DNA of 64,000 nucleotides from contig NZ_MDGL01000007.1 of the NCBI RefSeq assembly GCF_002742265.1, positions 124,001 through 188,000 on the forward strand. Reading direction: 5' to 3'. The position numbers and the translations under genes are program-made. Source of the DNA: Maribacter sp. 4G9. Its GTDB lineage: Bacteria > Bacteroidota > Bacteroidia > Flavobacteriales > Flavobacteriaceae. Shown one piece after another: positions 1 to 64,000 of this stretch. Positions within the stretch are counted from its first letter, which is position 1, and every line of letters begins with the position of its first letter. The notes below the pieces were generated by a model. That model did not search any database. It worked only from the letters and a program-made list of their open reading frames with translations, and was not told the origin of the DNA.

Positions 1-1
1 A

Positions 2-376
2 ATGGCCACCTTGTCAGATTTAATCGGCTATGAAAAACCTTCGGACATGGATGGTATCAGCTTTTTACCCACCTTGTTACAGGAAGAAGGACAAGAGCAG
101 CATGAATTTCTTTTTTGGGAATTCCCGGAATATGGGGGTCAGGTTGCCATTCGGATGGGCGATTGGAAATTGGTGCGTCAGCATTTAAAGGATGCCGAAA
201 GTCCCACTTTGGAACTTTATAATTTGGGGGCAGACGCTGCCGAAACCGAAAATGTCGCCGCCCAGCACCCCGAAATTTTGGAACGGGCCGCTACTATTTT
301 TGCCGCTGAGCATATGGATGCAGAAACCGAGCGGTTTCGGATTCCCTCGATTGAGAAGGGCTTGTTGGGCAACTGA
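2..376 (+). CDS. Sulfatase, C-terminal part (5' end outside window)
   Basis: Only the last ~124 codons are inside the window and the frame is open at its left edge, so the true start lies upstream. The visible part matches the C-terminal subdomain of secreted arylsulfatase-type hydrolases: a 'DGISFLPTLL' segment, then 'FLFWEFPEYGG', then 'VAIRMGDWKLVR' and 'LELYNLGADAAETENVAAQHPE', the usual ending in which the enzyme core closes with ELYDL..D..E..N. The FGly active-site motif would lie in the missing part. Such enzymes desulfate glycans in the periplasm or outside the cell. Another sulfatase is encoded at 58548-60083. The substrate cannot be deduced. Confidence 0.85.
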   Translation: MATLSDLIGYEKPSDMDGISFLPTLLQEEGQEQHEFLFWEFPEYGGQVAIRMGDWKLVRQHLKDAESPTLELYNLGADAAETENVAAQHPEILERAATIFAAEHMDAETERFRIPSIEKGLLGN

Positions 377-599
377 TCATATAAGTACGGTCCAGAACCT
401 TTCATACTTGGAAATAGATAAAGTATGCTGCCCAATTCTTGTTAAGGATTTTATAAATAGCGTATTTCACCTAAAAAACAACCCTTTTTACCGATGGCGA
501 TAACTCCATTGGGCTATGTGGACGTAACTATTAAGAACCGTGTTCATAAAGACCATTAGCTAGGTCAACGTTCTTTTTATAATTCATAATTCTTTTAAG

Positions 600-1403
600 A
601 TGAAAGCAAAACAGATATTGTCCATCCTTACCATTCTAACCATCTGTTTGTCTACCAAGGCCCAAGAAAAAGTGCACTGTATCTATGATGATTGTGGTTT
701 TGAACCCGGGCAAACCGTGTACCTTTTTGGCGACCAGGTACAACTACGGGAAGCGCCAACCACCAATTCCAAAGTGCTCAAAACCCTTTCCATAGGTTCG
801 CCTTTGGTTATCCAAGAAAAACATGAAAATTCTTGGCCCTACAAAGGCGTTGACCACCCATTTTACAAGGTAACCTATAAGGGCGTAACGGGCTATGTGC
901 TTGGCGGACTCATTTCCTTGGAAAAAAAAGTAATCAATGATGTTGTACATCTTTTTGGGCGGAGCAAAGCGGGCGATGAGGATTATCTTTTGATACGTTC
1001 GTTGAAGGACGATGGCAGTTTTACCGAAAAATCAACACGGTTGGCCAATGGACAGTTCTATTTGAGTGCTTTGGGAAGCAAGGGCCTACCGAATGTTGAG
1101 GGAGTTCTTTTTGTAGATTATCTAGCGGAAGCCTGCGGTGTGGAAGGCGGTGGTATTTACCTTTTTCAACAAGAAGGCGCCCTGCACCAAGTTGCCCGAC
1201 TCTCCCAAGTGTCCGATGCAGGAGTCTATTATTTCTGGGAAGAATTTATCTTCCCCGATGACGCTCATGGCATACCCGGAAAGATTCGTTATAAGAAGGA
1301 AATGGGTGAAAACCTTGATGAATCCGCCCATTGGAAAAAGACTAGCAAAGAGACCAAAATACTGGTTTGGAACGACTATGGTTTGGAACTGGCACAGCGT
1401 TAA
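600..1403 (+). CDS. Secreted SH3-domain protein
   Basis: 267 residues. Residues 1-21 form a signal peptide ending 'CLSTKA' before QEK. Residues ~39-105 look like a bacterial SH3 domain ('VQLREAPTTNSKVLKTLSIGSPLVI', then 'YKVTYKGVTGYVLGGLISL'), a fold that commonly binds peptidoglycan or peptides. The remaining ~160 residues (from 'KKVINDVVHLFGRSKAGDEDYLLIRSL') are not a family I recognise. The gene stands alone, with 223 nt upstream of its ATG and a clear intrinsic terminator 18 nt after its stop, so it is probably monocistronic. Likely periplasmic; function unknown. Confidence 0.7.
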   Translation: MKAKQILSILTILTICLSTKAQEKVHCIYDDCGFEPGQTVYLFGDQVQLREAPTTNSKVLKTLSIGSPLVIQEKHENSWPYKGVDHPFYKVTYKGVTGYVLGGLISLEKKVINDVVHLFGRSKAGDEDYLLIRSLKDDGSFTEKSTRLANGQFYLSALGSKGLPNVEGVLFVDYLAEACGVEGGGIYLFQQEGALHQVARLSQVSDAGVYYFWEEFIFPDDAHGIPGKIRYKKEMGENLDESAHWKKTSKETKILVWNDYGLELAQR

Positions 1404-1421
1404 AATGAAAACACTTATAGT

Positions 1422-1452
1422 AAACCTGCTACAGAAAGTAGCAGGTTTTTTG
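1422..1452 (+). terminator. Intrinsic terminator after the SH3 gene
   Basis: Perfect 11-bp stem AAACCTGCTAC / GTAGCAGGTTT (1422-1432 and 1438-1448) with loop AGAAA, running into TTTTTT. It lies 18 nt after the stop codon at 1403. Confidence 0.85.
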
Positions 1453-1558
1453 TTTTGACAAATTATAGATGATGCGTTAATTTTTGGAATTATTAAATAT
1501 AAGGTAATTGTCTCTTGTTTTTAGTTTTTCCGTTTGATTTTGGGTAGGATTATTGGCT

Positions 1559-1727
1559 CCTCCCTTTTGATAAAGGGAGGTGGCGCGACCTAAGTCGTGC
1601 CGGAGGGTTAGAAAGCACGAACCACAATGACAGGTCCAAAGGTACAGGGATAGTTCCCAAAATTTTAGGTCAGGTCAATCTCCGCGTCCCGCAAGCGGGC
1701 CACCCCTCTTCGTCTGAAGAGGGGTGC
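1559..1727. repeat. Composite stem-loop intergenic repeat
   Basis: Contains a perfect hairpin CCTCCCTTT-tgat-AAAGGGAGG (1559-1580), then a GCGAC-ctaa-GTCGT arm, and at the other end CCCGC-aa-GCGGG (about 1688-1699) and CACCCCTCTTC-gtct-GAAGAGGGGTG (about 1701-1727). Such GGGAGG/CCTCCC stem-loops are common extragenic repeats in Flavobacteriia genomes (recollection, not a search). No reading frame is associated. Confidence 0.6.
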
Positions 1728-1849
1728 TGTTAAAATAATCCACTATTCGATTATTAAAAGTTTTAACGCATCATTAGTATTGACACATTTAGTCTATAAG
1801 CTTTCTACATTTAAGGGTTTTCTTTCTGAGATGCAAAAAGTATCCAACT

Positions 1850-1918
1850 CCGACCCTCCCCGTTTCACTAAAGTGAAACACCCCTCACTACTCAGGGAGG
1901 TGAGCTTTTTTTAATACT
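1850..1918. repeat. Hairpin module A, left copy of locus 1
   Basis: Core hairpin GTTTCAC-taaa-GTGAAAC, bracketed by CCTCCC on the left and CAGGGAGGTGAGC on the right, ending in a run of T. It resembles a terminator. Similar modules lie at about 2155-2212, 21670-21732 and 21980-22037, always flanking the 190-bp unit. Confidence 0.55.
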
Positions 1919-1957
1919 AATGTTACCGGACAACAGATAAAATAGTTATTAGGGAAA

Positions 1958-2147
1958 AACCGGCCTATTTTAGGATAGGTAGTAAATCGGGGAGGACTTG
2001 GAGATGGCCCTTTGGAAATCGCCCAAAAAGTATTCCGATGCAATCGGAAACGGCCTGGGCGATGCGGACCAAGGACTTACTCGATTTCAAGTATCCTAAA
2101 ATCAGCCTAGCCTTTTTGGATACTTTTTCGGCGATGGAAAAAGTATC
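1958..2147. repeat. 190-bp structured repeat, copy 1
   Basis: Aligns without gaps over 190 nt with 21776-21965; the central ~135 nt differ at only a handful of positions. Internal inverted repeats: TCGCCCA...TGGGCGA enclosing TTCCGAT-gca-ATCGGAA, and GATACTTTTTC-ggcgatg-GAAAAAGTATC at 2119-2147. Minus-strand reading of the core stays open in both copies and most core differences are synonymous in that frame, but copy 1 has a stop codon shortly upstream and no start codon. Confidence 0.8.
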
Positions 2148-2154
2148 AAAAAAC

Positions 2155-2212
2155 TATCCTCCCGTTTCACCTCCGTGAAACAACACTTCCCAGAAAGAAA
2201 AGGTGGCTTTTT
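2155..2212. repeat. Hairpin module A, right copy of locus 1
   Basis: TCCTCCC followed by the perfect hairpin GTTTCAC-ctcc-GTGAAAC and ending in GGTGGCTTTTTT. Same design as the module at 1850-1918, on the other side of the 190-bp unit. Confidence 0.55.
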
Positions 2213-2408
2213 TGGATTTCTCGTCACTCTTATTGCCATTAGGATTCTGTCGAAATGACTAAACAAACACAGCAAGTCATTTCGAACTGAATGTAATGAA
2301 TGTGAGAAATCTATAGAAACAAGCCATTCATTATCCTCTTAAAAGCTACGCCCTAATTCTTTGAAAATTAATCAGTAGTTTTAACTAGTATCATTCTTCG
2401 CCCGACAT

Positions 2409-3815
2409 ATGATTTCAAAACACGCTTTATTTCTACGAAGTTCCTTTGGATTTCTGATTGTATTCTTTTCATTAATGTGCTTTTCCTGCAAAGAACATCC
2501 TAAGGAGGATAAAGACCCTAAAAAAGAACTCCTCACGGCATTGGAAGCTTCATTGGATACCCTTTCCAACGTTTGGTACCCAAAGTCCATTGATAGTATA
2601 TACGGTGGTTTCTGGTCGGACTTTGATTATAAATGGGATAAGGTTGGAAAGCAAAACAAAATGTTGGTGAGTCAGGCACGGCATGTTTGGACCGCCTCCA
2701 CCTTGGCAAGGTTTTATAATGATGCCAAATATCAGCAAATCGCCAAACACGGATATCATTTCTTACGAGATCACATGTGGGATTCTGAGTACGGTGGTTT
2801 CCATACCCTGTTGGGTTTAGAAGGGGATTCCCTGAAGCTATTATCGACAGGGAAAAGCGCCTATGGGAATTCTTTCGCTATTTACGGACTGGCCACCTAT
2901 TATAAGGTCTCGAAGGATACCACGGCTTTGAATTTGGCCAAAAAAACCTTTCATTGGTTGGAGGAACATGCCCATGATCTGGAATATGGAGGCTATTTTG
3001 ATGTGTTGCAAATGGACGGTTCCTGGATGTTGGATGTTACCAAAAATGACCGCGACTATGACAATTATATCCGGAAGGACTGGAAAGATCAAAACTCGTC
3101 CATACATCTATTGGAGAGTTTTACCGCCTTATATGAGGTATGGCCCGATGCCTTAGTTAAGGAACGATTGGAGGAACTTTTGGTCCTGATTAGGGATACC
3201 ATCACCACGGAAAAAGGCTACCTGACCCTACACTTGCAACGGGACTGGACACCCGTATCCTATAAAGATTCTACGGAAAACATTCGCAATGAAAACTTCT
3301 TCTTGGACCATGTCTCCTTCGGGCATGATGTGGAAACCGCATTTTTACTCTTGGAAGCATCACATGTGCTGGGCAAGAAAAACGATACCCTTACAATGAG
3401 GAAGACAAAAACCATGGTGGACCATGCCTTGGATTGGGGCTGGGACACCTCAAAAGGTGGGTTTTATGAAGGAGGTTACTATTGGGATGAAACCAATACT
3501 AGAACTATTGAAGATAACAGGAAGGTATGGTGGACGCAAGCAGAATGTCTGAACACGCTGTTGCTCATGACCAAACTGTATCCCGAAGAACCCCAATATT
3601 CCGAGTTTTTTGAGAATCAGTGGCACTATATTAACACGTATCTGATTGACCATACCCATAACGGTTGGTTTGACGCTGGTTTGGATACGAGCCCGGAAGC
3701 GGAAAAAAGGGCCAAGGCCCAGATTTGGAAGGTAAACTATCACAATGTCAGATCGTTGATGAACGTCATAAAAATGATGAAGGGAGAATTTGAATTGACC
3801 AATTCCCACCCATAA
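2409..3815 (+). CDS. AGE-family epimerase/isomerase lipoprotein
   Basis: 468 residues. Residues 1-24 form a lipoprotein signal with lipobox 'LMCFSC' followed by KEHPKED, so the protein should be lipid-anchored in the periplasm or on the surface. The rest fits the N-acylglucosamine 2-epimerase / cellobiose 2-epimerase (alpha/alpha)6-barrel family: an early 'YGGFWSDFDYKW', 'QARHVWTASTLARFYNDAKYQQIAKHGYHFLRDHMWDSEYGGFH', 'AYGNSFAIYGLATYYK', 'NSSIHLLESFTALYEV', 'SFGHDVETAFLLLEA' and 'VWWTQAECLNTLLLM'. The His in 'GHDVE' is at the position of a catalytic His in cellobiose epimerases. These enzymes interconvert sugar epimers or aldose/ketose pairs. Export is unusual for the family. Monocistronic by position. 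The exact sugar cannot be inferred. Confidence 0.85.
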   Translation: MISKHALFLRSSFGFLIVFFSLMCFSCKEHPKEDKDPKKELLTALEASLDTLSNVWYPKSIDSIYGGFWSDFDYKWDKVGKQNKMLVSQARHVWTASTLARFYNDAKYQQIAKHGYHFLRDHMWDSEYGGFHTLLGLEGDSLKLLSTGKSAYGNSFAIYGLATYYKVSKDTTALNLAKKTFHWLEEHAHDLEYGGYFDVLQMDGSWMLDVTKNDRDYDNYIRKDWKDQNSSIHLLESFTALYEVWPDALVKERLEELLVLIRDTITTEKGYLTLHLQRDWTPVSYKDSTENIRNENFFLDHVSFGHDVETAFLLLEASHVLGKKNDTLTMRKTKTMVDHALDWGWDTSKGGFYEGGYYWDETNTRTIEDNRKVWWTQAECLNTLLLMTKLYPEEPQYSEFFENQWHYINTYLIDHTHNGWFDAGLDTSPEAEKRAKAQIWKVNYHNVRSLMNVIKMMKGEFELTNSHP

Positions 3816-3897
3816 GTGCTTTTGGAATCCTTAAAGTTTCCAGCTACCGGTCAAAAGGCTTTTCTTTTTTTGCTAAATTAACGGAAACTAAAGGATT

Positions 3898-4371
3898 ATG
3901 GCTAGCTATTCACTTAAGATTAACGGAACCTCACATGAGGTCGATGTGGCCCAAGGCACTTCGTTGCTCTGGGTATTACGGGAACACGTGGGACTTACGG
4001 GTACCAAATATAGTTGTGGTATCGCGCAATGTGGTAGTTGCACCATCCATTTGGATGGTAATCCGGTTAGGGCCTGTGTCCTTCAAGTGGACAATGTGGC
4101 CAACGGACAAGAAATCAAGACCATAGAAGGTCTTTCGGAAAAAGGCGACCATCCTTTACAACAAGCATGGATAGAAGCGCAAGCACCTCAATGTGGCTAC
4201 TGCCAATCGGGGCAAATCATGCAAGCGGCCGCACTATTGGAAAAAAATCCGAATCCGTCACGAGAAGAAATCAAAAGTCATATGAACGGGGTACTTTGCC
4301 GCTGTGGCACCTATTTACGCATCCTAGAGGCCATAGAAATGGCCAAGGAAAAAACCAATACAACTTCCTAA
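3898..4371 (+). CDS. (2Fe-2S)-binding subunit of molybdenum hydroxylase, IorA-like
   Basis: 157 residues, typical of the small iron-sulfur subunit of xanthine-oxidase-family hydroxylases such as isoquinoline 1-oxidoreductase. The plant-type ferredoxin cluster ligands are C40, C45, C48 and C60 ('YSCGIAQCGSC' and 'PVRAC'). The second cluster uses C99, C102, C134 and C136 ('QCGYCQSGQIM' and 'LCRCGTYLRI'). Its stop is 4 nt before the ATG of the large subunit at 4376, so the two are co-transcribed and form one complex. No FAD subunit or cytochrome gene is adjacent, so the electron acceptor is unknown. Confidence 0.92.
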   Translation: MASYSLKINGTSHEVDVAQGTSLLWVLREHVGLTGTKYSCGIAQCGSCTIHLDGNPVRACVLQVDNVANGQEIKTIEGLSEKGDHPLQQAWIEAQAPQCGYCQSGQIMQAAALLEKNPNPSREEIKSHMNGVLCRCGTYLRILEAIEMAKEKTNTTS

Positions 4372-4375
4372 GGCC

Positions 4376-6562
4376 ATGAAAAATATCAGCAAAAAAACAA
4401 TAGCACCCGTAGGCCGCAGACAGTTCCTAAAATCCTCTGGAGGAGCAGCCCTTTTTATTGGAGTTTCGGGCCTATTGCCCAATTTAATTTCCTGTACGGA
4501 CGCCAAAGGAATGCAAGGCCAATTAGCAAAACACGACGTTACCGCTTGGGTCCGCATCACCGAAGATGGCCAGATTACCATATACAATCCCGCCGCAGAA
4601 ATGGGCCAGGGATCCATGACGGCACTTCCGGTCATTTTTGCCGAAGAAATGGATGCTGATTGGTCCAACGTGAACGTAGAATTTTCTCCCCAGGAATCGG
4701 ACATTTACGGTTCCCCGGGATGGCAACCCGGCACCAAGCTTATGTTTACCGTAGGCAGCCGCACCACCAATAGCTATTATACTGTAATGCGCAAAGCGGG
4801 GGCTCAGGCCCGTTATGTGTTGCTGCATTCTGCGGCGACCCATTGGAAGGTACCCATTGAGGAATTGACTACGGATTCCAGTACAATCATTCACGAAAAA
4901 AACGGAAAAAAAATATCCTATGGTGACTTGGTGCCCTATTTGACCATGCCCGAAACCTTGCCTGATTTTAATGATGGGGGATTAAAAGATCCAAAAGATT
5001 TTAAATTAATCGGAAGTCAAATTCCCCGTACGGAAATCCCACAAAAAGTGGACGGCAGTGCCCAATTTGCCATCGACCTTCGTTTACCCGATATGGTTTA
5101 TGGTGTTTTGGAACGGGGTGCCTTACATGTGGCCAAACCCACACTAAACAATGAATCGGACATCCTCGCTATGGATGGTGTTTTAAAAGTTGTGCCTTTT
5201 GACTATGGCATTGGTGTAGTGGCCAATACCTTAGAGGCTGCCTTGGCAGCTAAAAAAGGGCTTGACATATCATGGAGCGATGCGCAGGCCTCCGGATTCA
5301 ACTCCCAAAAAATTTACGATGTGTATGCCCAAATGGCCAGTGCCCCAGAAAAGGGAAATACGGTTAATGAAGTGGGAGATGTGGGCCAAGCGTTTCGGAC
5401 GGCGGCCAAAACCTATGAGGCCGATTTCAGAAATGACTATGTGTACCATGCCCAAATGGAACCTCTGAATGCGGTGGTTCAAGTAGCGGCTGATGGCCAA
5501 AGTGCCGAAGTCTGGGTAGGTAGCCAGCAGGGTCCGGATACCAAATTGGGAATCCCCGATCTCTTGGGCATTCCCCACGAAGCCGTCAACGTACACCTGC
5601 AATATTTAGGAGGAGGTTTCGGACGACGCAGTATGAACGATTTTGTCCTGGAATGTGGTCGCTTGGCAAAAGAAATGGCACCCAGGCCCGTAAAGTTGCT
5701 ATGGACCCGGGAAGATGATGTCCGCTATGGTGCCTATAGACCCTTGACGTTGCAGCGGCTCAAAGTAAGTACCGATGCCCAGGGCAACCTCAGCAGTTTC
5801 TCGCACTGTGTGGTGGGCGATGGTGGCAATCTGGTGGCCAGCGGAGCAAGAAACGATCATTATGCTATCCCCAACCAGTGGGTGGAGTGGCGGGAAGCCT
5901 CGCACGGGGTACGCTTAAAACATTGGCGTTCCGTAGGGCACGGGCCCAATAAATTTGCCATCGAGGCGATGTTGGACGAAGTGGCCCATGACCAAAACAT
6001 AGATCCCGTGGCTTTTCGAAGAACACTGATGGCCGATTCCCCACGTGCCTTGGCTACCTTGGAAAAAGTGGCCGAAATTTCAGCTTGGGAAGCTCCTTCG
6101 CCCGAAGGTAGGGCCAAGGGTGTCGCCTTTGTGGAACATGGTTCCTTGGGAACCGGCGTATGTGAAATTTCGGTGGACCGCAACACGGGTAAAATCAACG
6201 TGCACCATTTTTGGATTGCCTTGGATGCCGGAGTGGTGGTACAACCGGACAATGTAAAGGCCCAAATGGAAGGGGGTATTATTATGGGCATCAGCTCCGT
6301 GCTCAAAGAACAGATTACCTTGGTGGATGGCCAAGTACAACAAAGCAACTACAATAGTTATCCACTCTTGCGCATGCAAGAAGTACCCGATAGCATTGAA
6401 ACGGTGATTATACCCTCAGCGGAACATCCGGAAGGCGTTGGCGAGACCGCTACCCCCATGGTGGCCGGGGCCATTGCCAATGCCTTTTTAAAATTGACGG
6501 GCAAACGCTTGCGACACCTACCCTTTACCCCAGACCGGGTTTTGGAGGTGTTGAACGGATAG
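4376..6562 (+). CDS. Molybdopterin-binding large subunit, IorB-like aldehyde/isoquinoline oxidoreductase
   Basis: 728 residues. N-terminus carries a twin-arginine signal: R14-R15-QFLK followed by a hydrophobic stretch ending 'LLPNLISC'. Family landmarks are 'NPAAEMGQGSMTALPVIFAEEMD', the repeated hydroxylase module 'IPRTEIPQKVDGSAQFAIDLRLPDMVYGVL', the glycine-rich 'LGGGFGRRSMNDF' and near the C-terminus 'EGVGETATPMVAGAIANAF', whose Glu corresponds to the catalytic glutamate of the family. It should bind molybdopterin cytosine dinucleotide and hydroxylate an aldehyde or N-heterocycle in the periplasm with the IorA-like partner at 3898. No MobA/XdhC-type maturation gene is in the window. Substrate unknown. 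Confidence 0.92.
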   Translation: MKNISKKTIAPVGRRQFLKSSGGAALFIGVSGLLPNLISCTDAKGMQGQLAKHDVTAWVRITEDGQITIYNPAAEMGQGSMTALPVIFAEEMDADWSNVNVEFSPQESDIYGSPGWQPGTKLMFTVGSRTTNSYYTVMRKAGAQARYVLLHSAATHWKVPIEELTTDSSTIIHEKNGKKISYGDLVPYLTMPETLPDFNDGGLKDPKDFKLIGSQIPRTEIPQKVDGSAQFAIDLRLPDMVYGVLERGALHVAKPTLNNESDILAMDGVLKVVPFDYGIGVVANTLEAALAAKKGLDISWSDAQASGFNSQKIYDVYAQMASAPEKGNTVNEVGDVGQAFRTAAKTYEADFRNDYVYHAQMEPLNAVVQVAADGQSAEVWVGSQQGPDTKLGIPDLLGIPHEAVNVHLQYLGGGFGRRSMNDFVLECGRLAKEMAPRPVKLLWTREDDVRYGAYRPLTLQRLKVSTDAQGNLSSFSHCVVGDGGNLVASGARNDHYAIPNQWVEWREASHGVRLKHWRSVGHGPNKFAIEAMLDEVAHDQNIDPVAFRRTLMADSPRALATLEKVAEISAWEAPSPEGRAKGVAFVEHGSLGTGVCEISVDRNTGKINVHHFWIALDAGVVVQPDNVKAQMEGGIIMGISSVLKEQITLVDGQVQQSNYNSYPLLRMQEVPDSIETVIIPSAEHPEGVGETATPMVAGAIANAFLKLTGKRLRHLPFTPDRVLEVLNG

Positions 6563-6631
6563 AAAATTTTTAATCGTCAAATAATAGAAAGTGGGTGCCG
6601 GTAATTAGCACTTCGACACTAAAAAAAATAC

Positions 6632-6943
6632 ATGTCTAACGAGACCTATAGAACCTGTCAAAATTGTGGGACCGAAAATTTAAATCGGGACTATTGTAAA
6701 AACTGTGGGGAAATAATCAATATTAATTTAAAAAGAAAGCTCGAACGCCAGCAAAAGGCCAAGGAAAAGAGCGCAACCCAAAAGGTCAAGAAAAAAAATA
6801 AAATAACGCTCTTCTTTGAAAACGCAAAGCAACATGAGAATATAGTCATCCGGTATACCGCCCGTTTTTTTTACTCTATTTGGATTGTGGTACTGGCCAT
6901 AGGTTCATTTTTAGCCTTGATTTTCGGATATATTGCGGCTTAA
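6632..6943 (+). CDS. Zinc-ribbon membrane protein
   Basis: 103 residues. N-terminal zinc ribbon with C9/C12 ('CQNC') and C22/C25 ('CKNC'), then a lysine-rich charged region (residues ~36-63) and one strong transmembrane helix near the C-terminus ('FFYSIWIVVLAIGSFLALIFGYIAA'). Topology would put the zinc ribbon in the cytoplasm. 17 nt separate its stop from the next small membrane protein gene, so they may be co-transcribed. No function is known to me. Confidence 0.65.
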   Translation: MSNETYRTCQNCGTENLNRDYCKNCGEIININLKRKLERQQKAKEKSATQKVKKKNKITLFFENAKQHENIVIRYTARFFYSIWIVVLAIGSFLALIFGYIAA

Positions 6944-6960
6944 GATTTGAAAGCATTCTG

Positions 6961-7329
6961 ATGAAGCAGGCCTTTCTAACCTTTCAAAAACACTATTTTC
7001 AGGTATTTTCACTCCTTGCGATGTTGGTCTATTTGGCGCAACGTTTGGAGATAACTCTTCCAGCGCTCGCAAATAATTATCTGAACGATTTCTTGTGTAT
7101 GCCCATTGTGCTAAAAATTTGTTTGGAAGGGGCGCGATTTATAAAATCAGATGATGAATTGCGATTGTCTCCTATCTTATGTGTTGTGGTTACGGCCCTG
7201 TTCGCTGGATACTTCGAAGGATATCTGCCCAATGTAAATGTGCGTTATACGCAAGACCCTTGGGACGTACTTTGCTACGCCCAAGGAATGTGCTTGTTTT
7301 TATATTTAGAGCGAAAAAGAAGCTCTTAA
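6961..7329 (+). CDS. Small integral membrane protein, unknown function
   Basis: 122 residues from the ATG at 6961; an in-frame TTG at 6880 would overlap the upstream gene and adds nothing family-like. Three to four hydrophobic segments ('VFSLLAMLVYLAQRL', 'DFLCMPIVLKICLEGARFI', 'LSPILCVVVTALFAGYF', 'DVLCYAQGMCLFLYLE') indicate a compact membrane protein, with 'GYFEGYLPNVNVRYTQDPWDVLCYAQG' as the most distinctive stretch. Similar short proteins occur in Flavobacteriia but I do not know their role. Confidence 0.6.
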   Translation: MKQAFLTFQKHYFQVFSLLAMLVYLAQRLEITLPALANNYLNDFLCMPIVLKICLEGARFIKSDDELRLSPILCVVVTALFAGYFEGYLPNVNVRYTQDPWDVLCYAQGMCLFLYLERKRSS

Positions 7330-7415
7330 AAGCATTTCTTCCACGCTGAACGGTATCTTACCTCTCTAAGACCTGTTAGCTATATACTAATACTTTGATA
7401 AGCATTTGACCTTTT

Positions 7416-7854
7416 TTATTCATCCCAAACCCCTATTGCCTCCTTAGCCAATAGCTGCGTCATGCGGAATTCCTTGTGCCGCTGGTCGCTATCCATTTGG
7501 TAATAACATTTAGAATAGACAAATCCATAATCTTTGGCATCCTGGGCAGAGGCCCCAAAATAAATGGCTTTAAACTGAGCCCAATGACATGCTCCCAAAC
7601 ACATCATACAAGGTTCGCAGCTGGTATATAGCACACAATCCTTTAAGCCATCCTTACCCAGTTTTTTTAGCGGCAATTTGAATGGCGTGTAGCTCCGCAT
7701 GCTGGGTAATGTCCTGTTCTTTTTTTACCTGGTTGTGTACAGCGCACACCACTTGACCTTTGAATACAATTACCGCACCAAAAGCACCTCCGGTAGAAGC
7801 GTTTTTCCCTTCTTTGGCCTTAGCGATTGCCATTTGCATATAATTTTCGTACAT
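7416..7854 (-). pseudogene. Nucleoside deaminase (guanine/cytidine-type), frameshifted
   Basis: Two overlapping minus-strand frames together give one normal deaminase. The N-terminal part (7854 down) has 'TGGAFGAVIV' and the zinc motif 'HAELHAI'; the C-terminal part (to 7416) has 'TSCEPCMMCLGACHW' with the PCxxC zinc ligands and ends 'AKEAIGVWDE'. The frames meet at a run of seven T at 7662-7668 (seven A in the gene). With six A the protein would read continuously as '...IAAKKLGKDGLKDCV...'. The +1 in a homopolymer could be a sequencing error, true inactivation, or slippage-dependent expression. The intact enzyme would be a ~146-residue CDA-superfamily cytosolic deaminase, most like guanine deaminase. 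Confidence 0.8.
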
Positions 7855-8103
7855 ACTTGTGTTTTATCGCTAAAGATACTTGGTTGACTACGACTTAAAG
7901 TGCTTGTTCACAATATCATTGAGCGTAATCCGCAAAATGGCATTGAGCAATACTTCATTATCTATCGTTTTTAAATTCAAAACATTTTAGAAGAACGGAC
8001 AGAACAAAATCCTCTCAAAAACATGTTTTGTATTGATTAACCGTAAATAATGGCGCTAACCCAAGAAATCAACTCTAGTCCGCATTTAAAAAAACAAAGG
8101 ATG

Positions 8104-8772
8104 TTATTCGTATAAGTGTGCCTCTTCTTCCTGCCTATCACGTTGTCGGGATTCCGCGATAAAATAAATGGCAATCAAGATGAGCCCGATCCATTCTGCC
8201 CAAAGTAGGGTAAATGGGTTGTGGTCCTTCCAAACCACATATTCCAGCAATAAATGGAATCCCAAGAATACAAGGGTCAAGACCCCCAACACATCGCCCA
8301 AAGTGTTTATTCTGGTTTCACGGGTGAGGATCATGGCCAGGGCACAGCCCACAAAGAATATACTGGCAAAAATGTAGTGAGTCCATTTAAAAGTGATGTG
8401 GTCAAAGAACAACACTCCAAACAGTGCCACTCCAAAGATGATGTTATAGCCCTTTCCAAAGCGGCTTTTGGCCTTTTTTACCAAGGGCTGCTTTTCCTTT
8501 TGAGCGGACATATGCTGGGCGCCGTTATAGATGAAGAGGGCCGCAGCCAAGGTCAATAGGCTCCCAAACCAATGCCCTGCCCACATAAAATAGTAATTGC
8601 TAATACTGTCCCTAAAAGTATCCCGGCAACCCAAATCCGCCCAATATAAGATAGCAGGAGTAAAAATTAGGACAGCGGCAATAAAACGTTCCAACTTAGC
8701 AAAGTGGTCCACTTCCTTTACCACTTTTTTACGAGCTTTTTGCACCGTAATTTTCATGTCCTGTAGGTTCAT
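8104..8772 (-). CDS. Six-helix membrane protein, DUF998-like
   Basis: 222 residues. After a basic cytoplasmic N-terminus ('ITVQKARKKVVKEVDHFAKLERF') there are about six transmembrane segments, starting 'FIAAVLIFTPAILYWADLG' and ending 'WIGLILIAIYFIAES', then a charged tail 'RQRDRQEEEAHLYE'. The 'DSISNYYFMWAGHWFGSLL' segment after the first helix recalls DUF998/frag1-type membrane proteins. The ATG five codons inside (M6, at 8757) is an alternative start. No neighbour suggests a role; the nearest genes are the frameshifted deaminase and a divergent hydrolase. Confidence 0.6.
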   Translation of the reverse strand: MNLQDMKITVQKARKKVVKEVDHFAKLERFIAAVLIFTPAILYWADLGCRDTFRDSISNYYFMWAGHWFGSLLTLAAALFIYNGAQHMSAQKEKQPLVKKAKSRFGKGYNIIFGVALFGVLFFDHITFKWTHYIFASIFFVGCALAMILTRETRINTLGDVLGVLTLVFLGFHLLLEYVVWKDHNPFTLLWAEWIGLILIAIYFIAESRQRDRQEEEAHLYE

Positions 8773-9192
8773 AGAAACACATTTCAGAAATTGCTCTTGT
8801 CTAAGAAAACATTATTTGCTTATAAACAATATCCCCGCTAAAAGGTATTTTTTGGTTTGTTGCCGTACCCTTTCTTTGTTCCCGTAAAACAGGCCCATTT
8901 CTGGATAGCAGCAATAACATATTTCGGGGGAACATTGAAATTGCGAACAGGGTGGGCCTTTACAAGATACGCGATTGTCCTTTAATATGCCAAAGTACTT
9001 TCCTGAAGGCTTCGCACCTTATAGGCCCAATATTTAAAAGCACAGCCTAACAGCAGTTGGCCATACCGGTCATTTTAACCAAATACCCCAATATAGAATA
9101 TCGTAGTGTCCCAACTGCCTTGCAAATTTGGACTTGCCTATTAGGATAAAATCAAAATTAAGTATCTTGTTTACCTAACGTAAAACGATATC
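8773..9192. other. Intergenic region, nothing recognised
   Basis: 420 nt between divergent genes (membrane protein on minus, hydrolase on plus). No ORF with a credible start, no strong hairpin, no repeat seen elsewhere in the window. The sequence TATCTTG near 9161 is one base from the TAnnTTTG -7 consensus and may serve the hydrolase gene; this is weak. Confidence 0.4.
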
Positions 9193-10488
9193 ATGAAAGG
9201 TAAAAAAATCTGTTCCATGCCATTTTTGGCCATATTCTTTCTCGTACTGTGCGCTGGAAGAACGCTTAACGCCCAACAAGAATTTCTATACGGTGATCTC
9301 TTACCGGATGCGCCGGAATGTGCCGCACGGGGCAAACACACCGTTGGGGTACAAACCATTGAGCTCTTGCATAAAAATCAAATTGACATCCTTAATTCTA
9401 AAGGAGGAAAGGACGTGCTTTACGATCGACCCCTGACCGTTGAAGTTTGGTATCCTGCAGCAGTAGCATCAGCAAACAACGTATTGACGACCTACGAAGA
9501 AGTAATGGGTACGCGTGGGGATAGCCTGCGCCCATTGATTCCATTTACTTTTAAAGGCAGGGCCGTTCGAGACGCAGCACCAAAAACAACGGAAGGTACG
9601 TTTCCCTTGGTCATAGTTTCCCATGGCTATGTAGGTTCGCGCTATTTGATGACCTATCTCACCGAAAATTTAGCATCCAAAGGGTATGTAGTTGTTGCCA
9701 TTGACCATACCGATTCTACTTTTAGGGATGCCAATGCATTTTACAGTACTTTGTTGAATAGGGCCAAGGACATCAAATTCGTTTTAAATGAAATGGCGGC
9801 TTTGACCAATACACCCCTTGGGAAAATTACGGATGCAAACCGTACGGGCATAATTGGTTATTCCATGGGTGGCTATGGTGTTTTAAATGTGGGTGGAGCG
9901 GGTTATAGTGATGGTGCTGCTGGTTTCTTCGGACAAATGACAGGGGGCAGCACGGCTATCCAATCCCTTGTAGCTAGCAATCCCGATTATCAAGAATCCA
10001 TTGATCCACGCATAAAGGCGGTCGTAGCTTTCGCCCCATGGGGAATGGCGAGAGGGGTTTGGGATGCGGAAGGTTTAAAAGGTTTAAAAAAGCCTACCTT
10101 TTTCATTGCAGGGAGTCAGGATGATATATCCGGCTACGAAAATGGTATAAAGGCTCTCTATGAAGGAGCTATCAACGCAGACCGATACCTACTTACCTAT
10201 ATGAATGCAAGGCATAATGTGGCCCCAAATCCGCCACCGGCCGAATCCTTGGCACCCGGACTCCACATGGATGAATATTATCGCTATGCCGATTCCTCGT
10301 GGGACCAGCGTAAAATAAATAATGTCAATCAACACTTTGTCACCGCATTTCTGGGTACCCATCTAAAGAGAGAGGACCATTCCCTACTCTTGGACATTCC
10401 TGAAAACTCCAATGAGAAGGATTGGCCCGGTTTTAAACCACGCTCATCCACCGGCATGGAGTTGTTGCATTCCCAGGGAATGGAATAA
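9193..10488 (+). CDS. Secreted alpha/beta hydrolase, PAF-acetylhydrolase / dienelactone-hydrolase-like
   Basis: 431 residues. Signal peptide residues 1-27 ('FLAIFFLVLCAGRTLNA', then QQE). Core alpha/beta-hydrolase features: 'PLTVEVWYPA' (typical of the platelet-activating-factor acetylhydrolase-like group), 'LVIVSHGYVGSRYLMTYLTENLASKGYVVVAIDHTDST' (oxyanion strand), and the nucleophile elbow 'GIIGYSMGGYGVLN' containing Gly-Tyr-Ser-Met-Gly. A later 'PTFFIAGSQDDISG' gives the acid loop and 'YMNARHNVAPNP' the likely catalytic His. Exported to the periplasm. Substrate could be an ester or lipid. Monocistronic. Confidence 0.82.
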   Translation: MKGKKICSMPFLAIFFLVLCAGRTLNAQQEFLYGDLLPDAPECAARGKHTVGVQTIELLHKNQIDILNSKGGKDVLYDRPLTVEVWYPAAVASANNVLTTYEEVMGTRGDSLRPLIPFTFKGRAVRDAAPKTTEGTFPLVIVSHGYVGSRYLMTYLTENLASKGYVVVAIDHTDSTFRDANAFYSTLLNRAKDIKFVLNEMAALTNTPLGKITDANRTGIIGYSMGGYGVLNVGGAGYSDGAAGFFGQMTGGSTAIQSLVASNPDYQESIDPRIKAVVAFAPWGMARGVWDAEGLKGLKKPTFFIAGSQDDISGYENGIKALYEGAINADRYLLTYMNARHNVAPNPPPAESLAPGLHMDEYYRYADSSWDQRKINNVNQHFVTAFLGTHLKREDHSLLLDIPENSNEKDWPGFKPRSSTGMELLHSQGME

Positions 10489-10836
10489 AAAGAATCGATA
10501 GTTCAATGTGATGCAAATTATAAGGTCTTGTTTTGGCTTTTTTGTTTAATACCATTCAAGACAGTATTCTTTACAGGTTCATTTATTGTCCTAAAGTATT
10601 TCTTGAGGGCATTTATAGCTAAAGTTGTTGATGTACCTTGACAAATGATACTCACTTTGACGAACAAAAAGAAGCTAGCTAAAGATAGGTAGACCGCCTC
10701 ACTTGGTGCCACAACAAAAACCTCCCCTTGGTTGGTATTTTTGTTTGGTGGATTCTTCTATTGACCAATGGCTTTTGTGATGGAACATCAAAACGGGAAA
10801 GCATTTTGGTGAACAGTTTCTTATTAAAGGACAAAC
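10489..10836. other. Intergenic region between convergent genes, nothing recognised
   Basis: 348 nt between the hydrolase and the 3' end of the cytochrome/LRR gene. A 64-codon minus-strand frame at 10518-10712 has no family features and no neighbour support, so I do not call it a gene. No clear intrinsic terminator for either side was found by eye. Confidence 0.4.
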
Positions 10837-12276
10837 TTATTGGAGACTGTTGGTGTCCGTGGAATCGGTCGTTACAAAAAAGTCCTTGGTAATGGGGTCT
10901 ATTCCTTGGTTTATCTGAAGGGCAGGGCGTTCCCTTTGGAGGGATTTCAACGCGGATTCAGAAATGTCCGTTTGCCAAACATATAGTTTGGAGAGCTTGG
11001 GCAGCTGTGTAAAAACCGACACGCTTTGGTCCGTAATTTTGGTTTCGTAAACCTTTAGCAAGGTCAGGTTTTTTAAATTCACAAGCGGCTGTAGGCTCTT
11101 GTCCGTCAAGGGAGTTTTGTCCAACTCCAACCACTCCAGATTCGTACAAGATGTAATCATGGACATCTCGGCATTGCCCAAAGGAAGACCGCTCAGATCC
11201 AATTCAACGATGTTGTTTGCCACGCGTTTTAAATCTGTAATTTGCTTGGGGTCGTATTCCGGCGGTAGGTAGGCATCAACGCTCAAGGCATTGGAATTAC
11301 TTGCCATACGCGAAATGGTGAGATAATCCGTGGATAGTTTTTGGAGGGTACTATCGGCAACTTTGGGAAGGTCCTGCCATTTTTTTTCGGGATCCGGTGT
11401 CATCATTTCCTCTATGAGCCCTACCAACGGTTCCGATGGTTCAAGTTGGTCCAATCTGAGGGTATCGGAAGCACCCAGGGCAATCCATCGTTCCAAAATT
11501 CCAATTTCACGCTCGCCCAAAGGGCTCTCGCCCTCCGGTGGCATATGATCTTCATCGTCCACAGGCAAATGCAGCCGTTTTATGAGCTCACTGTCCTGGG
11601 GGTCACCAGGGATCACGGTTTTACCACTTTTTCCACCTTTCAACAACTCCCCAAGACCCGTCATCAACAGTTCCCCCTCTTGTTTGTTTGGGTTGTGGCA
11701 GGACACACAGGAATTGTCCAGAATTCGCACTACCACATCCCCATAAATCAAGGGGTTCTCCGGGATTTTATTTTTTTGTTGGTCCGATGGAAAAGCCAAA
11801 AAATCGGGACCATGGGTAATCATGCCTCCATAATGGCCGGTAAAACCTATAAGTACAATGAGTACCAGCTGTATCCCTTTTTGGTAAGCTACGCGGGAAG
11901 GAAATACATGTACAAGGGCATACCATACTGCCGCCAACAGGGCCAAGCCCCCGCCCAACCATTGATGCCAAACAAGCAGGTCTCCTTTTACCGAAGCATC
12001 CTTCCCTAAAAAAAATCCGGAAATGGCGGTAATCAAGGCGGATAATACCGCAACGGTCAATAAACTATTAGGAACCTTTTTTCCCGTTAAACCCAAAAAA
12101 ATGGCTATGATCAAAAGGACAATGGGGAAATGTAAAACTAGGGGATGCCAACGTCCCAACCAAGATACCCATGAGGGTAATTCCATATAGGATTCGAACA
12201 GAAGGCAAAAAACCAAAAAGACGGATAGCCCCAAAATGAGGTAATCCACCCAATGCTTTTGAGCAGGTTTTATCAT
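10837..12276 (-). CDS. Membrane c-type cytochrome with DUF2231-like N-terminus and leucine-rich repeats
   Basis: 479 residues. Residues ~12-155 hold about five transmembrane helices in a DUF2231-like block ('SWLGRWHPLVLHFPIVLLIIAIFLGL', 'HQWLGGGLALLAAVWYA'). Next comes a planctomycete-type cytochrome segment with heme motif 'CVSCH' (residues ~190-194), 'EGELLMTGLGELLKGGKSGKTVIPGDPQDSELIKRL' and 'DHMPPEGESPLGEREIGILERWIALGA'. Residues ~330-465 contain repeated LRR-like units ('ITDLKRVANNIVELDLSGLPLG', 'CTNLEWLELDKTPLTDKSLQPLVNLKNLTLLKVYETKITDQSV'). It is the last gene of a three-gene minus-strand operon; the DUF1501 stop lies 4 nt upstream of its ATG. Probably a membrane electron-transfer or heme-sensing partner of the DUF1501/DUF1553 proteins. 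Confidence 0.85.
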   Translation of the reverse strand: MIKPAQKHWVDYLILGLSVFLVFCLLFESYMELPSWVSWLGRWHPLVLHFPIVLLIIAIFLGLTGKKVPNSLLTVAVLSALITAISGFFLGKDASVKGDLLVWHQWLGGGLALLAAVWYALVHVFPSRVAYQKGIQLVLIVLIGFTGHYGGMITHGPDFLAFPSDQQKNKIPENPLIYGDVVVRILDNSCVSCHNPNKQEGELLMTGLGELLKGGKSGKTVIPGDPQDSELIKRLHLPVDDEDHMPPEGESPLGEREIGILERWIALGASDTLRLDQLEPSEPLVGLIEEMMTPDPEKKWQDLPKVADSTLQKLSTDYLTISRMASNSNALSVDAYLPPEYDPKQITDLKRVANNIVELDLSGLPLGNAEMSMITSCTNLEWLELDKTPLTDKSLQPLVNLKNLTLLKVYETKITDQSVSVFTQLPKLSKLYVWQTDISESALKSLQRERPALQINQGIDPITKDFFVTTDSTDTNSLQ

Positions 12277-12280
12277 CGGC

Positions 12281-13735
12281 TTACGCTAAAAGGTCTTTGA
12301 TGACATTCCCCGCTACATCGGTAAGCCGAAAACGACGCCCTTGGTACTTGTAGGTCAATTGCTCATGATCCAGTCCCAAGGCGTACATCAAAGTAGCGTG
12401 AAAATCATTGATGTGCACCGGATTTTCAATGACATTGTACCCAAATTCATCGGTCTTACCGTAATTCAGCCCCGGCTTAACACCCCCACCGGCCATCCAG
12501 ATACTAAAGGCCCTGGGATGATGGTCCCTGCCATAATTGGCGGGATCGAACTTTCCTTGACAGTAATTGCCTCTCCCAAATTCACCGCCCCAAATGACCA
12601 AGGTGTCCTCCAACATGCCCCGCTGTTTCAGGTCCAGCACCAATGCCGCCGATGCCTGATCAACGTCCTTCGCCTGACCCGCCATTTCATTGGGCAAATT
12701 ACCATGCTGGTCCCAACCTTGATGGTACAATTGTATGAACCTCACCCCGTTCTCCGCCAACCTTCTTGCTTGAAGTGCATTGGCCGCATAGGTACCGGGT
12801 ACCTGGCAATCCTCCCCGTACAGGTCTATAATGGATTTGGGTTCCTTGGATATATCCATGACATCCGGAACCGACATCTGCATACGGTAGGCCATTTCAT
12901 ATTGGGCGATCCTTGATTCTATCTCATCGTCGCCCGTCTCCACATGATGTAGTTTGTTCAGTGCGGATACCTCGTTCAACAGATCCCGTTTTTCCGATCG
13001 GGAGATGCCCTCTGGATCATTGAGATATAGCACGGGATCCTTTCCGGAACGCAACAGCACGCCCTGGTGTTTGGAATCCAAAAAACCACTGGACCAAAGT
13101 TTTGAGTAGAGTCCTTGGCTGTTGCCCTTGCCCCTGGAGGTCAGGACCACAAAAGAAGGGAGGTTCTTGTTTTCGCTCCCCAAGCCATAGCTCATCCAGG
13201 AACCCATGCTGGGACGACCGGATATTTGGCTTCCGGTCTGGAAAAAGGTAATGGCGGGGTCATGGTTAATCGCTTCGGTATGCATGCTTCGGATGACCGT
13301 TATCTCATCGGCAATTTTCGCCGTGTACGGAAAAAAATCACTGATCCAAGTGCCGCTTTGCCCGTGTTGCCTAAAATCGACCGCAGGGGGCATCAACGGA
13401 AACTTCTCTTGATTGGCGGTCATGCCCGTCAAACGCTGTCCATTTCGGATCGATTCCGGCAGGTCCTCGCCCATCCGCTTGCGCAACATCGGTTTATAGT
13501 CAAAGGTTTCCAATTGGGAAGGTGCCCCGGCCTGAAACAGGTAGATGACCCTTTTCGCCTTTGGGGCAAAATGGGGAATGCCCAAAGGCTGCTGGCCCAA
13601 ATTCATTTGCCCATTTTTGAACAGATCGGGAATCAACAAAGACCCCAAGGCCAAGGAACCAATACCTATACTAAGTTGCGAAAAAAAGTGGCGCCTATTG
13701 ACCTTCAAAGGGTTTTCTTTCTTTTGTTCTTCCAT
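12281..13735 (-). CDS. DUF1501 protein, sulfatase-fold, Tat-exported
   Basis: 484 residues. N-terminal signal 'NRRHFFSQLSIGIGSLALGSLL' has the RRxFF pattern of a Tat substrate. The body matches DUF1501: 'FAPKAKRVIYLFQAGAPSQLETFDYKP', 'MHTEAINHDPAITFFQTGSQISGRPSMGSWMSYGLGS', 'GVRFIQLYHQGWDQHGNLP', 'DTLVIWGGEFGR' and 'GRDHHPRAFSIWMAGGGVKPG', ending with 'VHINDFHATLMYALGLDHEQLTYKYQGRRFRLTDVAG'. This family shares the alkaline-phosphatase/sulfatase fold and nearly always sits beside DUF1549/DUF1553 genes, as here (4 nt from the upstream gene and 4 nt from the downstream gene). Its biochemical reaction is not established; a role in glycan processing is a common guess. Confidence 0.9.
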   Translation of the reverse strand: MEEQKKENPLKVNRRHFFSQLSIGIGSLALGSLLIPDLFKNGQMNLGQQPLGIPHFAPKAKRVIYLFQAGAPSQLETFDYKPMLRKRMGEDLPESIRNGQRLTGMTANQEKFPLMPPAVDFRQHGQSGTWISDFFPYTAKIADEITVIRSMHTEAINHDPAITFFQTGSQISGRPSMGSWMSYGLGSENKNLPSFVVLTSRGKGNSQGLYSKLWSSGFLDSKHQGVLLRSGKDPVLYLNDPEGISRSEKRDLLNEVSALNKLHHVETGDDEIESRIAQYEMAYRMQMSVPDVMDISKEPKSIIDLYGEDCQVPGTYAANALQARRLAENGVRFIQLYHQGWDQHGNLPNEMAGQAKDVDQASAALVLDLKQRGMLEDTLVIWGGEFGRGNYCQGKFDPANYGRDHHPRAFSIWMAGGGVKPGLNYGKTDEFGYNVIENPVHINDFHATLMYALGLDHEQLTYKYQGRRFRLTDVAGNVIKDLLA

Positions 13736-13739
13736 ATTG

Positions 13740-16142
13740 CTATTCTTTGGTTATGGTTTCGTCCAAATTATAAATCACCTGGGCGGTGAGCATGAGTGCG
13801 GCCGTTTTTGCGGCGTCCGTATCGAGCCTAGGGTATTCCCCTAACTCAATCAATTTTTCAGCCTCAACCCGATTCCGCTCATATCCTTTTAAGGCATCTT
13901 GGTAGTAATTGCTTAATGCCGCCAATTCCTTTTCATTGGGAGACCTTACAAGGATACGTTTGAAGATATCGGTGATGTAATCTTGGCTATTGGGGTCTTC
14001 ATAAACCAAGTTTTGGGCCAGTACGCGGGCAGCTTCCAAGATCTGCACATCGTTTTGGAGCACCAAAGCCTGTAAGGGCGTATTGGTCTTTTGGCGCCTA
14101 ACTTCGGAAAAATCACGAGTGGGCGCATCAAAAATAGTCATATTGGGCGGTGGCAGGGTACGTTTCCAAAAGGTGTAGAGGGAACGTCTGTAGAGATCCG
14201 GCCCTTGGTCCTGCACATAATTTGTGAGGACACCCCTATTGCCCCCTGCGTTCGTTTCTTCCCAAAGACCGGGAGGTTGATAGGGCTTTACACTAGGGCC
14301 GCCTATTTCCTGGTTGAGAAGCCCGCTGGTGGCAAGTACGTAATCACGGATCATTTCCCCGCTCATCCGAAAGCGCGGGGCACGCGCCCACCATATATTT
14401 TCCGGGTCGGCCTTCTTCAAATCGGGCCTTAACTCCGATTTTTGTTGGTAGGTGGCCGAAAGCATAATTTTATTGAGCAAATACTTAATATCCCAATCGT
14501 GTTCCATAAAATCGACCGCCAGCCAGTCCATCAGTTCTGGGTGCGTAGGCAGGCTTCCTTGTACCCCAAAGTCCTCGGAGGTTTCCACAAGGCCCTTCCC
14601 AAAGAGCATGGCCCAGATGCGGTTCACAAACACCCTAGCTGTTAGCGGGTTTTGCCTGTCCGTCAACCACTGTGCAAGTCCCAAACGGTTCTTGGGAAGA
14701 TTGTCTGCAAAGGCAAATATGGATTTTGGTGTATTGGGCAGAACGGAGTCGGTAGGTTGGTCGTATTCCCCTCGGTTCAAAATATAGGTGGTCTTAGGTG
14801 CGGAATCGTTCATGACCATCACATTGACCTTGGGAATGTTCTTCATGTTTATGAATGAAAGCACCCCATCTGTTTCATCGTCAGAAACCTGAATAAAAGG
14901 CGGGTCTGCAAAAAATGCTTGGTTCTTCGCCTGTACGGCATCCATCTGGAGTCCCTTTTCGTCCACCTGATTGAAAAAGGCGAACATTTCGAAATAATCC
15001 TTTTGGGAAATAGCGTCATATTTATGGTCGTGGCAGCGGGCACATTCCAGGGTAAGTCCCAAAATCCCCTTACCTAAAGTATTGGTGCGGTCCAGTACAT
15101 AATTGGTCCTGTATTCTTCTTGAATGACTCCACCTTCCTGGGTAATGGGGTGGTTTCGGTTAAAGCCTGTTGCCAATATCTGTTCCTTAGTTGGGTTGGG
15201 CAAAAGATCGCCCGCCAACTGCCAGGTTAAAAAAGTATCATAGGGAAGGTTTTTGTTAAAGGCATGGATGACCCAATCGCGCCAAGGCCACATAGTACGG
15301 TAACTATCGTCCTGATAGCCGTGGGAATCCGCATAACGCGCCACGTCCAGCCAGGATTGGGTCATACGTTCCCCATAAGCGGGGGAGGCCAAAAAAGTAT
15401 CGATGATATGTGCTATGGTATCCTGTGATGCAGGGGCCAAAAGTTGGGAAACCGTTTCGGGTTTTGGCGGCAGTCCGGTCAAATCCAAACTGATCCTCCG
15501 TATCAAGGTTTCGTTCGTCGCTTTTTTGGACGGAAGCATGTTTTGCTCCTCCAGTTTTTTGAGCACAAAGGCATCTATTTCATTATTGCCCCACGTATTT
15601 AAAGTTTTTGGAAGGGCTATTTTCTGTGGCTGAATATAGGCCCAATGTTTTTCGAATTGGGCTCCTTGCTCAATCCATTTTTTAATGAGTTTTTTCTCAT
15701 AGGCCGATAGGGCCAATTTGGAATCGGCCGGGGGCATTTGTACCGTTGGGTCGTCCGATATGATTGCCAGATAGGCCTTGCTCGCCCGAAGGTTTTTTGG
15801 TACAATGGCGAAGTGACCGGGCGATTCCGGAAGTTCCGATAATGCGGATTCCTGCACATCCAAACGGAATCCCGCCTTACGCTTATTGGCATCGGGGCCG
15901 TGACAGGTGTAACATTTATCGGATAGAATCGGCTTTATATGAAAGTTGTAATCTACCGTTTCCGGTAAGGCCAATGTGGCATATTCGTCATTTTTAAACT
16001 CAAAAGCTCCCTTTTTATAGGCGTACAATCCGCCTATAAGGGCTATCAAAACCAGTGCCGTTATACTTTTATAGTTCATTTGGAATACTTTCAAGTCCGG
16101 TCGACCCTTAAATGTAATCAATTTACCCATAATTTTTATCAA
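13740..16142 (-). CDS. PSCyt1-DUF1549-DUF1553 (PSD1) multidomain protein
   Basis: 800 codons from the first ATG; M22 at 16079 is the more likely start because it directly opens the signal/anchor 'MNYKSITALVLIALIGGLYAY', whereas the upstream 21 residues look like leader. Domains in order: PSCyt1 cytochrome with 'CYTCH' and 'GPDANKRKAGFRLD'; DUF1549 with 'LIRRISLDLTGLPP', 'WLDVARYADSHGYQDD' and 'TLGLTLECARCHDHKYDAIS' (second CxxCH); DUF1553 with 'NPLTARVFVNRIWAMLFGKGLVETSEDFGVQGSLPTHPELMDWLA' and 'SPNEKELAALSNYY'. First gene of the operon with DUF1501 and the cytochrome/LRR protein. Periplasmic; reaction unknown. Confidence 0.88.
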   Translation of the reverse strand: MIKIMGKLITFKGRPDLKVFQMNYKSITALVLIALIGGLYAYKKGAFEFKNDEYATLALPETVDYNFHIKPILSDKCYTCHGPDANKRKAGFRLDVQESALSELPESPGHFAIVPKNLRASKAYLAIISDDPTVQMPPADSKLALSAYEKKLIKKWIEQGAQFEKHWAYIQPQKIALPKTLNTWGNNEIDAFVLKKLEEQNMLPSKKATNETLIRRISLDLTGLPPKPETVSQLLAPASQDTIAHIIDTFLASPAYGERMTQSWLDVARYADSHGYQDDSYRTMWPWRDWVIHAFNKNLPYDTFLTWQLAGDLLPNPTKEQILATGFNRNHPITQEGGVIQEEYRTNYVLDRTNTLGKGILGLTLECARCHDHKYDAISQKDYFEMFAFFNQVDEKGLQMDAVQAKNQAFFADPPFIQVSDDETDGVLSFINMKNIPKVNVMVMNDSAPKTTYILNRGEYDQPTDSVLPNTPKSIFAFADNLPKNRLGLAQWLTDRQNPLTARVFVNRIWAMLFGKGLVETSEDFGVQGSLPTHPELMDWLAVDFMEHDWDIKYLLNKIMLSATYQQKSELRPDLKKADPENIWWARAPRFRMSGEMIRDYVLATSGLLNQEIGGPSVKPYQPPGLWEETNAGGNRGVLTNYVQDQGPDLYRRSLYTFWKRTLPPPNMTIFDAPTRDFSEVRRQKTNTPLQALVLQNDVQILEAARVLAQNLVYEDPNSQDYITDIFKRILVRSPNEKELAALSNYYQDALKGYERNRVEAEKLIELGEYPRLDTDAAKTAALMLTAQVIYNLDETITKE

Positions 16143-16204
16143 ATCAGATTATCCACAGAAAGTACCGATTGGGTGCTTCCACAAAAAACAAAAGGAATAA
16201 TTGA

Positions 16205-16212
16205 TACTTTTG
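16205..16212 (+). promoter_or_regulatory. Bacteroidota -7 motif TACTTTTG before ybdG
   Basis: TACTTTTG fits TAnnTTTG; it is followed by CGGC and the ATG at 16217. If used, the transcript would be leaderless or nearly so. No -33 TTTG at normal spacing was seen. Confidence 0.45.
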
Positions 16213-16216
16213 CGGC

Positions 16217-17464
16217 ATGGAAAATGAAACATCCAGAATACTCTACAATTACCTGTTAAAGACCGGTATCAGCGAAACAGTTGCCGCCTATCTGAACCTG
16301 ATTATCTTCATGGCAGTCCTGCTCCTTGTTTCTTGGTTCATGGATTGGGTCATTTGGAAGATATTACGGGCGCTTTCCATTAGGATAGCAAGGCAATCCA
16401 AGACCAACTTCGATAATTTTTTGGTAGCAAACAGGGTTCCCAGGTATTTGGCCCATATCGCTCCGTTGTTCCTCTTATTTAAAATGGCACCTATTGCTTT
16501 TATTGATTTTGACTTCGCCCGGGGCATTGCCATGAAAACCTTGCAGGTACTTTTGGTACTCTTGGCTTTGGCCGTTATCAAACGGGTCTTTAGAAGTATC
16601 AATGATTATTTGAAGACCAAACCTCGCTTTAGGGATAAACCACTGGATAGCTACATTCAGGTATTTATGATCTTTGGCTGGTTTGTGGGTATTTTGGCCA
16701 TTCTGGCCATTGTGACCAACGTACAGGTTTGGAAATTCTTTACCGCCTTAGGTGCCGGATCTGCCATAATATTATTGATTTTCAAGGATTCCATTTTAGG
16801 ACTTGTAGCAAGCATACAGGTAAGCGCAAATGATATGGTACGCATAGGCGATTGGATCACCTTTGATAAATATGGGGCGGACGGGGATGTGATAGAGATC
16901 AACCTCGCCACGGTCAAGGTGCAGAATTTTGATAAGACGATTACGACCATACCTACGTACGCCTTGATATCGGACTCCTTCAAAAATTGGCGGGGCATGC
17001 AAGAATCGGGTGGAAGGCGTATCAAAAGGGCCCTGATAATCAGTCAAAAAAGTATTCGTTTTCTCTCCGATAAGGATGTGGAAGCGCTCAAAAAAATTCA
17101 ATTGATACAACCGTATTTGTCCGACAGAAACGAAAAAATAAAGGCCTTCAACATTGAAAATGGCCGAAACAAGGAACTGGCCATCAATGGAAGGAACTTG
17201 ACCAATATTGGTGTCTTTCGCAAATATGTTACGGATTACTTGGAAAACCACTCTGCTGTAAACAAGGGCATGACGCTCATGGTTAGGCAATTGGCCCCTA
17301 CCCCCCAGGGTATTCCTTTGGAAATCTATGCCTTTAGTGCGGACAAACGGTGGGAAAATTATGAATACGTCATGGCCGATATCTTTGATCACCTGCTGGC
17401 GGCCCTTCCCTTTTTTGATCTAAGGGTATTTGAATTTCCAATGGATTTTGGACAAGAAGTATAA
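16217..17464 (+). CDS. ybdG: MscS-family mechanosensitive channel, YbdG-like
   Basis: 415 residues, the same size class as E. coli YbdG. About five N-terminal transmembrane helices ('LNLIIFMAVLLLVSWFMDWVIW', 'FARGIAMKTLQVLLVLLALAVI', 'YIQVFMIFGWFVGILAILAIV', then the pore-lining 'FFTALGAGSAIILLIFKDSILGLVASIQVS') are followed by the beta domain 'DWITFDKYGADGDVIEINLATVKVQNFDKTITTIPTYALISDSFKNWRGMQESGGRRIKRAL', where 'SGGRRIKR' is typical of the YbdG subgroup. A TACTTTTG motif (16205-16212) ends 4 nt before the ATG. Role: osmotic down-shock protection in the inner membrane. Confidence 0.9.
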   Translation: MENETSRILYNYLLKTGISETVAAYLNLIIFMAVLLLVSWFMDWVIWKILRALSIRIARQSKTNFDNFLVANRVPRYLAHIAPLFLLFKMAPIAFIDFDFARGIAMKTLQVLLVLLALAVIKRVFRSINDYLKTKPRFRDKPLDSYIQVFMIFGWFVGILAILAIVTNVQVWKFFTALGAGSAIILLIFKDSILGLVASIQVSANDMVRIGDWITFDKYGADGDVIEINLATVKVQNFDKTITTIPTYALISDSFKNWRGMQESGGRRIKRALIISQKSIRFLSDKDVEALKKIQLIQPYLSDRNEKIKAFNIENGRNKELAINGRNLTNIGVFRKYVTDYLENHSAVNKGMTLMVRQLAPTPQGIPLEIYAFSADKRWENYEYVMADIFDHLLAALPFFDLRVFEFPMDFGQEV

Positions 17465-17558
17465 TTTATAAGAATGTAGGGGTGATTCTGAACTTCTCGC
17501 CCATGGTTTCTTCCACGACAAAAAGTCCCAGCTAACGCTAAGACTTTTTGACCACTCC

Positions 17559-17573
17559 GTGGTCCCACCTGGG
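17559..17573 (-). repeat. tRNA 3'-end fragment
   Basis: 15 nt (plus strand GTGGTCCCACCTGGG) identical to 17743-17757, the acceptor/T-arm end of the intact tRNA. It sits among inverted repeats: AAAAAGTC/GACTTTTT at 17520-17549 and GACCAC-tcc-GTGGTC at 17550-17564. Confidence 0.6.
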
Positions 17574-17703
17574 TTAGTTCGCCTTGCTCATGGACCAGAG
17601 GGAGACCACTTCTGCAAATAGAAAACCTGGGGCCGTAAAACGACCCTATCTGTTTTTTCAATTTCTCAATATTGTCAAATGCCATTTGGCTATCTCCAAA
17701 TTG

Positions 17704-17733
17704 AAAAAACCCACACCTTTCGGTGTGGGTTTT
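17704..17733 (-). terminator. Terminator downstream of the tRNA
   Basis: Perfect 12-bp stem AAAACCCACACC / GGTGTGGGTTTT with a 4-nt loop at 17706-17733. Read on the minus strand it begins 11 nt after the tRNA 3' end and is followed by T residues. It is symmetric enough to work in both directions and could also end the ybdG transcript. Confidence 0.8.
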
Positions 17734-17743
17734 CTGCTTGATG

Positions 17744-17817
17744 TGGTCCCACCTGGGCTCGAACCAGGGACCCCCTGATTATGAGTCAGGTGCTCTAACC
17801 AGCTGAGCTATAGGACC
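17744..17817 (-). tRNA. tRNA with CAT anticodon (Met elongator or Ile2)
   Basis: Minus-strand cloverleaf: acceptor GGTCCTA pairs with TGGGACC, D-arm GCTC...GAGC, anticodon stem CCTGA/TCAGG with loop CTCATAA (anticodon CAT at 17783-17781), T-arm CCTGG-TTCGAGC-CCAGG, discriminator A; CCA is not encoded. CAT with loop CTCATAA occurs both in elongator tRNA-Met and in lysidine-modified tRNA-Ile2; I cannot separate them with confidence. The 5' end is only 2 nt from the stop codon of the GIY-YIG gene, so both are likely on one transcript. Confidence 0.93.
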
Positions 17818-17819
17818 GG

Positions 17820-18053
17820 TTAATATTTTTGTTTTAGCCACTGCTTTCCGTATCCACTTTTTAGATACTTCTCTCTCTTTCTAGCAGAAGCAATATCCGG
17901 GTAAGACTCTTTATAAACTAATTCCCATGGTCTATACCCTTTTGTGCTCTTTGTTCTTCCTGAATTGTGCTCATTTAAACGTCTATCTATATCGGAGGTC
18001 ATTCCAATATATAATCTTCTATCTTTTAAGCTACGAAGAACATAAACAACCAT
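17820..18053 (-). CDS. GIY-YIG nuclease-family protein
   Basis: 77 residues, a minimal GIY-YIG domain of the UvrC/URI superfamily. Visible elements: 'VVYVLRSLKDRRLYIGMTSDIDRRLNEHNSG' (the VYV...LYIG pair, then the conserved Arg of 'DRRLNEH') and 'ARKREKYLKSGYGKQWL' with the catalytic Glu. Stand-alone domains of this type are abundant in Bacteroidota, often beside tRNA or rRNA genes; their role is not settled. Its stop codon is 2 nt from the mature 5' end of the tRNA, and fragments of the same tRNA lie on both far sides (17559-17573 and 18075-18118). Confidence 0.88.
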   Translation of the reverse strand: MVVYVLRSLKDRRLYIGMTSDIDRRLNEHNSGRTKSTKGYRPWELVYKESYPDIASARKREKYLKSGYGKQWLKQKY

Positions 18054-18074
18054 AATGTCAATTAAGCAAATTTG

Positions 18075-18118
18075 GCTGAGCCCCGCCTACCTACCGCTAG
18101 GTGGGCAGGTATAGGACC
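18075..18118 (-). repeat. tRNA 5'-end fragment interrupted by a 28-nt palindrome
   Basis: Plus-strand GCTGAGC (18075-18081) and TATAGGACC (18110-18118) together equal the 5' end of the adjacent tRNA (GGTCCTATA then GCTCAGC on the minus strand). Between them lies a 28-nt near-perfect palindrome (18082-18109; 12-nt arms with 10 pairs), of the CCTGCC-type stem-loop repeat kind seen in Flavobacteriia. Confidence 0.6.
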
Positions 18119-18205
18119 CGCAATTTGCGGATGCAATATTAGTGTTTATTTTTATATGCCGCAAGATTTTAGGTTTTCATTTCGACTACGTTCCATGGCC
18201 AATAA

Positions 18206-18610
18206 TCACTGTTTAATTTCTTGGCAGAGCTCTATCAATACACCGTTCGTGGACTTTGGATGTACAAAAACGACCCATTTATTATCGGCGCCCTTTTTAG
18301 GCGCATCGCCCAAAACCTGAAACCCTTCCTTTTTTAACCGCTCCATTTCAGCAATAATGTCTTCGACTTCAAAAGCAATATGGTGGATGCCCTCACCTTT
18401 TTTTGATAGGAACTTGGCAATGGGGCCTTCTTCGTTCAACGATTCCAACAATTCTATTTTATTGGGTCCGGTTTTAAAGAAGGAAGTCCTTACCCCTTCT
18501 GAAGCCACCTCTTCCAATTTATAGGGGCCCTCCCCCAACAATTTTTCAAACAAAGCATTGGAGTCCTTCAGGTTTTTTACGGCAATCCCCAAATGTTCAA
18601 TTTTTTTCAT
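18206..18610 (-). CDS. mce: Methylmalonyl-CoA epimerase
   Basis: 134 residues from the ATG at 18610; the frame stays open upstream but the family begins at 'MKKIEHLGIAVKNL'. A VOC-superfamily fold: first betaalphabeta module 'IEHLGIAVKNLKDSNALFEKLLGEGPYKLEEV' (His metal ligand), middle 'VRTSFFKTGPNKIELLESLNEEGPIAKFL', second module 'GEGIHHIAFEVEDI' (His ligand) and the end 'VVFVHPKSTNGVLIELCQ' (Glu ligand). Converts (S)- to (R)-methylmalonyl-CoA in propionate, branched-chain and odd-chain metabolism. Diverges from rbfA with 64 nt between start codons. Confidence 0.93.
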   Translation of the reverse strand: MKKIEHLGIAVKNLKDSNALFEKLLGEGPYKLEEVASEGVRTSFFKTGPNKIELLESLNEEGPIAKFLSKKGEGIHHIAFEVEDIIAEMERLKKEGFQVLGDAPKKGADNKWVVFVHPKSTNGVLIELCQEIKQ

Positions 18611-18662
18611 GTCAAAATGGTTTACAGAAACGAAGGATATCAACAAGATACATTATTCTGCG

Positions 18663-18670
18663 TATTTTTG
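18663..18670 (+). promoter_or_regulatory. -7 motif TATTTTTG before rbfA
   Basis: TATTTTTG matches TAnnTTTG and is followed by CGGT and the ATG at 18675, nearly the same arrangement as in front of ybdG. A start ~7 nt after the motif would give a leaderless rbfA mRNA. Confidence 0.5.
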
Positions 18671-18674
18671 CGGT

Positions 18675-19067
18675 ATGGAAACACAAAGACAACGAAAGAT
18701 AGCTGGGGTCATCCAAAAGGATATTGTAGCCATTCTACAAAAAGCGGCCATAGAAGGCGGGCTAAGGGGCACCTTGATTTCAGTCTCCAAGGTTTCCGTT
18801 ACAACGGACCTTTCCATTGCCAAGGTATATGTGAGTATATTCCCTACTGAACAGGCCAAGGAATTGTTGGAGGGCATAAAATCCAATCAACCCTTGATCA
18901 AACATGAATTAGCCCAGCGTACCCGAAACCAATTACGGAGAGTTCCTGAACTCCTGTTCTATTTGGACGACTCGTTGGATTATATAGAAAAAATCGAGAA
19001 ATCCTTGAAAAGGGAAGAAAACCCCATTGAGAACAGGGATTTGTTGCCTAGAAGAAAAAAGTCCTGA
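18675..19067 (+). CDS. rbfA: 30S ribosome-binding factor A
   Basis: 130 residues from the ATG at 18675; upstream codons in the same frame run through the promoter and the mce start and are not family-like. Conserved KH-like fold: 'RQRKIAGVIQKDIVAILQKA', 'GTLISVSKVSVTTDLSIAKVYVSIFP', then 'LIKHELAQRTRNQLRRVPELLFYLDDSLDYIEKIEKSL', the RbfA signature with 'R.VPEL.F..D.S'. Binds the 30S subunit and helps 16S rRNA 5' helix maturation, especially in the cold. The next gene starts with TTG 3 nt after its stop, so both are probably co-transcribed. Confidence 0.95.
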   Translation: METQRQRKIAGVIQKDIVAILQKAAIEGGLRGTLISVSKVSVTTDLSIAKVYVSIFPTEQAKELLEGIKSNQPLIKHELAQRTRNQLRRVPELLFYLDDSLDYIEKIEKSLKREENPIENRDLLPRRKKS

Positions 19068-19070
19068 TTT

Positions 19071-20276
19071 TTGAACTTTCCGCTATATATCGCTAAGAGA
19101 TATGTGCGCTCCAAGAGCTCACAAAATGCGGTGAACATTATCAATTTCATTACCTTTTTGGTCATTGTAATCGGTTCGGCGGCACTATTTATCGTGCTTT
19201 CAGGTTTTGCGGGCCTCAAGACCTTTAGTCTTTCCTTTACCAACTCCTTTGACCCGGAACTAAAAGCACTTCCGTTGGCAGGAAAATTCTTTTCCATTAC
19301 TCCCGAGCAGGAAAATCGATTGAATAACATTAGTGGACTTGCTTCCTATTCCAAGGAAATTGAGGAAAAAGTTTATCTGGAACATAAAGGCAAGAATCAT
19401 ATTGCCTATATAAAAGGAATCGATACCAATTATACTAAAGTAATCGATACCGATTCCATTTTGTATTTAGGTGATTGGACCATCAACGATCAACAGGTGG
19501 TTTCAGGCATAGGCATTGCCAATATCCTGAGTGTTACCATCAACCAATTTAGAAGCCCCATGCAGATTTACGCCTTTAAACCGGGCAAGGGATCTCTTTC
19601 GCAGCAAGGGGTTAGTTCGCTCTATAACCGACTGCCCGTTATCATTGGAGGGGTATATGCGGTGGAGGCCGATTTGGACAACAAATATGTATTCGCCGAT
19701 CTTGCCTTGACCCAGGCCCTATTGGAAAAAACCGAAAATGAAATTTCCGGTATCAATTTTAAACTGAAAGATTCTGCGGATGAGCAAGCTGTTCGTTCCG
19801 AAATCGAGGAGGTTTTAGTGGATTCGGTCATTTTGAAAAATCGTCAGGAACTCAACAGTACGCTTTATAAAATGTTGAATACCGAAAATATGGCGACCTA
19901 CCTCATCTTTACGTTGGTCCTCATCATTGCCCTGTTCAACGTAGTGGGGGCCATTATCATGATGATTTTGGACAAACAACAGAATTCCAAAACCTTGTAC
20001 AGTTTGGGAACCACCATAAAGGAATTGCGCAATATTTATTTTGTACAGGGAATCCTGGTCACCGGATTTGGGGGGCTTATCGGGGTGTTGTTGGGTTCGT
20101 TATTGGTCTGGTCGCAGATTTTCTTTGGATGGTTAAAAATTACACCATCTTTGGCCTATCCTGTAGAGTTCCAACTGATCAATGTCCTAATTGTTTTGGC
20201 CACCATTTTGGTATTGGGCGTCATCGCATCTAAGATTGCCAGTAGCCGAATCAATAAAAAGCTGATCGCCTCTTAG
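19071..20276 (+). CDS. ABC transporter permease, LolC/LolE-like (FtsX/MacB family)
   Basis: 401 residues with a TTG start 3 nt after rbfA. Architecture of LolC/E permeases: N-terminal 'NFPLYIAKRYVRSKSSQNAVNIINFITFLVIVIGSAALFIVLSGFAGLK' with the first transmembrane helix, a ~220-residue periplasmic domain, then three C-terminal helices in the FtsX domain ('MATYLIFTLVLIIALFNVVGAIIMMILDKQ', 'FVQGILVTGFGGLIGVLLGSLLVW', 'LINVLIVLATILVLGVIASKIASSRI'). 'NSKTLYSLGTTIKELRNIYFVQG' is the coupling-helix region facing the ATPase. Likely releases lipoproteins from the inner membrane. No LolD ATPase is adjacent. Confidence 0.9.
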   Translation: MNFPLYIAKRYVRSKSSQNAVNIINFITFLVIVIGSAALFIVLSGFAGLKTFSLSFTNSFDPELKALPLAGKFFSITPEQENRLNNISGLASYSKEIEEKVYLEHKGKNHIAYIKGIDTNYTKVIDTDSILYLGDWTINDQQVVSGIGIANILSVTINQFRSPMQIYAFKPGKGSLSQQGVSSLYNRLPVIIGGVYAVEADLDNKYVFADLALTQALLEKTENEISGINFKLKDSADEQAVRSEIEEVLVDSVILKNRQELNSTLYKMLNTENMATYLIFTLVLIIALFNVVGAIIMMILDKQQNSKTLYSLGTTIKELRNIYFVQGILVTGFGGLIGVLLGSLLVWSQIFFGWLKITPSLAYPVEFQLINVLIVLATILVLGVIASKIASSRINKKLIAS

Positions 20277-20608
20277 CTCCAAAGAAGAACGCTTTAATCT
20301 TGCATTATTGGCGATATTTACAAGTGTTAAAACTGACTTCTAGCCCTTTTGTTCCTGGAACTTCTGAAATTCCTTCCTTTCCCATTAAAGGAAATGGCAA
20401 AGGTCCAAAGAACACAAAGCGCTATGATGCCAACTATAAGCACATTTGTCTGATTTATGTATTCTAGTAAATCCATATAAACAAGATACAAAAAATTGAT
20501 TTACAAATAATTATATTTAAAAATGAATTGAAATCCCACACAAAAAAATTGTTTTGATTGTGATATACAATAAATACGGGGCTGCAGTAACCGTTCCCCC
20601 CTTGGGGG
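20277..20608. other. Intergenic region holding a small ORF and a repeat
   Basis: 332 nt between the permease and the dusB stop. It contains the 49-codon minus-strand ORF at 20327-20476 and the CCCCCC/GGGGG repeat at 20595-20620. The rest (20477-20590) is AT-rich without recognised signals. Confidence 0.5.
20327..20476 (-). CDS. Possible 49-residue single-helix membrane protein
   Basis: An ATG-initiated frame on the minus strand encodes 49 residues. Residues 1-11 are polar, residues ~12-30 form one strong transmembrane helix ('VLIVGIIALCVLWTFAISF'), and residues 31-49 are strongly basic (Arg/Lys-rich, ending 'RNKRARSQF'), as expected for a small inner-membrane protein with a cytoplasmic positive tail. 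It lies downstream of dusB on the same strand, 133 nt after the dusB stop. No family recognised. The hydrophobic-then-basic pattern supports coding, but a chance ORF cannot be excluded. Confidence 0.45.
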   Translation of the reverse strand: MDLLEYINQTNVLIVGIIALCVLWTFAISFNGKGRNFRSSRNKRARSQF

Positions 20609-20620
20609 CTAGGGGGCTTG
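20595..20620. repeat. CCCCCC-TT-GGGGG stem-loop repeat overlapping the dusB 3' end
   Basis: The motif CCCCCCTTGGGGGCTAGGGG followed by GGC resembles a common Bacteroidota intergenic repeat (recollection). The dusB stop codon (complement of CTA at 20609-20611) lies inside it, so the last codons of dusB are repeat-derived. Confidence 0.55.
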
Positions 20621-21613
20621 TAGTTCAAATTGATAATTCCCAAATTTTTCCAGCACCTCATCAAAGGCATCAAAAACATCTACAGCATCGTCACTGGTGA
20701 CCATTTTCATCCGATATTCCTTAAAATTGGGAATTCCTTTGAAATAATTGGTGTAATGACGTCTGGTTTCGAAAACCCCTAATTTCTCCCCTTTCCAATC
20801 AATGGACATTTGTAAATGTCTCCTTGCGGCTTCCACACGCTCTTGTATGGTTGGAGGCGCAAGGTGTTCTCCCGTTTTAAAGTAGTGTTTTACCTCCCTA
20901 AAAAACCAAGGATAACCAATACTGGCCCTTCCTATCATGGCACCATCCAAACCATATTCATCGCGCATTCTAACTGCCGCTTCCGGACTGTCCACATCCC
21001 CATTGCCAAAAACAGGAATGTGCATTCTAGGGTTGTTCTTTACCTCGGCAATGGGTTCCCATTTGGCGTAGCCCTTGTACATTTGGGCACGGGTTCGCCC
21101 ATGTATGGAAATGGCCTTGCAGCCAACATCCTGTAAACGTTCCGCCACCTCAACGATTTTTATGGAATCCTCGTCCCAACCCAATCGGGTCTTTACTGTA
21201 ATGGGGAGTTTGGTGTGTTTAACCATAGCATCGGTTAGGGAAACCATAAGGTCTATATCCTTTAAAATGCCCGCACCAGCACCCTTGGACACTACCTTTT
21301 TGACCGGACAACCAAAATTGATGTCGATAATATCCGGATTCGATTTTTCCACAATCTCCACGGACTGCAACATACTATCCAAGTTGGCGCCAAAAATTTG
21401 GATTCCCACAGGTCGTTCCTTTTCGTAAATGTCCAACTTCATAACGCTTTTGGCGGCATCACGAATCAACCCTTCGGAAGAAATGAACTCGGTAAAAACC
21501 ACATCGGCACCCTGTTCCTTACAAAGGGCACGAAAGGGCGGATCGCTCACATCTTCCATGGGGGCAAGTAACAAAGGGAAATCGGGTAGTTCTATGTCGC
21601 CAATTTTGGGCAT
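20609..21613 (-). CDS. dusB: tRNA-dihydrouridine synthase
   Basis: 334 residues from the ATG at 21613 (an ATG two codons earlier, at 21619, is possible). FMN-dependent TIM barrel: 'LLLAPMEDVSDPPFRALCKEQGADVVFTEFISSEGLI', 'PDIIDINFGCPVKKVVSKGAGAGIL' with the catalytic Cys in 'FGCP', 'ITVKTRLGWDEDSI', 'CKAISIHGRTRAQMYKGYAKWEPI', 'IPVFGNGDVDSPEAA' and 'GAMIGRASIGYPWFFRE'. Reduces uridines in the tRNA D-loop. A near-consensus promoter (TTTG, 17 nt, TATTTTTG) lies just upstream. The C-terminus ends in residues encoded by an intergenic repeat. Confidence 0.95.
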   Translation of the reverse strand: MPKIGDIELPDFPLLLAPMEDVSDPPFRALCKEQGADVVFTEFISSEGLIRDAAKSVMKLDIYEKERPVGIQIFGANLDSMLQSVEIVEKSNPDIIDINFGCPVKKVVSKGAGAGILKDIDLMVSLTDAMVKHTKLPITVKTRLGWDEDSIKIVEVAERLQDVGCKAISIHGRTRAQMYKGYAKWEPIAEVKNNPRMHIPVFGNGDVDSPEAAVRMRDEYGLDGAMIGRASIGYPWFFREVKHYFKTGEHLAPPTIQERVEAARRHLQMSIDWKGEKLGVFETRRHYTNYFKGIPNFKEYRMKMVTSDDAVDVFDAFDEVLEKFGNYQFELQAP

Positions 21614-21632
21614 AACCAATTAATTTGAGGTG

Positions 21633-21661
21633 CAAAAATAGTAAAAAACGGTCTTTACAAA
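21633..21661 (-). promoter_or_regulatory. Consensus Bacteroidota promoter of dusB
   Basis: On the minus strand: -33 TTTG (complement of 21658-21661), a 17-nt spacer, and -7 TATTTTTG (complement of 21633-21640). Expected transcription start near 21626, giving a leader of ~13 nt. This is the best two-box promoter in the window. Confidence 0.75.
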
Positions 21662-21669
21662 GTATACTA

Positions 21670-21732
21670 ATACGACCCCACCCGTTCCTCTGTCGCGAAA
21701 CACCCTTCCCTGGTCAGGGAGGGGAGCTTTTA
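21670..21732. repeat. Hairpin module A, left copy of locus 2
   Basis: Begins CCCCACCCGTTCC and contains GCGAAACACCC, ending in CAGGGAGGGGAGCTTTTA. Equivalent in position and design to 1850-1918, with a more degenerate inner hairpin. Confidence 0.5.
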
Positions 21733-21775
21733 TGGAGTTAAATAAGACAAGGTAACTTAAATGGATGTAGGAGTG

Positions 21776-21965
21776 AACCGGCCTATTATGGGATGCATAG
21801 TAAAACCGAAAGGCCTTGGAGCTGGGTCAAAGGAAATCGCCCAAAAAGTATTCCGATGCAATCGGAAACGGCCTGGGCGATGCGGACCAAGGACTTGCTG
21901 GATTTCAAGTACCCCAAAATCAGCCTAGCCTTTTTGGATACTTTTTCGACGATGGAAAAAGTATC
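21776..21965. repeat. 190-bp structured repeat, copy 2
   Basis: Gap-free partner of 1958-2147. It keeps the same inverted repeats: TCGCCCA/TGGGCGA enclosing TTCCGAT-gca-ATCGGAA, and GATACTTTTTC-gacgatg-GAAAAAGTATC at 21937-21965. On the minus strand an open frame of 69 codons (21786-21995) covers it and starts with ATG, but resembles no known protein. Confidence 0.8.
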
Positions 21966-21979
21966 GGAACCGAAATCCG

Positions 21980-22037
21980 GCCCTCCCCGTTCCACTATTG
22001 CGAAACACCACTAACTAATCTGGCAAAGGAGCTTTTA
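21980..22037. repeat. Hairpin module A, right copy of locus 2
   Basis: CCCTCCCCGTTCCACTATTG then CGAAACACC, ending in AAGGAGCTTTTA. It mirrors the module to the right of copy 1 (2155-2212); the inner stem has a mismatch. Confidence 0.5.
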
Positions 22038-22060
22038 AGGATACACTCTTTTCTTTCAGC

Positions 22061-23287
22061 CTAAAACGAAATCGTGGCTTTTATTTTCTCGCCATTACGG
22101 TCTACGGTAACCTCAGTGGCATCACCCTCCTCAAAAATGGAAAGTGCCCGCATATAGCTCATCATATCCACAACGGTACTGTCCCCCAGTTTCACGACTA
22201 CATCACCTTTTTGGAGTCCGGCCGTAGCAGCTGGTTTCCCGTCGGAAACCCCATCGATTCGCATGCCTTTACCATCAAATAGATAATCGGGCATAACTCC
22301 TAAGGCTACTTTAAACCGGGGTGTATCCTCGCTTTCGTTCTTTGTTTTTCTAAAGGCAAGCTTATCATCGTCATCCAAATCGTAAAGTACAGAGAGAATA
22401 TAATCACTGATCATTTCCATACCTTTATAATTCAATTTATCAGAATCATCAGAGGGCTTGTGATAGTCCTCATGCTGTCCCGTGAAAAAGTGCAGTACTG
22501 GAATATCCTGCAAATAGAAGGAGGTATGATCGCTAGGCCCCATACCGGATTCACTCAACACCAATTTAAATCCGGGATTGTTGCTGTTCAAAACCTGACT
22601 CCAAATAGGTGTAGTTCCTGTACCGCTGATTGAAAGGGTCTTATCCTCACGCATTCTCCCCACCATATCCATATTGAGCATATAATTTGCTTTTGATAGG
22701 TCTATAGTAGGGTTTTTGGAAAAATAATTGCTCCCCAAAAGTCCCATTTCCTCACCTGAAAATGCCATAAAAAGATAGTTGTGCTGGGTGATGGTATCCT
22801 TGAGTTTAGCTGCCAAGCTCAATAAAACGGCAACCCCACTGGCATTGTCGTCCGCTCCGTTATGAATGGCCTCGCCATCGGCATACAAAGAGCCTTCACC
22901 TCCCATGCCCAAATGGTCGTAATGGGCACCGATAATCACGGTTTTATCTGCCTTGTTGTCTATAAAACCAATAACGTTGGTACCGGTAATGGTACTATCG
23001 CCCCCAACAAATTGAACTTCGGAATGTGGATCGGTTTTTGGTTTGAAGCTAAAGGTCTGAAAATAGGTGCCCGCATTTCCCTTGGGTAACAATCCTATGT
23101 TTTTCATCCGTTCCTGTAAATAGTGGGCCGCCTCCATCTCATAGGCCGTCCCTGTTTCGCGGCCCTGTAAGCTATCACTGGCTAAAAAGGCAACATCCTC
23201 TTGCATAGTCACTTTCTTCTGGGACTTCTGTTTACAAGAGCCCAACACTATAAAAAAACCGAACAAAAATATTAGATTGCGTAGCAT
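22061..23287 (-). CDS. M28-family metallopeptidase lipoprotein with PDZ domain
   Basis: 408 residues from the ATG at 23287, which opens the lipoprotein signal 'LRNLIFLFGFFIVLGSCKQ' (lipobox LGSC). Peptidase M28 zinc ligands are visible: 'GAHYDHLGMG', 'HNGADDNASGVAVLL', 'FSGEEMGLLGS', 'LNMDMVGR' and 'GPSDHTSFYLQDIPVLHF'. C-terminal residues ~315-405 form a PDZ domain ('VALGVMPDYLFDGKGMRIDGVSDGKPAATAGLQKGDVVVKLGD'). Likely an aminopeptidase anchored in the periplasm. Divergent from the PD40 lipoprotein gene; the two start codons are 32 nt apart over a palindromic double promoter. Confidence 0.92.
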   Translation of the reverse strand: MLRNLIFLFGFFIVLGSCKQKSQKKVTMQEDVAFLASDSLQGRETGTAYEMEAAHYLQERMKNIGLLPKGNAGTYFQTFSFKPKTDPHSEVQFVGGDSTITGTNVIGFIDNKADKTVIIGAHYDHLGMGGEGSLYADGEAIHNGADDNASGVAVLLSLAAKLKDTITQHNYLFMAFSGEEMGLLGSNYFSKNPTIDLSKANYMLNMDMVGRMREDKTLSISGTGTTPIWSQVLNSNNPGFKLVLSESGMGPSDHTSFYLQDIPVLHFFTGQHEDYHKPSDDSDKLNYKGMEMISDYILSVLYDLDDDDKLAFRKTKNESEDTPRFKVALGVMPDYLFDGKGMRIDGVSDGKPAATAGLQKGDVVVKLGDSTVVDMMSYMRALSIFEEGDATEVTVDRNGEKIKATISF

Positions 23288-23293
23288 AGCGTT

Positions 23294-23310
23294 TATTTTT
23301 GACAAAAATA
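23294..23310. promoter_or_regulatory. Palindromic back-to-back -7 elements
   Basis: TATTTTTGACAAAAATA is a perfect palindrome around a central A. Plus strand 23294-23301 reads TATTTTTG and minus strand 23310-23303 reads TATTTTTG, so both divergent genes (starts at 23320 and 23287) have a -7 motif at 10-20 nt in the same 17 bp. Confidence 0.6.
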
Positions 23311-23319
23311 CACATCTCC

Positions 23320-24486
23320 ATGAGAATTCTATTTGTTTTGGGCCTTATCTGCCTTGTTTCCAGTTGCAAAAACGAAAAAAACAACACCACCACGCCACAA
23401 GAAGAAACCACTTCTCTAATGGCGGGTACCGATACCTTGATCTATCCTGAGGAAAAGTATTTTAAAAGTATACGGCAAATTACGTTTGGCGGGGATAATG
23501 CCGAAGCGTATTGGAGCTGGGACGATAAACAAATGATCTTTCAGTCCAACAATGCCAATTGGGGATTAAACTGTGACCAGATGTTTCTGTTGAACGTGGA
23601 AGCGGGCATTCAGGATTCCATTCCTCCTATGGTGAGTACAGGCTATGGCCGAACTACATGTGCCTATTTTCTGCCAGACAACAAACATTTTGTTTACGGT
23701 TCTACGCATTTGGCGGATAAAGAATGTCCCGAGGTACCCTTAAGGCGAAACGGTGCCTATGTATGGCCGGTCTATGATTCCTTTGACATTTTTGTTGCGG
23801 ATCTAGAGGGAAACATCACAGCGCAATTGACTGACGAACCCGGATACGATGCCGAAGCCACCGTGTCGCCCAAGGGAGATAAAATTGTTTTCACTTCTAC
23901 CCGAAGTGGCGATTTGGAATTATACACCATGAACCTGGACGGGTCCGATGTTAAGCAGATTACCAATGAACTGGGCTATGACGGCGGCGCCTTTTTCTCC
24001 CCAGACGGCACAAAACTCATTTTTAGGGCATCCAGACCCAAAACCCCTGAAGCCATTAAAAAGTATAAAGATTTATTGGCTGAAGGTTTGGTAGAACCCA
24101 CCGATATGGAGCTTTTTATCTGTAATGCCGATGGAAGCGATTTGAAACAATTGACCTTTTTGGGCAATGCCAACTGGAGTCCGTTTTTTCACCCCTCGGG
24201 GAAAAAAGTGTTGTTCTCGAGTAACTTTGAAGCTGAAAAAGGATTTCCTTTCAATTTGTATTTTATTGATATCGACGGAAAGAATTTGGAACGTGTTACG
24301 CATGGGGAAACCTTTGATGCTTTTCCTGTTTTTTCTAATGACGGCAAATACCTGGCCTTTTCCAGTAATCGCAACAACAGAGGTACACGGGATACCAATC
24401 TGTTCATTGCAGAATGGCAAGAAGCCTCCCCTAACCCTGTGCCTTCCTCTCGCGATGGCTCGTCGGAGGCAGGAGGAGGGGAATGA
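23320..24486 (+). CDS. TolB-like PD40 beta-propeller lipoprotein
   Basis: 388 residues from the ATG at 23320, which opens the lipoprotein signal 'RILFVLGLICLVSSCKNEK' (lipobox VSSC). At least four PD40 blades are readable: 'GDNAEAYWSWDDKQMIFQS', 'GYDAEATVSPKGDKIVFTSTRSGDLELYTMNLDGSDVKQIT', 'GYDGGAFFSPDGTKLIFRASRP' and 'FDAFPVFSNDGKYLAFSSNRNNRGTRDTNLFIAEW'. The fold is a periplasmic beta-propeller that binds protein or ligand, as in TolB. Its stop overlaps the next start (ATGA), so it is translationally coupled to the Lgt-like gene. Confidence 0.85.
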   Translation: MRILFVLGLICLVSSCKNEKNNTTTPQEETTSLMAGTDTLIYPEEKYFKSIRQITFGGDNAEAYWSWDDKQMIFQSNNANWGLNCDQMFLLNVEAGIQDSIPPMVSTGYGRTTCAYFLPDNKHFVYGSTHLADKECPEVPLRRNGAYVWPVYDSFDIFVADLEGNITAQLTDEPGYDAEATVSPKGDKIVFTSTRSGDLELYTMNLDGSDVKQITNELGYDGGAFFSPDGTKLIFRASRPKTPEAIKKYKDLLAEGLVEPTDMELFICNADGSDLKQLTFLGNANWSPFFHPSGKKVLFSSNFEAEKGFPFNLYFIDIDGKNLERVTHGETFDAFPVFSNDGKYLAFSSNRNNRGTRDTNLFIAEWQEASPNPVPSSRDGSSEAGGGE

Positions 24487-25262
24487 TAATGATATTTTTA
24501 TCTTCCATTCCAATTGAGCCCGAACTCTTTGGCCATAAGGTCAATGTGCATTTGGTATTGGAATACCTGGCTTTTCTTGTAGGGTTTCGTTATTATCTTT
24601 TCTTACGGAAAAATTCCACGGACAACATATCCTCAAACAACCGGCTTTCCATTATCATAGGGGCTATTTTTGGCGCACTTTTCTTTTCCCGATTGATTGC
24701 CTTTTTGGAGAACCCAGTCCTACACTGGGATCAAGGTTGGATTGCCATCTTTAACAATAAGACTATCATGGGCGGCTTGTTCGGCGGGTTATTGGGCGTA
24801 GAATTTGCAAAAAAGATTATTGGGGAGCAACAATCTTCCGGGGATTTGTTCACACTACCCATTATATTGGGCATCATTATAGGTAGAACGGGATGTTTCC
24901 TGGCGGGTATGAAGGAGTTCACGTATGGAAAGACCACAAACTTTTTCTTGGGGATGGATTTAGGCGATGGTTTAGATCGTCACCCCATAGCACTTTATGA
25001 AATCTTCTTTTTGATTCTGCTGTTCATTGGCATCCAAAAACTAAAGCATAGTGCTGTTTCCTTGGAGAACGGATCTTTGTTTAAGGTATTCATGGTAAGT
25101 TATTTTGGATTCCGCTTTTTGGTCGAGTTTCTTAAACCTAATAGTTTTTATATTCTAGGCCTCAGTAGCATTCAGATTTTATGTTTACTTTGTTTCCTTT
25201 ATTATCACCAATTTATCCTTCAAGGAATATTTTATGCCCGAAAAAAACTACACCTATTATGA
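24483..25262 (+). CDS. Lgt-like integral membrane protein (divergent prolipoprotein diacylglyceryl transferase family)
   Basis: 259 residues, about seven transmembrane helices. Resemblance to Lgt: 'KTIMGGLFGGLLGVEFAKK' at the place of the Lgt GG-rich loop, 'ILGIIIGRTGCFLAGM' at the place of the Lgt signature GRIGNFINGE, and 'RHPIALYEIFFLIL' matching HPxxLYE. Arg135 is kept, but positions that are Asn and Glu in E. coli Lgt (N146, E151) read as C138 and M143, and the His of the GG loop is missing, so ordinary lipoprotein diacylglyceryl transfer is doubtful. Start ATG overlaps the upstream stop by 4 nt; the 3' end overlaps the radical SAM gene by 29 nt. Function inferred only as a lipid-related transferase. 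Confidence 0.78.
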   Translation: MIMIFLSSIPIEPELFGHKVNVHLVLEYLAFLVGFRYYLFLRKNSTDNISSNNRLSIIIGAIFGALFFSRLIAFLENPVLHWDQGWIAIFNNKTIMGGLFGGLLGVEFAKKIIGEQQSSGDLFTLPIILGIIIGRTGCFLAGMKEFTYGKTTNFFLGMDLGDGLDRHPIALYEIFFLILLFIGIQKLKHSAVSLENGSLFKVFMVSYFGFRFLVEFLKPNSFYILGLSSIQILCLLCFLYYHQFILQGIFYARKKLHLL

Positions 25263-26628
25263 TTTTACAATTAGCTTATGTCCCGAATGTCTTCGAAGGA
25301 TTGATGCCAAGATAGTTTTTGAGGAAGGGAAGGTGTATATGCTTAAAAATTGTCCGGAACACGGACGCTCCAAAATTTTGATTGCGGACGATATTGAATA
25401 CTACAAAAACATCCGTAACTATAATAAAGCCTCCGAATATCCAAAAACCTTCAACACCAAAACCCATTATGGTTGCCCCTATGATTGCGGCCTTTGTCCC
25501 GATCATGAGCAGCATTCATGTCTTACGGTGGTCGAATTAACGGACCGTTGCAACCTTACCTGCCCTACCTGTTATGCAGGTTCTTCACCAACTTATGGAA
25601 GGCATAGAACCTTGGAAGAGGTAAAAACAATGTTGGATGTTATCGTAAAAAACGAAGGGGAACCAGATGTGGTCCAGCTTAGTGGTGGCGAACCTACCTT
25701 ACATCCTCAGTTTTTTGAAATTTTGGATTATACAAAATCCTTGCCCATTCGCCACTTGATGGTAAATACCAACGGTATTAAAATCGCGAAGGATTTTGAA
25801 TTTGTAGAACGCTTGGCAACCTATATGCCTGATTTTGAAATTTACCTCCAGTTCGATTCCTTGGACAATCACGTTTTACAAACTTTGAGAGGGGCGGACC
25901 TGACCGAAATCCGTCTACAAGCCTTACAACATTTAAACCAATTAAACCTTTCCACAACTTTGGTAGTGACCCTCCAAAAAGGTCTAAACGACCACGAGAT
26001 GGGAAAGACCATAGATTTTGCCCTTCAACAAAAATGTGTGCGCGGGGTCACCTTTCAACCAACACAGATAGCGGGGCGGTTGGAAAATTTTGAGGTGGAC
26101 GAAAATAGGATCACGCTTACAGAGGTGCGGAGAAAGATTTTGGAGCAATCCCCTATTTTTGAACCGGACGACCTTATTCCCGTCCCTTGTAACCCAGATG
26201 CCCTGGTCATGGCCTATGCCTTAAAATTGGGAAATGAAGTTAGTCCGTTAACACGTTACATCAACCCGGATGATTTGCTGAACGAAGGAAAAAACACCAT
26301 CATCTATGAACAGGATGAACAACTGCATGGCAAAATGATCGAGCTTTTTAGTACGGGAAATTCTGTGGAAAAAGCATCGGAAAACCTAAAGAGTATCATG
26401 TGCTGCCTCCCGGAAATCGATGCGCCGGAACTTGGTTATGACAATCTGTTCAGGATCATCATCATGCAGTTCATAGATGCCCATAATTTTGATGTGCGGG
26501 CCATAAAAAAATCCTGTGTGCACATCGTAAACAAGGACAATAAGATTATCCCTTTTGAGACGATGAATCTTTTTTACAGGGATGATAAAATAGAACGATT
26601 GAAAGAACTACAAAAACAAACACCATGA
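25234..26628 (+). CDS. Radical SAM protein of the Tes/MJ0619-like family
   Basis: 464 residues. N-terminal metal-binding segment C16xxC19...C40PEH43; second cysteine set C81-C85-C88-C96 ('GCPYDCGLCPDHEQHSC'); then the radical SAM cluster C106xxxC110xxC113 ('DRCNLTCPTCYAG') and 'VQLSGGEPTLHPQF'. This cysteine layout ('CPYDCGLC.DH...C...E.T.RCNL.CP.C') is that of the archaeal MJ0619/tetraether synthase (Tes) family, which joins lipid tails by carbon-carbon bonds. The cysteine pattern is seen; the lipid role is inferred from family and from overlap with an Lgt-like membrane protein. Substrate is unknown and other members may act on other molecules. Overlaps its neighbours by 29 and 4 nt. Confidence 0.85.
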   Translation: MPEKNYTYYDFTISLCPECLRRIDAKIVFEEGKVYMLKNCPEHGRSKILIADDIEYYKNIRNYNKASEYPKTFNTKTHYGCPYDCGLCPDHEQHSCLTVVELTDRCNLTCPTCYAGSSPTYGRHRTLEEVKTMLDVIVKNEGEPDVVQLSGGEPTLHPQFFEILDYTKSLPIRHLMVNTNGIKIAKDFEFVERLATYMPDFEIYLQFDSLDNHVLQTLRGADLTEIRLQALQHLNQLNLSTTLVVTLQKGLNDHEMGKTIDFALQQKCVRGVTFQPTQIAGRLENFEVDENRITLTEVRRKILEQSPIFEPDDLIPVPCNPDALVMAYALKLGNEVSPLTRYINPDDLLNEGKNTIIYEQDEQLHGKMIELFSTGNSVEKASENLKSIMCCLPEIDAPELGYDNLFRIIIMQFIDAHNFDVRAIKKSCVHIVNKDNKIIPFETMNLFYRDDKIERLKELQKQTP

Positions 26629-26837
26629 GCATATTTTCGCTAGAAGTTGGCAATTTGGACGGATTGTTTGTCCTTATAATTCTCATAATGTTCGGTCCTG
26701 CGATACTGTTGGGCATCATTGGCGTTGTGTTGATATCACAAAATAAAAAGAAGTCCGGTAAAGTCTTTGTGATTCTGGCTGGGGTGTATTTGCTCGTTAG
26801 CCTTGGAATATGTGGGTCTATGATGATTGGATTATAA
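26625..26837 (+). CDS. Small two-helix membrane protein, last gene of the Lgt-like/Tes-like operon
   Basis: 70 residues, start overlapping the radical SAM stop by 4 nt (ATGA). Two transmembrane helices ('LFVLIILIMFGPAILLGIIGVVLI' and 'VFVILAGVYLLVSLGICGSMMIG') joined by a basic loop 'SQNKKKSGK', which should be cytoplasmic. Not a family I recognise. Translational coupling suggests a structural or targeting subunit for the upstream enzymes. Its stop is 1 nt from the convergent stop of the outer-membrane barrel gene, with no terminator between. Confidence 0.7.
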   Translation: MSIFSLEVGNLDGLFVLIILIMFGPAILLGIIGVVLISQNKKKSGKVFVILAGVYLLVSLGICGSMMIGL

Positions 26838-26838
26838 T

Positions 26839-29244
26839 CTAGATCCTATTCCCTTCGTCCGTACTTTTTCGCTTTTGGTTATCCCGTATCTTATTATTTC
26901 CAAACCTGTATCTGAACCCAATAAAAAATAGCCTAGTCTCCCTTCTGGAAAAAGTGCTGTTGTCCTGGTTCAGATAATTACGGGTATAGAAGAAGTTTCC
27001 ATCATTAAAAACATCATCAAAGGAAAAGGACAATGTCGCCTTTCGCTGCCAAAAGGTTTTGCTAAGGGAAAGAATAAGCTGACTGGTGGATTCCCGTGTG
27101 GAATTGCCCAACACCACTGGTGAGGAATATCTAAAAAGTACATCCGCATACAGGGAACGGTCCTTTAACAGGGTAAAATAATTATTAAAGCGCACGTTGC
27201 CCGTCCATAATCCATTACTCAAAATTGCTCCGCTATCGATATCCCTAAAACTAGTTTGTTTATTGTAGTAGGTAAGCAAAAGATAGGTGTCCCAAAACCT
27301 AGTCCAACTTTTGTTAAATCTGAATTCCGCGCCGTAGGTTATGTTTGACTCCAAATTGACGCTCAAGAAACGAAGTAGATTGCTTTCATTATCCTGCACC
27401 ACCTGTTCAAAGAAGTCATTGCTATCGTCAAAATAATACACTTCCAATGAATAGTCCTTTCCAATACCATACTCCAAGGATACATAATTCCTGATAGCAG
27501 GTCTTAGATTTGGGTTGCCCTCTACGACCGTATTGTTGCTCTGAAAAAATTGGAAAGGGTTTAAATCACTATATCTAGGCCGCGTAATCCTTCTGTAGTA
27601 ACGCAATGCCAGATTGTGCTTGTTCTTGAATTCGTGTCGGGCAGATAATGAGGGGAAAAGTTCCAAATATGAATTTTTGATGGGGTCACCGGCCGTATCG
27701 AGGTCTCCTATGGTTTCGGTATATTCGGAACGAAGCCCCATGTTCAATTGCCAATTTTCCCAAGAATTATTAAGGCTAGCGTACCCTGCCATAATCTGCT
27801 CGTCATAATCAAAAACACCCGCCTCCGTAGGGCTGATTCCTGGTTGGGTCCTGTCGAAACCTTCTTGGCTGATGGTAGATTGGGAGTTTATACCGGAATA
27901 CCGCAGACCTGCTTCCAATGTGGATGATTTTTTTATCGGGTTGGTATAATCGACCTGGGCACTGTAGATGGCCGTTTTTTGGCTGGATTGTGTCGTAAAA
28001 TCGTTATCTCCCGTTGTGATTCCATCACTGTCAAAGAAATCGGTGTCCAGATCTTGCCCCCTGTTATACTGATAAAAAGTGTAATTGGTAGCCACGGAAA
28101 TACTTTCGCCCTTCTTATCGAATTTATGTGTCCAGTCCAGATAGTATGCCGAATTTAGGGCATCGAAATCGGAATCGTTTGCCGTTAGAAAACTGGACCG
28201 TAGATCCCTCGATGTGTCTTCAATTAGGGTTTCAGAATCAATAAACCTGTTGGCGGGAGCTGTAAACGAATTGATCGTAGAAAAACTAAGGTTATTTTTG
28301 TCATTTATCTGATAATCAAAAAAACCGCTGACATTATGTTGATTGCTCCTGGTAATGGTCCTTTGTTCCGTCGTCCAGACCTCATCTATAGTTCCGGAAT
28401 CAAAAAAATTGGTAATATCCGTAAACCTTCTTAAGTCCTTGCTTTTTCTAAAACTATAGGAAAGTGAAAAATCCGTTTTCTTGCCCTTAAAAAAGTGGTC
28501 TGTCCCGATTATATGCTTAGGGAAAACCGCCTGTGTATATCTATTATAAACAGACCCATTATACCCCGCGATAAGGTTCTTCTTCATTTTTATGTCCAAT
28601 AGAAGTCCGCCCTCGGCACTGAATTTGGCCGGGGGATTTAAAATTACCTCCACGGATTCCACATTGTCACCGGAACTACCCGAAAGTAGGTTGACGATAT
28701 CGGCTTGGGGAATGTTCACCAATCTGCCATTAATCATGACCCCAATATTGGAACTTCCCTTGATATTGATCTTATCGTTTACAATGATAACCCCGGGGGT
28801 CTGTTTTAAAATGTCCCAGATATTCCCTTGGGACAAGGAAGTATTTTCTACGTTAAAAATGAGTCGGTCTGCCAACTGCTCTATGGTGGGTTTTTTATAG
28901 GTGACTTCCACCTCCTCCAATTGGGTTTCCGTCTGGAGAATGATCATATCCGCCAAGGACATATCCGAAGCGACTTCCAAAGGGCGTATATCACTCGAGG
29001 TATCCAAATAACTCGCGGATATTAGGTAGGTTCCAGCTTGTACATTGACAAGTGTGTAGCGTCCCTCTTCATCTGTGGCGGTTCCTTTAACCAATACGGA
29101 ATCCTGATTCTTTAAAAGGACGTTTGCAAAGACCAAGGCGTCCCCATTTTGGTCCTTAACGCTTCCCGATAGTTCAAATTCCTGGGCATTTGTGGCCAAC
29201 GTAGTCAAAAAAACAAAGAAAAGGAATGATAAGGCTGGCTTCAT
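26839..29244 (-). CDS. Outer-membrane beta-barrel protein with CarboxypepD_reg and plug domains (paralogue 1)
   Basis: 801 residues. Signal peptide 'ALSFLFFVFLTTLATNAQ'; residues ~22-100 form a carboxypeptidase-D regulatory-like beta-sandwich ('FELSGSVKDQNGDALVFANVLLKNQDSVLVKGTATDEEGRYTLVNV'); residues ~115-220 a plug-like domain ('WDILKQTPGVIIVNDKINIKGSSNIGVMINGR', 'VESVEVILNPPAKFSAEGG'); the rest is a beta-barrel with a C-terminal aromatic strand region ('RLFFIGFRYRFG'). It belongs to the TonB-receptor-like outer-membrane barrel family common in Bacteroidota. No TonB box, SusD partner or regulator is visible, so the ligand is unknown. A paralogue lies directly upstream, 102 nt away. Confidence 0.88.
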   Translation of the reverse strand: MKPALSFLFFVFLTTLATNAQEFELSGSVKDQNGDALVFANVLLKNQDSVLVKGTATDEEGRYTLVNVQAGTYLISASYLDTSSDIRPLEVASDMSLADMIILQTETQLEEVEVTYKKPTIEQLADRLIFNVENTSLSQGNIWDILKQTPGVIIVNDKINIKGSSNIGVMINGRLVNIPQADIVNLLSGSSGDNVESVEVILNPPAKFSAEGGLLLDIKMKKNLIAGYNGSVYNRYTQAVFPKHIIGTDHFFKGKKTDFSLSYSFRKSKDLRRFTDITNFFDSGTIDEVWTTEQRTITRSNQHNVSGFFDYQINDKNNLSFSTINSFTAPANRFIDSETLIEDTSRDLRSSFLTANDSDFDALNSAYYLDWTHKFDKKGESISVATNYTFYQYNRGQDLDTDFFDSDGITTGDNDFTTQSSQKTAIYSAQVDYTNPIKKSSTLEAGLRYSGINSQSTISQEGFDRTQPGISPTEAGVFDYDEQIMAGYASLNNSWENWQLNMGLRSEYTETIGDLDTAGDPIKNSYLELFPSLSARHEFKNKHNLALRYYRRITRPRYSDLNPFQFFQSNNTVVEGNPNLRPAIRNYVSLEYGIGKDYSLEVYYFDDSNDFFEQVVQDNESNLLRFLSVNLESNITYGAEFRFNKSWTRFWDTYLLLTYYNKQTSFRDIDSGAILSNGLWTGNVRFNNYFTLLKDRSLYADVLFRYSSPVVLGNSTRESTSQLILSLSKTFWQRKATLSFSFDDVFNDGNFFYTRNYLNQDNSTFSRRETRLFFIGFRYRFGNNKIRDNQKRKSTDEGNRI

Positions 29245-29346
29245 TGGTTAATGGTAGTCGCCGACTAAGATAAAAAAGTTGTTCGGAAATATCTTACAAT
29301 GAAAATCTATTTGTAAGAAAATCAGAAAAAGTCCGTATATTTTGAC

Positions 29347-31755
29347 TTATTCTGAACCGATCCGGTCCCTTTCCGCTTTTTCTATTTGACGTTTGTTGTC
29401 CTCCAATCTGAAATTACCGAAATTATAGGTGAAGGAAAGTCGTACATTTTGTAGTTCCTCAAACGGACTATAGGAATTGTCCTGGTTTAAGTATCTTGAC
29501 GTAAAAGAGGGATTTGCTTTGCCCAAAATATCGTTGAAGTTGAGGCTTATCTCTGCCCTTTTGTTCCATAAGGACTTCTGGAGCCCCATGGTAAGGTTGG
29601 TAGTTTCTGTCATATCAAATGATGCCAACAAAAACCCCGATAAATAAGCCAACCCCAACTCTCCTTTCAAAGTACCATCCTTGGAGAGGGTCAAATAATT
29701 GGTGACATCTATATAATAGCCATTAATTGAATTGGTCGCGGAAAAAGCATCGCTTTCCAAGGCCAAAAAGGTCTCTTCCTCATGAAAAATGGAAATATAG
29801 CCGTAGAGGTACCAGTTGTTGGTGATTGATTTTCCGTAATTAAAGTCGAAACCGTACGAGTTACTTTTTAAAGCATTAAACGTTACATCCCTAAGGATTT
29901 GGTTTTCATTGTCCTGAAAAGTATAAAGGGATATGAAATTACCGTTGTTCCTGTAATAAAAATCGAAGAAAAACTCTTGGTTCAACGTATAGTTCAAGTT
30001 GAAATTATTACTGAAATGAGGAACTAGGTTTGGATTCCCCTCTGCAAAGACATTTTCATTTATAAATGTTCTAAAGGGGTTTAAATCTTCGTATCTGGGC
30101 CGTTTTAGTTTTCTGGAATAATCAAAGGCCAGGCTATGGTTTTCATTGATAGTATGCAAAACGTAAAAAGATGGAAAAAGCTCAAAATACTCAAGATCAT
30201 TAACCGTGGAAAGTGCCAAGGAATTTCCGGAACTTTGGGTGTGTTCCGCCCTAAGGCCCGCTTTAATGCTCCATTTTTCCCAGTCCTTGGAAGCGCTTAT
30301 ATACCCAGCATATACCCGCTCATCATACAGGTAATTGTCAGACAGCCCTGGCACGAAAACACGCCCGTTGTTCTCCGTGAAAAACTGTAATCGACTATCC
30401 GAATTTATCAAGGAAGCCTTTGCCCCGGTTTCAAAACTTACGCTACCAAAGAGCTTACTGTAGTCTACTTGGGCCGTTATGATTTCAATATCCTGAACGG
30501 CATCCGTAAAGAAACTATAATTTCGTATGAAATCACCGGAAGGTAGAAAATAGTTGGAGCTGGCACTTTGCGTTCGGTTTAAGTCAAAGGCGGTGTAATG
30601 GCCATTGACCATTAAGGTCCCGTTTTCCTTAAACGTGTGCTTATAGGTTACATCCCCGGAAATGTTATTCTTGCTCTCGTCCAAAAAACTGGCCGTCGTA
30701 AAGGTCGAATCCAAAACACCAATGCCGTTTGTGATAAAGGTGTTTTGAAAGTTGTCATACTCCCTTTTTGGGGAAAGCTGCATGTTGGTGGTTATGTTTA
30801 GTTCATTTCGTTCGTTAATGGTATAATCCAGCGTTAGCCCGCCTATGTGCGTTTCAAACCTGTTGGTCTTGTCAAAATCTGTATCCCATCGGGAAAAAAT
30901 ACCCGTATCGTCTATAAAGTTGGTCCTGTTCTGAACGTTCTTAAAGTCCTTTCTAGGGGCGTAGGCATAAGAAGCGTTGATATTGAGTTTATCTGTCTTG
31001 TAAAAATGTGAAGTGCCAAAATTGTATTTAGGAAAGATTCCTTGGGTGTAATTTGTACTAATATTGCCCTTATAGCCCAAAGAAATGTTTTTATTGGTAA
31101 TAATGTTCAAAACGGCCCCACCCTCCGCATCATACTTTGCAGGGGGGTTATTGATGACCTCAACGGATTTTATGTTCTGGCCTTGATAATTTTCTAGTAG
31201 GTTTCTCACCTCCGATGGGGACAATTGGACTTTCCTGTCATTAATGTATACCACAGCGGGCTGGTTACGGATTTGAAGCTCGTCCTGCATTAGAATAACA
31301 CCGGGTGTTTGCTTTAGGATGTCCCAGGAAGTGCTTTGTGACAACACGGTATTTTCAACATTAAAAACCAACCTGTCCACTTTACGCTCCACCTTGGGCC
31401 TTGCGGACATTACAACTACCTCGTCCAATTGCTCTGCCTGTTCTGGAATGATCAAAGCCCCAATTTTGATATCTGACCGAATGTCCAAGGGAAGTCCTTG
31501 AGAGGTTTTTCCAATGTAGGAACATTGAACAATGTAAAGCCCAGGGTCGATATCGGCAATTAAAAAAATACCCAGTTCATCTGCCGATGTACCTTTGACC
31601 ATAACCGAATCTGTAGCCTGCAATAAAAAAACCGAAGCAAAGGGGATGGTTTCGCCCAAATCGTCCCTTACCGTTCCCGTTAGTTGATAGGATTGGCTAT
31701 GCGCTATTTGGCAATACCCTAGGAAAGCTAGGAAAAATAGCAGTAGTGGTCTCAC
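29347..31755 (-). CDS. Outer-membrane beta-barrel protein with CarboxypepD_reg and plug domains (paralogue 2)
   Basis: 802 residues, co-linear with the gene at 26839-29244 throughout. Signal 'PLLLFFLAFLGYCQIAHS'; N-terminal beta-sandwich 'YQLTGTVRDDLGETIPFASVFLLQATDSVMVKGTSADELGIFLI'; plug segment 'SWDILKQTPGVILMQDELQIRNQPAVVYINDRKVQLSPSEVRNLLENYQGQNIKSVEVINNPPAKYDAEGGAVLNI'; barrel with 'LAFDYSRKLKRPRYEDLNPF' matching 'LALRYYRRITRPRYSDLNPF' of the partner. The pair looks like a tandem duplication that diverged. Gap between them 102 nt; they may share a transcript starting upstream of this gene. Confidence 0.88.
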   Translation of the reverse strand: MRPLLLFFLAFLGYCQIAHSQSYQLTGTVRDDLGETIPFASVFLLQATDSVMVKGTSADELGIFLIADIDPGLYIVQCSYIGKTSQGLPLDIRSDIKIGALIIPEQAEQLDEVVVMSARPKVERKVDRLVFNVENTVLSQSTSWDILKQTPGVILMQDELQIRNQPAVVYINDRKVQLSPSEVRNLLENYQGQNIKSVEVINNPPAKYDAEGGAVLNIITNKNISLGYKGNISTNYTQGIFPKYNFGTSHFYKTDKLNINASYAYAPRKDFKNVQNRTNFIDDTGIFSRWDTDFDKTNRFETHIGGLTLDYTINERNELNITTNMQLSPKREYDNFQNTFITNGIGVLDSTFTTASFLDESKNNISGDVTYKHTFKENGTLMVNGHYTAFDLNRTQSASSNYFLPSGDFIRNYSFFTDAVQDIEIITAQVDYSKLFGSVSFETGAKASLINSDSRLQFFTENNGRVFVPGLSDNYLYDERVYAGYISASKDWEKWSIKAGLRAEHTQSSGNSLALSTVNDLEYFELFPSFYVLHTINENHSLAFDYSRKLKRPRYEDLNPFRTFINENVFAEGNPNLVPHFSNNFNLNYTLNQEFFFDFYYRNNGNFISLYTFQDNENQILRDVTFNALKSNSYGFDFNYGKSITNNWYLYGYISIFHEEETFLALESDAFSATNSINGYYIDVTNYLTLSKDGTLKGELGLAYLSGFLLASFDMTETTNLTMGLQKSLWNKRAEISLNFNDILGKANPSFTSRYLNQDNSYSPFEELQNVRLSFTYNFGNFRLEDNKRQIEKAERDRIGSE

Positions 31756-31892
31756 GTTTAGTTTGGGTTGAACACCAAAACTAACAAAATATTACTGTAT
31801 TTTTTTACAAACAGGATATTCCCTTTTGTTTTTGGCCCAATATTGGCTATTTATTTAAGCGGACCTTCTTAAAATGTCCATACAAATTAGAT

Positions 31893-31900
31893 TATATTTG
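31893..31900 (+). promoter_or_regulatory. -7 motif TATATTTG upstream of lepA
   Basis: TATATTTG fits TAnnTTTG. A start ~7 nt after it would give lepA a ~140-nt leader that includes the 65-nt element at 31961-32025. No -33 box at ideal spacing was seen. Confidence 0.45.
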
Positions 31901-31960
31901 CAATTGCTTTTTAAACGGGGGTTCCCAAAGTTTAAATAGGTTTATTTTTTCAACCTTTGC

Positions 31961-32025
31961 TATGAAATGAGCCATGTTCAATCTTGACACCTGCCTAGAT
32001 GACTTTTGGCGAATTGCATCTGACC
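31961..32025 (+). promoter_or_regulatory. 65-nt leader element, copy 1 (upstream of lepA)
   Basis: Aligns with 39526-39590 over exactly 65 nt without gaps: first 15 nt (TATGAAATGAGCCAT) and last 20 nt (TTGGCGAATTGCATCTGACC) identical, 51 of 65 overall. It ends 21 nt before the lepA ATG. Both copies contain a six-codon ORF of equal length (here MSHVQS, 31967-31987, stop TGA) overlapping a two-codon ATGAAATGA. Confidence 0.65.
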
Positions 32026-32046
32026 CTATAAAATATTGATCTACAG

Positions 32047-33843
32047 ATGAAAAACATTCGAAACTTCTGCATTATTGCCCATATTGACCACGGTAAAAGT
32101 ACCTTGGCAGACCGCCTTTTGGACTTTACGGGTTCCGTAACCGAGAGGGAGAAAAAGGAACAGCTGTTGGACAATATGGATCTGGAGCGGGAGCGGGGGA
32201 TTACCATTAAGAGCCATGCCATTCAAATGGACTATGTCTACAACGGCGAAAAGTATGTCCTGAATCTCATAGACACACCTGGGCACGTAGATTTTTCCTA
32301 TGAAGTTTCGCGTTCCATAGCGGCCTGTGAAGGTGCGCTTTTAGTTGTGGACGCCGCGCAAAGCATACAGGCGCAAACCATATCCAATCTATACCTAGCC
32401 CTGGAAAATAATCTTGAAATCATTCCGGTCCTTAACAAGGTAGACTTGCCCAGCGCTAACCCAGAGGAGGTGACGGACGATATCGTGGACTTACTGGGGT
32501 GCGATGCAGAAGATGTGATTCCTGCCAGTGCCAAAACAGGCATTGGGATAAACGAGATACTAAAGGCGATCATCGAAAGGATTCCCGCACCAAAAGGAAA
32601 CCCAGACGAGCCCCTTCAGGCCCTGGTATTCGATTCGGTATACAATCCGTTTAGGGGGGTGGAAACATATTTTAGGGTCTTAAATGGGACCATCCGAAAA
32701 AATCAGAAGATAAAATTCGTGGCCACTGGCAAAAATTATGATGCCGATGAAATAGGGACCTTAAAACTTACCCAACATCCAAAACAAATGATAAGTGCGG
32801 GTGATGTGGGATATTTGATTACAGGCATCAAGGATGCCCGGGAGGTAAAAGTGGGAGACACCATTACCGATGCTGCCGTACCTACCAAAAATGCCATTGC
32901 AGGGTTTGAGGACGTAAAGCCTATGGTATTTGCGGGAATTTATCCGGTGGATACGGAAGACTTTGAGGAGCTTCGTTCTTCCATGGAAAAACTACAATTG
33001 AACGATGCTTCACTAGTATTTACACCAGAAAGCAGTGCTGCGTTGGGTTTTGGTTTTAGATGTGGTTTCTTGGGAATGCTCCATATGGAAATCATACAAG
33101 AACGCCTTGAGAGAGAGTTTGATATGACGGTCATCACCACGGTGCCCAACGTTAGTTACCATGCCTATACCCGTAAGGATCCTGAGAACCCCATCATCGT
33201 AAACAACCCCAGTGACCTCCCGGACCCTTCCACAGTAAACAGGGTTGAGGAGCCCTATATAAAGGCCACCATTATCACAAAAGCTGATTTTGTGGGGAAT
33301 GTGATGTCCCTATGTATTGAAAAAAGAGGGCAGATTACCAACCAGACCTATTTGACGACAGAAAGAGTGGAGCTGAACTTCGATATGCCCTTGGCGGAAA
33401 TCGTGTTCGATTTCTATGACAGATTAAAGACAGTTTCCAAAGGATACGCCTCCTTTGATTATGCCCCTATAGGGATGCGGGCGTCAAAATTGGTTCGCGT
33501 GGATATCCTTTTGAATGCACAACCTGTGGACGCCTTGTCCGCTTTGATCCATTTTGACAATGCGGCCAATATTGGAAAAAAAATGTGCGAAAAGTTAAAA
33601 GAGCTCATTCCCAGACAACAATTTGACATTCCTATCCAAGCCGCAATTGGTTCCAAGATTATTTCAAGGGAAACGATCAAGGCCCTGCGTAAGGACGTAA
33701 CCGCTAAATGTTATGGCGGGGACATTTCCAGAAAGAGAAAATTATTGGAAAAACAGAAAAAAGGTAAAAAACGGATGCGTCAAGTAGGGAACGTGGAGAT
33801 TCCTCAACAAGCGTTCATGGCCGTATTGAAACTGAACGATTAA
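32047..33843 (+). CDS. lepA: Elongation factor 4 (LepA)
   Basis: 598 residues, full length for the family. GTPase motifs: G1 '[15 protein letters not shown]', G2 '[12 protein letters not shown]', G3 '[17 protein letters not shown]', G4 '[13 protein letters not shown]', G5 'ASAKTGIGI'. Then the EF-G-like domains and the LepA-specific C-terminal domain ending '[36 protein letters not shown]'. Membrane-associated translational GTPase acting on elongating ribosomes. Convergent with the antiporter gene (8 nt gap). Its leader contains the 65-nt element shared with the response-regulator gene. Confidence 0.98.
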
Positions 33844-33851
33844 GGGCCAAA

Positions 33852-35720
33852 TTACTTAGAGGGTGCCGTTGTTGCCTCTGCCTTTTGTTTTTCCTCTTCT
33901 AAAGGAAGGGCTTTCCCCAGATAAACCAACATAGAGCCTTCCTCAATATCCGTAAAATCCTTACTGAACGAGGAAATTATTTTAATGTCGCCATCCGGTG
34001 TTTTTATGAACAGAGGAATTATATCGGCATCGGCCTTGGTTATTTCGATAAGGCCTTCATAATGTTCGGTGTCCTTAAGTTCAATCTCACGAATCGTTGG
34101 GTTCCTTCTTGCCGTTTCGGTAAGCTTTATAAAATCGTCCGTATGGGAGAACAATCCTTCCTTTGGGTTGTTTTCCGGGTCGTTCATTTCTTCCGAATCG
34201 ACCAAGCGGAAGGATCCGTTTTCACCAAAATCCCCTTTAAACTTGTCAATGGCATATTTGTTAATGTCCGAGTTTCCTGTCAATGCCATAAGGTAGCCCA
34301 CATCGTTGAGCTCAATATAATCTCCCAGGGAATCAGAATAAATATTGGCCCCAAACGCTTCCAGTCCTACTTTACGTGCCTTTGACACGTTGGTTTCATT
34401 GTTGTCCACTAAAACAACATGCCTGTTGTTCTCCTGTAGGTATCCCGCGATAAGCCTGGAGACCCTGGAGGCGCCAATAATCAATATACCTTCGGACTTT
34501 TTCAGGAAAACACCTACCAATTTGGCAAATAACCTTGCCGTAGTCGCATTCAATAGTACCGTTCCCAATACGATCATGAACACCAATGGCGTAATGTACT
34601 CAGCTCCGGGTTCCCCTCTGGCCAGCAGTTTAGAACCAAATAACGATGCAATCCCGGCCGCTACGATACCCCTAGGGCCTACCCAACTGATAAAAAGTTT
34701 TTCATTGAGCTTTAGATTGGAGCCCATAGCGCTGAGGAACACTCCTAGTGGCCTAATCAGGAATACAATGGTAGCGAACAAAATTACGGTCTTCCAATTA
34801 TAGATAAGTTCCAGATCCGAGATGTTTATGTTGGCGGCCAATAGAATAAAAAGGATGGAAATCAAAAGGACACTAAGCGATTCCTTGAAGTAAAGAAGTT
34901 CCTTGATGTTGGGCAAATCAATATTCCCCATGACCATGCCCATGACCACAACCGCCAACAGTCCTGATTCGTGCGCGAATAGATCGGATTCCACAAAAAC
35001 CAGCAGCACCACGGAAAGGGAAACCACATTCAGAAGGTAATGTGGAATAAAATTCTTTTTTATGGCAAAGGCCAAACCATGGGCGAAGGTAAAACCAAAA
35101 GTAAAACCAAAGAGCAAGATCTTTCCAAACTCCACCAATGCGGTCAATGTGTACGCCTGCCCCTCGCCTACGCTTATAAATTCAAAGACCAGTACGGCTG
35201 CCAAGGCCCCAATGGGGTCTATCAAGATACCTTCCCATTTCAAAACGGCAGAAATATCTTTTTTTAAAGGGATATTTCTTAGAATAGGTGTAATTACAGT
35301 GGGGCCTGTCACAATGATCAAGGCCGCGAAAAGAAAGGATACTTGCCAACTCAGGTCAAAAATAAAATGTGCCGCCAGCGCCCCTACAAAAAAGGTAACC
35401 AAACTCCCCAAAGTAATAAGCTTTGTGATGACGGGACCCGTATTTCGAATTTCAGACCTCTTAAGCGTCAAGCCTCCTTCGAACAATATGATGCTAATGG
35501 CAAGGGACACAAAATAATACAGTCCATCACCAGGAAACAACCCCTTTTCCCCGTTCCAAATAGGTTCTATAAGCTTTGAGCCATCCTGCGTATACAACGT
35601 GGAAATAGGCCCAACTATTAGACCGATCAAAATTAAGGGAAGAATAGCGGGCAGTTTAAATCGCCATGCTACCCACTGCGCAATGATTCCAAGAATAATA
35701 ATACCGGCAAGCTCTAGCAT
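33852..35720 (-). CDS. Cation:proton antiporter (CPA1/NhaP type) with C-terminal RCK-like domain
   Basis: 622 residues. N-terminal ~390 residues contain about 12 transmembrane helices with family features 'ILPLILIGLIVGPIS', 'ILFEGGLTLKRSEIRN', 'TGPTVITPILRNI', 'KWEGILIDPIGALAAVLVFEF' (ion-binding region around D-P) and 'FISWVGPRGIVAAGIASLFG'. Residues ~400-490 form a TrkA-N/RCK Rossmann domain ('GILIIGASRVSRLIAGYLQENNRHVVLVDNNETNVSKARKVGLEAFGANIYSD'), expected to bind NAD(H) or nucleotides and gate transport; a TrkA-C-like tail follows. Exchanges Na+ or K+ for H+ in the inner membrane. Confidence 0.93.
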   Translation of the reverse strand: MLELAGIIILGIIAQWVAWRFKLPAILPLILIGLIVGPISTLYTQDGSKLIEPIWNGEKGLFPGDGLYYFVSLAISIILFEGGLTLKRSEIRNTGPVITKLITLGSLVTFFVGALAAHFIFDLSWQVSFLFAALIIVTGPTVITPILRNIPLKKDISAVLKWEGILIDPIGALAAVLVFEFISVGEGQAYTLTALVEFGKILLFGFTFGFTFAHGLAFAIKKNFIPHYLLNVVSLSVVLLVFVESDLFAHESGLLAVVVMGMVMGNIDLPNIKELLYFKESLSVLLISILFILLAANINISDLELIYNWKTVILFATIVFLIRPLGVFLSAMGSNLKLNEKLFISWVGPRGIVAAGIASLFGSKLLARGEPGAEYITPLVFMIVLGTVLLNATTARLFAKLVGVFLKKSEGILIIGASRVSRLIAGYLQENNRHVVLVDNNETNVSKARKVGLEAFGANIYSDSLGDYIELNDVGYLMALTGNSDINKYAIDKFKGDFGENGSFRLVDSEEMNDPENNPKEGLFSHTDDFIKLTETARRNPTIREIELKDTEHYEGLIEITKADADIIPLFIKTPDGDIKIISSFSKDFTDIEEGSMLVYLGKALPLEEEKQKAEATTAPSK

Positions 35721-35882
35721 GGAATACTTTTTTGCTAAAAATAAGAATTAAACGGGAGTTGAGGACTAAATAATACCCAAATGGTACGTTAGAATCAACT
35801 TTTAAATTCCTTTATTGAAAACCTATTTACAAAGCAATGTGAATCTTAAAGAAAAAAGCAAAAAATTACCGAACTAAATAAT

Positions 35883-35904
35883 ATTGTAGATTTTCACCTA
35901 CAAT
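35883..35904. promoter_or_regulatory. Inverted repeat, possible operator
   Basis: Seven-bp arms ATTGTAG and CTACAAT separated by 8 nt (ATTTTCAC), 37 nt upstream of the -7 motif at 35942. Arm length and position suit a dimeric regulator; identity unknown. Confidence 0.35.
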
Positions 35905-35941
35905 TTGTGTTATAAAATACTCAAATTGAAAAATGCTTTAT

Positions 35942-35949
35942 TATTTTTG
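35942..35949 (+). promoter_or_regulatory. -7 motif TATTTTTG of the histidine kinase gene
   Basis: TATTTTTG followed by C, matching TAnnTTTG. No -33 box at ideal spacing. Confidence 0.45.
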
Positions 35950-36080
35950 CTGGCAAGACCCAAGAAGTAATAGAGAATTCATTTAGACTTTTCCTAAATC
36001 TTACTAATGACCGCTTAAACTTCACAAAGAGGATTTGTGAAATTATTTGGATACTTAACTACACGTAAGTACAGTTGCAA

Positions 36081-39000
36081 ATGAAGTCAATATTAAAATC
36101 CTTTAAAAGTATTAACCTAGGTATACCTCAGTTTTCTGGGCTTTTGGTATTTATTTTCGTTTTTGGACTTACCACTTATTTGAGTTATCAAAGGTATCTT
36201 ATTCTAAAAAGCTCCGAAGATAATGAATTGAGAAGACAGGCTTCCCAAGTAGAAAATGAAATAAAAAGAGTATTGGAACAAGGTTTTTCAAGTACTCAAA
36301 ATTTGGGGTTTTTGATTGAAAACTATGGCGTTCCGGAAGATTTTCCAAAAGTTGCAAAATTGATTCTTGGTACAAATAGCAATATAGATGCCCTGGAGCT
36401 TGTTGACAGTACCGGTCTTATCACACACGTTTATCCATTGGAAGGAAACGAAGTTTTGGGATTTAATATTTTAAGGGACCCCATAGGCAAAGAAGGCGCC
36501 ATAAAAACAAAGGAAAAAGGAAGATATTATGTTACCGGGCCCATTAATTTAAAGCAAGGAGGGTCCGGTTTTGTCTGCCGTACCCCTATTTATGTCGAAA
36601 ACCAATTTGCCGGTTTTGCCGCAGCCGTAATTAGACTTGAATCCTTGTTGTCGGAAATTTCATTAAATTCTGAAGAAAATAAACCTTTTTCCTATCAACT
36701 TTACAAAACAAATCCAGATGGGTCTGAAAAAATGTTCTTTTCCTCAAAAAGGGAATTACCGGAAAGTGCCTCGAAATACTCCATCAGCGATAATAATGGT
36801 GAGTGGAAACTGAATGTGGTCTCGGACAAAAATCTTGATTTGTACGGTTTTTACGTTCTGGGAGGTCTTGGTCTAATTTTGGCCATTGTTGCTGGTTTAT
36901 TTACAAAGCTTCTGTTAGAGCAGCCAAGAATCCTTCGTGAAAAGGTAAACGAAAAAACCCTTTTGTTAAAGGAAAATGAAAAAAAACTGAGGGCATATAT
37001 AGAACAGGCCTCGGACGGTATATTTTTGGCCGACTTTCAAGGGAATCTTTTGGAAGCAAACATAAAAGGGGTGGAAATGTTTGGTTATCCAAAAAATGAG
37101 TTACTACAAAAAAATCTCAAAGATTTAGCAACAAAAGACGATTTAAAAAAGGTACCCTTACGATTTGCCGAAATAAATACTGAGCAATCTGTTCTTACCG
37201 AGCGAAAACTCAGAAAAAAGGACGGTTCCAGCTTCTATGGAGAAGTAAGTGCAAAAAAATTGAACGATGGCACCATCTTGGGCATTGTTAGGGATGTTAC
37301 GGCCAGAAAAAAATTGGAGTATGCCGCAAATGAAAACCTGCAAAAATTTCAGAAAGCCTTTAATAGCCAAACCATAGGCGTGGCCATCTTTGATAATGAA
37401 TTAAAATTTACCGATGCCAATCAATACTTTTTGGAATTGCTGGATTTTCCCTTGAATGAAGTTATTGGAAAAAAATTCGAAGAACTAGGAATCATAATCG
37501 ATGAGGAATCAAAGCGAAAGGAAGCCCTAGAGTCACTAAATAGTAGTGGGAAAATATTTTCAATGGAACTCATAGCCCGGCCAAAGGGGAAGGAGAAAAT
37601 TTATATTACAGCTTCCGCGGAAACGTACGAAGTAGATAAAAAAAGGTATATTCTGGCAACTTTTTTAGACAGAACTGAAGAAAAGAAGGTCCAAAAAAAA
37701 ATCGTTGCAAGTGAAAAAAAATACCGCGAGTTGACTGAGCGGATATCAGATGCGTTCATATCCTTGGACAACCATTGGAACCTAACCTATATCAATGCTA
37801 AGGCCCAAGAATTAATACAAAAAAAGAAAGAGGAGCTTATAGGCAAAAATATATGGAATGTTTTTCAAAACACCATAAGTTCCAGTACACGCGGCAAAAT
37901 TGAGAGTGCCTTAAAAAAGCAGGAATATGTTCATTTGGAACAGTTCTATCCCAGAAACAATATTTGGATCGAAAGCCACGTGTACCCATCACCGGAAGGT
38001 CTAACGGTTTATTTTAGAGACATTACGGAACGAAAAATTTCTGAGGAGGAAAACCAAAAAATCTTAGCCGTAATTGGAAAAAGTCCTGGATTTATTGGGT
38101 TGACAGGTCTTGATGGACAGTGTATTTATCTCAATGAATCCGGGAGGGAACTTGTAGGCCTTACCTCTGAAGATACAATTTCCAATTTTTCCATTCTGGA
38201 TTTTTTTCCTGAGAACTCAAGACAGATCATCAAAGAGGAGTACCTTCCCTTTGTTTTTAAAAATGGAGCCTGGAGCGGCGAAGGTTATCTAAGAAGTTTT
38301 AAAGAGGATAGAAATATTCCAGCGGCACTTTCCGCTTTCCTAATCAATGACAAGACTAGCAAGCCCATTGGCATAGGATCGGTAGCCTTTGACCTTACGG
38401 ATCAAAAGAAAACGGAAAAGGAAATTCTTGATCTTCAGCACAAAATGGATGCTGCCATACGTATTGGTAAAATTGGTTATTGGAACTGGAATATTGAAAC
38501 GGGTATCATCGATTGGTCCGATCGGATGTATGAAATCTATGATGTTGCACCCGGAAGAAAGATCGATGTTGCCTTTTCCAAAACCCTGGTACACCCTGAT
38601 GACCTTGAAATGCATGATGCCATTATTAAAAATAAAATTTCGCAAAGGGACAACAGTTCCTTTTCCTATAGGATTTTACATAGGGACCAATCCATAAAAC
38701 ATGTTCGGGTTCAAATGGAAGTGACTACGGATGCTGAGGGGGTGCCAATCGAATATCAGGGAACCGTAGTAGACGTTACGGAAAGGAAAGTGTTTGAGGA
38801 GAGGCTTGAAAAACAAAATGCCGAACTTATAAAGACCAATTCAGTATTGGATAGCTTCGTTTATAGTGCATCGCATGAACTAAGATCTCCTTTGGCATCC
38901 CTTCTTGGCTTGGTGGATATTATGAAAAGGGAAGAGCGGCACGATGTGGGCCTCCTCAATCTACAGATGATGGAAAACTCCATTACCCGGCTTGATGAAT

Positions 39001-39515
39001 TCATTGGAGATATCATTGAATACTCAAGAAATAATCATGTATCGGTTGTGCCAGAAGAAATAAATTTTAGTACCTTAATAGAGAAAGCCTTTGCAGATTT
39101 ATGGTATTTAAAAAGCACACAAGACATTAAGGTTTATAAAAAAATAGAGGGGAAAACAGTTTTTTACTCGGATAAGAGAAGGGTTGTGGTCTTGTTGAAC
39201 AATTTTATTTCCAATGCCATAAAGTATCAGGACAAGGAAAGAACATGCCCTTCCATTTGGATTGATATAAAAATAGATAGAAAAGAAGCTGTCATAAAAA
39301 TAGAGGACAATGGAATGGGAATAGCAACGGAAAGTCAGGAAAAAATATATGATATGTTCTACAGGGCCACTTCAAAAGTAACAGGATCTGGAATTGGTCT
39401 GTTCATCGTAAAGGAAATATTGGAAAAACTTAACGGAACGGTAACCTTGGACTCTACCGTGAAGAAAGGATCGGTTTTCACTTTAAGGCTACCTAATCTT
39501 TATCCTGCTGACTAA
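36081..39515 (+). CDS. Hybrid-free multi-PAS sensor histidine kinase with CHASE-like sensor
   Basis: 1144 residues from the ATG at 36081 (a TTG two codons earlier is less likely). Transmembrane helix ~18-38, a CHASE-like periplasmic domain ~45-250 ('YGVPEDFPKVAKLILGTNSNIDALELVDSTGLITHVYPLEGNEVLGFNIL'), second helix ~254-276, then about five PAS domains (~300-910; 'YIEQASDGIFLADFQGNLLEANIKGVEMFGYP' is the first, 'IGYWNWNIETGIIDWSDRMYEIYDVAPG' the last), HisKA with 'SASHELRSPLASLLGL' (phospho-His) and HATPase_c with 'NNFISNAIKY', 'EDNGMGI' and 'GSGIGLFIVKEIL'. The receiver-only regulator at 39615 is its likely partner. Signal unknown. Confidence 0.92.
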   Translation: MKSILKSFKSINLGIPQFSGLLVFIFVFGLTTYLSYQRYLILKSSEDNELRRQASQVENEIKRVLEQGFSSTQNLGFLIENYGVPEDFPKVAKLILGTNSNIDALELVDSTGLITHVYPLEGNEVLGFNILRDPIGKEGAIKTKEKGRYYVTGPINLKQGGSGFVCRTPIYVENQFAGFAAAVIRLESLLSEISLNSEENKPFSYQLYKTNPDGSEKMFFSSKRELPESASKYSISDNNGEWKLNVVSDKNLDLYGFYVLGGLGLILAIVAGLFTKLLLEQPRILREKVNEKTLLLKENEKKLRAYIEQASDGIFLADFQGNLLEANIKGVEMFGYPKNELLQKNLKDLATKDDLKKVPLRFAEINTEQSVLTERKLRKKDGSSFYGEVSAKKLNDGTILGIVRDVTARKKLEYAANENLQKFQKAFNSQTIGVAIFDNELKFTDANQYFLELLDFPLNEVIGKKFEELGIIIDEESKRKEALESLNSSGKIFSMELIARPKGKEKIYITASAETYEVDKKRYILATFLDRTEEKKVQKKIVASEKKYRELTERISDAFISLDNHWNLTYINAKAQELIQKKKEELIGKNIWNVFQNTISSSTRGKIESALKKQEYVHLEQFYPRNNIWIESHVYPSPEGLTVYFRDITERKISEEENQKILAVIGKSPGFIGLTGLDGQCIYLNESGRELVGLTSEDTISNFSILDFFPENSRQIIKEEYLPFVFKNGAWSGEGYLRSFKEDRNIPAALSAFLINDKTSKPIGIGSVAFDLTDQKKTEKEILDLQHKMDAAIRIGKIGYWNWNIETGIIDWSDRMYEIYDVAPGRKIDVAFSKTLVHPDDLEMHDAIIKNKISQRDNSSFSYRILHRDQSIKHVRVQMEVTTDAEGVPIEYQGTVVDVTERKVFEERLEKQNAELIKTNSVLDSFVYSASHELRSPLASLLGLVDIMKREERHDVGLLNLQMMENSITRLDEFIGDIIEYSRNNHVSVVPEEINFSTLIEKAFADLWYLKSTQDIKVYKKIEGKTVFYSDKRRVVVLLNNFISNAIKYQDKERTCPSIWIDIKIDRKEAVIKIEDNGMGIATESQEKIYDMFYRATSKVTGSGIGLFIVKEILEKLNGTVTLDSTVKKGSVFTLRLPNLYPAD

Positions 39516-39525
39516 ATACGAATAT

Positions 39526-39590
39526 TATGAAATGAGCCATAACAAGTCTTGATACCCACTGAGATAGTTATTGGCGAATTGCATCTGACC
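39526..39590 (+). promoter_or_regulatory. 65-nt leader element, copy 2 (upstream of the response regulator)
   Basis: Partner of 31961-32025. Begins 10 nt after the kinase stop and ends 24 nt before the regulator ATG at 39615. Contains ATGAAATGA (39527-39535) overlapping a six-codon ORF encoding MSHNKS (39532-39552, stop TGA), the same length as in copy 1 although codons 4 and 5 differ. Confidence 0.65.
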
Positions 39591-39614
39591 TATGAAAAAC
39601 AAAAAAATAAACAG

Positions 39615-39998
39615 ATGAAAATACTTTTAATAGATGATTCGGAAATTGATAACTACATCAATAAGGCCATAATTTCAAAATCCGAAATAGTGTCTGAAGT
39701 CATCACAAAAACTTCAGGCAAAGAAGCTTTGGACTATCTCATCGATTTACAGGACGACGTGGAATCGGTACCGGAAATTATTTTTCTGGATATTCGCATG
39801 CCAGGCATGGATGGATACGAATTTATAGAGCACTTTAAAAACTTGCCAGATGCATTGAAGGGAAAATGCCGGGTCTTTGTTTTAAGCTCTTCCACAAATC
39901 CAACGGACGTTGCCCGTTCAGAAAGTTATGAAGAAATAGAAAAACATTTGGCCAAACCTTTAGCACACCATTCGATAGAAGAATTAATACGCCCCTAG
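39615..39998 (+). CDS. Response regulator, receiver domain only
   Basis: 127 residues from the ATG at 39615. An in-frame TTG at 39549 would add residues encoded by the 65-nt leader element and is rejected, because receivers normally begin 'MKILLIDDSE'. Acidic pair D7-D8, phospho-acceptor D59 in 'IIFLDIRMPGMDG', Ser/Thr switch in 'FVLSSST', Lys in 'HLAKPL'. There is no output domain, so it probably acts as a phosphorelay intermediate or by protein contact, as with Rcp1/CheY-like regulators coded next to PAS kinases. 99 nt downstream of the kinase. Confidence 0.93.
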   Translation: MKILLIDDSEIDNYINKAIISKSEIVSEVITKTSGKEALDYLIDLQDDVESVPEIIFLDIRMPGMDGYEFIEHFKNLPDALKGKCRVFVLSSSTNPTDVARSESYEEIEKHLAKPLAHHSIEELIRP

Positions 39999-40151
39999 CC
40001 ATGGAGCGTTTCTTAAGTGCGTCCCGCAATGCCTAATAATGTATGAACCCTTTTCCCAAGCTGTGTCTAGCCGTTAAATTCTCATAAACTACCTGTTTTT
40101 CCTATTCTTTTTAATTAATTTTCCGCATTTATACCATTACCCGATAGATTA

Positions 40152-41015
40152 ATGGACTTATATCCTATTGAGACAGGAAATTTTAAGCTGGACGGTGGCG
40201 CCATGTTTGGGGTCGTGCCAAAAACGCTTTGGCAAAGAACAAACCCGGCAGACCAAAACAATTTAATCGATATCGCAGCTAGAAGTTTGTTGATCCATGA
40301 CGGTGACAGACTCATCCTAGTGGATGCAGGACTTGGCAATAAACAATCCGATAAATTTTTTGGCCATTACCATCGTTGGGGCAATTACTCGCTGGAAACT
40401 TCCCTAAAAAAAATAGGGATGGCCAAGGAGGATATTACAGATGTCTTTCTTACCCATCTTCACTTTGACCATTGTGGGGGTTGCATCCAATGGAACAAGG
40501 ACAGGACAGGATATGAGCCTGCATTTGAAAATGCCCGTTTTTGGACCAATAAAAACCATTGGGAGTGGGCTACCAATCCCAATGCCAGGGAGAAGGCATC
40601 CTTTTTGTCGGAAAATTTATTACCTATGGAGGAAAGTGGCCATTTGGACTTTGTAGATTTTCCAAATGATTCATTATATAAGAACACATCTGAACTAGGG
40701 TTTGGCATCTATTTTGTAAACGGACATACAGAAAAACAAATGTTGCCTACGATTACCTTTAAAGGAGAAACGCTCGTTTTTGTTGCCGACTTAATACCAA
40801 CGGTAGGCCATATTCCTTTGCCATATGTTATGGGCTACGATACAAGACCATTGTTGACGCTTTCGGAAAAAGAAAAGTTCCTAAATGAGGCTGCGGAAAA
40901 AAACTATTTTCTTTTCTTTGAACACGATGCACACAATCAGCTCTGTACTCTCAAAAAAACCGATAAAGGGGTTAGGTTGGACCAGACCTATACTTTCGAT
41001 GAAATTTTCAACTAA
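40152..41015 (+). CDS. MBL-fold metallo-hydrolase, lactonase-like
   Basis: 287 residues, no signal peptide. Metal motif 'THLHFDHCGGC' (HxHxDH), preceded by 'HDGDRLILVDAGLGN', followed by 'YFVNGHTEKQMLPTITFKGETLVFVADLIPT' (third His and bridging Asp) and 'FLFFEHDAHNQL' near the C-terminus. Overall layout is that of AHL-lactonase/methyl-parathion-hydrolase-like enzymes with two metals. Cytosolic. Substrate cannot be read from sequence. Preceded by 153 nt after the response regulator, so probably its own unit. Confidence 0.88.
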   Translation: MDLYPIETGNFKLDGGAMFGVVPKTLWQRTNPADQNNLIDIAARSLLIHDGDRLILVDAGLGNKQSDKFFGHYHRWGNYSLETSLKKIGMAKEDITDVFLTHLHFDHCGGCIQWNKDRTGYEPAFENARFWTNKNHWEWATNPNAREKASFLSENLLPMEESGHLDFVDFPNDSLYKNTSELGFGIYFVNGHTEKQMLPTITFKGETLVFVADLIPTVGHIPLPYVMGYDTRPLLTLSEKEKFLNEAAEKNYFLFFEHDAHNQLCTLKKTDKGVRLDQTYTFDEIFN

Positions 41016-41039
41016 AATTCACAATTAATTTAATAACAA

Positions 41040-42671
41040 ATGATACGTACAATCACTAAATCGTTCTTGGTATTTTCTTTCTTCACCCTAGTTGGTTGTG
41101 GTGGCACAGGAGGCCTGATATTGACTCCTGTCGAAAATATTGATGCCGTTCCCTTGAAGGTTTCGGACCTTACCGAAGCAGAAAAGAAAAACTGGGGGCA
41201 TTTGGACCTTGCTTCGGACACGATTCCAGGCATGAGCGTAGACAAAGCTTATGACGAAATCATTAAGAACAAGAAAGGAAAAAAAATTATCGTAGCGGTT
41301 CTGGATTCCGGAATCGACTTGGACCATGAGGATCTGGATGGGGTCATTTGGACCAATACCGATGAAAAACCCGGCAACAACAAAGATGATGACAACAATG
41401 GTTATGTGGACGACATCCATGGGTATAACTTCTTAGGGGAGTCCTATAATGAGCAGCTTGAATATGTTCGAATGTTGCGATTGAACATTGGTGACCAAGC
41501 CACTTTGGCAAAGGCAAAGGCAAAACTGGACGAAGAATATGCCTCTGCACTACAGAATAAGGAACGATATGAACAGATTCTACAGGCAGTTAAGAGTGCG
41601 GACGCGGAGGTGAAGGCATTTTTGGGCAAGGAAACCTACACAAAAGAGGATGTTTCCGGTATGGAGGCAAGTACGGAGGCTATGCAAAGAAACAAGTCCA
41701 TACTTCTTCAAATGTACAGCTTTAAGGACTCCATTCCAGAGGTGGTCGAAGAATTGGGAGATGGAATTACGTATTTCACGGAACAACTTAACTACAACCT
41801 CAACAAAGATTTTAACGGCAGGGAAATCGTGGGCGACAACCCTTATGATTATGGCGATACGGAATATGGAAACGGCAACCCCAGCAATAGGGTAGACGAC
41901 GAAAGCCATGGTACCCACGTCGCAGGAATCATTGCAGCGGAAAGAAACAATGGGCTTGGAGCAAACGGTGTTGCCAACAATGTGGAAATTATGAGCATCC
42001 GGGCCGTTCCCAATGGGGACGAATATGACAAGGACATAGCTCGTGGTATTCGTTATGCAGTTGACAATGACGCTAAAATCATTAATGGCAGCTTTGGAAA
42101 ATCCTTCTCTCCCAATGCGCAATGGGTCTATGACGCCATTAAATATGCCGCGGATAACGACGTATTGTTCGTGCATGCCGCAGGAAACGATGGTGCCAAT
42201 CTTGATGATCCCGCCAATCCAAATTATCCCAACGATCAAATAAACAATGGGGCGGAATTTGCCGATAATGTGATTACAGTAGGCGCCTTGGACCCTAAGT
42301 ATGGATCGGAATTGGTTGCCTCCTACTCCAACTACGGTAAAATCAATGTGGATGTATTCGCTCCCGGAACGGATATTTATTCTACCTATCCAAACAACGA
42401 ATATGAATTTTCGCCCGGCACCTCCATGGCGGCACCAGCAGTATCCGGTGTGGCGGCTCTGATCTGGTCGCAATACCCCAACTTGAGTGCGAAACAAGTA
42501 AAGAAAATTATATTGAATTCGGGCTTGCCCGTAAAGACCAAAGTCATCTTGGGAGGTGACAATGCCAAAAGTGCCAATTTAAGTGAAATATCAACTTCAG
42601 GGAAAATGGTAAATGCCTATAATGCCCTGATCATGGCTAGCAAGGTAAGTAATGGTCAACTACAACTGTAA
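41040..42671 (+). CDS. S8-family serine peptidase lipoprotein (subtilisin-like)
   Basis: 543 residues. Lipoprotein signal 'TITKSFLVFSFFTLVGCGG' (lipobox LVGC). Catalytic triad: Asp in 'IVAVLDSGIDLDHEDLDG', His in 'DDESHGTHVAGIIAAE', Ser in 'SPGTSMAAPAVSGVAALIW'. Between Asp and His there is a ~150-residue insertion (residues ~130-275, charged, helical), larger than in subtilisin and typical of Bacteroidota S8 lipoproteins. Likely a surface or periplasmic protease without a separate propeptide. The stop is 17 nt before the ATG of the M1 peptidase, suggesting an operon. Confidence 0.93.
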   Translation: MIRTITKSFLVFSFFTLVGCGGTGGLILTPVENIDAVPLKVSDLTEAEKKNWGHLDLASDTIPGMSVDKAYDEIIKNKKGKKIIVAVLDSGIDLDHEDLDGVIWTNTDEKPGNNKDDDNNGYVDDIHGYNFLGESYNEQLEYVRMLRLNIGDQATLAKAKAKLDEEYASALQNKERYEQILQAVKSADAEVKAFLGKETYTKEDVSGMEASTEAMQRNKSILLQMYSFKDSIPEVVEELGDGITYFTEQLNYNLNKDFNGREIVGDNPYDYGDTEYGNGNPSNRVDDESHGTHVAGIIAAERNNGLGANGVANNVEIMSIRAVPNGDEYDKDIARGIRYAVDNDAKIINGSFGKSFSPNAQWVYDAIKYAADNDVLFVHAAGNDGANLDDPANPNYPNDQINNGAEFADNVITVGALDPKYGSELVASYSNYGKINVDVFAPGTDIYSTYPNNEYEFSPGTSMAAPAVSGVAALIWSQYPNLSAKQVKKIILNSGLPVKTKVILGGDNAKSANLSEISTSGKMVNAYNALIMASKVSNGQLQL

Positions 42672-42688
42672 TATTGAATCTTAATAAA

Positions 42689-44545
42689 ATGAAGAAATTA
42701 CTCTTAACGGTATTATTGATTGGGTGTTTTAATCTATCATTTGCCCAGAACCAAACCAATTATTGGCAGCAACATGTTGATTATACCATGGATGTAAACA
42801 TGGATGTTGAAAATTACCAATATACGGGAACCCAAAAACTCGTGTATACGAACAATTCCCCAGATGCATTGAGCCGTGTCTATTACCATTTGTATTTCAA
42901 CGCATTTCAACCCGGTAGTGAAATGGATATTCGACTACAAAATATCCAAGACCCGGATAGAAGAATGATAACAGAAGACAAAAAAAGTCGTATCGCCAGT
43001 CTTTCCGAAAGTGAAATTGGATACCTGCATGTGGAGTCCTTGACCCAAGACGGGGAGCAGGTAAGCTATCAGGAAGAAGGGACCGTTTTGGTGGTCGATT
43101 TGGAGAAGCCCATCCCGGCTGGAGGAAAAACAACGTTCGAAATGACTTTTAAGGGCCAGGTGCCCGTTCAAATCAGAAGGTCGGGCCGTAATAATGCCGA
43201 TGGAGTAGCCCTTTCCATGAGCCAATGGTATCCCAAATTAGCGGAATACGATTTTGAAGGATGGCATGCAGATCCCTATATCGCTAGGGAGTTTCATGGG
43301 GTGTGGGGCGATTTTGACGTGAAACTAACCTTGGATAAGGACTATATTGTTGGTGGAACCGGTTATCTGCAAAATCCGCAGGAAATTGGTCACGGTTACG
43401 AAGCTCCTGGAACATCGGTCAAGAAACAAAAGGGGAAAACTTTAACATGGCACTTTAAGGCGCCCATGGTCCATGATTTTATGTGGGCGGCAGATCCTGA
43501 GTATGTGCATGACACATTACAGATGGAAAATGGCCCAACCCTTCATTTTTTGTATAAAAACGACCCGAAGTTCGTGGAAACATGGAAGGCGGTACAGCCC
43601 ATGACCGAAAAAGCCATGAACTTCTTTAGCAGGAATATTGGCGAATACCCCTATGAACAGTATTCTGTCATCCAAGGTGGGGACGGAGGCATGGAATATG
43701 CCATGGCAACGTTGATTACTGGGGGCGACAAGCCGGGGAGTGTTATTGGCACCATGATCCATGAATTGGCCCACTCCTGGTTTCAACATGTATTGGCCAC
43801 CAATGAGGCCAAACACGAATGGATGGACGAAGGATTTACCTCTTTTATATCGGCGCTATGCAGTAATGAAATCAGGGAGCAGAATAAGGAAAACCCTTTC
43901 GAAAACTCCTACAAAGGCTATTATAATCTGGCCCTCTCCGGAAAGGAACAGCCTATGAGCACCCATGCAGACCGGTATGATCTTAATTTCGCATATGGGA
44001 TATCGGCCTATAGCAAAGGAGCCGTTTTTCTGGCGCAATTGGGATATGTCATTGGACAGGACAAGCTTATGGAAAGTGTTCGAAAATATTTCGAGGGCTT
44101 TAAATTCAAGCACCCTGTGCCCAACGATATCAAAAGGACCGCCGAAAAAGTTTCCGGTATGGAATTGGATTGGTATCTGACCGATTGGACCCAGACGACC
44201 AATACCATTGACTACGGTATCAAATCTGTTGAAACAGTGGGTGATGGCACAAAAATTACCATGGAAAGAATTGGCCTCATGCCCATGCCTTTGGATATTC
44301 TACTGGTCTATAACGATGGGTCTAGGGAAACATTCTATGCTCCTTTGAGAATGATGCGCGGTGAAAAGGAAAATCCATATCCGCAAATTGAAAGAACCGT
44401 GCTGCCAGATTGGCCTTGGGCATATTCTAACTATGACTTTACCATCAACAGGCCCATTTCGGACATTCAGGCCGTGGTGATCGACCCATCCCAGTTAATG
44501 GCGGATATAAACGCCGAAAACAATGTTTGGCAACCCGAAGAATAA
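42689..44545 (+). CDS. M1-family metallopeptidase (aminopeptidase), secreted
   Basis: 618 residues from the ATG at 42689; it opens the signal 'KKLLLTVLLIGCFNLSFAQ'. Gluzincin motif 'MIHELAHSWFQHVLATNEAKHEWMDEGFTSF': HELAH zinc ligands, the second Glu 19 residues later and the exopeptidase 'GGDGGMEYAMATLI' (equivalent to GGMEN). C-terminal half ends 'PSQLMADINAENNVWQPE'. Removes N-terminal residues from peptides in the periplasm or outside. Sits between the S8 protease and rnpA; only 14 nt separate its stop from the rnpA ATG. Confidence 0.92.
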   Translation: MKKLLLTVLLIGCFNLSFAQNQTNYWQQHVDYTMDVNMDVENYQYTGTQKLVYTNNSPDALSRVYYHLYFNAFQPGSEMDIRLQNIQDPDRRMITEDKKSRIASLSESEIGYLHVESLTQDGEQVSYQEEGTVLVVDLEKPIPAGGKTTFEMTFKGQVPVQIRRSGRNNADGVALSMSQWYPKLAEYDFEGWHADPYIAREFHGVWGDFDVKLTLDKDYIVGGTGYLQNPQEIGHGYEAPGTSVKKQKGKTLTWHFKAPMVHDFMWAADPEYVHDTLQMENGPTLHFLYKNDPKFVETWKAVQPMTEKAMNFFSRNIGEYPYEQYSVIQGGDGGMEYAMATLITGGDKPGSVIGTMIHELAHSWFQHVLATNEAKHEWMDEGFTSFISALCSNEIREQNKENPFENSYKGYYNLALSGKEQPMSTHADRYDLNFAYGISAYSKGAVFLAQLGYVIGQDKLMESVRKYFEGFKFKHPVPNDIKRTAEKVSGMELDWYLTDWTQTTNTIDYGIKSVETVGDGTKITMERIGLMPMPLDILLVYNDGSRETFYAPLRMMRGEKENPYPQIERTVLPDWPWAYSNYDFTINRPISDIQAVVIDPSQLMADINAENNVWQPEE

Positions 44546-44559
44546 CACACGGTTAAAAA

Positions 44560-44943
44560 ATGGACACTTCCTTCGGTAAAAAAGAAAAATTAAAAAGCCA
44601 AAAAACTATTAGCCAGCTTTTTACCGAAGGAAAAAGTCTTACCATATTCCCCTTAAAGCTGATATATCTCCAAACCGAACAACAAGAGGTATGTATAAAG
44701 GCCGCGGTGACCGTTCCCAAAAAAAACTTCAAAAGGGCCGTTCATCGAAATAAAATAAAAAGATTGTTGCGGGAATCCTATAGATTGAACAAAGGCCTGG
44801 TTTTTAACAATACACAAGGAAACTTTGCGTTTTTATTTTTATACCTTGGAAAGGATATGCCGGCTTTTGAGGACGTAGCGTCCAAAATGAAGCTGCTTTT
44901 GGAAAAATTTAATGCCCGGATCCATGAAAAAACGAATACGTAA
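44560..44943 (+). CDS. rnpA: Ribonuclease P protein component
   Basis: 127 residues. Conserved RNP basic motif 'KRAVHRNKIKRLLRESYRLNKG' (the R-N-R-x-K-R-x-x-R signature) preceded by 'AAVTVPKKNF'. Protein cofactor for tRNA 5' processing. Unusually for the family it is not beside rpmH/yidC but between an M1 and an S41 peptidase gene, an arrangement I believe is common in Flavobacteriia. Overlaps the S41 gene by 20 nt. Confidence 0.95.
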   Translation: MDTSFGKKEKLKSQKTISQLFTEGKSLTIFPLKLIYLQTEQQEVCIKAAVTVPKKNFKRAVHRNKIKRLLRESYRLNKGLVFNNTQGNFAFLFLYLGKDMPAFEDVASKMKLLLEKFNARIHEKTNT

Positions 44944-46558
44944 AAGAATTATTTTTCCCGTTCTGGCCCTTGCTTTTCTGGTGATTGGAAGTAGTTTTAA
45001 AAGTGATTTTTTTGAAATAGCGAAGCAGATAGAAATTTTCACGACGCTTTTCAAGGAATTGAACATGAATTATGTGGACGAAACCAATCCTGCGGAACTG
45101 ATGGACACGGCCATAAAAAACATGTTGGAGGACCTAGATCCCTACACCAAGTTTTTAAATGAACAGGACGTAGAATCCTATAGGATAAACAATGCAGGTG
45201 AATACTCCGGTATAGGTGCTTTGGTCAGGACATACAAAGATCGATTGTTGATCGTAGAGCCCCATCAAGGGTATCCTGCGGACAAGGCCGGTCTAAAAGC
45301 GGGCGATCAGATTATCCAAATTGGAGATATCAAAGTGGCCGATTTTGAGGACAATGCCAGCGAGCTTCTAAAAGGTTCCGAAGGTTCCACCGTGGACATT
45401 ATCTATAAGCGACAAGGCAAGATAAACAGTACCACCATAGAACGTGGTGGAATTGAAGTGGATGCCGTGCCCTTCTACAAAATGATAGACGACATAACTG
45501 GATACATTGTTTTGTCAAAATTCAACGCCAAGGCCACGGACCAAACAAAAAGTGCCTTGCTCGACCTCAAAGGAAAAGGGGCCCAAAAAATAGTATTGGA
45601 CTTGCGCGACAACCCTGGAGGGCTGCTCTCCGAGGCCATAAACATTACCAACTTGTTCGTTCCAAAAGGCGAATTGGTAGTAACTACAAAATCGAAAGTA
45701 AAAAAATTCAACAGGGAATACCGTACAAGCAACCAACCCGTGGATACTGAAATTCCCTTGGTGGTCTTGGTGAACGGTAGTAGTGCCTCCGCCAGCGAAA
45801 TCGTTTCGGGCAGTCTACAGGACTTAGATCGGGCGGTCATTATGGGGGCGCGTAGTTTTGGAAAGGGCTTGGTGCAAAGACCCTTAAAATTGACCTACGG
45901 AACGCAGTTAAAGGTGACCATTTCCAGGTATTATACGGCATCCGGACGTTGTATCCAGGCCTTGGATTACTGGAACAGGGACGATAATGGAAATGCCATC
46001 AGAAATACCCAATTCAACGATTTCACGACTAGGAACGGAAGAAAGGTTCAGGATGGGGGCGGCGTACTGCCCGATGTTGAAATCGCCGCGGTTAAAACGA
46101 ACGATTTAACCATGGCCTTACTGCAAAACAATGTCATTTTCGACTATGCTACAGATTACTACTTTAGTAATAAAGTAGCCGATGTAGCCGATTTTCAGTT
46201 TTCAAATTCGGACTTTAACGATTTTAAGGCCTTTGTTAGGGAAAGCGATTTTTCCTTTGAGACCAAGGCGGAAAAGGCAATCACCGAAGCCTTGTCCGGT
46301 TCTGAAAACGATTTCTTGGGTCAGGAAGTAAAGGATAGTTACAAGACCTTGTTGGCCAACATTCAGAAGGGCAAGATCAATGCCCTGGACAAGTATCAAA
46401 AAGAAATCCAGAAAAATTTAGAGGACGAAATCATCAAACGTTTTTTTTATCGTGATGGGTTATATCAATACTACTTGTCCCACGATGATGCCATTCTGGC
46501 CGCAACGGAACTCTTGGAAAACAGCACAAAATATAACGGTATCCTGGGAAAGCGTTAG
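44924..46558 (+). CDS. S41-family C-terminal processing peptidase
   Basis: 544 residues from the ATG at 44924 inside the end of rnpA; the alternative in-frame start at 44912 is less likely. N-terminal anchor or signal 'RKRIIFPVLALAFLVIGSSF'. PDZ domain ~residues 85-165 ('SGIGALVRTYKDRLLIVEPHQGYPADKAGLKAGDQIIQIGD'). Catalytic domain with 'LDLRDNPGGLLSEAINITNLFVP' and the nucleophile region 'LVNGSSASASEIVSGSLQDLDRAVIMG', then 'SFGKGLVQ' (Lys general base). Processes periplasmic proteins from the C-terminus like CtpA/Prc. Its stop overlaps the convergent DUF1080 stop. Confidence 0.92.
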   Translation: MKKRIRKRIIFPVLALAFLVIGSSFKSDFFEIAKQIEIFTTLFKELNMNYVDETNPAELMDTAIKNMLEDLDPYTKFLNEQDVESYRINNAGEYSGIGALVRTYKDRLLIVEPHQGYPADKAGLKAGDQIIQIGDIKVADFEDNASELLKGSEGSTVDIIYKRQGKINSTTIERGGIEVDAVPFYKMIDDITGYIVLSKFNAKATDQTKSALLDLKGKGAQKIVLDLRDNPGGLLSEAINITNLFVPKGELVVTTKSKVKKFNREYRTSNQPVDTEIPLVVLVNGSSASASEIVSGSLQDLDRAVIMGARSFGKGLVQRPLKLTYGTQLKVTISRYYTASGRCIQALDYWNRDDNGNAIRNTQFNDFTTRNGRKVQDGGGVLPDVEIAAVKTNDLTMALLQNNVIFDYATDYYFSNKVADVADFQFSNSDFNDFKAFVRESDFSFETKAEKAITEALSGSENDFLGQEVKDSYKTLLANIQKGKINALDKYQKEIQKNLEDEIIKRFFYRDGLYQYYLSHDDAILAATELLENSTKYNGILGKR

Positions 46559-47457
46559 TCGTATTCACAGCTTTCGGTATCAGGTTCAATAAAATAACCT
46601 TGGTAGTTTGTGGCCTTGGGGTCCATGCACCCTTTAAGGTTTCTTATTTTTATATTCCTGAAGTCAATGGGCTGACCTTCACTTTGTAAGGCTATAAAAC
46701 CTTCCTTCAAGGGTGTTCCCGGTTTAAAGATATTTGGATCGTATCCATTGACGACACCTCCGCCCATCTGGGGCTTGGAATACTCCAATACGGTTTCGCC
46801 ATTAATGATGTGCCTTACCAATGAATCCCCGTAAACCATAAGTTCCGCTTTTACCCATTGTTCTCCAAAATAGGTCTCGGAAATTGAATTGACACAATGG
46901 TTGGGGTCGAGTTTTCCGTTGTAGAAAATATCTGTTCCTGGGGAGCACATATTCCCTGTAGGCCGTTCTTTTCCTTCCTCCACGCCAGCCAAGAATTGCA
47001 TCTCCACGGAAATGGGCCAATCCTGTTCCTTGAGCATGGTTCTAGGGTCTTGGGAATGAAACATGACCCCGCTATTTAATAAGGTATAGTCTGGAGCTCC
47101 TGGAAATAGTTCACCTACAAATCGATATTCCATGGAAAGATGGAAAAAGGAATACGGTTGATCATAGTACAAGTGGCCGAACCGGTCGTTGAACAAGCCT
47201 TCATATTGGTCGTATCTAACTTTTATTATATCATCCTCTACCCTAAAGGTATCGCCATAATTGTCATAGACGTCATAATGGTGGATTTTAGTGGTCCAAC
47301 CCGCCAAGTCTTTTCCATTAAAAAGAGGAGTCCATCCTGTATCGGTAGTTTCTTGGGAAATAACACTGGTGTTAATAGTCAACAAAATGGCCAAAACCAG
47401 ATATGATTTCCAATCTATAAAATAAGTAAACAATCGTTCTATCTTGGAAATATCCAT
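46555..47457 (-). CDS. DUF1080 (3-keto-disaccharide hydrolase domain) secreted protein
   Basis: 300 residues. Signal or anchor 'WKSYLVLAILLTINTSVISQE'. The concanavalin-like DUF1080 domain is marked by 'GWTPLFNGKDLAGWTTKIHHYDVYDNYGDTFRVEDDIIKVRYDQ', 'SFFHLSMEYRFVGELFPGAPDYTLLNSGVMFHSQDP', 'VEMQFLAGVEEGKERPTGNMCSPGTDI' and 'EGFIALQSEGQPIDFRNIKIRNLKGC'. The extra C-terminal 'CMDPKATNYQGYFIEPDTESCEYD' is a small Cys-containing calcium-type motif. Family members bind or cleave sugars such as 3-ketoglycosides; activity here is unproven. Neighbour on the same strand is PIG-L. Confidence 0.85.
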   Translation of the reverse strand: MDISKIERLFTYFIDWKSYLVLAILLTINTSVISQETTDTGWTPLFNGKDLAGWTTKIHHYDVYDNYGDTFRVEDDIIKVRYDQYEGLFNDRFGHLYYDQPYSFFHLSMEYRFVGELFPGAPDYTLLNSGVMFHSQDPRTMLKEQDWPISVEMQFLAGVEEGKERPTGNMCSPGTDIFYNGKLDPNHCVNSISETYFGEQWVKAELMVYGDSLVRHIINGETVLEYSKPQMGGGVVNGYDPNIFKPGTPLKEGFIALQSEGQPIDFRNIKIRNLKGCMDPKATNYQGYFIEPDTESCEYD

Positions 47458-47475
47458 TTCTTGGTTTTTTGTAGT

Positions 47476-48303
47476 CTATTCAAAAACCGAATCGGAATCA
47501 GATTTTGGAGCTTCAAACTTTCTTAGATATACTAACTTTCCGTTTTTCGCCTTACGCTCCATAAAATCTTCTTCGGTAAGCATAGGGTCAATTTGGCTAT
47601 AGTGGCATCGGTATGATTTGGCGGCCATTTCCAAATCTTCATCGGTATAGGAAACTTTCGTTCTTAAATATTTGCTTGCCTGCCCTCTTAAAACTTTGCC
47701 TTCCGGGTCGTCGATTGCTTCAGAAGGAGCGCCATAATAGAACAAGTCCATGGGTTCGTCCCAATCTTGGCTAAGGTACACTTGGGTAACGGACGCTCCC
47801 ACCAATCTATGGTCCATGTGCGTGGAGCCTCCATCGGGACCCCAGGTTATAATCGCATCCGGATGTAACCTATTTACAATTTCATTCAGCTGCTTTATCA
47901 TTTCCCTGGCGTGGGGAACATGGCCGTCATAGCCCTCTGCTGCCCGAAGCTGATCGTGAAAATTTAAATGAATCAACTCCACCCCCAACAATTCCGCGGC
48001 ACATTTCATTTCTTCCCTTCGGGTAACGACCAATTCATCCCCGGCCTTGTGGTCATGGAAATCGTTGGTGCCATACCTGCCATCCGTAACTACGACCAAA
48101 TGCACCTTGGCGCCTTCCCTGGAATATTTGGCCAAAATTGGGGAGATTGTACTTTCATCATCGGGATGTGCAAAAACCGCCAGCAACACCTTTCCTTCAT
48201 AGGGCTTTTGGGCCCAGCAGGTAGAGCCAACCAAAAGAAAAAATATAAACACATATGCGCTTAGCTTAAATACCGTGTTACTTACTGTTGATGTTTTCTT
48301 CAT
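47476..48303 (-). CDS. PIG-L family deacetylase, secreted
   Basis: 275 residues. Signal 'NTVFKLSAYVFIFFLLVGSTCWAQ'. Zinc and catalytic motif 'VLLAVFAHPDDESTISPILAKY' (AHPDDE), then 'VHLVVVTDGRYG', 'VTRREEMKCAAELLGVELIHLNFHDQ' and 'PDAIITWGPDGGSTHMDHRLVGASV' (second His pair). PIG-L/LmbE enzymes remove acetyl groups from N-acetylglucosamine-type amino sugars. Export to the periplasm suggests glycan processing. Flanked by DUF1080 (18 nt downstream) and a HGSNAT-like acyltransferase (28 nt upstream) on the same strand; the three may be one operon acting on amino-sugar polymers. Confidence 0.9.
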   Translation of the reverse strand: MKKTSTVSNTVFKLSAYVFIFFLLVGSTCWAQKPYEGKVLLAVFAHPDDESTISPILAKYSREGAKVHLVVVTDGRYGTNDFHDHKAGDELVVTRREEMKCAAELLGVELIHLNFHDQLRAAEGYDGHVPHAREMIKQLNEIVNRLHPDAIITWGPDGGSTHMDHRLVGASVTQVYLSQDWDEPMDLFYYGAPSEAIDDPEGKVLRGQASKYLRTKVSYTDEDLEMAAKSYRCHYSQIDPMLTEEDFMERKAKNGKLVYLRKFEAPKSDSDSVFE

Positions 48304-48331
48304 GTTGGGCTTTTTTAGTTGATTCTTATAG

Positions 48332-49438
48332 CTACACTTTAAAATAGATCTTGCGTTTGTCCAAGTAATAGGTGATATACCATAAAAATAGGAGAATTAA
48401 CAATGATTCCAAAACCAGTATCAATTCCTTATATGCATCCAAAGCATGAAAAAGACCAGCGTTCCAGAGGATCTCGAACTCCCTGAATATCAAATGTCCA
48501 AAAGTCTCTGCAAATAAGTAAATGAAAATGGAGTTAGTGCCTACAACGGCAAAAAATTGCAGCCATTTTTTCTTGTATCCCTTAACGTCAATTACCCAAT
48601 AGAAAAAAGCAAGTGCCAAGATGGAAATGCCGCCCGAGGCCAGTGTAAAAGAGGTGGTCGCTATGCGTTTAATAATTGGTGTTATTTCAAAAAAGTCCAT
48701 TGCAAAACCTAGAGTGGTAACCAAAAGTCCACAAAACAAAAAGGTCTTAACTTTATTGGATTCGGTAGTAATGTTAAGCAATAATTGGCCACATACAACG
48801 CCCCAGATGGTATGAGCGGCAGTTGGAAGAAAATTTATGAATACCCAATATCCGCCATTTACCTTCCCCATGACCAAAAGGTCTACCCAGGAGCCAAATG
48901 TTTCATGCCCTTGGGAATAGGGAGCTTCCGGGTTATAAAATCTGTATAAAACTTCCGTCAGCACTAATAGAAAAATTGAAAACCCTATTTGAACAGTGGC
49001 GCTTTTACGCATAATGGCGTAGGCAATCAGGATTGTGAATGCCAACTGTACCAAAACATTCCATAGTTCCCATACCGGACCAAGGCTGTAAACACAATGC
49101 AACAACACCCCAAAAAGGAATAGCTTTAGGCATCGCATGGCAATATGTTTGTTCAATTCCTTTCTGTTCCCCATTTCCAATCGCTTTTTAAAGGAAAAAG
49201 GCATGGCCACGCCCACAATAAACATAAAAAAGGGCTGTATGAGGTCCCAAAAACGAAGTCCGTTCCATGGATGATGCTGTAGTTGAAGAGCCAACGGATA
49301 GAAAGACGATCCCTCTGTTAATCGAGCGAAACTTTGATGAAAACCTGCAGCTTCGGCAATCAAAAGGAACATAATAAGCCCCCTGAAAACATCCAGGGAG
49401 TACAAACGTTGAGTCAATGGCTTGGCGAATTGCGACAT
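48332..49438 (-). CDS. DUF5009/heparan-alpha-glucosaminide N-acetyltransferase-like membrane protein
   Basis: 368 residues with about ten transmembrane helices. Diagnostic start 'RLYSLDVFRGLIMFLLIAEAAGFHQSF' with the 'SLDVFRG' motif and the His shared by HGSNAT/YeiB-type acyltransferases, then 'LQLQHHPWNGLRFWDLIQPFFMFIVGVAMPFSFKKRLE', 'VNGGYWVFINFLPTAAHTIWGVVCGQLLL' and 'VVGTNSIFIYLFAETFGHLIF'. Members move acetyl groups across the membrane onto glycans. Fits with the PIG-L deacetylase and DUF1080 next door, which suggests periplasmic amino-sugar handling. Confidence 0.85.
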   Translation of the reverse strand: MSQFAKPLTQRLYSLDVFRGLIMFLLIAEAAGFHQSFARLTEGSSFYPLALQLQHHPWNGLRFWDLIQPFFMFIVGVAMPFSFKKRLEMGNRKELNKHIAMRCLKLFLFGVLLHCVYSLGPVWELWNVLVQLAFTILIAYAIMRKSATVQIGFSIFLLVLTEVLYRFYNPEAPYSQGHETFGSWVDLLVMGKVNGGYWVFINFLPTAAHTIWGVVCGQLLLNITTESNKVKTFLFCGLLVTTLGFAMDFFEITPIIKRIATTSFTLASGGISILALAFFYWVIDVKGYKKKWLQFFAVVGTNSIFIYLFAETFGHLIFREFEILWNAGLFHALDAYKELILVLESLLILLFLWYITYYLDKRKIYFKV

Positions 49439-49529
49439 ACCATTTGGATGGTTAGGTTTAGCCTTGAAATGTACAATAAATTTTAAATGAATTGATTATC
49501 TTCCTAATTCCTTTTTAGAGCCATATCCT

Positions 49530-51032
49530 ATGAAAAAATTAGCGCTTTTTACCCTCTTGTTTATCTCAAGCCTTTTTGTCCTTTCGCAGACTGATGATAA
49601 AGAAGAAACCGCAAAACCTATTCCCAAGGCAAGGACGTTTGAAACCATGCACCAAGGTGTTTTTGGAGGAAAGACTATCAATTATAAAGCGACGGCCAAG
49701 GAAACCTTTTTGACCAATAAAGCAGGGGACTCCATAGCTACTTTTTGGTCGGTTGCCTACACAAAAAACCCAATTGGTGATGTAACAAAAAGACCGGTAA
49801 CCTTTATTTTTAATGGGGGTCCGGGTTCGGCCTCCGTATGGCTACACATGGGGCTTTTTGGGCCTAAAATCATAAAAGTGGATTCAGAAGCCAAGAAGGA
49901 CGATGGAGCCGCTCCTTACAATCTTGTAGAAAATGAACATGGCCTTTTAGACCTTACCGATCTTGTTTTTATCGATCACGTAGGCACAGGGTACAGTCAA
50001 TTGGTGGGAAAAGGAAAAGGAAAGGACTTTTATGGGCTCAATGAGGATGTTGCCTCCTTCGCACAATTTATACGGAAATGGGTCACGGAGAACGGACGCT
50101 GGTTCTCTCCCAAGTATTTGGCCGGTGAAAGTTACGGTACCACAAGGGCCGCCTATTTGGGCAAGGCCTTGGAAAGCTCGGGCCAAAATATGGCGCTCAA
50201 CGGTATGATACTTATTTCCCAGGCACTGGATTACACGGGCTCTACCTCTATCCATTACAACATTGCCTCCTACATCACCTATTTGCCAAGCATGGCCGCC
50301 ACCGCTTGGTACCATAAAAAAGCCGGGGAAGGTAAAACTTTGGAAGCCTTTGTTGAGGAGTGTAGGGAATTTACCTATGGCGATTACACCAAGGCCCTGT
50401 ACAAGGGCAACCTTTTGGATAATACCGAAAGGAACAAAATAGCCGAAAAGCTCAGCTATTTTACAGGGCTGGACAAAGACTATATCTTAAGGTCCAACTT
50501 GCGGGTTCTTGTAGAACGATTTCAGAAAAAGCTTTTGGAGGACAAAGGGTTGGCCATTGGTCGATTGGATGGAAGGTTTATGGGCGATGAATCCGATGAT
50601 GTTGCCGAAAGGCCTCATTTAGGAGATCCGGCAAGCTACCAAATTGGTGCGGCTTATACCGCGGGGATCAACCATTATTTTGCGGCCGATTTAAAAATTG
50701 ACATGGACAGACCCTACATAACCTCCGGAGGTGGCGAGGGATGGCGATGGCGCACCGTCCCAGATGGGCAATACTGGGAACCGATGCCCGTGAACACGGC
50801 GCCTTTTCTTGGTGAGACCATGAGGCGCAACCCAGAAATGAAGGTAATGGTCGCCAACGGGTACTATGATCTTATTACGCCTTTTTTTGATGCCGAATAC
50901 ACCTTTGCAAGAAACGGTATTGTAACCGAAAGGGTTTCCATGAAATATTATGAGGCCGGCCACATGATGTATACCCATGAACCCGATCTTAGTAAACTGT
51001 CGGAGGATATTCGGGCATTTTTAACCCAATAA
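49530..51032 (+). CDS. S10-family serine carboxypeptidase, secreted
   Basis: 500 residues. Signal 'KKLALFTLLFISSLFVLSQ'. S10 features: 'RPVTFIFNGGPGSASVWLHMGLFGPKII' (NGGPG oxyanion), 'LVFIDHVGTGYSQ', nucleophile elbow 'YLAGESYGTTRAAYLGKAL' (G-E-S-Y-G), Asp in 'VMVANGYYDLITPFFDAEYTF' and His in 'MKYYEAGHMMYTHEPD'. Removes C-terminal residues in the periplasm or outside. The PqqB-like MBL gene begins with TTG 4 nt after its stop, so a transcript continues into 51037 and probably the kinase at 51997. Confidence 0.93.
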   Translation: MKKLALFTLLFISSLFVLSQTDDKEETAKPIPKARTFETMHQGVFGGKTINYKATAKETFLTNKAGDSIATFWSVAYTKNPIGDVTKRPVTFIFNGGPGSASVWLHMGLFGPKIIKVDSEAKKDDGAAPYNLVENEHGLLDLTDLVFIDHVGTGYSQLVGKGKGKDFYGLNEDVASFAQFIRKWVTENGRWFSPKYLAGESYGTTRAAYLGKALESSGQNMALNGMILISQALDYTGSTSIHYNIASYITYLPSMAATAWYHKKAGEGKTLEAFVEECREFTYGDYTKALYKGNLLDNTERNKIAEKLSYFTGLDKDYILRSNLRVLVERFQKKLLEDKGLAIGRLDGRFMGDESDDVAERPHLGDPASYQIGAAYTAGINHYFAADLKIDMDRPYITSGGGEGWRWRTVPDGQYWEPMPVNTAPFLGETMRRNPEMKVMVANGYYDLITPFFDAEYTFARNGIVTERVSMKYYEAGHMMYTHEPDLSKLSEDIRAFLTQ

Positions 51033-51036
51033 TAGG

Positions 51037-51990
51037 TTGAGGTTTGGTTGCTTAAATATCGCTCTTCTTGTCCTTATGCCCCACCTAAACTTTGCGCAGG
51101 CTTCACTTGTCACCAATGAAAAGGAAGGCGTGAAAGTATTTGTTTTGGGAACGGTCCAGGACGGGGGAAGCCCTCACATAGGCTGCGAAAAAGAGTGTTG
51201 TGCGCAACTTTTTGAAAAGGGTGACTTATCCAGAAAAATAGTTTCCCTTGGCGTCGTCGATTTTAAAAATAACAAAACATTCCTTCTAGAGGCAACACCG
51301 GATATACCCAAACAACTTAGGGGTTTAAGGTTGAATGCGCCGTTCAAGGAAAACGATTACCCAGATGGTATTTTTCTTACCCATGCCCATATTGGCCACT
51401 ATAGCGGACTCATGTATTTGGGCAAGGAAGCGGCAAACACGAAAAATATTTCGGTATATACGATGCCTAAAATGCATCGGTTTTTGAGTGAAAACGGGCC
51501 ATGGGGCCAATTGGTGGCCAATAACAACATACGCCTTGTTCAAGCTGAAAATGAAAAAGCAATACCTATTTCGGACCAACTGACGGTAATCCCCTTTACG
51601 GTACCTCATCGTGATGAATACTCGGAAACCGTGGGCTACAAGATAATAGGGCCGAACAAAACCTTACTTTTTATTCCGGATATCGATAAGTGGGAAAAGT
51701 GGGATAAAGACATTCGGGAAGAAATCAAAAGCGTGGACTATGCCTTTATAGATGCCACATTTTTTGATGCCGAAGAAATCGATTATAGGGATATTTCAGA
51801 AATTCCCCATCCCTTCGTCATTGAAAGTATGCAACTATTCCAAGGGCTTTCAATATCGGAAAAAAATAAAATTCATTTCATCCACTTCAACCATACCAAT
51901 CCTTTATTGAACAGGGATTCCCAGCAGACTCAAAAAGTATTGGAAGAGGGCTTTCAAATCGCCAGAAAGGATATGGTCTTTAAATTATAA
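51037..51990 (+). CDS. PqqB-like MBL-fold metallo-hydrolase, exported
   Basis: 317 residues from a TTG start 4 nt after the S10 stop. Signal 'CLNIALLVLMPHLNFAQ'. The region 'VKVFVLGTVQDGGSPHIGCEKECCAQLF' corresponds to the PqqB start ('LGSAAGGGFPQWNC'-like), and 'LTHAHIGHYSGLMYLGKEA' is the MBL metal motif in the PqqB-type form HAHIGH. 'LLFIPDIDKWEKWDKDI' and 'HFIHFNHTNP' are later ligands. Unlike PqqB proper it is exported. A PQQ dehydrogenase lies 0.9 kb downstream. Role in PQQ handling is an inference. Confidence 0.82.
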   Translation: MRFGCLNIALLVLMPHLNFAQASLVTNEKEGVKVFVLGTVQDGGSPHIGCEKECCAQLFEKGDLSRKIVSLGVVDFKNNKTFLLEATPDIPKQLRGLRLNAPFKENDYPDGIFLTHAHIGHYSGLMYLGKEAANTKNISVYTMPKMHRFLSENGPWGQLVANNNIRLVQAENEKAIPISDQLTVIPFTVPHRDEYSETVGYKIIGPNKTLLFIPDIDKWEKWDKDIREEIKSVDYAFIDATFFDAEEIDYRDISEIPHPFVIESMQLFQGLSISEKNKIHFIHFNHTNPLLNRDSQQTQKVLEEGFQIARKDMVFKL

Positions 51991-51996
51991 TTTGTT

Positions 51997-52860
51997 TTGG
52001 ACAAAGAGCTTATAGAACATCTCAACTATATTCTATGCATAAAAATAGAGCGGGTTTCGCGGGTTTCCGGAGGGGATATATCCAAGGCCTATTTGTTGGA
52101 GTCCGAAACTGAAAGGTTCTTTTGTAAGCTTAATACCGAGAAAATGGCGTTATCCATGTTCACTGCGGAAAAAAATGCACTTCATGCCCTGTTGAAAACA
52201 GGAGCCATAGCCGCTCCACAGCCCTTTCAGGTTGAACCTTACAAAGACGGTGCCTTTATCCTGATGGAATACATTGAGAGTAAAAGAGCGAATACTGAGG
52301 ACATGACTCTTTTTGGGCGCCAACTTGCAAAACTACACCAAGCATCGGTCAAAAATGAGTTTGGTCTGGAGGAAGATAATTTTATAGGCAGTTTGCCCCA
52401 ATCCAACAAAAAGGATTTGGACTGGGCTAGATTTTATGTGGAAGAACGAATGCTTCCCCAATTAAAATTAGCTTTTGACAAGGGGTTATTGGGGAGTGAT
52501 GAAATCCCTTCAGAAGATACGATGATGATGGTCTGTACCGATATGTTTCCCAAAGTATCCCCTTCTTTACTGCTTGGGGATTTGTGGAGCGGTAATTATT
52601 TAATTTCAAACCATGGGGTTCCTTTTTTAATAGACCCCGCAGTTTATCGGGGACATCACGAAGTAGATATTGCCATGACAAAGCTTTTTGGAGGTTTTGG
52701 GGATTCCTTTTATAGGGCATACAGAGAAATCATGCCTCCTGAACCGGGTGAAAACGAACGAACGGATTTGTATCAACTGTACTATCTCCTCGTGCATTTA
52801 AACCTGTTTGGGAATTCTTATAAACCAGCTGTCAAAAGAATTTTAGCTACTTACTTTTAG
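51997..52860 (+). CDS. Fructosamine kinase family protein
   Basis: 287 residues, TTG start 6 nt after the PqqB-like gene. FN3K-type kinase fold: 'VSRVSGGDISKAYLLESETERFFCKLNTE' (glycine loop and Lys), 'AFILMEYIESKRA', catalytic 'LLLGDLWSGNYLISNHGVPFLIDPAVYRGHHEVDIAMTKLFGGF' where GDLWSGN is the phosphotransfer loop and D-P-A-V-Y the metal-binding DFG equivalent. Bacterial homologues deglycate proteins or phosphorylate ribulosamines. Cytosolic. Probably co-transcribed with 49530 and 51037. Confidence 0.9.
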   Translation: MDKELIEHLNYILCIKIERVSRVSGGDISKAYLLESETERFFCKLNTEKMALSMFTAEKNALHALLKTGAIAAPQPFQVEPYKDGAFILMEYIESKRANTEDMTLFGRQLAKLHQASVKNEFGLEEDNFIGSLPQSNKKDLDWARFYVEERMLPQLKLAFDKGLLGSDEIPSEDTMMMVCTDMFPKVSPSLLLGDLWSGNYLISNHGVPFLIDPAVYRGHHEVDIAMTKLFGGFGDSFYRAYREIMPPEPGENERTDLYQLYYLLVHLNLFGNSYKPAVKRILATYF

Positions 52861-52895
52861 GCTTTTGGTTATCTTTATTTCAAACTCGATCCTTC

Positions 52896-55112
52896 ATGAA
52901 AATAGTAAACTACCTTGGGGCGATCCCACAAGGCATTCGCAAGAAACAAATTTTTGATTTCGAGGCAAGCCTCGGGGTAATATGCCCTTTGGCGGTGCCA
53001 ATTAAAATAAGTACCGTCTTTTTACTTTCCCTCGTTTTGGTTTCCTGCGAAACGGAAAAAACAACAGCAACAGCAAAAAAGGAATATGCCACTTGGTCAT
53101 CCTACTTGGGAGATTCTGGAAGAACCCATTTTTCAACGTTGTCCCAAATAAACAAAGAAAATGTGGAAAGGCTTAAATTGGCTTGGACCTATGAAGCGGA
53201 GGATTGGGGTCAAATGCAAATGAACCCCATCGTGGTGGATTCAATCCTATATGGCGTGACAGCAGCCCTTAGAGTCGTGGCCCTCCAATCAGGAACCGGG
53301 GAGGAACTTTGGCAGTTTGGGGATTCCGTTAAAGTTTGGCATTCCACGAGTCGTGGCGTTTCCTATTGGTCCAAAGGAGAGGACAAAAGGATTCTTTGTA
53401 CTCGTGGTGCCTATCTCTATGCTCTGGATGCCTTAAGCGGTAAACCCATAGCATCCTTTGGTGAGAATGGCAGAATTGATTTACGCTCAGGTATGGACGA
53501 AAGTGCCCAAAACAAGTTTGTCATCTCCAATACCCCGGGCACAGTTTTTAAGGACTTGATTGTAATGCCGCTTCGGGTATCGGAAGGAGTGGGGGCGGCT
53601 CCTGGAGATATAATGGCTTTCAACATCATTACCGGCAAGCTGGAATGGTCCTTTCACACCATACCTCGTCCCGGTGAATTTGGCCATGAGACCTGGGAAG
53701 ATTCCACGGCCTATAAAAGCCCCCTTGTGGGAGCGGCCAATAATTGGGCCGGCATGGCCGTAGACGAGGAGGCTGAAATCATTTATGTGCCCACTGGCTC
53801 GGCTGCGCCGGACTTTTACGGAGGTGTCCGGCTTGGACAGAACTTGTTTTCCAACTCGCTATTGGCCTTAAATGCGAATACGGGAGTACGGCTTTGGCAC
53901 TTTCAGTTTACCCATCATGATATTTGGGACCGTGATCCACCTGCTCCGCCCAACCTGTTGATGGTGGAAAGGGACGGTAAAAAAATACCCGCAGTGGCCC
54001 AAGTGACCAAGCAGGGATATGTTTTCGTGTTTAACCGGTTGACGGGCGAGCCGCTTTTTGACATAGAGGAAATACCGTTTCCCAAATCGGAATTGGAAGG
54101 GGAAGAAACTTGGGCCACACAACCCATACCCAAAAGTCCAAAACCCTTTGCAAGGCTTTCCCAAGAGCTCACGGAGGCGAATATTAGTCCGTTTGCGGAA
54201 AACAGAGATGAGTTATTGGACGTCTTTGCTTCGGCGGACAAAAGATTTTATGCCCCACCAAATATTGCTCCTGTTCTATTGTTGCCTGGTTATGACGGGG
54301 CTGCAGAATGGGGTGGGGCCTCTGTAGATCCGGAAGATGGAATTCTTTATGTTAATTCCAACGAAATGGCTTGGATGCTGGGTGTTATTGAAAATAATGA
54401 AGAGGCTTATGACGGCCCCTTGGGCGAAAGTACCTATCAAAAATATTGCGTAACCTGTCATCAACCTGATAGAAAAGGAAATGTGGGCAGTGGTTATCCC
54501 TCGTTGCTTGACGTGCAACTACGGAAGGAAAAAAACGAAGTGTCACAGATCATTACCAACGGAAAAGGAATGATGACCGGTTTTCCCCAACTTTCCAAGG
54601 AAGAAATGGACGCCTTATTACTGTTTCTTTTTGATGAAGAAATAAAACACACCGTTGCGGATGAGATTGCCCAAAATACCGAAACACAAGAAAAATACAA
54701 ACATGCCGGATATACCAAGTTCTTGGACAGCAATGGTCTTCCTGCAATTAATCCTCCTTGGGGTACGATGCATGCCATCGATTTGAATACCGGAAACTTT
54801 AAATGGTCCATTCCCTTTGGCAACACTCCGGAGTTGGGGAAAGAGGGTATAGGTACGGGAACGGAAAATTATGGCGGTGCCGTGGTTACGGAAAATGGCC
54901 TGTTGTTCATTGCAGCGACAAAAGATGGGTTTTTCAGGGCTTTTGATAAGGAAAATGGCACTCTTCTTTGGGAATATGAGCTGCCGGCTCCGGCATTCGC
55001 CACGCCCGCCATGTACGAGTTTAACGGAAAGCAGTATATTGCCATTGCTTGTGGTGGGGAGAAACTCGGTACCAAAAAAGGAAATAAAATAATTGCCTTT
55101 GCCCTACCCTAA
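52896..55112 (+). CDS. PQQ-dependent dehydrogenase with cytochrome c domain, lipoprotein
   Basis: 738 residues from the first ATG. The lipobox 'LVLVSCET' lies near residue 51, so a start at a TTG/GTG near 52989-52998 is also possible. Beta-propeller quinoprotein: 'YATWSSYLGDSGRTHFSTLSQINKENVERLKLAWTYEAEDWGQMQMNPIVVDSILYG' and 'LWHFQFTHHDIWDRDPPAPPNLL'. A cytochrome c insertion 'YQKYCVTCHQPDRKGNVGSGYPSLLDV' (CxxCH) follows, then the final propeller blades ending 'YIAIACGGEKLGTKKGNKIIAFALP'. Resembles membrane-associated glucose or sugar dehydrogenases of Bacteroidota. Periplasmic oxidation feeds electrons through the heme. A hairpin CGAGGC-aa-GCCTCG (52961-52974) lies in the first codons. Confidence 0.9.
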   Translation: MKIVNYLGAIPQGIRKKQIFDFEASLGVICPLAVPIKISTVFLLSLVLVSCETEKTTATAKKEYATWSSYLGDSGRTHFSTLSQINKENVERLKLAWTYEAEDWGQMQMNPIVVDSILYGVTAALRVVALQSGTGEELWQFGDSVKVWHSTSRGVSYWSKGEDKRILCTRGAYLYALDALSGKPIASFGENGRIDLRSGMDESAQNKFVISNTPGTVFKDLIVMPLRVSEGVGAAPGDIMAFNIITGKLEWSFHTIPRPGEFGHETWEDSTAYKSPLVGAANNWAGMAVDEEAEIIYVPTGSAAPDFYGGVRLGQNLFSNSLLALNANTGVRLWHFQFTHHDIWDRDPPAPPNLLMVERDGKKIPAVAQVTKQGYVFVFNRLTGEPLFDIEEIPFPKSELEGEETWATQPIPKSPKPFARLSQELTEANISPFAENRDELLDVFASADKRFYAPPNIAPVLLLPGYDGAAEWGGASVDPEDGILYVNSNEMAWMLGVIENNEEAYDGPLGESTYQKYCVTCHQPDRKGNVGSGYPSLLDVQLRKEKNEVSQIITNGKGMMTGFPQLSKEEMDALLLFLFDEEIKHTVADEIAQNTETQEKYKHAGYTKFLDSNGLPAINPPWGTMHAIDLNTGNFKWSIPFGNTPELGKEGIGTGTENYGGAVVTENGLLFIAATKDGFFRAFDKENGTLLWEYELPAPAFATPAMYEFNGKQYIAIACGGEKLGTKKGNKIIAFALP
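52961..52974. repeat. Perfect hairpin in the 5' codons of the PQQ dehydrogenase
   Basis: CGAGGC-aa-GCCTCG, followed by GGGG. It lies between the first ATG and the signal peptide codons, so it is either coding or part of the leader if translation starts later. Confidence 0.55.
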
Positions 55113-55137
55113 TGGCTTAAGAACAAACTGACCAACG

Positions 55138-56625
55138 ATGTTAACACTATTTGAGCGCGCCAAAAGCTTTGGAGAAAGAAAGGCTATATCCTCCAATAAT
55201 CAAGATTATACCTACGACCAGCTTATAGCTTCTTCCAATGCTGTAGCTTCTAATTTGTTGGGTAATTCCACCGATTTAAATGAGGGTAGAATCACCTTTT
55301 TGGTGCCTCCCTCTTTTGAATATACGACGATTCAATGGGGGATATGGAAAGCTGGCGGAATCGCCGTGCCTTTGTGTGTTCTTCATCCCTTGCCCTCTAT
55401 ACAATATGTGTTGGAGGATACCCAAGCTAAAATGGTCATTGCACATGGGGATTTCATTGAATTTTTGAAACCTTTGGAGAGTGAACTGGGGATTTCAGTA
55501 GTTCCTATGGAAGCGATGTTTGCTGAAAATAATTCTAGTCTGCCCGATCTGTCACCGGATAGAAGAGCCATGATTCTATATACCAGTGGTACGACAAGTA
55601 AACCCAAAGGAGTAGTTACGACACATGCCAATATTGAGGCACAAATTACGGCCTTGGTAGAGGCCTGGGAATGGGAAAAGGACGACTACATTCTTAATAT
55701 TCTACCTTTACATCATGTCCATGGAATTATCAATGTGATGAGCTGTGCACTTTGGAGCGGAGCATGTTGTGAGTTTTTGCCAAAGTTCAACGAGGAAAAG
55801 GTTTGGGAAATTATTTGCTCTGGAAGGCTCACCCTTTTTATGGCAGTCCCTACGATTTATTATAAGCTAATTGCCTTTTGGGACGACGCAAACGAAGAGG
55901 AAAAGAAAAAGATGTCCGAAGCAGCATCCAAGCTTAGGTTAATGGTTTCAGGGTCTGCCGCACTTCCTGTACCTGTGCTTGAAAAATGGAGGTCCATTTC
56001 CGGCCAAACACTTTTGGAACGTTATGGAATGACGGAAATTGGCATGGGCCTATCCAATTCCTATCAAGGGGAACGAAGGCCTGGCCATGTGGGCTTGCCC
56101 TTGCCAACGGTTGAAATGCGCCTGGTAGACCAAGATAACAATCCGGTAGAAGCCAATGAACCAGGGGAGTTCCAAATAAAAGGGCCTAGTGTGTTCAAGG
56201 AATATTGGCAAAAACCCGATGCAACGGAAAAAGCGTTTACAGAAGACGGCTGGTTCATTACGGGCGATATCGGCATGCTGAACAACGGACTTTACAGGAT
56301 TTTAGGTAGGGATAGTGTAGATATTATTAAGTCCGGCGGCTATAAGATTTCGGCCTTGGAAATAGAGGACGTCATGCGAAAACATGACTTTATAAACGAC
56401 TGTGCCGTTGTTGGGTTGCCCGATGAAGAGTGGGGCGAGGTCATTGCGGCGTGTATTGTTCCTTCCAACGAAGGACTAGATACCGAGGAGTTGAGCTCTT
56501 GGCTAAAGACCCTTTTGCCCGGTTATAAAATTCCGAGGAAATATATAAAAATAACTGAGTTGCCAAGGAACGTCTTGGGCAAAGTGACGAAAAACGAGGT
56601 AAAAAAGCTGTTCGAAACCAAATAA
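55138..56625 (+). CDS. Acyl-CoA synthetase, malonyl-CoA synthetase (MatB/ACSF3)-like
   Basis: 495 residues, cytosolic adenylate-forming enzyme. P-loop 'MILYTSGTTSKPKGVVTTH', A5 'LERYGMTEIGMGLSN', hinge and A8 'GWFITGDIGMLNNGLYRILGRDSVDIIKSGGYKISALEIEDVM', A10 Lys in 'PRNVLGKVTKNEV'. The sequence 'ILPLHHVHGIINVMSCALWSGACCEFLPKF' is close to MatB/ACSF3 ('LPLHHVHGLVN...LWAGA'), pointing to malonate or a methyl-malonate analogue. The 39-residue ORF begins 7 nt after its stop and leads to the symporter, so substrate uptake and activation may be coupled. Confidence 0.87.
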   Translation: MLTLFERAKSFGERKAISSNNQDYTYDQLIASSNAVASNLLGNSTDLNEGRITFLVPPSFEYTTIQWGIWKAGGIAVPLCVLHPLPSIQYVLEDTQAKMVIAHGDFIEFLKPLESELGISVVPMEAMFAENNSSLPDLSPDRRAMILYTSGTTSKPKGVVTTHANIEAQITALVEAWEWEKDDYILNILPLHHVHGIINVMSCALWSGACCEFLPKFNEEKVWEIICSGRLTLFMAVPTIYYKLIAFWDDANEEEKKKMSEAASKLRLMVSGSAALPVPVLEKWRSISGQTLLERYGMTEIGMGLSNSYQGERRPGHVGLPLPTVEMRLVDQDNNPVEANEPGEFQIKGPSVFKEYWQKPDATEKAFTEDGWFITGDIGMLNNGLYRILGRDSVDIIKSGGYKISALEIEDVMRKHDFINDCAVVGLPDEEWGEVIAACIVPSNEGLDTEELSSWLKTLLPGYKIPRKYIKITELPRNVLGKVTKNEVKKLFETK

Positions 56626-56632
56626 CCAAATT

Positions 56633-56752
56633 ATGGATATTCTAACCTGGGTTCCCTATGCGGGAATTTTAATTCTAATCATCATCAATGCGATACTTGT
56701 CCTTAAAAGGGATATCAATGTAGAGGAAAACGACCATAATCCGGAGCACTGA
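56633..56752 (+). CDS. 39-residue membrane peptide coupled to the SSS symporter
   Basis: ATG 7 nt after the acyl-CoA synthetase stop; 39 codons ending TGA, whose A is the A of the symporter ATG at 56752 (TGATG overlap). The peptide has one hydrophobic helix (residues ~6-24, 'WVPYAGILILIIINAILVL') followed by a short polar tail 'KRDINVEENDHNPEH'. The perfect overlap with the next gene and the clean helix-plus-tail layout argue for a real gene. Small helix proteins preceding SSS transporters are known in other phyla (for example DUF3311 proteins); similarity to those is not evident. Confidence 0.6.
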   Translation: MDILTWVPYAGILILIIINAILVLKRDINVEENDHNPEH

Positions 56753-58272
56753 TGGAATACTTTTACGAGCACTATGTAACCCTTATTTTAACGGCAATAT
56801 ATGTGGGCGGATGCCTTTATATCGGCTGGTTTTTTTAAAAGAAGGCTTCGGAGGGTGTTGAAGGTTTTTATGTGGCCAAAAGGGAAATTCCGGGATGGGT
56901 GATCTCATTGGCTTTTTTTTCAACCTCGGCCAGTACGAACACCTATATAGGCCAGGCAGGGAAATCTTTTGAGCTGGGACTTTCTTGGGCTTGGATGGGT
57001 TTTATTTGGACTTTTTTCTGTGTTATCTCATGGCAACTTTTAGGACCCAAAATGCGATTTCAAACCGCTAGATTAAAATCCTTTACCATCCCCGATTATT
57101 TTCATTTACGCTATAAAAGTTCCTTGGCACAAACCATAAGAGTACTTTCCGCCGTAATCATCCTCTTTGCAACGCTTTGGTATATGGTAGGCATCGCCAA
57201 AGGATGCGCCCACGTGCTTACGTCCGTTTTGGATATTCCCTACGAATATGGTTCCTTCACCATTATTGCCGTAACCTGTGCCTACACCATTTGGGGTGGC
57301 ATGTATAGTGTTTTATGGACCGATGCCATACAAGGTATCATTATGTTCGGGGTGGCCATTTTAATGTTGGCCATTCCTTTTATGTATGTCGGCGGGGTGG
57401 ATAATTTGTTTGAAACCATCTCAAATACGGAACACTTGACCAAAGCGGGTGAACGTATCAAATCCGGGTTAGTGACCTTTGGGGAATTGGTCTCGTTTTT
57501 ATACATCCTTGGAATCGGCCTTGCCGTAGGGATGAAGCAAATTTCTGAACCCAAAAACCTCATCCGTTTCTATTCGGTCAATAATTCCAAAAGTATGCGG
57601 TTCGCCATGATATGGACACCAGTTTTTTTAGGTGTTTCCCTAGTCTGTGTTATGGGTCTAGGAGCTTTGGTGCATGGCATGACAACACCGGAAGAAGCCA
57701 ACTATCTCATAAACCATACGGATGAAGTCGTCGGGTTTATGCTGGATAAGTTTGACAATAAATTGGTGAGCGGCATCTGTGTTGCCGGATTGTTTGCCGC
57801 CGGAATGTCCTCTTTGGCTTCGGTCATCATCATTATCGGGACGGCATTTGTGAAGGATATTTGGCATGTGGCCAAGCCCATGAAAGAATCTAAAATAATA
57901 CCTAGAACAAAGTGCTTCATGGCCTTTTATTGCTTAATGGTGTTTTTATTAACGCTTTACCCTATTGCCGGTATTGTAGAGCTTACCGCATTTGCCGGTG
58001 CGGTTTTCGCCGCAAGTTTTTTTCCTGCTATTTTTGGTGGACTCTATTTAAAATGGGGAACGGACTTGGGCGCCTTGACCTCTATGATCGTGGGGATATT
58101 GACCAACATTGTTTGGCGTTTTGTTTTTAGGTTCAACTACGAATCCTTAAAGGATATTCATGAAATAATACCCGCATTTATTATTTCTATGCTCACGTAT
58201 GTAGTGGTGAGTCTTATGACCAAAAGTCGCAAACCAGATGAGGCCCATTTAGACCATGTTTTTGGGCGTTGA
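56752..58272 (+). pseudogene. SSS-family sodium/solute symporter with in-frame TAA near the start
   Basis: The full reading frame from ATG 56752 encodes the first helix 'YVTLILTAIYVGGCLYIGWFF', then a TAA at 56836-56838, then continues in the same frame as 'KKASEGVEGFYVAKREIPGWVISLAFFSTSASTNTYIGQ', the usual SSS loop and second helix, to 58272 (466 codons from GTG 56872). Further SSS landmarks: 'CAYTIWGGMYSVLWTDAIQG' and 'GICVAGLFAAGMSSLASVIIIIGTAFVKDIW'. A T-to-A change at 56836 would restore Lys. Either the gene is disrupted, starts internally at 56872 without helix 1, or the stop is suppressed or a sequencing error (it lies in TTTTTTTAAAA). Confidence 0.75.
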
Positions 58273-58547
58273 TACGGGAGGTTTTAGAGAATATGAGAAA
58301 AAACGCATAAGTAAATGTTCAAAATTCCAAACTGCAAATCCCAAATTTCAAAAAGGCAGTTTGATATGAAGTGGCCATTCCGACTCCGCTCGAGATTAGA
58401 GCTCTACAAGATTATTGAGGAAGTATGTTGAAAATCATTCAAATCCTGCCGTTTGTTAATCTGGTTCACGTTAATTGATCGTCAATTCTTGAAATACTCC
58501 ATGTTTCCTCCAATATGTCGTTGTGTTGCTAGTTCCTCATTGATTTA

Positions 58548-60083
58548 TTAATCAAGGCATCGTACTTCCTTAAAACCACCACCGTCTCTAACAAGCTGTT
58601 TATACGCTTGGATTTCTTTGGATATGTTCTTGTTTTCCATCTGATAGTTTGGTGTGTACAAGACCCGGTCCCAATAGGGTGTTTTTGGGTCTTTGGCGCG
58701 TAAATCGCCGGTAGCCTCCATCCATTGCGCCAATTCCTCCCGCAGGGTTTCCAAGACCTTGACATATCCTGGATCAGTGGCTACATTTTCCAAATTATAA
58801 GGGTCGTTTGCGAGCACATATAATTCTTCATCGGGCCTTTTTCCAAACGCCCATTGAAAATAGGGTTTCCCTTTGTAGCTTTCTTTGTGCTGCATGATGA
58901 GGTATTTGGTAATGGAATTGTCCACGTCCCCATATTGCCCCACGGATTGATGTACGGTTGGATCCCCGGCTGGCCATCTGTCCGGTTCAAAATTTCGAAT
59001 ATATAAGTACTCATGGGTTCGCACTGCGCGGGAAGGATAACTTAGATTGCCCTTACGTACATTGGCGTGGCGCTCCCGTTCCAAAAAAACTTTGTCGTGT
59101 ACTCCCTTTGTTTCATCGGAATTAAACAAAGACATTAAGGATGTACCGCTAAATTCCTTTTCGGGGGGCAATCCTGCCGCTTCCAACAAAGTGGGTGCAA
59201 AATCTATGAAGTTTACAAAGTCGGCAATACGCCGTCCGCCTTCGATATGTCCCTTCCAATACATGGCCAAAGGCATTCGGGTTCCATAATCGTATAGATT
59301 GGCCTTGGCCCTGGGAAAGGGCATCCCGTTATCGCTGGTCATGATGACCAAGGTGTTTTCCAAAAGCCCTTCCTGTTGAAGCTGTTCCAAAATATTCCCA
59401 CACTCACGGTCAAAACGTTCCACCTCAAAATAGTAATCCAGGATATCGTTCCGTACACAGGAAACATCCGGCAAGAATCCGGGTACGGTAACTAGGTTGC
59501 CATCCATCCCCATTTTAACGCCGGCATTGGTTTCATAATCCCTGTGCGGGTCTTGGCTCCCGAACCAAAAGGCAAAGGGCCGATTATTCTCTCTGGCTTC
59601 CAAAAAAGCCTTGAAATTATCATAATCCTTGCCCGCAGGGTTATGGGTATAGCCTCCTGCTTCAAAATCACCCGGGCCCCAACCCTTTCTGCTTTTGCCC
59701 GTATGGTAGCCGTTAGATTCCAAAACACGCATCCAGTTGGTGAATTTGGAAGGTATTACAGACCAAAGGTTTCCGGCACTTTCCAATTGGTGCGGGTATT
59801 TTCCCAACAATATGCTAGCACGTGAAGGTGAACAGGAAGGAGCGGCACAGTAGGCGTTTTCGAAAACGGCCCCGTTTTTCGCCAAACCATCAAAGGTTGG
59901 GGTGCGGACTACCTTGTCCCCGTATACGCCTGCATGGGGATAGGACCAATCATCCGCTATCATAAAAAGGATATTGGGCGGCTTGGAAACCTGATTCTGT
60001 TGGGCATGGCACGAAATTGAAAACAAAAGGAGAAATAACAGGGAAACGATATTTTTAAAATGAAGCTGATGTCCTAGTTCCAT
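58548..60083 (-). CDS. Sulfatase, heparan N-sulfatase-like, secreted
   Basis: 511 residues. Signal 'LLFLLLFSISCHAQQ'. Type I sulfatase: 'PPNILFMIADDWSYPHAGVYGDKVV' (calcium Asp pair), FGly site in 'YCAAPSCSPSRASILLGKYPHQLE' (C-S-P-S-R, to be converted by a formylglycine-generating enzyme), 'FWFGSQDPHRDY', 'LVIMTSDNGMPFPRAKANLYDYGTRMPLAMYW' (second metal site), and a C-terminal subdomain with 'YLYIRNFEPDRWPAGDP'. That last feature and 'YGDVDNSITKYLIMQH' suit the N-sulfoglucosamine sulfohydrolase-type group. Removes sulfate from sulfated glycans. No SusCD pair nearby. Confidence 0.92.
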   Translation of the reverse strand: MELGHQLHFKNIVSLLFLLLFSISCHAQQNQVSKPPNILFMIADDWSYPHAGVYGDKVVRTPTFDGLAKNGAVFENAYCAAPSCSPSRASILLGKYPHQLESAGNLWSVIPSKFTNWMRVLESNGYHTGKSRKGWGPGDFEAGGYTHNPAGKDYDNFKAFLEARENNRPFAFWFGSQDPHRDYETNAGVKMGMDGNLVTVPGFLPDVSCVRNDILDYYFEVERFDRECGNILEQLQQEGLLENTLVIMTSDNGMPFPRAKANLYDYGTRMPLAMYWKGHIEGGRRIADFVNFIDFAPTLLEAAGLPPEKEFSGTSLMSLFNSDETKGVHDKVFLERERHANVRKGNLSYPSRAVRTHEYLYIRNFEPDRWPAGDPTVHQSVGQYGDVDNSITKYLIMQHKESYKGKPYFQWAFGKRPDEELYVLANDPYNLENVATDPGYVKVLETLREELAQWMEATGDLRAKDPKTPYWDRVLYTPNYQMENKNISKEIQAYKQLVRDGGGFKEVRCLD

Positions 60084-60199
60084 ATCCTTTGAATTTATTG
60101 TTGGCTCTTTTAAATATACAACAAAAGAAAAAAGGATATATAGTGCCGAAGCAAGGTAAAACCGAGTGACACAGCGGCTAACCTTGAAATTCCTTTTTG

Positions 60200-61384
60200 T
60201 TAATCCTTGAACAACGCTGTTTGCACTAAATCGATCAACAAGTCGTCACGCTCCTTAAAAACCCGTTTGGTCCTTAGGTACCTGTTAATGTTGTATTCAT
60301 CAAAATTATCGGCATCCTTGTCCATACTGCCAATTCGAACTCGGTCCGATGCATGTATAAATTCATTGTTCCCGATCCACATACCCACGTGCACCACTTT
60401 TTCGGCTGTGGAATCCGTTGCTTTTTTTCCAAAGAACAAAAGGTCTCCTTTTTGAAGTTGGTCAAAGCTCCTAACGGAATCAACGGAAATTCCGGCATGG
60501 ACCTGCTGCGAGGCATCCCTGGGTAAAATGACCCCGTTTAGAAAATATATGGTTTTGGTGAAGCCACTGCAATCCATGCCCTTGGTGGAAGTTCCTCCCC
60601 ATAAATATGGCACTCCCATAAGGGTCTTGGCCGTTTCCACTAGCGACTCCCGGGTGCCGTCCAACTCATGTAACCAGATATCATATGGTTTTGCCTCGTC
60701 CTTTTTAATGAAGCCTTCCCTGCCATCGGGGAAACGAACCTGAAAGAAATCCATTCCTTCGCCGGTTGTTTCCAAAATATTGCCCGCAACCAGGTCGGAC
60801 ACCCTAATTTGCGCTTGGATTCCAGAAAAAGCATGTCCATAGGTATTCGTGTAGATGATTTTTTTGAAGTTCATCCAGCTGGCCAATTCCGCATCGGTCA
60901 TTACCGTAATCTCGCCGGCATTTACCCAAGAAAGGTACTTGTCCGGTGTCTGGATATAATACCATCCTCCCTCCTTTTTCCAAACTTTCAAAGGTGTTCC
61001 CAAGGTTGCCTGTGTGGCAAGCTCTGCCGAGTGTTTGGGTTCACTGCGCAGGTTGGCCACAGAAATGTTGACCACGGCGTTGTGTTTGCCCTCCAAACTT
61101 TCGCCGGGCAGAATCTGTATGCTATCGGTATAAACAACGTTGGCCTTCTTTAGTTTTTCTTTAAGGGCACCAACCGCATCGGGTAGATTGCTTTCCCCTT
61201 TGAGGATCCAGCCCCTTGTGTTTTGAACGCCCTCCACCCTGAAAAGCGCCACTCTTTTATCCGGAGCAAAAGTTTTCCTAATTTCCTCTATATAACCTTG
61301 GATGTCCTTTTCGTCCCTTAGATTTTCTTGACATCCCAGATTCAATAACATCAAGAGAACGAGTACTTTATGGCTAAACCGCAT
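60200..61384 (-). CDS. SH3 and NlpC/P60 (C40) peptidase lipoprotein
   Basis: 394 residues. Lipoprotein signal 'SHKVLVLLMLLNLGCQEN' (lipobox LGCQ). Then an N-terminal region, an SH3 segment 'VANLRSEPKHSAELATQATLGTPLKVWKKEGGWYYIQTPDKYLSWV', a second SH3-like stretch, and NlpC/P60 at residues ~245-375: 'MGVPYLWGGTSTKGMDCSGFTKTIYFLNGVILPRDASQQ' (catalytic Cys), 'KVVHVGMWIGNNEFIHASDRVRI' (catalytic His). Same plan as Bacteroides YkfC-type gamma-D-glutamyl-L-amino-acid endopeptidases that trim peptidoglycan peptides. Periplasmic, anchored. Confidence 0.92.
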   Translation of the reverse strand: MRFSHKVLVLLMLLNLGCQENLRDEKDIQGYIEEIRKTFAPDKRVALFRVEGVQNTRGWILKGESNLPDAVGALKEKLKKANVVYTDSIQILPGESLEGKHNAVVNISVANLRSEPKHSAELATQATLGTPLKVWKKEGGWYYIQTPDKYLSWVNAGEITVMTDAELASWMNFKKIIYTNTYGHAFSGIQAQIRVSDLVAGNILETTGEGMDFFQVRFPDGREGFIKKDEAKPYDIWLHELDGTRESLVETAKTLMGVPYLWGGTSTKGMDCSGFTKTIYFLNGVILPRDASQQVHAGISVDSVRSFDQLQKGDLLFFGKKATDSTAEKVVHVGMWIGNNEFIHASDRVRIGSMDKDADNFDEYNINRYLRTKRVFKERDDLLIDLVQTALFKD

Positions 61385-61495
61385 TTGCTTTTTTTGTAAA
61401 AATAAAAAATCCGCTCCTTTTTACTTGAATTGGTATTTGGATCAACGTATATAATTTGGCTACATTAGCGATAATGAAACCCTTAAAGTAACTTT

Positions 61496-62722
61496 GTGGA
61501 CAAATTACGTGTTATAGAGCTTTTTGCCGGGGTAGGCGGATTTAGGCTTGGTCTGGAGCAAACCGGCCATTATAAAATTGTTTGGAGCAGTCAATGGGAG
61601 CCAAGTACCAAGACCCAGCATGCCTCCATGGTCTATGAGGCTAGATTTGGTCCTGAAAACCATAGTAATTCCGATATTTCAGAAGTGCCCACCCCAGAAA
61701 TTCCCGATGCAGATCTCCTGGTAGGTGGGTTCCCTTGCCAAGACTATTCGGTGGCTACTACCCTACAAAATTCCAAAGGTCTCATTGGGAATAAAGGCGT
61801 GTTATGGTGGAGCATCCACAGGATTCTATCGGAAAAGAAACAACCGCCCAAATACCTGTTTTTGGAGAATGTGGACCGCTTGCTGAAATCTCCCTCCAAT
61901 CAACGGGGTCGTGATTTTGCCATCATGCTCAAGAGTTTGGAGCAATTGGGCTATGCCGTGGAATGGCGTGTTATCAATGCCGCGGATTATGGTATGCCAC
62001 AACGGAGAAGGCGTATCTTTTTTTTGGGCTATCACAAAAGCACCAAGCTCTATAAAAAATTAAAGAAGACCGATACCAAAAGTTGGCTGTTAGAGAATGG
62101 CGTCCTGGCCGAAGCCTTTCCGGTTCAGGGAGACGCTTCCACGATCAAAACCTTGGACATTATGGGAGATTTGGTTTCCCTCTCGGACAGCTTCAACAAA
62201 GGCCAAAAGCTGTCGCCCTTTGAAAATACGGGGGTGTTTATTGAAGGTAAGGTCACAACGACCAAAACAAGTGCTTCCTACGATGCCGTGAAAATGGCGC
62301 TGGGCGATGTTCTCCTAAAGGGAGCGATTCCAGAAGAATTTTTCATAGCCCCGGAGGACGTGCCCAAATGGGCCTATTTAAAAGGGGCCAAAAAGGAAGT
62401 GCGCACCGCTAAAAATGGTTTTAGCTATAATTACAGCGAAGGCGCCATGGTATTTCCCGATGCCTTGGACAATGCCTCAAGAACAATCATTACCGGAGAG
62501 GGAGGAAAAAGTCCGTCCCGATTTAAACATGTGGTACGGACCGATAACCGATTTCGCCGTTTAACGCCCATAGAGTTGGAGCGCTTGAACATGTTTCCGG
62601 ACAATCACACCCGGTTAGAGGGCATTAGCGATACCAAGCGCGCCTTTTTTATGGGAAATGCCTTGGTCGTAGGGGTCGTTTCAAAAATTGGGGCTTCCCT
62701 CCATAAAAAAATTAACTTCTAA
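61496..62722 (+). CDS. DNA (cytosine-5-)-methyltransferase
   Basis: 408 residues from GTG 61496, the only start before motif I. Ordered m5C motifs: I 'ELFAGVGGFRLGLE'; IV 'LVGGFPCQDYSVA' with the catalytic Cys in PCQ; VI 'YLFLENVDRLL'; VIII 'GMPQRRRRIFFLGYH'; then a ~160-residue target-recognition region; IX 'RRLTPIELERLNMFPDNHT'; X 'RAFFMGNALVVGVVSKIG'. Methylates cytosine in a specific duplex sequence that cannot be read here. Followed after 11 nt by a PD-(D/E)XK-like protein gene, suggesting a type II restriction-modification pair. A TAACTTTG motif (61489-61496) overlaps the start codon, so promoter use is doubtful. Confidence 0.95.
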   Translation: MDKLRVIELFAGVGGFRLGLEQTGHYKIVWSSQWEPSTKTQHASMVYEARFGPENHSNSDISEVPTPEIPDADLLVGGFPCQDYSVATTLQNSKGLIGNKGVLWWSIHRILSEKKQPPKYLFLENVDRLLKSPSNQRGRDFAIMLKSLEQLGYAVEWRVINAADYGMPQRRRRIFFLGYHKSTKLYKKLKKTDTKSWLLENGVLAEAFPVQGDASTIKTLDIMGDLVSLSDSFNKGQKLSPFENTGVFIEGKVTTTKTSASYDAVKMALGDVLLKGAIPEEFFIAPEDVPKWAYLKGAKKEVRTAKNGFSYNYSEGAMVFPDALDNASRTIITGEGGKSPSRFKHVVRTDNRFRRLTPIELERLNMFPDNHTRLEGISDTKRAFFMGNALVVGVVSKIGASLHKKINF

Positions 62723-62733
62723 CCCCCTTTATT

Positions 62734-63342
62734 TTGAAGAGTAGTTTTGTATTGGACCTGGGGAAAGAAAAAAGACTTGCGCTGCTTTTGGATTCCTATT
62801 ATTCAAACTGCTTGAAGCACTATGACTTTGGGCGCGTTCAAAACCTGAGGGAACAACTGCTGGGCGTAGATGTTATATTTAAACACAAAATAAGCCAAAA
62901 GACCTTTCTCGTGGACGAAAAGGCCCAATTGGATTACATCAATGAGGACCTCCCCACATTTGCCTTTGAACTCCACTATCTAAAAAATGGCATCCTTAAG
63001 GACGGTTGGCTTTTTGATGCCTCCAAAAAAACCGATTTCTATGCCTTGGTAACCGGCATTTATGAGGACGAGCCGAACAAATACACTTCTTGCAAGATTG
63101 CTTTTGTAAACCGAAAAAAATTGTTGGAATTGTTGAAAACGAAAGGGGTGACAAAAACCTGCTTGTTGGAATATTATCAAAAAGAACCGCTCCCGCACGG
63201 CAAGATGAAATTGAAGGAATTGGACCCACGAACAGAGGGTTACTTGTACCATTCCAAAAACAACAAGGCAGAGCAACCGTTCAATTTAATTTTGAAGTTG
63301 GATTACCTATTTTCGAACAGGGTTGCCAAAAAATTCACTTAA
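62734..63342 (+). CDS. PD-(D/E)XK-like protein, probable restriction endonuclease partner
   Basis: 202 residues, TTG start 11 nt after the methyltransferase stop. Key nuclease pattern: D46 in 'LLGVDVIFKH', then 14 residues and D61-E62-K63 in 'KTFLVDEKAQLDYIN', i.e. D-x14-D-x-K followed by Gln, as in many PD-(D/E)XK nucleases. Rest: 'FAFELHYLKNGILKDGWLFDASKKTDFYALVTGIYEDE' and 'KIAFVNRKKLLELL', with a structure of alternating strands and helices. I do not recognise a named family. Location directly behind an m5C methyltransferase supports a restriction role; an intact catalytic triad is seen, activity is not shown. Confidence 0.7.
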   Translation: MKSSFVLDLGKEKRLALLLDSYYSNCLKHYDFGRVQNLREQLLGVDVIFKHKISQKTFLVDEKAQLDYINEDLPTFAFELHYLKNGILKDGWLFDASKKTDFYALVTGIYEDEPNKYTSCKIAFVNRKKLLELLKTKGVTKTCLLEYYQKEPLPHGKMKLKELDPRTEGYLYHSKNNKAEQPFNLILKLDYLFSNRVAKKFT

Positions 63343-63411
63343 TTTGGTTAAAAACCTGTTAATCAATGCTTAATTTTTGGAATTCTCCTGTTTTTTGTTA
63401 TCTTATTAGGT

Positions 63412-63786
63412 ATGATAAAATTAGACAAGTCAGAAAATATAGCGTTCCTTGAGAAATCCATCCATCATTTAGAAGCCACAGGCTTTGAAAATATAAAGGC
63501 CGATATGGACGGCTACGAAAAACCCAAATCCTATAGTAGAAAGGGTGCCGATGATAAAATCACCCCGGATATCGTTGCTATAAAAAATGGGCGAAAGTAC
63601 TTTTTTGATATCAGCTTAAAATCCGAAAAACCAAGGTTGTTAAAGACAAAATGGTTGTTCTTGGATACCTTGAGCCGCATGAAATCCAATCGATTTCGTA
63701 TTATAACCACAAGGGGTCACTACAAGTTTACGGACACCATGTTGGAAGATATTAACCTTAGTAACAAAGAACCTATCAAAATTTGA
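63412..63786 (+). CDS. Small protein with nuclease-fold-like motif
   Basis: 124 residues, cytosolic. The region 'ITPDIVAIKNGRKYFFDISLKSEKPRLLKTKWLFLDTLSRMKSNRFRIITTRGHYKFTDTML' resembles the core of PD-(D/E)XK proteins: P52-D53, then D66-I-S-L-K70, where the usual D-x-K is replaced by D-x-x-x-K. Activity is therefore uncertain; it could be a degenerate nuclease fold used for DNA binding. It lies 69 nt after the 62734 gene but has its own spacing. Followed by a clear terminator at 63815-63839. No named family recognised. Confidence 0.6.
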   Translation: MIKLDKSENIAFLEKSIHHLEATGFENIKADMDGYEKPKSYSRKGADDKITPDIVAIKNGRKYFFDISLKSEKPRLLKTKWLFLDTLSRMKSNRFRIITTRGHYKFTDTMLEDINLSNKEPIKI

Positions 63787-63814
63787 TTGTGTAAATATGG
63801 TGCTTATAAAATAT

Positions 63815-63839
63815 TGGCACGTATTTCGTGCCATTTTTT
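63815..63839 (+). terminator. Intrinsic terminator after the 63412 gene
   Basis: Stem TGGCACG-tattt-CGTGCCA (63815-63821 and 63827-63833) followed by six T. 29 nt after the stop codon. It probably ends the methyltransferase-linked transcript. Confidence 0.85.
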
Positions 63840-63877
63840 ATATATTTAAGTATTAGAATCTCTTTATAAAATAGCAC

Positions 63878-63921
63878 AAATCCTTCTTCGGATTTAAACA
63901 GCAGACCCAATTCTAGGGTCT
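63878..63921 (+). promoter_or_regulatory. Two tandem hairpins in the leader of the last gene
   Basis: AAATCC-ttcttc-GGATTT (63878-63895) and AGACCC-aattcta-GGGTCT (63903-63921), both 6-bp perfect stems, ending 33 nt before the ATG at 63955. They may be leader RNA structure; function unknown. Confidence 0.4.
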
Positions 63922-63954
63922 AAATTTCTATTGTTTCATTTTATAAAGAAAATT

Positions 63955-64000
63955 ATGACTAAACATAAAATTGCCGTTCTTGGCGGTACAGGTAAATCGG
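63955..64000 (+). CDS. NAD(P)-binding protein (NmrA/epimerase-like), start only
   Basis: The window ends 15 codons into the gene. The visible N-terminus 'TKHKIAVLGGTGKS' carries a Rossmann glycine-rich motif GGTGxx as in NmrA-like and extended SDR NAD(P)H-binding proteins. Nothing more can be said. Confidence 0.6.
   Translation, partial: MTKHKIAVLGGTGKS

Follow-up and report, generated by a model that had tools for sequence, protein, structure and literature searches.

An Lgt-like protein, a tetraether synthase-related radical SAM protein and a small membrane protein with a C-terminal cysteine form a conserved gene unit: a possible lipid-on-cysteine modification system

The window, the whole stretch of 64,000 nucleotides from Maribacter sp. 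4G9 that was analysed, contains a run of four overlapping genes coding for a PD40 protein, an Lgt-like membrane protein, a radical SAM protein (RSAM) and a small membrane protein (Table 1). As given in the original prediction, a note made from the DNA letters alone, the overlaps begin at 24483, 25234 and 26625; in the ORF list they measure 4 nt (PD40/Lgt-like), 29 nt (Lgt-like/RSAM) and 4 nt (RSAM/small protein). That prediction had grouped all four genes and had cast the PD40 propeller as a periplasmic partner. Three of the genes, those for the Lgt-like protein, the RSAM and the small membrane protein, are strongly supported as a conserved unit, but the PD40 gene is only a local neighbor. It adjoins the unit at 14 of 56 loci and is still present in two genomes from which the unit has been lost; therefore, it was rejected as a partner.

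Table 1. Features of the locus, in window coordinates
Feature	Position	Strand	Basis or remarks
PD40 protein gene	23320-24486	+	ORF; PF07676 PD40, E=3e-34
Lgt-like membrane protein, 259 aa, noncanonical PF01790 member	24483-25262	+	PF01790, fold model
Lgt signature segment RTGCFLAGMKEFTYG, R135-G149	24885-24929	+	R143 and G154 equivalents kept; N146 -> C138; E151 absent
RSAM, Tes/TrsS superfamily, Lgt-linked group, 464 aa	25234-26628	+	profiles, tree, fold
Rubredoxin-type site C16-x2-C19-x20-C40-x2-H43	25279-25362	+	spacing same as in MJ0619
N-terminal auxiliary [4Fe-4S] motif C81, C85, C88, H91	25474-25506	+	101/101 Lgt-group rows each
Radical SAM CX3CX2C motif C106, C110, C113	25549-25572	+	101/101 Lgt-group rows each
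Small membrane protein with two helices, 70 aa; putative acceptor substrate	26625-26837	+	ORF and relatives
C-terminal ending S-L-G-I-C-G-S-M-M-I-G-L	26799-26834	+	Cys63 codon 26811-26813

Among 299 Flavobacteriaceae genomes, the Lgt-like protein was found in 37 and the RSAM in 38; all 37 were shared, and the 38th RSAM match is a relic with a stop. Across many phyla, 72 of 80 loci hold the Lgt-like gene and the RSAM gene together, and the Lgt-like gene lies within about 1.5 kb of the RSAM gene at 77 of the 80 loci L001-L080. Five of the eight loci without a local Lgt-like gene have one elsewhere in the genome, and genomes G385 and G613 likewise carry it away from the RSAM locus. Among 14 rechecked genomes, the Lgt-like gene was not found in three (G865, G866, and G868, all MAGs), and the 5 kb of sequence upstream of the G866 locus (L140) is without it. 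We also observed scraps of the RSAM and of the small protein in G015, G020, and G130, in a stretch with no Lgt-like gene. Because the Lgt-like protein and the RSAM share genomes, share loci and are lost jointly, they form one functional unit, as had been proposed, and one that reaches far beyond the Maribacter genome. The neighborhood is thus conserved outside the source genome, and the description of a "flavobacterial system" was too narrow, since carriers of the trio include Bacteroidota, Paenibacillus, cyanobacteria, Acidobacteriota and others. Divergent clusters additionally carry an ICMT-like methyltransferase.

The Lgt-like protein matched PF01790 LGT (E=5e-21, 75.6 bits, above the Pfam cut-off of 24.9) but scored 35.3 bits with the NCBIfam lgt profile TIGR00544, below its cut-off of 118.9; the source genome has three further PF01790 genes, scoring 195 to 224 bits. 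Its model (pLDDT, 91.9) had a sole PDB match at E < 0.001, the Lgt structure 5azb (E=9e-6, TM 0.54), so that the predicted fold agrees with the family relationship originally suggested. In an alignment of 88 Lgt-like proteins, the equivalents of the donor-site residues R143, R239, E202, Y235, and G154 of E. coli Lgt are each present in 88 of 88, including the catalytic Arg143 and Arg239 (R135 and R211 in the window protein), and the E243 position holds Glu or Asp in all of them. The divergence noted at His103, Asn146, and Glu151 was borne out: none of the 88 has His at the His103 place (M96 in the window protein), 87 have Cys at the Asn146 place, and none has Glu at the Glu151 place (+5). In addition, Tyr26 is replaced by His in 80 of the 88. 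Sections of the Lgt structure paper tie R143 and R239 to diacylglyceryl transfer, propose H103 for peptide binding and describe His103, part of the HGGL motif, as essential in E. coli Lgt (PMC4728403). The E. coli signature GRxGNFxNxE contains both Asn146 and Glu151.

The RSAM matched PF04055 (E=1e-25) and PF23545 Zn_ribbon_HMPTM (E=3e-20), and aligned with the archaeal tetraether synthase (Tes) MJ0619 at E=3e-69 and 28 to 29% identity. Its NCBIfam scores stayed below the cut-offs, both for Tes (NF045702, 289.8 bits against 450) and for TrsS (NF045646, 325 bits against 490), the latter being its best. As seen by structure search, the predicted fold matches 7tom (TM 0.80, E=9e-39), with the best match of any other fold at 5e-10. 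Matches to anti-phage viperin in PADLOC reached 47 to 50 bits over residues 101 to 238, a part of the radical SAM core, and this assignment was rejected, the fold being that of Tes. With the metal ligands of the MJ0619 rubredoxin site taken from the structural sections of PMC9433317, the sequence and predicted fold identify the RSAM as a protein with the Tes fold and three of the four Tes metal sites. The cysteine plan that had been read from the DNA therefore held for the rubredoxin, N-terminal cluster and CX3CX2C sites but not for C338, C455, and C470 of MJ0619, which are A323, S427, and E442 in the window protein. Cysteines at these three places are also found in four rows assigned to the MJ0619 group and in three TrsS-like rows, and their conservation suggests that they are presumably the ligands of the C-terminal cluster; among 101 rows of the Lgt-linked group, Cys occurs 15 times at the C338 place and once each at the C455 and C470 places. 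A C-terminal cluster with shifted ligands may still be present in these proteins. In Tes, which couples lipid tails by C(sp3)-C(sp3) bonds, the C-terminal [4Fe-4S] cluster holds the substrate radical, and the chemistry depends on it. Tyr459 of MJ0619 is replaced by I431 in the window RSAM and by Ile in 94 of the 101 rows; according to passages of PMC9433317, this residue is fully conserved in the archaeal enzymes, yet dispensable for activity.

In the tree, the RSAM branches apart from MJ0619, and 40 rows labeled Lgt-linked share one branch (support 97/92); for seven rows the label rests on an Lgt-like gene located away from the RSAM locus, and for one (L139) no such gene was found. The branch also takes in L201, a very long row that lacks an Lgt-like gene in the surrounding 1.5 kb or so, and a strict clade of Lgt-linked RSAMs was therefore rejected; the placement of L201, like that of L096, is uncertain. 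TrsS-like rows, none of them above the 490-bit cut-off, are among the nearest rows outside the group. The RSAM is not a true TrsS, given that none of 12 tested genomes with the Lgt-linked kind exceeded 490 bits; in the portions of the literature consulted, TrsS has a single mention, in a table that gives no function. Overall, "Tes-like" is apt for the fold, but not for the profile scores, the position in the tree or the presumed cluster cysteines.

The small two-helix protein is present as described; what the original prediction did not include is the cysteine conserved near its C-terminus, the most telling pointer to function. Its score with DUF4064 (24.6 bits) is below the cut-off of 32.1. 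Among 19 Bacteroidota sequences, C63 is the sole invariant column. A new result, drawn from sequence comparison, is that the product of the third gene belongs to a diverse group of small membrane proteins, frequently encoded in tandem, that have in common a last helix with [GSA]-x-Cys at its end, close to the C-terminus. By a rule drawn up after viewing the loci of this first count, the motif is carried by 95 of 133 small hydrophobic ORFs beside the unit and 3 of 237 elsewhere. In loci outside rule-setting, the figures were 87 of 103 and 0 of 27, with 16 of the 80 loci being the same places as L081-L100. Two or three copies lie at 22 of 92 loci, and copy pairs (n=28) have a median identity of 44% (range, 19 to 61%). 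Under the strict rule, no motif protein was found at 23 of the 92 loci; a looser rule gives a plausible one at 10 of these and inspection by eye at 3 (L091, L110, and L096), leaving 10 without one even so (L084, L111, L120, L127, L139, L144, L155, L165, L175, and L181). The motif also lies beside divergent enzymes, as on a Mycobacterium branderi plasmid (RSAM, 31%); larger proteins, 160 and 303 aa long, carry it in an archaeal MAG. In the source genome, the search for further copies gave one weak match (E=0.5), with a model built from close relatives that distant ones could escape. Net charge ahead of the last helix is positive in 77 of 95 motif proteins; after the Cys it is positive in 25 of 95, which makes the topology of some of them uncertain. 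Only 2 of the 95 fit the lipobox [LVI][ASTVIG][GAS]C, making processing by signal peptidase II unlikely.

Read together, the sequences suggest to us, at a little short of an even chance, that the trio is dedicated to the lipid modification of a cysteine. The small protein would be its dedicated acceptor substrate, with the last helix running from the cytoplasm to the outside and the Cys placed near the outer face of the inner membrane, at the level of the lipobox Cys of lipoprotein precursors though at the C-terminus. Having kept the phospholipid (donor) site of Lgt and rebuilt the acceptor site, the Lgt-like enzyme would transfer a glycerolipid group onto this Cys. The RSAM could abstract hydrogen from an unactivated carbon of the lipid or of the modified anchor, giving an unusual lipid or anchor, e.g., cross-linked, methylated or sulfur-bearing. 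The sequences themselves show the unit with its conservation and joint loss, the Cys motif, and which residues are kept or replaced; the substrate role, the topology, the lipidation and the radical step with its order are what we infer. The sidedness counts against this scheme: the RSAM active site is expected to be cytoplasmic and the Cys near the outer face, so that the steps would take place on different sides or involve a lipid that flips. A bolder version, which we regard as rather unlikely, would be a new class of membrane-anchor biogenesis: a C-terminal "inverted lipobox", an outward-running helix with [GSA]-x-Cys at its end, would be lipidated by an Lgt relative, perhaps via its own active-site C138 (the N146 place), after which a Tes relative would form a radical bond between lipid chains or between lipid and anchor, giving a protein-bound, radically modified lipid new to lipidomics in bacteria of many phyla.

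Other readings give the same genes different roles. The Lgt-like protein and the RSAM might make a free lipid, with the small protein as a subunit, scaffold or regulator whose Cys acts in the complex, e.g., as a redox or cluster contact. This is conceivable, if on the unlikely side: the RSAM has the fold of a lipid enzyme, the small protein usually adjoins the enzymes and the source genome has no clear second copy, but nearly free sequence variation around one Cys, divergent tandem copies and, in one MAG, the motif on larger proteins all suit a substrate better. Variable tandem small proteins next to a radical SAM gene also resemble precursor peptides, and further fold neighbors include the peptide maturases SkfB and SuiB, which would fit a RiPP-like system where the RSAM modifies the small protein (e.g., by forming a thioether at its Cys), with the Lgt-like protein helping in docking or lipid delivery. 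However, over its full length the fold is that of MJ0619, as are the metal sites, and not that of the SPASM maturases (9e-39 versus 1e-9 for SkfB), and the invariant donor residues make a mere scaffold role unlikely for the Lgt-like protein; we consider this reading distinctly unlikely.

The reading first put forward, with a Tes-type enzyme coupling lipid tails, Lgt loading ordinary lipoproteins and PD40 as periplasmic partner, draws on the resemblance of the RSAM to MJ0619 and on the PF01790 membership. It is set against the replacement of C338, C455, C470, and Y459 of MJ0619 and of H103, N146, and E151 of Lgt, the three other, higher-scoring Lgt genes of the genome, and a PD40 gene that is not conserved and persists where the unit is lost, and it appears improbable. 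That an ordinary Lgt paralogue and an unrelated radical SAM gene are chance neighbors is scarcely credible, being already contradicted by the 37 shared genomes of 299, the 72 of 80 loci and the joint loss.

Both papers identifying the archaeal enzyme mention, in the parts consulted, bacterial tetraether synthase homologues without shown function (PMC9433317, PMC8941075). One such branch is now sorted out together with the partner genes specific to it, and a substrate, a residue and a phenotype can be put to the test. Within the open-licence papers searched, we found no on-topic paper linking Lgt with tetraether or radical SAM enzymes. If the favored lipid-on-cysteine system is real, Bacteroidota, Paenibacillus, cyanobacteria, Acidobacteriota and others would have a way to modify membrane proteins with lipid at the C-terminal end, and the annotation of "prolipoprotein diacylglyceryl transferase family" paralogues would change.

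With Tes/GDGT-MAS (MJ0619; 7TOL and 7TOM), the RSAM shares the whole fold, the rubredoxin site, the N-terminal cluster with its His, CX3CX2C, and equivalents of R210 and Q268. It differs in the replaced C338, C455, C470, and Tyr459, in other conserved cysteines (C96, C319, C390, and C391), in its separate branch and in its partners, the Lgt-like and small proteins. TrsS, a radical SAM (seleno)protein, gives its best NCBIfam score, but three TrsS-like rows retain the Tes cysteines that the window RSAM lacks, and a methyltransferase gene, not an Lgt gene, adjoins two of these three rows and two plasmid relatives in a comparison that leaves out L203 and L205 (loci L207 and L209). The Lgt-like protein has in common with Lgt (5AZB and 5AZC) the fold and the R143, R239, E202, Y235, and G154 equivalents; it differs in lacking His103 and Glu151, in having Cys for Asn146 and mostly His for Tyr26, and in its TIGR00544 score. 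Lgt transfers a diacylglyceryl group to the Cys of lipobox proteins, whereas the Lgt-like gene adjoins one for a dedicated C-terminal-Cys protein; the lipobox of a lipoprotein precursor is in the N-terminal signal peptide, and the Cys of the small protein is near the C-terminus. Papers on C-terminal anchoring of the GlyGly-CTERM/rhombosortase and archaeosortase kind include PMC6219818 and PMC7157517. Systems of this type pair a dedicated membrane enzyme with a membrane segment at the C-terminus that bears a short motif, and the C-terminus becomes anchored to lipid. The trio has the same logic of a short-motif C-terminal segment and a paired membrane enzyme, but its enzymes are unrelated, and it has a Cys motif, an RSAM partner and, as a rule, no large cargo domain.

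The four open reading frames and their overlaps, as originally predicted, were borne out by the window sequence. Pfam analysis identified PD40 repeats in the product of the first gene, an LGT domain (PF01790, 75.6 bits) in the second and, in the third, the radical SAM enzyme (RSAM), a radical SAM domain together with an N-terminal zinc ribbon as in proteins of the type of MJ0619, the archaeal tetraether synthase Tes; no Pfam family scored above its cut-off for the 70-residue small protein. The nearest NCBIfam families to RSAM were the related TrsS (325 bits; cut-off, 490) and then Tes (290 bits; cut-off, 450), and the Lgt-like protein reached 35 bits with the lgt model (cut-off, 119). By these cut-offs, both enzymes are near the TrsS/Tes and lgt families and members of none. 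The Lgt-like, RSAM, and small-protein genes are referred to as the trio.

Coordinates of the genes in the window and at three compared loci
Feature	Location	Coordinates	Strand	Remark
PD40 gene	window	23320-24486		directly 5' of the trio
Lgt-like gene	window	24483-25262	+	trio
RSAM gene	window	25234-26628	+	trio
Small-protein gene	window	26625-26837	+	trio
Two tandem genes (~800 aa)	window	26839-31755	opposite	convergent with the trio; receptor-like (outer-membrane) by eye
Tandem proteins (160 and 303 aa)	L171, archaeal MAG	5700-7105		beside the Lgt-like/RSAM pair
ArsP-like permease gene (PF03773, E=1e-33)	L109, Ktedonosporobacter	7568-8488		immediately 3' of RSAM
Lgt-like reading frame broken into pieces, with RSAM open	L110, Flavobacterium davisii	5277-5967

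Among 299 genomes of the Flavobacteriaceae, a set that includes the window's own, 38 had an RSAM match and 37 a match to the Lgt-like protein; these 37 genomes were the same, and the 38th RSAM match was a relic with a stop (genome G130). RSAM matches, Tes-like ones counted too, occurred in 34/395 genomes of a phylum sample, and at least 80 RSAM loci were retained from a scan of a species-genome collection. Among the matches listed, loci were found in Bacteroidota, Bacillota (Paenibacillus, Fictibacillus), Cyanobacteria, Chloroflexota (Ktedonosporobacter), Pseudomonadota (Reyranella), Acidobacteriota, Myxococcota, Planctomycetota, Armatimonadota, Elusimicrobiota, and Actinomycetota, as well as in one Leptospiraceae MAG and one archaeal MAG, with misbinning possible for some MAG contigs. 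The neighborhood is conserved beyond this genome: among the matches listed, the Lgt-like gene shared the locus with RSAM in 72 of 80, within about 4 kb, and five of the remaining eight genomes (G863, G864, G867, G744, and G869; contig end close to RSAM in some) carried a partner-type Lgt-like gene elsewhere (160 to 312 bits). The genome search found no Lgt-like gene in G865, G866, and G868, all MAGs. In G385 and G613, the Lgt-like gene lay elsewhere in the genome, outside the 19.5-kb stretch, and in G855, G825, and G798, which have TrsS-like RSAMs only, Lgt matches reached only 43 to 78 bits. Even for an RSAM of 32% identity (L096), a divergent Lgt-like gene was immediately upstream, and on a Mycobacterium branderi plasmid (RSAM, 31%) it was two small genes upstream.

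The conserved unit consists of three genes, PD40 excluded. Across the 56 loci from the two initial searches, the trio genes were mostly together, and PD40 adjoined them in 14, 11 of them from this genus, as viewed in 1.5-kb flanks that reveal only part of a neighboring PD40. In two genomes of the same genus (G015 and G020), the M28 peptidase and PD40 genes aligned unbroken (409/414 and 368/388 residues), followed 3' by a TonB-type gene; between PD40 and the latter, only scraps of RSAM (55 to 56 residues) and of the small protein were present, and the Lgt-like gene was absent. Scraps of RSAM and the small protein also persisted in G130, where the genome search gave no Lgt-like match. These remnants indicate that the trio is lost as one and PD40 stays behind, its loss not being coupled. 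Both the count and this retention in G015 and G020 speak against PD40 as the periplasmic partner it had been proposed to be. Of 35 other genomes in the genus, 26 gave a strong RSAM match (counted from search rows); given this patchy presence and the relics, the trio is dispensable within the genus. The relics in these three Flavobacteriaceae genomes (L234, L235, and L236) have PD40 and M28 still alongside in two.

One to three small hydrophobic proteins are encoded 3' of RSAM or, in some groups, beside the Lgt-like gene instead. They diverge strongly between lineages and share a common ending, in which a usually present positively charged loop is followed by a helix, the motif [GSA]-x-C, and 3 to 14 residues; position -4 to the Cys is G in 71/95 and S in the window protein. 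Under a rule defined after inspection of these same loci, the motif occurred in 95/133 small hydrophobic ORFs beside the trio versus 3/237 at other positions of these loci, and at least one motif protein was present at 69/92 loci, with two or three at 22 of these. At L001 to L080, independent of rule setting except for 16/80 that are the same places as L081 to L100, a motif protein was found at 67/78 loci, and the motif in 87/103 neighbors versus 0/27 opposite-strand ORFs. Of the 11 misses, five were read: the ending was present after all at L026 and L033, encoded between the Lgt-like gene and RSAM at L029, variant at L077, and absent at L068. The Cys was the sole invariant column in an alignment of 19 Bacteroidota relatives (A2), and the median identity between tandem small proteins was 44% over 28 pairs. 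In M. branderi, two motif proteins lie between the Lgt-like gene and RSAM. The tandem L171 proteins, with N termini EF-hand-like by eye, carry the same kind of helix-Cys ending, as if it were a cargo-carrying tag; the last 50 residues as query matched only these two in that MAG. Overall, the sequence pattern of the small proteins suggests a substrate rather than an enzyme.

After removal of the genomes' own canonical Lgts, the partner set comprised 88 rows. Equivalents of R143, G154, E202, Y235, and R239 (E. coli Lgt numbering) were present in all 88, as was E or D at E243; His103 and Glu151 were found in 0/88, and Cys replaced Asn146 in 87/88, L109 being the only row still with Asn. The E. 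coli Lgt study reports that transfer requires R143 and R239, that R143, E202, Y235, and R239 are among the residues of a second phospholipid pocket, and that His103 is a proposed binder of the lipobox peptide (PMC4728403). Since R143, E202, Y235, and R239 are kept and His103 is lost, the donor side appears unchanged and the acceptor side remodeled. The predicted structure (pLDDT 91.9) had the Lgt entry 5azb as its sole match with E < 0.001 (TM 0.54), in line with the likeness originally noted. The window's genome has three further PF01790 genes, all scoring higher.

Canonical Lgt transfers diacylglycerol from phospholipid to a cysteine located where an outward-running signal helix ends on the outer side. 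The small protein would present a comparable cysteine, at the outward-facing end of its last helix, which the Lgt-like enzyme may lipidate, and RSAM, with its putative lipid-tail-accepting fold, would perform a radical reaction on the lipid, after or before lipidation. Divergent clusters encode an ICMT-like methyltransferase, assigned by Pfam at L095, L105, and L106, and a DUF4395 protein, assigned by Pfam at L095 and L105; at L108, both were assigned through BLAST clusters. These neighbors also fit lipid and cysteine chemistry.

The predicted RSAM structure (pLDDT 83.7) matched MJ0619 over its full length (TM 0.80, E=9e-39; next-best other fold, 5e-10), upholding the proposed relation to Tes. 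Metal-site ligands were compared with those described for MJ0619 (PMC9433317). Of the Tes cysteine plan first read in the sequence, the rubredoxin, N-terminal, and radical SAM sites stood, being intact in at least 99 of 101 Lgt-group rows (99 distinct sequences); C338, C455, and C470 (MJ0619 numbering), the presumed ligands of the C-terminal cluster, did not, being mostly Ala, Ser, and Glu or Asp, with Cys remaining in 15/101, 1/101, and 1/101. All three are Cys in MJ0619, in L097, L098, L200, and L201, which we grouped with it, and in three TrsS-like rows. The Lgt group has Ile at Tyr459 in 94/101 and Met at Met439 in 83/101. N-terminal-cluster cysteines are mostly missing in L098, L200, and L201, so the Tes/TrsS relatives vary at sites beyond the C-terminal one. 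Additional Lgt-group cysteines (C96 and C319 in 101/101; C390 and C391 in 94/101) might hold a shifted cluster. In Tes, the radical of the first lipid is stored through a sulfur-carbon bond to the C-terminal cluster (PMC9433317); with this site apparently lost or redesigned here, the reaction need not be tail coupling. In a 49-row tree, one branch (97/92) held all 40 rows labeled Lgt-linked and the very long row L201, and a 100/99 branch separated them from MJ0619, L097, and L098; the latter two are Bacteroidota Tes homologues without a neighboring Lgt-like gene (L098 versus MJ0619, E=1e-100).

A methyltransferase gene, presumably ArsM/TrsM-like, adjoins two TrsS-like rows, L199 and L204 (loci L206 and L208, where it was named by eye), and two relatives on plasmids, L231 and L232, whereas the trio has an Lgt-like neighbor. 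The four come, respectively, from a chloroflexote, an actinobacterial-phylum genome, and plasmids of a Mycolicibacterium and a haloarchaeon. These methyltransferase-linked genes, outside the Lgt-linked group, apparently form a sister system. A search of mainly open-access journal literature found no publication that deals with the small protein or with the pairing of the Lgt-like protein and RSAM. The function proposed here is a hypothesis; nevertheless, because to our knowledge no known system combines an Lgt-like protein, an RSAM, and such a small protein, and both enzymes fall short of what defines their nearest families, we regard the trio as a new system.
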